Below are positions 1-11,158 of a stretch of DNA of 11,158 bases, in pieces (position 1 is the stretch's first letter; every line of letters starts with the position of its first letter). This DNA comes from a bacterium (GTDB lineage Bacteria; CSSED10-310; JAJRTK01). The position numbers and the translations under genes are program-made. The notes beneath the pieces were generated by a model. It saw only the letters and a program-made list of their open reading frames with translations, was not told where the DNA came from and searched no databases. The DNA is taken from the NCBI GenBank assembly GCA_024278345.1, contig JAJRTK010000495.1, positions 1 to 11,158 on the forward strand, written 5' to 3'.

Positions 1-79
1 CATCTTCGACGGCGTGGTTATGGCGCTCGGCGCCATTCACTTTCATCTTCCGGGGTGTGGTCGCCGGGATCATGCTCGT

Positions 80-344
80 TAAGGCGGGACAAAACAGGAA
101 AAGAAGAGGGAAAACGCGGGGCCGAGCGAAGCGAGACGCCGAGCATAAGCGAGGCCCACCGTACAAGAATGTGGGCTGGGATCCCGTTGCCATTTGTTGC
201 AACGGGAAGTTGAGCTCGCTCCCTGGTGGGTGCAGGGTGAAGCCCTGCCAGGGGACCGGGGACGGAGTCCCCGGACGACCGCCGAGCGGAGCGCGGCGTT
301 GTCCGAGGCCAAGTTTTTTCCCCGGCGACCATTGTCCCGCTTTG
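80..344 (+). ncRNA. Candidate structured RNA / hairpin-rich mobile RNA element (HEARO/omega-RNA-like?)
   Basis: This block has no convincing gene but is packed with stems. On the + strand I see: 119-123 with 153-157; CCCAC 155-159 with GTGGG 171-175; CCCGTTGC 183-190 with GCAACGGG 199-206; an arm 221-225/249-253 continuing into 232-238/242-248 with a GAA loop; CCGGGGAC 256-263 with GTCCCCGG 267-274 (GGA loop); and 274-283 with 295-303, which carries one bulge. Long-range pairing closes the whole: GGGAAAA 108-114 with TTTTCCC 316-322, and 80-92 with 332-344 (13 pairs, two of them G-T). Repeated GAA/GGA loops closed by GC pairs favour the + strand as the RNA strand. Length, nesting and insertion into a gene recall HEARO RNAs (omega-RNAs of IscB/IsrB), here without an open reading frame. 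That family assignment is from memory and uncertain. Alternatives are a composite REP or MITE-like element. Confidence 0.5.
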
Positions 345-349
345 CGTGG

Positions 350-1141
350 ATACCCGATGGATGTAACGTTCCGCTGGAGCAGAGGGTGGTCCCGCCGGTG
401 GGGAGCCATCCCGTGGATCACCTTGGCCAAGAGATCCTTGCCAACGCCAGACTGACCCGTGATGAGAATACACTCAACCATCTTGCTCTCCGCATAGCAC
501 TTGGCCTCCCAGAGCACTGCCATGAACGCCCGATTCTTGCTCGCCATGAAACAATCATCCGTCCCCAATCGTGCCAGAAGCCGAGTGGCGGAGCTCGGAG
601 GAAGGGCATCGTTGTAAAACTTCAACTGCCACTCCCGAATCGCCGCAAGTTGAGTTGCGTAAACCTCGGCCAGGAAAACGTCCCACTCGCTGAACTGCCC
701 ATGGCATCGGTCCAGATAGAGCGCCGCCCGAACCGTGCCGCCAAACTCGATGGGCAGGCAACAGATGGAGCTTATCTCCGCATTGAGGCTACTGGAAGAA
801 TCGGGTTCGATGACCCCCGCGCAACTCCGATCACCTCCAAGCAACCTTCTCAAGTAACTCCGGCTGATGGGCCGCTGCACCCCAAGACGGTCGGCCTCCA
901 GGTATTCCGTCTGAAGCTCGTTGACATCTAACTGCTCCGGCGACACGATTCTAGGCACCGCCAAAGCTCCGGCACGAGCCCCCGTCACTTCGATAAGCGG
1001 CCGGAGCATTCTCCGTGAAAGATGCACCTCCGGACTTCTTGTCAATAGATCCCTTATGCCTTGCAGATAGATATGTTTCCGCTCTTTCCAATCTTCTTTA
1101 CCCCCGTGCGGCGAGGCGCCCATGCTTTCCCAATCCCTCAT
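350..1141 (-). pseudogene. GAF + AAA+ sigma-54 activator (VasH-like), truncated
   Basis: Translation starts at ATG 1141, preceded at 8 bases by a strong Shine-Dalgarno (GAAAGGAGGAGA, 1149-1160). Residues about 25-195 form a GAF sensor domain, ending in the typical ALYLDR...F...D..F...YATQLAAI pattern. A linker leads to the start of a bacterial enhancer-binding AAA+ domain: ILITGQSGVGKDLLAKVIH, with Walker A at residues 229-235 and Lys235. Homology stops near residue 262 (about position 356), where a family member would continue into the GAFTGA loop that contacts sigma-54. Instead the sequence enters the hairpin block. The frame stays open to the left window edge, but the residues there look like translated repeats. 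GAFTGA, Walker B, sensor motifs and the DNA-binding HTH are all absent, so I read it as broken. The GAF-AAA+ layout resembles VasH, activator of T6SS genes. A sigma-54 promoter lies about 2.1 kb away, so this gene, or an intact paralogue, may be its regulator. Confidence 0.75.
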
Positions 1142-1148
1142 GCTGAAA

Positions 1149-1160
1149 TCTCCTCCTTTC
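1149..1160 (-). promoter_or_regulatory. Ribosome binding site of the sigma-54 activator gene
   Basis: Reading the minus strand, GAAAGGAGGAGA sits 7 bases before ATG 1141. It decides for this start over the in-frame ATG at 1123, which has no such site. Confidence 0.7.
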
Positions 1161-1401
1161 AAGGATTCTCCACCGGTTTCCTTTGCTCCCCCAAAAGTGA
1201 CGAACATCTTGCGGCGATTTCACCCACCCGGGGCATGGTTCAGGAAAAACGCTTTTCTCTCTTTGTGTTGTCTTCCGCTCGCGGCGGCGGCAATCCGTCC
1301 GCCGCCCCTCGCCTTCTTCCAGCCGCCGATTCGCCCCCTACACACATTCATAGCACTACCGGCAAGCCAGCAGCCGCCATCAACCCCCGAAGAACCCGAG
1401 G

Positions 1402-2919
1402 TCACTCCTCGAAGTAAAGACGGACGTCGCTCAAAAAAAATTCAACCCGAGCGTCCCGGTGCTGAGTGAGAGCGCCTGCCGCAAGGGCTATTTTTCGTAC
1501 TTTGCCCGCCTCGAAGGCCGCCAAGCAGTCCAGCGCCAGGGGAAGAAGAGCTTCATGAATACTGGTGAACTCTTTGCCCACGGACTTGATGCACGACTGA
1601 CCACTTCCTTTCGCACTTCTGGGCGCTCCCACGAGCCCGCTATCCTGAAATGCCGCCCGCCGGGTACTCCAAAACCAGATGGTCCCGAGATTCTCTTCGG
1701 AGCCCGAGAGAAACTGCAGCGCAAAAAAAGCGTTTGCCTGACGCTTCAGAAAACCGCCGCCCTCCATGGGGTTCAGCCTAAAACCAGCCTCCAGCACCAG
1801 TTTCTTGAGATCTCCGGAAAGGGGCAACTCGATGGCCTGGGTGATCTGAGCGAAGTTCTCCCCTTCCAGGATCCCGTGAAGAAAGCGCACATTGTTCCTG
1901 CGCTCAACGGACACGGTGAAGTTGCCTTTGGTGGGATCGAGATTCTTTTCCCAGCCGTCGCTCCAGTGACGAGAGAAGTCGCCATTCCTCACCAAATTCC
2001 TCCGGCCATTCTTCCCACTGGCCGCGGGCCGCGAACCGCTCGAGGCTAGCGTCGATCCGCCCGGTCGCACACGGCTCACCGGGGTTAGCGACGCACTGGC
2101 CAGCAGACCAGACCGGGGCCCGCCACTCTTTTCAATGGCCGCGAACCGCTCTCTCTTCGAACGAACGAAATAGAAGTCGTCTGAAAAGCTCGATGCTCTC
2201 CAGGGGATCTGACGGCCCCCGGATGCCTTCGCCACCTTCTTGCTCACCCGCTTGAAAATCGCGTCCAGCTCGAGGCCCGGAGTCTCAAGAGATTCCAGGA
2301 AGTAGGTGGTGAACAGGCCATTGCGTCCACCGGGGTTGTCGTCGGCAACGCAACCTGGGCAGGTGGCGAAAACAATGTAGGTTCCCGGATTACTGCTCAT
2401 CACCGCCAATCCCCTGGAAGCACTCTTGCTGCTCCTGAAGGGGTTGTTCCGGCACGCATCGAGAATCAGCATGTTTAAGGCCGATCCCCTCTCCTCCATC
2501 TGTTCCCGAATCTGCTCCGCCGAAACCGAGATCCGCTTTGCTCTCGCCATGCTGGTGGCATCGAAATCGATAGGCAAGAGGTAATTCTCACCATCAAGCT
2601 GGATCCCGTGGCCGGAATAGTAGAAAAAACCAACTCCACCGGGACGGATTCCAGCCACAAACCGATCCACGGCATCGAGCATCGTCCCGAGGTCGGCATT
2701 CACTTCCACGATGACTTTGAATCCCAGGCGTTGGAGAGCGCCGCTGAGGACCACCGCATCCCTTCCCGGGTTCCCTAAAGGCGCCTGAGGATAGGCGCTG
2801 TTGCCAATAACCAGGGCGATCCCAGGTGGGTTCACCACCCCACCAGCACTGGCAATGCCACCAAGCTCCAGGAACAGCCAAAAGCCAAGAATCCTCAAAA
2901 AAGATGCTCGTTTCCCCAT
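1402..2919 (-). CDS. Secreted caspase-family (peptidase C14) protease with C-terminal jelly-roll domain
   Basis: A 505-residue protein. Residues 1-25 are a signal peptide (hydrophobic core LGFWLFLELGGIA, likely cut after ASA25), so it should act in the periplasm or outside. Residues 33-252 are a caspase p20-type domain: ALVIGNSAY opening strand, catalytic His104 in FFYYSGHGIQ, and catalytic Cys156 in LILDACRNNPF, followed by the GRNGLFTTYFLES motif usual in bacterial orthocaspases. Members are cysteine proteases, often specific for basic residues. A Ser/Gly/Arg-rich linker (about 265-305) joins it to a beta-rich domain (about 308-505) that begins NLVRNGDFSRHWSDGW. That opening is typical of CBM4/9-like galactose-binding folds, so the domain may anchor the enzyme to glycans. 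The start is backed by GGGAGGG 7 bases before the ATG. It is divergent from the vWA operon, with a weak sigma-54 promoter candidate at 2998-3012. Family call firm; substrate and activation unknown. Confidence 0.9.
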   Translation of the reverse strand: MGKRASFLRILGFWLFLELGGIASAGGVVNPPGIALVIGNSAYPQAPLGNPGRDAVVLSGALQRLGFKVIVEVNADLGTMLDAVDRFVAGIRPGGVGFFYYSGHGIQLDGENYLLPIDFDATSMARAKRISVSAEQIREQMEERGSALNMLILDACRNNPFRSSKSASRGLAVMSSNPGTYIVFATCPGCVADDNPGGRNGLFTTYFLESLETPGLELDAIFKRVSKKVAKASGGRQIPWRASSFSDDFYFVRSKRERFAAIEKSGGPRSGLLASASLTPVSRVRPGGSTLASSGSRPAASGKNGRRNLVRNGDFSRHWSDGWEKNLDPTKGNFTVSVERRNNVRFLHGILEGENFAQITQAIELPLSGDLKKLVLEAGFRLNPMEGGGFLKRQANAFFALQFLSGSEENLGTIWFWSTRRAAFQDSGLVGAPRSAKGSGQSCIKSVGKEFTSIHEALLPLALDCLAAFEAGKVRKIALAAGALTQHRDARVEFFLSDVRLYFEE

Positions 2920-2997
2920 GAGAGATCCCTCCCTCCGGTGGTCCTTCGCATTGCGCCGCCCTCTCAGGTGCCGAGAGATTCCCTTCCCAACGACTTA

Positions 2998-3012
2998 ACA
3001 AACCTCATGCCA
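2998..3012 (-). promoter_or_regulatory. Possible sigma-54 promoter for the caspase gene
   Basis: On the minus strand the sequence reads TGGCATGAGGTTTGT. The -24 part (TGGCA) is perfect and the spacing to the -12 part is correct, but the expected TTGC is TTGT, losing the usually invariant C. Transcription would begin near 2986, about 67 bases before the start codon, mirroring the leader length on the other side. Weak by itself. Confidence 0.35.
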
Positions 3013-3076
3013 ACGGCCGCCTTACCACTCGTTCCGCCTTGCATCGCCATCTGACCGCAAACGAACTCCTTGAGCC

Positions 3077-3101
3077 ACGAGATTTCGCCGCGATTTCTCG
3101 T
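3077..3101. promoter_or_regulatory. Dyad in the divergent control region, candidate activator site
   Basis: Two 11-base arms, ACGAGATTTCG (3077-3087) and CGATTTCTCGT (3091-3101), are inverted copies matching at 9 of 11 positions around CCG. The right arm recurs exactly at 3139-3149. The dyad lies about 65 bases upstream of the leftward candidate promoter and about 170 bases upstream of the rightward one, where sigma-54 enhancer sites usually sit. A separate perfect 12-base palindrome, CTTGAATTCAAG, is at 3126-3137. The remaining 445-base divergent region shows no gene. Binding is inferred only. Confidence 0.4.
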
Positions 3102-3272
3102 CAGCACCGAGGCGTATTTTCGCGGCTTGAATTCAAGTCGATTTCTCGTTTCACACTTATGTAGAACGGCAGGACTAACTAAACCCACTATAAGACCATA
3201 GCATGCCTAATGACTTAAAAACAAAGGCGATGGAACCTGAACACCGAGCCATTCCGTCTCATCCAACTATCC

Positions 3273-3288
3273 TGGCATAGCAATTGCT
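3273..3288 (+). promoter_or_regulatory. Sigma-54 (-24/-12) promoter of the vWA-TagTSR-like operon
   Basis: The sequence TGGCATAGCAATTGCT matches the consensus TGGCAC-N5-TTGCW in both invariant pairs (GG and GC) and in their spacing. The start of transcription would be near 3299-3300, giving a leader of about 65 bases before ATG 3365. Promoters of this kind are silent until an AAA+ enhancer-binding protein acts. The remains of such a protein are encoded on the minus strand ending at 1141. Confidence 0.75.
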
Positions 3289-3364
3289 TTCCTTGAATGC
3301 AACGCAACAAGCGGCTGTTCAAGTCAAGACAAATGTTTTTTAAGTCTCTGTAAAAGGGGAAGCA

Positions 3365-5608
3365 ATGCTCAGTCAGGATCAGATGCCTCACGGGGGAGCC
3401 ACTTTAGCCGAGGGCTCGGGAATCCCGATCATCCACTCACCCCGCCGGCTTGCCCAGCGGGGGCTCACCCTTTCTCTTCTATTCTTTTTCTTGGGCCTCG
3501 CCGGGGTGTCTCTGGCCGTTCCGCGGCGCTACGTCCGCGTCGAAGGAAAGCGAAGCCTCCCCCTTCGAGTACTCGTCCGCCCCTTCAGCAATATCTATGA
3601 GAAGCCAGACACAGCCAGCGCCATGGTTCGAGAAAACGTCGATGCTCTCCAGGCCTTCTACGTCTACAAGAAACCAAAAAGAGGTTCCTCGGACGGATGG
3701 TACGAGGTGGGGCCGGATACCCGTGGAACCGTTCTTGGCTGGCTCCAGGCCGATGATGTCATGGAATGGAAACAAACCATGTGCGTCTCTTATACCCATC
3801 CGGCGGGGCGCCATCCGGTTCTCCTCTTTAGTGGTGGCAAAGCGCTTCTAAGCCTCCTCAAGGCGCCGCCTAACGAACGGGCGGAAAAGATGCGTCAGTT
3901 CAACCTGGCCATCGACCGGAAGCAGATCCCTGATGATTTCCCCGTAATCTCCCGCGAGCCAAAAGACTACATCGACATTGCCGAGCAATTCTACCTCATG
4001 CCGATCTTAGAAAGCGCTCCCTTTGAATTCGAAACCGGAGATGAAGGGCGGATTCTCCAGGTGGCGGCCGCCGCAAAAAACGAGCGCGGGGCATTGACGG
4101 TCAAGAGCGCTCCAGAACAGAGCTTTGCCTCAGACGCCCCCGATTTTGTCAACAACCCGGAAACGGCCATGAAATCGCTCCAAATGGACGTCATCTACGT
4201 TATCGATACGACAGCGAGCATGGGACCGTTCATTCAGGTTACTCTCGATACCATCCGGGAAGTCAGCCAGGCAGTTGCCTCGGATCCCAGCGTGTCGGAG
4301 AGCGTGAAGTTCGGCCTTTGGGCATATCGCGACTCCATGACGATCCCCGGCATCGAGTTCCATACGAAGAATTTCACTCCAGACCTTCAGAGAATCGACG
4401 ATTTCGGCAACACTTTGACCACCGTTCGACCGGCGAGAGTCGGAAGCCAGGATTACCCAGAGGACGTTTTCGCCGGGATCGAGCGCGCCATCCGGGAGAG
4501 CCAATGGACTCCTGAAGCTCTTCACTTCATCGTCCTCATCGGCGATGCACCCAGCCACGAGCTTGGACACCCCTGGAACTCCACCGGCCAAAGCGCCGAA
4601 ACCCTGCGCCAGTTCGCCGATCCGCCCGACACTTACTACATCTTTGCCCTGCATCTCAAAGATCCACAGGCGCGGCCATTCTGGCCCATCGCCGAAGAAC
4701 AATTCCGAACGCTTTCCAGAAACCCCGGAAGCGGTGAGTCAGCCTACAAAGAGGTTGATTCCAACGCTAGCAGGGCCTTTTCGGAAGCTTCCAAGGCCAT
4801 CGCCGGAAGCCTCGCAAAGATCATTCAGGATGCCAAGGGGGGCCGGTTGAGCATCGCCCAGCTCCGAGCCAAAACTGGCCCGCCCAGCTCCGTCAGTGCT
4901 TCCGGAAGCACCGCCGCCTCTGGATCCACCGAACCTTCAGGCCACCAGCCCCCCCCATCATCGGGAAGCGGAGGCCCCGAGGCGGAGTCGAACCCAATCC
5001 AGGGTGAGGGACAAGCCCCCGTGGCAATCCCCACCGGCGATCAAGAGGTCTCCAAAATGGTAACCCAAGTGGGGTACGCTGCTTTGCTGGAGTGGATTGG
5101 GAAGAAAAAAGGTGCAAAAGCGCCCCGAGACATCGTCGCTTGGACCACAGACCGGGATCCGGAAGATCCGACAATCTCCAGCCTCGACGTCAGGATTCTT
5201 ATTACGAAGAATCAACTGGACTCCTTGGTCCGGGCGCTTCAGGAGATCCTGCTGGCGGCGAAGCAGGCTGACATCGGAGGCGAGGATCTCCTCAAGGCCC
5301 TGCAAGCCATTCCTTCGGTGGCCTCTCGCGGCGCGGAAATCGGCGAGGCCAAAAAGCTTTCGGAAAGCAAAGATTTCTTCCCTGAATTCATCATGGGCCT
5401 CCCCTACAAGAGCCTTGTGATGGACATCGACAACGAAACCTGGAGTGGCTGGGGCGAAGAAGAGCGCGGGCGATTCCTCGAAAACATCGATGCCAAAATC
5501 CAGCTCTATTCGGCCATCTACGACAACGCTAACGGATGGATCTCCCTGAATGAAGGAGACGATCCGGGCCAGTTCGTCCATCCCTTGCTTCTCGATGCTC
5601 TTCCATAA
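3365..5608 (+). CDS. Membrane-anchored SH3-like/vWA protein, PpkA periplasmic-domain homologue lacking the kinase
   Basis: A 747-residue protein. A 31-residue basic cytoplasmic tail is followed by a membrane segment at about 32-51 (TLSLLFFFLGLAGVSLAV), so the bulk lies in the periplasm. Residues about 66-165 look like an SH3-type fold (LRVLVRPFSNIYEKPD ... GWYEVG ... GWLQADDVMEW). Residues about 275-490 are a von Willebrand A domain with the MIDAS motif D281-T-T-A-S285, GLWAYRDS at 317-324 and GDAPSHE at 393-399. A Ser/Gly/Pro-rich linker (505-555) precedes a C-terminal domain ending PLLLDALP. This SH3/vWA/C-terminal order is, to my knowledge, that of the extracytoplasmic part of PpkA, the T6SS threonine kinase. 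The N-terminal kinase of PpkA is missing and nothing replaces it. Start supported by AAGGGGA before ATG 3365. First gene of the operon, behind the sigma-54 promoter. It may be an envelope sensor or a TagR partner. Confidence 0.8.
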   Translation: MLSQDQMPHGGATLAEGSGIPIIHSPRRLAQRGLTLSLLFFFLGLAGVSLAVPRRYVRVEGKRSLPLRVLVRPFSNIYEKPDTASAMVRENVDALQAFYVYKKPKRGSSDGWYEVGPDTRGTVLGWLQADDVMEWKQTMCVSYTHPAGRHPVLLFSGGKALLSLLKAPPNERAEKMRQFNLAIDRKQIPDDFPVISREPKDYIDIAEQFYLMPILESAPFEFETGDEGRILQVAAAAKNERGALTVKSAPEQSFASDAPDFVNNPETAMKSLQMDVIYVIDTTASMGPFIQVTLDTIREVSQAVASDPSVSESVKFGLWAYRDSMTIPGIEFHTKNFTPDLQRIDDFGNTLTTVRPARVGSQDYPEDVFAGIERAIRESQWTPEALHFIVLIGDAPSHELGHPWNSTGQSAETLRQFADPPDTYYIFALHLKDPQARPFWPIAEEQFRTLSRNPGSGESAYKEVDSNASRAFSEASKAIAGSLAKIIQDAKGGRLSIAQLRAKTGPPSSVSASGSTAASGSTEPSGHQPPPSSGSGGPEAESNPIQGEGQAPVAIPTGDQEVSKMVTQVGYAALLEWIGKKKGAKAPRDIVAWTTDRDPEDPTISSLDVRILITKNQLDSLVRALQEILLAAKQADIGGEDLLKALQAIPSVASRGAEIGEAKKLSESKDFFPEFIMGLPYKSLVMDIDNETWSGWGEEERGRFLENIDAKIQLYSAIYDNANGWISLNEGDDPGQFVHPLLLDALP

Positions 5609-5617
5609 CTCAGCCGT

Positions 5618-5639
5618 GGGCGCCTCTACGCAGGCGCCC
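5618..5639 (+). other. Perfect hairpin between the vWA and ATPase genes
   Basis: GGGCGCCT (5618-5625) and AGGCGCCC (5632-5639) form an uninterrupted 8-bp GC-rich stem with a 6-base loop, ten bases after the vWA stop codon. No T-run follows, so it is not a standard intrinsic terminator. It could stabilise or mark processing of the upstream message, or attenuate transcription into the ABC genes. Confidence 0.45.
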
Positions 5640-5664
5640 TGCTCCAAGCACCGAGGGACAAGAC

Positions 5665-6432
5665 ATGGCAGATTCATTGCCGGTATACCGACTCCGCCAG
5701 GTTTCCAAGCTACGTGAAAAGGGTGGCCACGCTTTCGAGTTGACCGTCAACAGCCTGGACATATTCGCCGGTGACTTCGTCGCCGTGGTTGGCCCGAGCG
5801 GCTGCGGGAAGAGCACTCTCCTCGATCTTCTTGCCCTGGTCCTCACGCCCAGCTCCGCCGAACAGTTTTCCATCAGCGCCGGAGAGAGCCAGAGTTTCGC
5901 GGTAGCGGGAAAAAACGATGTCGAATTGGCGGAGTTTCGAAAGCGGAACCTTGGCTACATTCTTCAAACGGGGGGGCTCCTCCCCTTCTTGAGTGTCTGG
6001 GAAAACGTCTTGCTCCCCTCTCTTATCAACGGCGATGGAGCGACGGGAAAAACCAAGGCTCTGGAGCTCCTCGGCAGCCTTCAAATCGAAGAGCAGAGGA
6101 ACAAAAAGCCTCAGTTCCTTTCCGGGGGGCAAAGGCAGCGCGTGGCCATTGCACGGGCCCTTGTACATTCCCCGTCCATCGTGCTCGCCGACGAGCCAAC
6201 CGCCGCGGTGGACCGCGACACCGCCCTTGAGATCCTCGATCAACTCACCGACCTGACCCGGCGACAAAACGTCGCCCTTCTCATGGTGACCCACGATCTG
6301 GAGCTCGCCGCGAAGGCTCAACGCATCTTCACCTTCCAGTGGAAGCGGACCAGCTCCACGTTCACTGAATCCCGCTGCTTTGAATGCACCCCCGGGAGCT
6401 CTTCGGCGAAGGACACTCGAGCGCCCCGGTGA
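5665..6432 (+). CDS. ABC transporter ATPase, TagT/LolD-like
   Basis: A 255-residue nucleotide-binding subunit. All family motifs are intact: Walker A GPSGCGKST (43-51), Q-loop Gln101 in YILQTGGLLPFLSVWENV, signature LSGGQ (152-156), Walker B IVLADE (172-177), D-loop AAVDRD, and switch His210. It should hydrolyse ATP on the inner face of the membrane and drive the FtsX-type permease encoded next. The closest kinds are LolD/MacB and TagT. The Q-loop context with GGLLPFLSV, together with a preceding vWA gene and following permease and FGE-fold genes, points to TagT. Start supported by GAGGGA 6 bases before the ATG. After the switch region it carries about 30 extra residues without recognisable features, where LolD-type proteins usually end. 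A 133-base purine-rich gap separates it from the permease. Confidence 0.9.
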   Translation: MADSLPVYRLRQVSKLREKGGHAFELTVNSLDIFAGDFVAVVGPSGCGKSTLLDLLALVLTPSSAEQFSISAGESQSFAVAGKNDVELAEFRKRNLGYILQTGGLLPFLSVWENVLLPSLINGDGATGKTKALELLGSLQIEEQRNKKPQFLSGGQRQRVAIARALVHSPSIVLADEPTAAVDRDTALEILDQLTDLTRRQNVALLMVTHDLELAAKAQRIFTFQWKRTSSTFTESRCFECTPGSSSAKDTRAPR

Positions 6433-6565
6433 TTCCAAAGATCCCAACAACTCCACCAAAAGGAGCCGGCAAGAGAAGACCGAATCAACGAGGCGGGAGC
6501 TCCACGGCGCCGACGATAGCGAAGAAACGGCGTAGAGGCGGAAAACGCCGGAAAAGGAAAAAACG

Positions 6566-8473
6566 ATGACCGCGGACTCCCCAATGCTATTGAGTTTCAA
6601 GAGAAAGGCCACTGTTTTCTGGCTTGCGGTATCCGACCTCAAGCACGAATGGATCCTCTCCGCCTGTATGGTCCTTTCCATCATGGCCGTCCTCTCGCCG
6701 CTTCTCTTTCTATTTGGCCTCAAACACGGCCTCATCACCATTTACACGCGCCATATCACGGAAAATCCTATCAACAGGGAGATTCGGCCTTTAAGCAGCC
6801 GGCTGTACGAAAAGGAGTGGTTCCAAGAGCTCAGGAAACGGCCCGACACCGTCTTCGTCATCCCCAACACTCGCCTCATTGCCGCAACCGTAAGAGCTCG
6901 CGCAAAAGAGTCCACGGGGAAGGTGGAGCTGGAGCTGGTCCCAACGGCGGAGGGAGATCCGCTGCTCGCCGACAACGGCACGCCGATCCCGGCCAGCGGA
7001 GAATGCGTGTTGACTCACCTGGCCGCCGAAAAGCTCGCGGTCAAGGCCGGCCAAAGCATCACCATTGAGGCAAACCGCCTCACCGCCCGCGGCAAATCGG
7101 AGATCGTCACCACGAAGCTCCAGGTCAAGGGGGTCTTGCCCATCCGCGCCAGCTCGCGGCGCCTGATTTTCACGCCTCTCCCTTTATTGGAATCCATCGA
7201 ACGGTTCAAGGACGGAATGGCCGTCGCAAAATATGGATGGCCGGGAAAACTGCCTCGGGCACTGCCCCGGTACACGGGAGTCGTGGTGATCACTCCGCGG
7301 CAATTGGACAAAATCAGGCGGCAACATCTCATCGTCGTTACAGGCTTCACGCGCCTGGAAGAGTGGTCCTTGCGGGATCTGCTGGAAAAGCGTGGAGTTC
7401 GTCTCGAAAAGGGCAACGTCCTCTTCCTTTCAACCCGAAGCTCCCTGGTAGACAAAAGCAGCATCCGGAATGTCCGCAACCGGCTTCGGGGCAAGAGGGC
7501 GGTTCTATTGCCCTACGTTCCCGCCCTGGAAGCCCATCTTCAGGTCGCCGGGAAAGAAGGGGCAAAGCTCTCTCTCTATGGTGTCTCTCCCGATAAGTCC
7601 CTGGAGGAGCTTAACCCAAAGGACGAGCTTCCTCGGTGGGGAAGCTCCGGCGACTCCGGAAGCGAGCTCCTACAAATCGCACTTCCCAGGGGAATGGCTC
7701 AGGCTGGAGAAAAGGTCGTCGTCCGGGTACAGGGTGGCCACGGCATCCTGGAGTTCCCGGCCACGGTTGTATCGGTTCCCTCACCCTTCCCCTCTGGCGC
7801 TCTCATCCCCGGAAGACTGGCTGGGATTCTGAAGTTGTTGGACAAGCGAGAGGTCCGTTCCGCGCCAGACGAGGGAGCCTTCTTGCTCTCGCGGAAGGGG
7901 TACTCGAGTTTCCGGGTGTACGCGAAGACGATCCACGAAGTCGATGGGCTCCGACGGTTTTTCGAAAACCAGTCGATTCCCGTGCGGTCCCAGGTCCAGA
8001 AGATCGCCAGCGTTCTTCAACTGACCGGCTACCTGGACCTCATCTACCTGCTCATCGCCGCCGTGGCCATACTCGGGACCATCACGGCGATGATGGCCAG
8101 TCTTTACGCATCGGTGGAGCGCAAGCGGCGCGAATGGGGAGTGCTGCGCCTGATCGGGCTTTCGGGAGTCGCCCTTTTCCGATTTCCCATCTATCAGGGA
8201 GGAATTCTCGCCCTCGGGGGGCTGCTCCTTTCCATCGGCCTGTTCGAGATCCTGTCATCGATCTCCGACCCTCTTTTTCGCCCCTACGTGGAGCAGCTCC
8301 TGGGTTTTCCCATCACGGCGCTCCGGAACAGCCCGCGGGGGATTTGCACAATCCCCGCCCCCTACTACGCGGCCTCCTTCGCTTTGACCCTTGTCGTTTC
8401 TTGTGTCGCTTCGATCATCGCGGCACGCCGGGTTCAGGGCGTCGATCCGGCGGAGGTGCTCAGGGATGAGTGA
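6566..8473 (+). CDS. FtsX-type ABC permease, TagS/LolC-like
   Basis: A 635-residue inner-membrane protein with the classical MacB/LolC/FtsX arrangement. There is one membrane segment near the N-terminus (about 30-51), then a very large extracytoplasmic domain (about 55-485), then three segments at about 492-514, 541-562 and 599-618. The loop ERKRREWGVLRLIGLS (518-533) is the typical FtsX coupling region that touches the ATPase, and the end AARRVQGVDPAEVLRDE is typical of the family. Such permeases move by mechanotransmission rather than carrying small solutes, acting on lipoproteins or signalling partners. Pairing with the preceding ATPase and the following FGE-fold protein suggests TagS. The ribosome site is AAAAGG before ATG 6566. 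The stop is 34 bases before the next start, so the genes are probably cotranscribed. Family firm, TagS role inferred from order. Confidence 0.87.
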   Translation: MTADSPMLLSFKRKATVFWLAVSDLKHEWILSACMVLSIMAVLSPLLFLFGLKHGLITIYTRHITENPINREIRPLSSRLYEKEWFQELRKRPDTVFVIPNTRLIAATVRARAKESTGKVELELVPTAEGDPLLADNGTPIPASGECVLTHLAAEKLAVKAGQSITIEANRLTARGKSEIVTTKLQVKGVLPIRASSRRLIFTPLPLLESIERFKDGMAVAKYGWPGKLPRALPRYTGVVVITPRQLDKIRRQHLIVVTGFTRLEEWSLRDLLEKRGVRLEKGNVLFLSTRSSLVDKSSIRNVRNRLRGKRAVLLPYVPALEAHLQVAGKEGAKLSLYGVSPDKSLEELNPKDELPRWGSSGDSGSELLQIALPRGMAQAGEKVVVRVQGGHGILEFPATVVSVPSPFPSGALIPGRLAGILKLLDKREVRSAPDEGAFLLSRKGYSSFRVYAKTIHEVDGLRRFFENQSIPVRSQVQKIASVLQLTGYLDLIYLLIAAVAILGTITAMMASLYASVERKRREWGVLRLIGLSGVALFRFPIYQGGILALGGLLLSIGLFEILSSISDPLFRPYVEQLLGFPITALRNSPRGICTIPAPYYAASFALTLVVSCVASIIAARRVQGVDPAEVLRDE

Positions 8474-8507
8474 GTGGCGCAATAGAAACTATCACAGGAA
8501 GGGAACA

Positions 8508-9590
8508 ATGGGGGAAACCCGTGAAAAGGCGAGCAGCGCGAACGGCTGTGAGAGATGGGAGCGGAAGTCAACCCAAAGAACCAACAGCGTTTGGCCGAAA
8601 CTGTCTCCCCAAGGGGATACGAACCAACAAACTGGCAAAGGGGCCAAGCCAACAAACCGGGCTCTCGCTCCCCTTGGGCGGCGTTTCCCATGGATGCTTC
8701 TCCTGTTTTGTCTCCTGGAAGCAATGCCCTTGAGGAGCGAGGCCCACAATCCTCGCCCCACCGCGGGTGACTTCGTTCTTCCCATGCCCAATGGGGAAGA
8801 AATGGTGTTTCGCCGCGTCTTCCTGGACAAGGGTGCCGACCTATTCGCCATCCGCATCTTCCAAGTTGGTGAAGAAAAAGGGGTTTTGGGGGAGGAATCC
8901 GTGAAGGTCGGGCTGGGTGGAGAGTTTCTTGAAAAGAACAGCCACGGCGCTCTGGACTGGGTCTACTACCTGGGCAAATACGAGGTCACCGAGGGCCAGT
9001 ATCTCGCCATCATGGGGCCTGGAAGTCGTTCGCCGAGTCAGAAGCCGGCGGCGGGGCATTCCTGGTTTGAAGTCCAGGAGTTTCTTCACCGCTACAACCT
9101 CTGGTTATTCGAGAACGCGGCATCGGCCCTCCCCAAGAACGACGGGGTGACGGGATTTCTTCGCCTCCCCACCGAAGTCGAATGGGAGTTTGCGGCAAGG
9201 GGTGGAAGCACGGCTCCCAAAGAGCTTTTCAAGAAGAAGCATCCCTATGCCGGCGCCCTCGAAAGGTTCGAGTGGTTCTCCGGGCCTCGTTCTTCCGGGA
9301 ACAAGCTCAAGCGGGCTGGCTTGAGGAAGCCTAACCCTTTGGGCCTTCACGACATGCTGGGAAACGTCCAGGAAATGACGGGATCGTTGTACCAGGTGGA
9401 GTATTACCAGGGCAGCGTGGGAGGCTTCGTGGCCAGAGGCGGACACTACTTGTCGCCCAGGAGTGAGATCCGGGTCGCCCGGCGGGTGGAGATCCCCTTC
9501 TATCAGGAGGGAAGGCCCTCGAAAGATAAGACGATGGGCTTCCGAGTCATGGTGGCTTCCACAATCCATACCTCTCCCCAACGACGGTAA
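8508..9590 (+). CDS. FGE/SUMF1-fold protein, TagR-like, probably non-catalytic
   Basis: A 360-residue product. I chose ATG 8508 because AGGAAGGGA lies just upstream; the in-frame region before it overlaps the permease gene. A membrane or signal segment (about 62-79, MLLLFCLLEAMPLRSEA, preceded by Arg58-Arg59) follows an unusually long, polar 60-residue head. The rest shows the formylglycine-generating enzyme fold: YYLGKYEVTEGQY, FLRLPTEVEWEFAARGG, NPLGLHDMLGNVQEM, FVARGGHYLSPRSEIRVARR and MGFRVMV. The two active-site cysteines of true FGE, expected after the RGG motif, are replaced (Ser and a non-Cys residue), so sulfatase activation is unlikely. TagR, which promotes PpkA activation in the periplasm, is a non-enzymatic member of this family. 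The gene ends at TAA 9588-9590, after which the same frame runs on open for another 650 bases, so the product may be truncated. Confidence 0.85.
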   Translation: MGETREKASSANGCERWERKSTQRTNSVWPKLSPQGDTNQQTGKGAKPTNRALAPLGRRFPWMLLLFCLLEAMPLRSEAHNPRPTAGDFVLPMPNGEEMVFRRVFLDKGADLFAIRIFQVGEEKGVLGEESVKVGLGGEFLEKNSHGALDWVYYLGKYEVTEGQYLAIMGPGSRSPSQKPAAGHSWFEVQEFLHRYNLWLFENAASALPKNDGVTGFLRLPTEVEWEFAARGGSTAPKELFKKKHPYAGALERFEWFSGPRSSGNKLKRAGLRKPNPLGLHDMLGNVQEMTGSLYQVEYYQGSVGGFVARGGHYLSPRSEIRVARRVEIPFYQEGRPSKDKTMGFRVMVASTIHTSPQRR

Positions 9591-9641
9591 AAGCGCAAGA
9601 AGGAATGGGGTGAGTACAAGAAGAGCCGGCTGCCTCCGGCG

Positions 9642-10247
9642 TTGCCGGGTGCGACCCTTTCCCTCAACGTCCGGCGAGCCGCCACCAATGCGGACCTCCG
9701 AGGTCTGCTGAAAAACCTGGAGAATCAGATTCGGAGCAACGCCCCTGAGGTGTTCAGCCCCCTCAAGGGCGATTTCCGCAGATTGAGTGGACTCCTCGAC
9801 AACCTTGAATCCCTCAGCAAGAGAGGGGAGCTCAAGTATGCCTTCGCCCTTGTGAAGATCGGTGTCGAAGCGGCGGGAATGACGACTGTCATGGCGTTTC
9901 AGAAGCTCCCCGTGAAAAGAGACGCTCTGAAAAAGCTGGAGAAAGGTGGCTACTCGAAGCTGGTTGCCAAGGTCAAAGCGCAGATCGCCGAGCTCGAGTC
10001 CAATATCGACCGCGGCATAGAGCGTTACGGAACGATCTTCGACGAATTGGGCGAGCTTGACGACGACGTCGTTCGAAAGAGCTTCGGGGATTACATCGGA
10101 TGGGTTCGTCGTCAGGGTCCCAAGTACGGCAGGCAGCTCAAATCCGCCAAGCTCATGCAACGCCACTTCCAGACCTATCTTCAGACCAGGCGCTGGGATG
10201 GCGCCACCTGGAGAAGCGCTCTCAAAAACCTTTCCAAATCTCCTTGA
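9642..10247 (+). CDS. Helical protein, likely the detached C-terminal part of the TagR-like protein
   Basis: The frame is the same as the upstream FGE-fold gene and is open from directly after its TAA (9591) to TGA 10247. The first possible start is TTG 9642, with no ribosome site before it, giving 201 residues. The codons between 9591 and 9642 (KRKKEWGEYKKSRLPPA) already have the G/C-rich third positions of coding sequence here. The product is rich in charged residues and predicted helices (for example DALKKLEKGGYSKLVAKVKAQ, IDRGIERYGTIFDELGELDDD), has no signal peptide and matches no family I can name. Best reading: the C-terminal helical region of an ancestral protein of about 579 residues, split by one stop codon. 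Otherwise it is a separately translated gene with a poor start. The coding frame is credible; the start is not settled. Confidence 0.6.
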   Translation: MPGATLSLNVRRAATNADLRGLLKNLENQIRSNAPEVFSPLKGDFRRLSGLLDNLESLSKRGELKYAFALVKIGVEAAGMTTVMAFQKLPVKRDALKKLEKGGYSKLVAKVKAQIAELESNIDRGIERYGTIFDELGELDDDVVRKSFGDYIGWVRRQGPKYGRQLKSAKLMQRHFQTYLQTRRWDGATWRSALKNLSKSP

Positions 10248-10291
10248 GCTCCGCCTTCCCGGGCGATTCAAGCACAGGGAGATTCTTAATC

Positions 10292-10299
10292 AAGGAGGA
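10292..10299 (+). promoter_or_regulatory. Ribosome binding site deciding a GTG start
   Basis: AAGGAGGA lies 7 bases before GTG 10307 and is the strongest Shine-Dalgarno in the operon. It selects GTG 10307 over the upstream in-frame ATG at 10100, which lies inside the preceding gene, and it places a clean signal peptide at the N-terminus. Confidence 0.7.
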
Positions 10300-10306
10300 A
10301 GAAAAC

Positions 10307-11155
10307 GTGAAACGTAAGTCCATAGCCTATCTAGTCACCGCCAGCTTATTGGTTTGTCTTTCGGTCACCACGGCGTCGTCCGCGCTGGCTAGGAAGCGGA
10401 AGAAGGACCAGAAAACGGAGGCAGCCTCGAGCTCCGCAAAGGAGGATCGTCGGATCAAGGTTCAGGGGATCATGGAAACCATCATCTTCTCCAAGCTCGG
10501 CAGACTTGGCGCGTCCGTGGTTCTGAAGAAGGTCATGGGGAAACAGGATGCTCAGATCATTCTGAACCTCATCGAAGGAGGGATCCTCTACGTCGGCGCA
10601 CGCAGGACCACCAAAATCCTGAAGCAGAGGAAGAAATATCGAAGCGATGAAGAGTGGATTGCGGCCGTCAGCAAATCCTCGAGAGAGAACAATGATCGAG
10701 CAGCGGCGAACAACAAGAAACTTCAAAGCGAGCTCAACATTCTGACAGTGCAAGTCTTGGAGCTCGAAAGCAAGCTGAAGAAGGGGACGGCCAAGGAAAA
10801 AGAGCTTGTCGCCATGCGCGGCATTCTCAAAAAGAAACGGAACGAGGCATGGAGTGCCGCCGCCGCGCTGCGGGGTGAGGCAAAGAAAATTGAGAAGCGG
10901 TTCAAGGCAAAAAAGATCGAGTCGGAGCAAATGTATGCCCAGCTCCGCAAAACTCTGGAAGAAAAGCAGAAACGCGCTGAAGAGCTCGACGAGCTAGCAG
11001 ACAGTTTTGCGTCGCAATCGCTCCTGGTTGGGGACCGATCAGATCCGGTTGACAAGTCCACGCACGAAAGGAACCCACCGTTCAATTTCGTGAATCCCAT
11101 CCAGCCCGCCACCGGCAAGATGCCGGTGCCACCGTTTCGGCGAAGACAATTGTAA
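10307..11155 (+). CDS. Exported coiled-coil protein of unknown function (TagQ position)
   Basis: A 282-residue product from GTG 10307. Residues 1-28 form a signal peptide (MKRKSIAYLVTASLLVCLSV..., cut likely after SSALA28). The Cys at 17 lacks a small residue before it, so this is not a good lipobox. A Lys/Arg/Ser-rich stretch is followed by a moderately hydrophobic segment (about 55-100, GRLGASVVLKKVMG, ILNLIEGGILYVGARR). A long charged coiled coil spans about 125-240, full of Lys, Glu, Ala and Leu heptads (LQSELNILTVQVLELESKLKK). I do not recognise the family. It sits where tagQ, an outer-membrane lipoprotein gene, lies in the Pseudomonas cluster, but resemblance is by position only. Its last residues (about 264-274, NPIQPATGKMP) translate a hairpin repeat, so the C-terminus may have been rewritten by repeat insertion. 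Confidence 0.75.
   Translation: MKRKSIAYLVTASLLVCLSVTTASSALARKRKKDQKTEAASSSAKEDRRIKVQGIMETIIFSKLGRLGASVVLKKVMGKQDAQIILNLIEGGILYVGARRTTKILKQRKKYRSDEEWIAAVSKSSRENNDRAAANNKKLQSELNILTVQVLELESKLKKGTAKEKELVAMRGILKKKRNEAWSAAAALRGEAKKIEKRFKAKKIESEQMYAQLRKTLEEKQKRAEELDELADSFASQSLLVGDRSDPVDKSTHERNPPFNFVNPIQPATGKMPVPPFRRRQL
11110..11128. repeat. REP-like hairpin at the 3' end of the last gene
   Basis: CACCGGCA (11110-11117) and TGCCGGTG (11121-11128) form a perfect 8-bp stem around AGA. The unit, with its flanking GCC/GCCAC, resembles interspersed palindromic repeats common in several GC-rich phyla. It lies inside the reading frame, close to the stop codon. Confidence 0.5.
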
Positions 11156-11158
11156 AGC

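Follow-up and report, generated by a model that had tools for sequence, protein, structure and literature searches.

A TagQRST-like gene module without a kinase on its contig, and its S41 protease-linked relatives

The window analysed here is a whole contig (G000:C440, 11,158 nucleotides) of a draft genome of 6.06 Mb, which is distributed over 550 contigs and is 87.9% complete. It carries a run of genes whose products resemble a vWA protein and the proteins TagT, TagS, TagR and TagQ, laid out as follows:

3365 to 5608, plus strand: periplasmic SH3-like/vWA protein, counterpart of the periplasmic half of PpkA (747 aa, with a probable signal peptide)
5665 to 6432, plus strand: TagT-like ABC ATPase of the LolD/MacB/FtsE group (255 aa)
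6566 to 8473, plus strand: TagS-like FtsX/type VII permease, long form (635 aa)
8466 to 9590, plus strand: N-terminal part of a TagR-like FGE-fold protein (alternative starts at 8508 and 8694 are possible)
9588 to 9590, plus strand: in-frame TAA interrupting the TagR-like gene, which is collinear with uninterrupted relatives
9591 to 10247, plus strand: part of the TagR-like gene past the stop, coding for its helical C-terminal domain (the earliest in-frame start codon is TTG at 9642)
10307 to 11155, plus strand: TagQ-like coiled-coil protein (assigned by hhalign against TagQ proteins of the window's clade, described below)

The original prediction had placed the vWA, ABC ATPase, FtsX permease and FGE-fold genes in a single operon, and this holds, as all four are real genes lying in one orientation on the plus strand. 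The operon reaches beyond position 10247, where that description ended, to 11155, taking in the TagQ-like gene that begins with GTG at 10307. Full-length homologues in the same order were found in Desulfobacterales, Azospirillum, Klebsiella, Tistrella and others (in Thiodictyon, the vWA and ABC genes only), so the arrangement cannot be attributed to chance. Apart from the stop in the TagR-like gene, the reading frames of the module are intact. Divergent from the module, a gene on the minus strand (1402-2919) encodes a secreted caspase-like (C14) protein that is not conserved at this place in the relatives examined. The module has no match in phages, and a comparison with anti-phage defence systems returned ATPase matches for TagT and a caspase match for the divergent neighbour, and nothing else.

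The vWA protein retains MIDAS-like residues (D281-T283-S285 ... D394). Its vWA domain is weak in Pfam (0.0076, below the cut-off) and NCBIfam yielded no family for it, while Foldseek matched its structure model to vWA domains. This model has low confidence (pLDDT 47) and, like that of TagS, was built from four sequences; only fold-level matches were used from either. A PpkA-like protein with a 31-residue cytoplasmic tail had been proposed here, which the homologues do not bear out. Most of them, within the window's clade and outside it alike, begin with ordinary cleavable signal peptides, which makes such a tail unlikely; in the window protein the same hydrophobic segment is preceded by a longer n-region. 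Judged from this alignment of features, the 31 residues are most likely a long signal-peptide n-region, and the vWA protein appears to be exported as a protein in its own right, rather than being a truncated PpkA that retains a short cytoplasmic part.

The ATPase and permease share with the type VII ABC systems (LolCDE, MacB, FtsEX) the combination of a LolD-like ATPase with an FtsX-type permease that has a large periplasmic part. The FtsX domain of the permease scores above the Pfam cut-off, and its model, although of low confidence (pLDDT 50, four sequences), is closest in Foldseek to LolC, LolE and MacB. The pair differs from these systems in its vWA and FGE-fold partners and in its NCBIfam scores, which lie far below the family cut-offs both for the ATPase (best against LolD, 170.5 against a cut-off of 307.75) and for the permease (LolCE, 24.3 against 362.45). 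TagS is about 610-680 aa long in members of the window's clade with an intact frame and, with few exceptions, about 380-460 aa outside the clade; these lengths were taken without L052 (TagS in two pieces), L057 (an extended ORF call) and L053 (cut).

The FGE domain of the TagR-like protein is above the Pfam cut-off. In relatives this domain is fused to a helical C-terminal one, to which the window ORF at 9642-10247 aligns. Both parts share one frame with a single TAA between them, and the alignment to relatives continues across it. The segment past the TAA has no further stop and a codon-position GC of 0.58/0.41/0.72, as in intact coding genes. Two other accounts of this region were discarded: the ORF at 9642-10247 does not stand as a gene of its own, since it encodes the C-terminal domain of the FGE protein and shares its frame, and a frameshift did not split the gene, as nothing but the in-frame TAA separates its two parts. 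The protein had also been singled out as Cys-less. The mature protein does lack cysteine, but this is not a defining trait, as the cysteine positions of its relatives are not conserved.

The product of 10307-11155 matched the TagQ proteins of the clade in hhalign (96%, E 4.6e-9), the match being to their coiled-coil part. A coiled-coil artefact was ruled out with a second coiled-coil family as control, which gave 1.3%. The clade homologues are glycine-zipper proteins, most with a clear lipobox; the window protein has neither a lipobox nor a clear glycine zipper, and its C-terminal end looks unrelated to theirs. At its 3' end (about 11090-11158) the ORF reads as a type of sequence common in dispersed repeats (GGCAAGATGCCGGTGCCACC), a possible reason for the contig ending there.

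In Pseudomonas aeruginosa, outer-membrane damage is sensed through TagQRST and PpkA (PMC11881912); TagQ recruits TagR, and TagS and TagT form an inner-membrane ABC complex (PMC6657622). We compared the window with a split version of this system on plasmid pTM1 of Tistrella mobilis, where the genes tssH-tagH-tssJ-tssK-tssL-tssM-tagF are followed by a PP2C phosphatase, a Ser/Thr kinase and a separate vWA gene, and then by an ABC ATPase, an FtsX permease, a SUMF1/FGE protein, a small hypothetical gene and vgrG. The kinase and vWA genes of Tistrella are a split PpkA within a real T6SS, and it is this form, rather than the fused PpkA of Pseudomonas, to which the comparison refers. The vWA proteins are 28% identical in an alignment that takes in almost all of the window protein (E 2e-68), and identity is 39% for TagT, 34-38% in two blocks for TagS and 37% for TagR. 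The specific kinship to TagT, TagS, TagR and the vWA part that had been predicted is thereby supported gene by gene against a T6SS set, at 28-39% identity, and the predicted order of vWA module, tagT, tagS and tagR is identical on pTM1.

The window thus shares TagT, TagS, TagR, TagQ-like and vWA proteins with the H1-T6SS threonine phosphorylation pathway of P. aeruginosa (PMC6657622, PMC11881912), and its gene order with the split Tistrella version. It differs in the extra region of about 200 residues in TagS, in a TagQ-like protein without a lipobox, and in what surrounds it: no PppA or T6SS genes lie nearby, and no kinase is found among the translated genes of the contig. Searches of the 88% complete genome for the T6SS markers TssC and TssK (E. 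coli control positive) and TagF (found by the same search in 5 other genomes) gave no match. TssC was likewise not found in the near-complete clade genomes G115 and G382, and was found in four other clade genomes; its absence from these three genomes indicates that the module is not in general part of a T6SS. The proposal that the sensing half of the pathway is uncoupled from phosphorylation and secretion therefore stands as far as the contig kinase and the genomic TssC, TssK and TagF are concerned, but this condition is not unique to the window, as kinase-less sets linked to srfABC are common.

Such sets have been known since 2013, when kinase-less TagQRST was described beside srfABC in host-associated Deltaproteobacteria, only one of whose genomes contained T6SS machinery (PMC3608642); the neighbourhood was noted again in 2019 for Xenorhabdus (PMC6950479). 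Homologues of the vWA protein are present in 114 Klebsiella plasmid records, and the order SrfB-SrfC-TM protein-vWA-TagT-TagS-TagR was seen on the inspected plasmids of Klebsiella, Lelliottia, Gluconobacter and Cereibacter and in most Desulfobacterota loci. These SrfABC-associated clusters (Klebsiella plasmids, Gluconobacter, Cereibacter, host-associated Deltaproteobacteria) have the same kinase-less vWA-TagT-TagS-TagR cassette as the window and often carry TagQ-like lipoproteins. The window differs from them in its long TagS, its separate clade and the lack of SrfA, SrfB, SrfC or TM 'SrfD' genes, and where they often include a trypsin-like protease its relatives have an S41 protease instead. 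In the window's genome, SrfC had no match (a Klebsiella record was positive as control), nor did SrfB in a search run without a positive control.

The T6SS and Srf sets have a further component in common. The Tistrella kinase (L049:10861-12288) is laid out as kinase, TM segment and Sel1-like tail, and the last two of these match the C-terminal half of the TM protein whose gene immediately precedes vWA in Srf clusters. In phmmer the tail reached 1.5e-12 for L094 (13886-14932) and 9.4e-12 for Gluconobacter, with weaker matches for several Desulfobacterota. The N-terminal head of the Srf-cluster TM protein is not a kinase. The head on this shared Sel1-like receiver tail is thus a kinase in one case and something else in the other, which makes the outputs look swappable. 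This TM/Sel1 receiver gene, present in the T6SS case and many Srf clusters, was not detected in loci of the window's type.

In a maximum-likelihood tree of 39 vWA proteins, the window falls in a 12-member clade (support 100/100, branch 1.39) that is separate from every Srf and Tistrella sequence. The window thus belongs to a third clade, probably new and distinct from the T6SS and Srf types. Nine of its loci (L002, L005, L006, L052, L054-L057 and L093) extend far enough to show vWA-TagT-TagS-TagR-TagQ followed by a coiled-coil lipoprotein and an S41/PDZ protease, with a peptidoglycan-binding protein between these two in some of them; the other three members (the window, L004 and L053) are cut by contig ends. 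The protease lies downstream in all nine loci with enough sequence and keeps its catalytic Ser and Lys in 9/9; several genomes of the clade are drafts. No S41 homologue occurs in the Srf loci examined (Fisher p 5e-8, with kinship between loci ignored). Besides the window's own phylum, the S41-linked clade covers at least two others (an Alphaproteobacteria plasmid and Desulfobacterota), as well as genome G767. With its members from Desulfobacterota, the Azospirillum plasmid and G767 the window shares the fully supported clade, the long TagS and the gene order up to TagQ; it differs in its interrupted TagR, in its TagQ without a lipobox, and in that the contig ends, at 11158, before the positions of the lipoprotein and protease genes. 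S41 matches in the window's genome are limited to contigs C437 and C17, neither adjoining the module; the better of the two, that on C437, was tried as the missing partner and rejected as a CtpA-like gene in a housekeeping context.

We tentatively read the module as a kinase-less envelope sensor of the TagQRST type whose most likely output would be regulated envelope proteolysis by the S41 protease, a reading that we place somewhat short of an even chance. The vWA, TagR-like FGE-fold and TagQ-like coiled-coil proteins would act in the periplasm together with an inner-membrane TagT-TagS pair resembling LolCDE and MacB, and by analogy with P. aeruginosa TagQRST the module would report damage to the outer membrane or envelope. 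TagTS might pass an ATP-driven conformational signal to the vWA and TagR partners and from these to the protease, with what is sensed, the direction of signalling and the output all proposed from the comparison; the window's own S41 protease is predicted to lie beyond the contig end. The S41 linkage, the conserved Ser and Lys and the lack of a receiver gene in window-type loci together favour, as we infer, an output that stays within the envelope.

Three other readings were weighed. The module could be a split PpkA pathway that signals through a Ser/Thr kinase gene located elsewhere, and two relatives speak for this: in Tistrella the kinase and vWA protein are separate genes, and on the Azospirillum plasmid a window-type module has as neighbours a divergent kinase, whose periplasmic tail is SH3-like, and a PP2C phosphatase (L002:10934-13793), so phosphorylation is possible there. 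We nevertheless regard this as unlikely, as phmmer detected no kinase in the fetched flanks of clade loci other than Azospirillum (a motif regex was set aside because it misses the Tistrella kinase) and the clade loci have no TM/Sel1 receiver gene, unlike the T6SS case and many Srf clusters. An equally improbable reading is that the window copy is decaying, its TagR truncated by a stop and its TagQ deprived of a lipid anchor. The TAA at 9588-9590 and the missing lipobox and glycine zipper would fit this, as would a truncated sigma-54 activator gene nearby: at 2-1207 on the minus strand, the start of a gene resembles a GAF and sigma-54 activator protein whose AAA+ part stops after the Walker A region, and it looks truncated or frameshifted. 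However, the other frames of the module are intact, the segment past the stop keeps its coding GC pattern and open frame, and in a draft genome a lone stop may stem from an error in sequencing. Least probable is a transporter, such as a LolCDE-like machine for the module's own lipoproteins (TagQ and the coiled-coil lipoprotein), which would agree with the best TagT score (LolD, below cut-off), the LolC/LolE-like fold of TagS and the two lipoprotein genes that come next in most relatives, but not with scores so far under the LolD and LolCE cut-offs, with the signalling function of the T6SS homologues (PMC6657622) or with the presence of vWA and TagR beside the ABC pair at almost every locus.

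One published account confines TagQRST to the T6SS of Pseudomonas (PMC6082577). It is conceivable, though we would put it below an even chance, that TagQRST and an independently encoded vWA protein form an old modular sensor of envelope damage with exchangeable outputs, and that a kinase was fused to this sensor only late, giving PpkA. The outputs would be a kinase and T6SS in one case, SrfABC through a TM protein with a Sel1-like tail and no kinase head in another and, in the window's clade, an S41 protease in the periplasm without any output to the cytoplasm. If TagQRST does occur in several phyla with different outputs, the sensing step becomes separated from phosphorylation and secretion, what TagQRST senses becomes testable in bacteria without a T6SS, and the unexplained srfABC operon gains a probable input. 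The openly readable literature yielded nothing on an S41-linked TagQRST cluster; as subscription papers lay outside this search, novelty is not proven, and the S41-linked clade with a long TagS is probably new, while the Srf-linked kinase-less form was already known.

Second vWA paralogues occur in two Desulfobacterota genomes (L067 and L071), with no Srf or S41 genes detected near them. In both, the TagT match lies within an ORF of about 690 aa, possibly a fusion of TagT and TagS.
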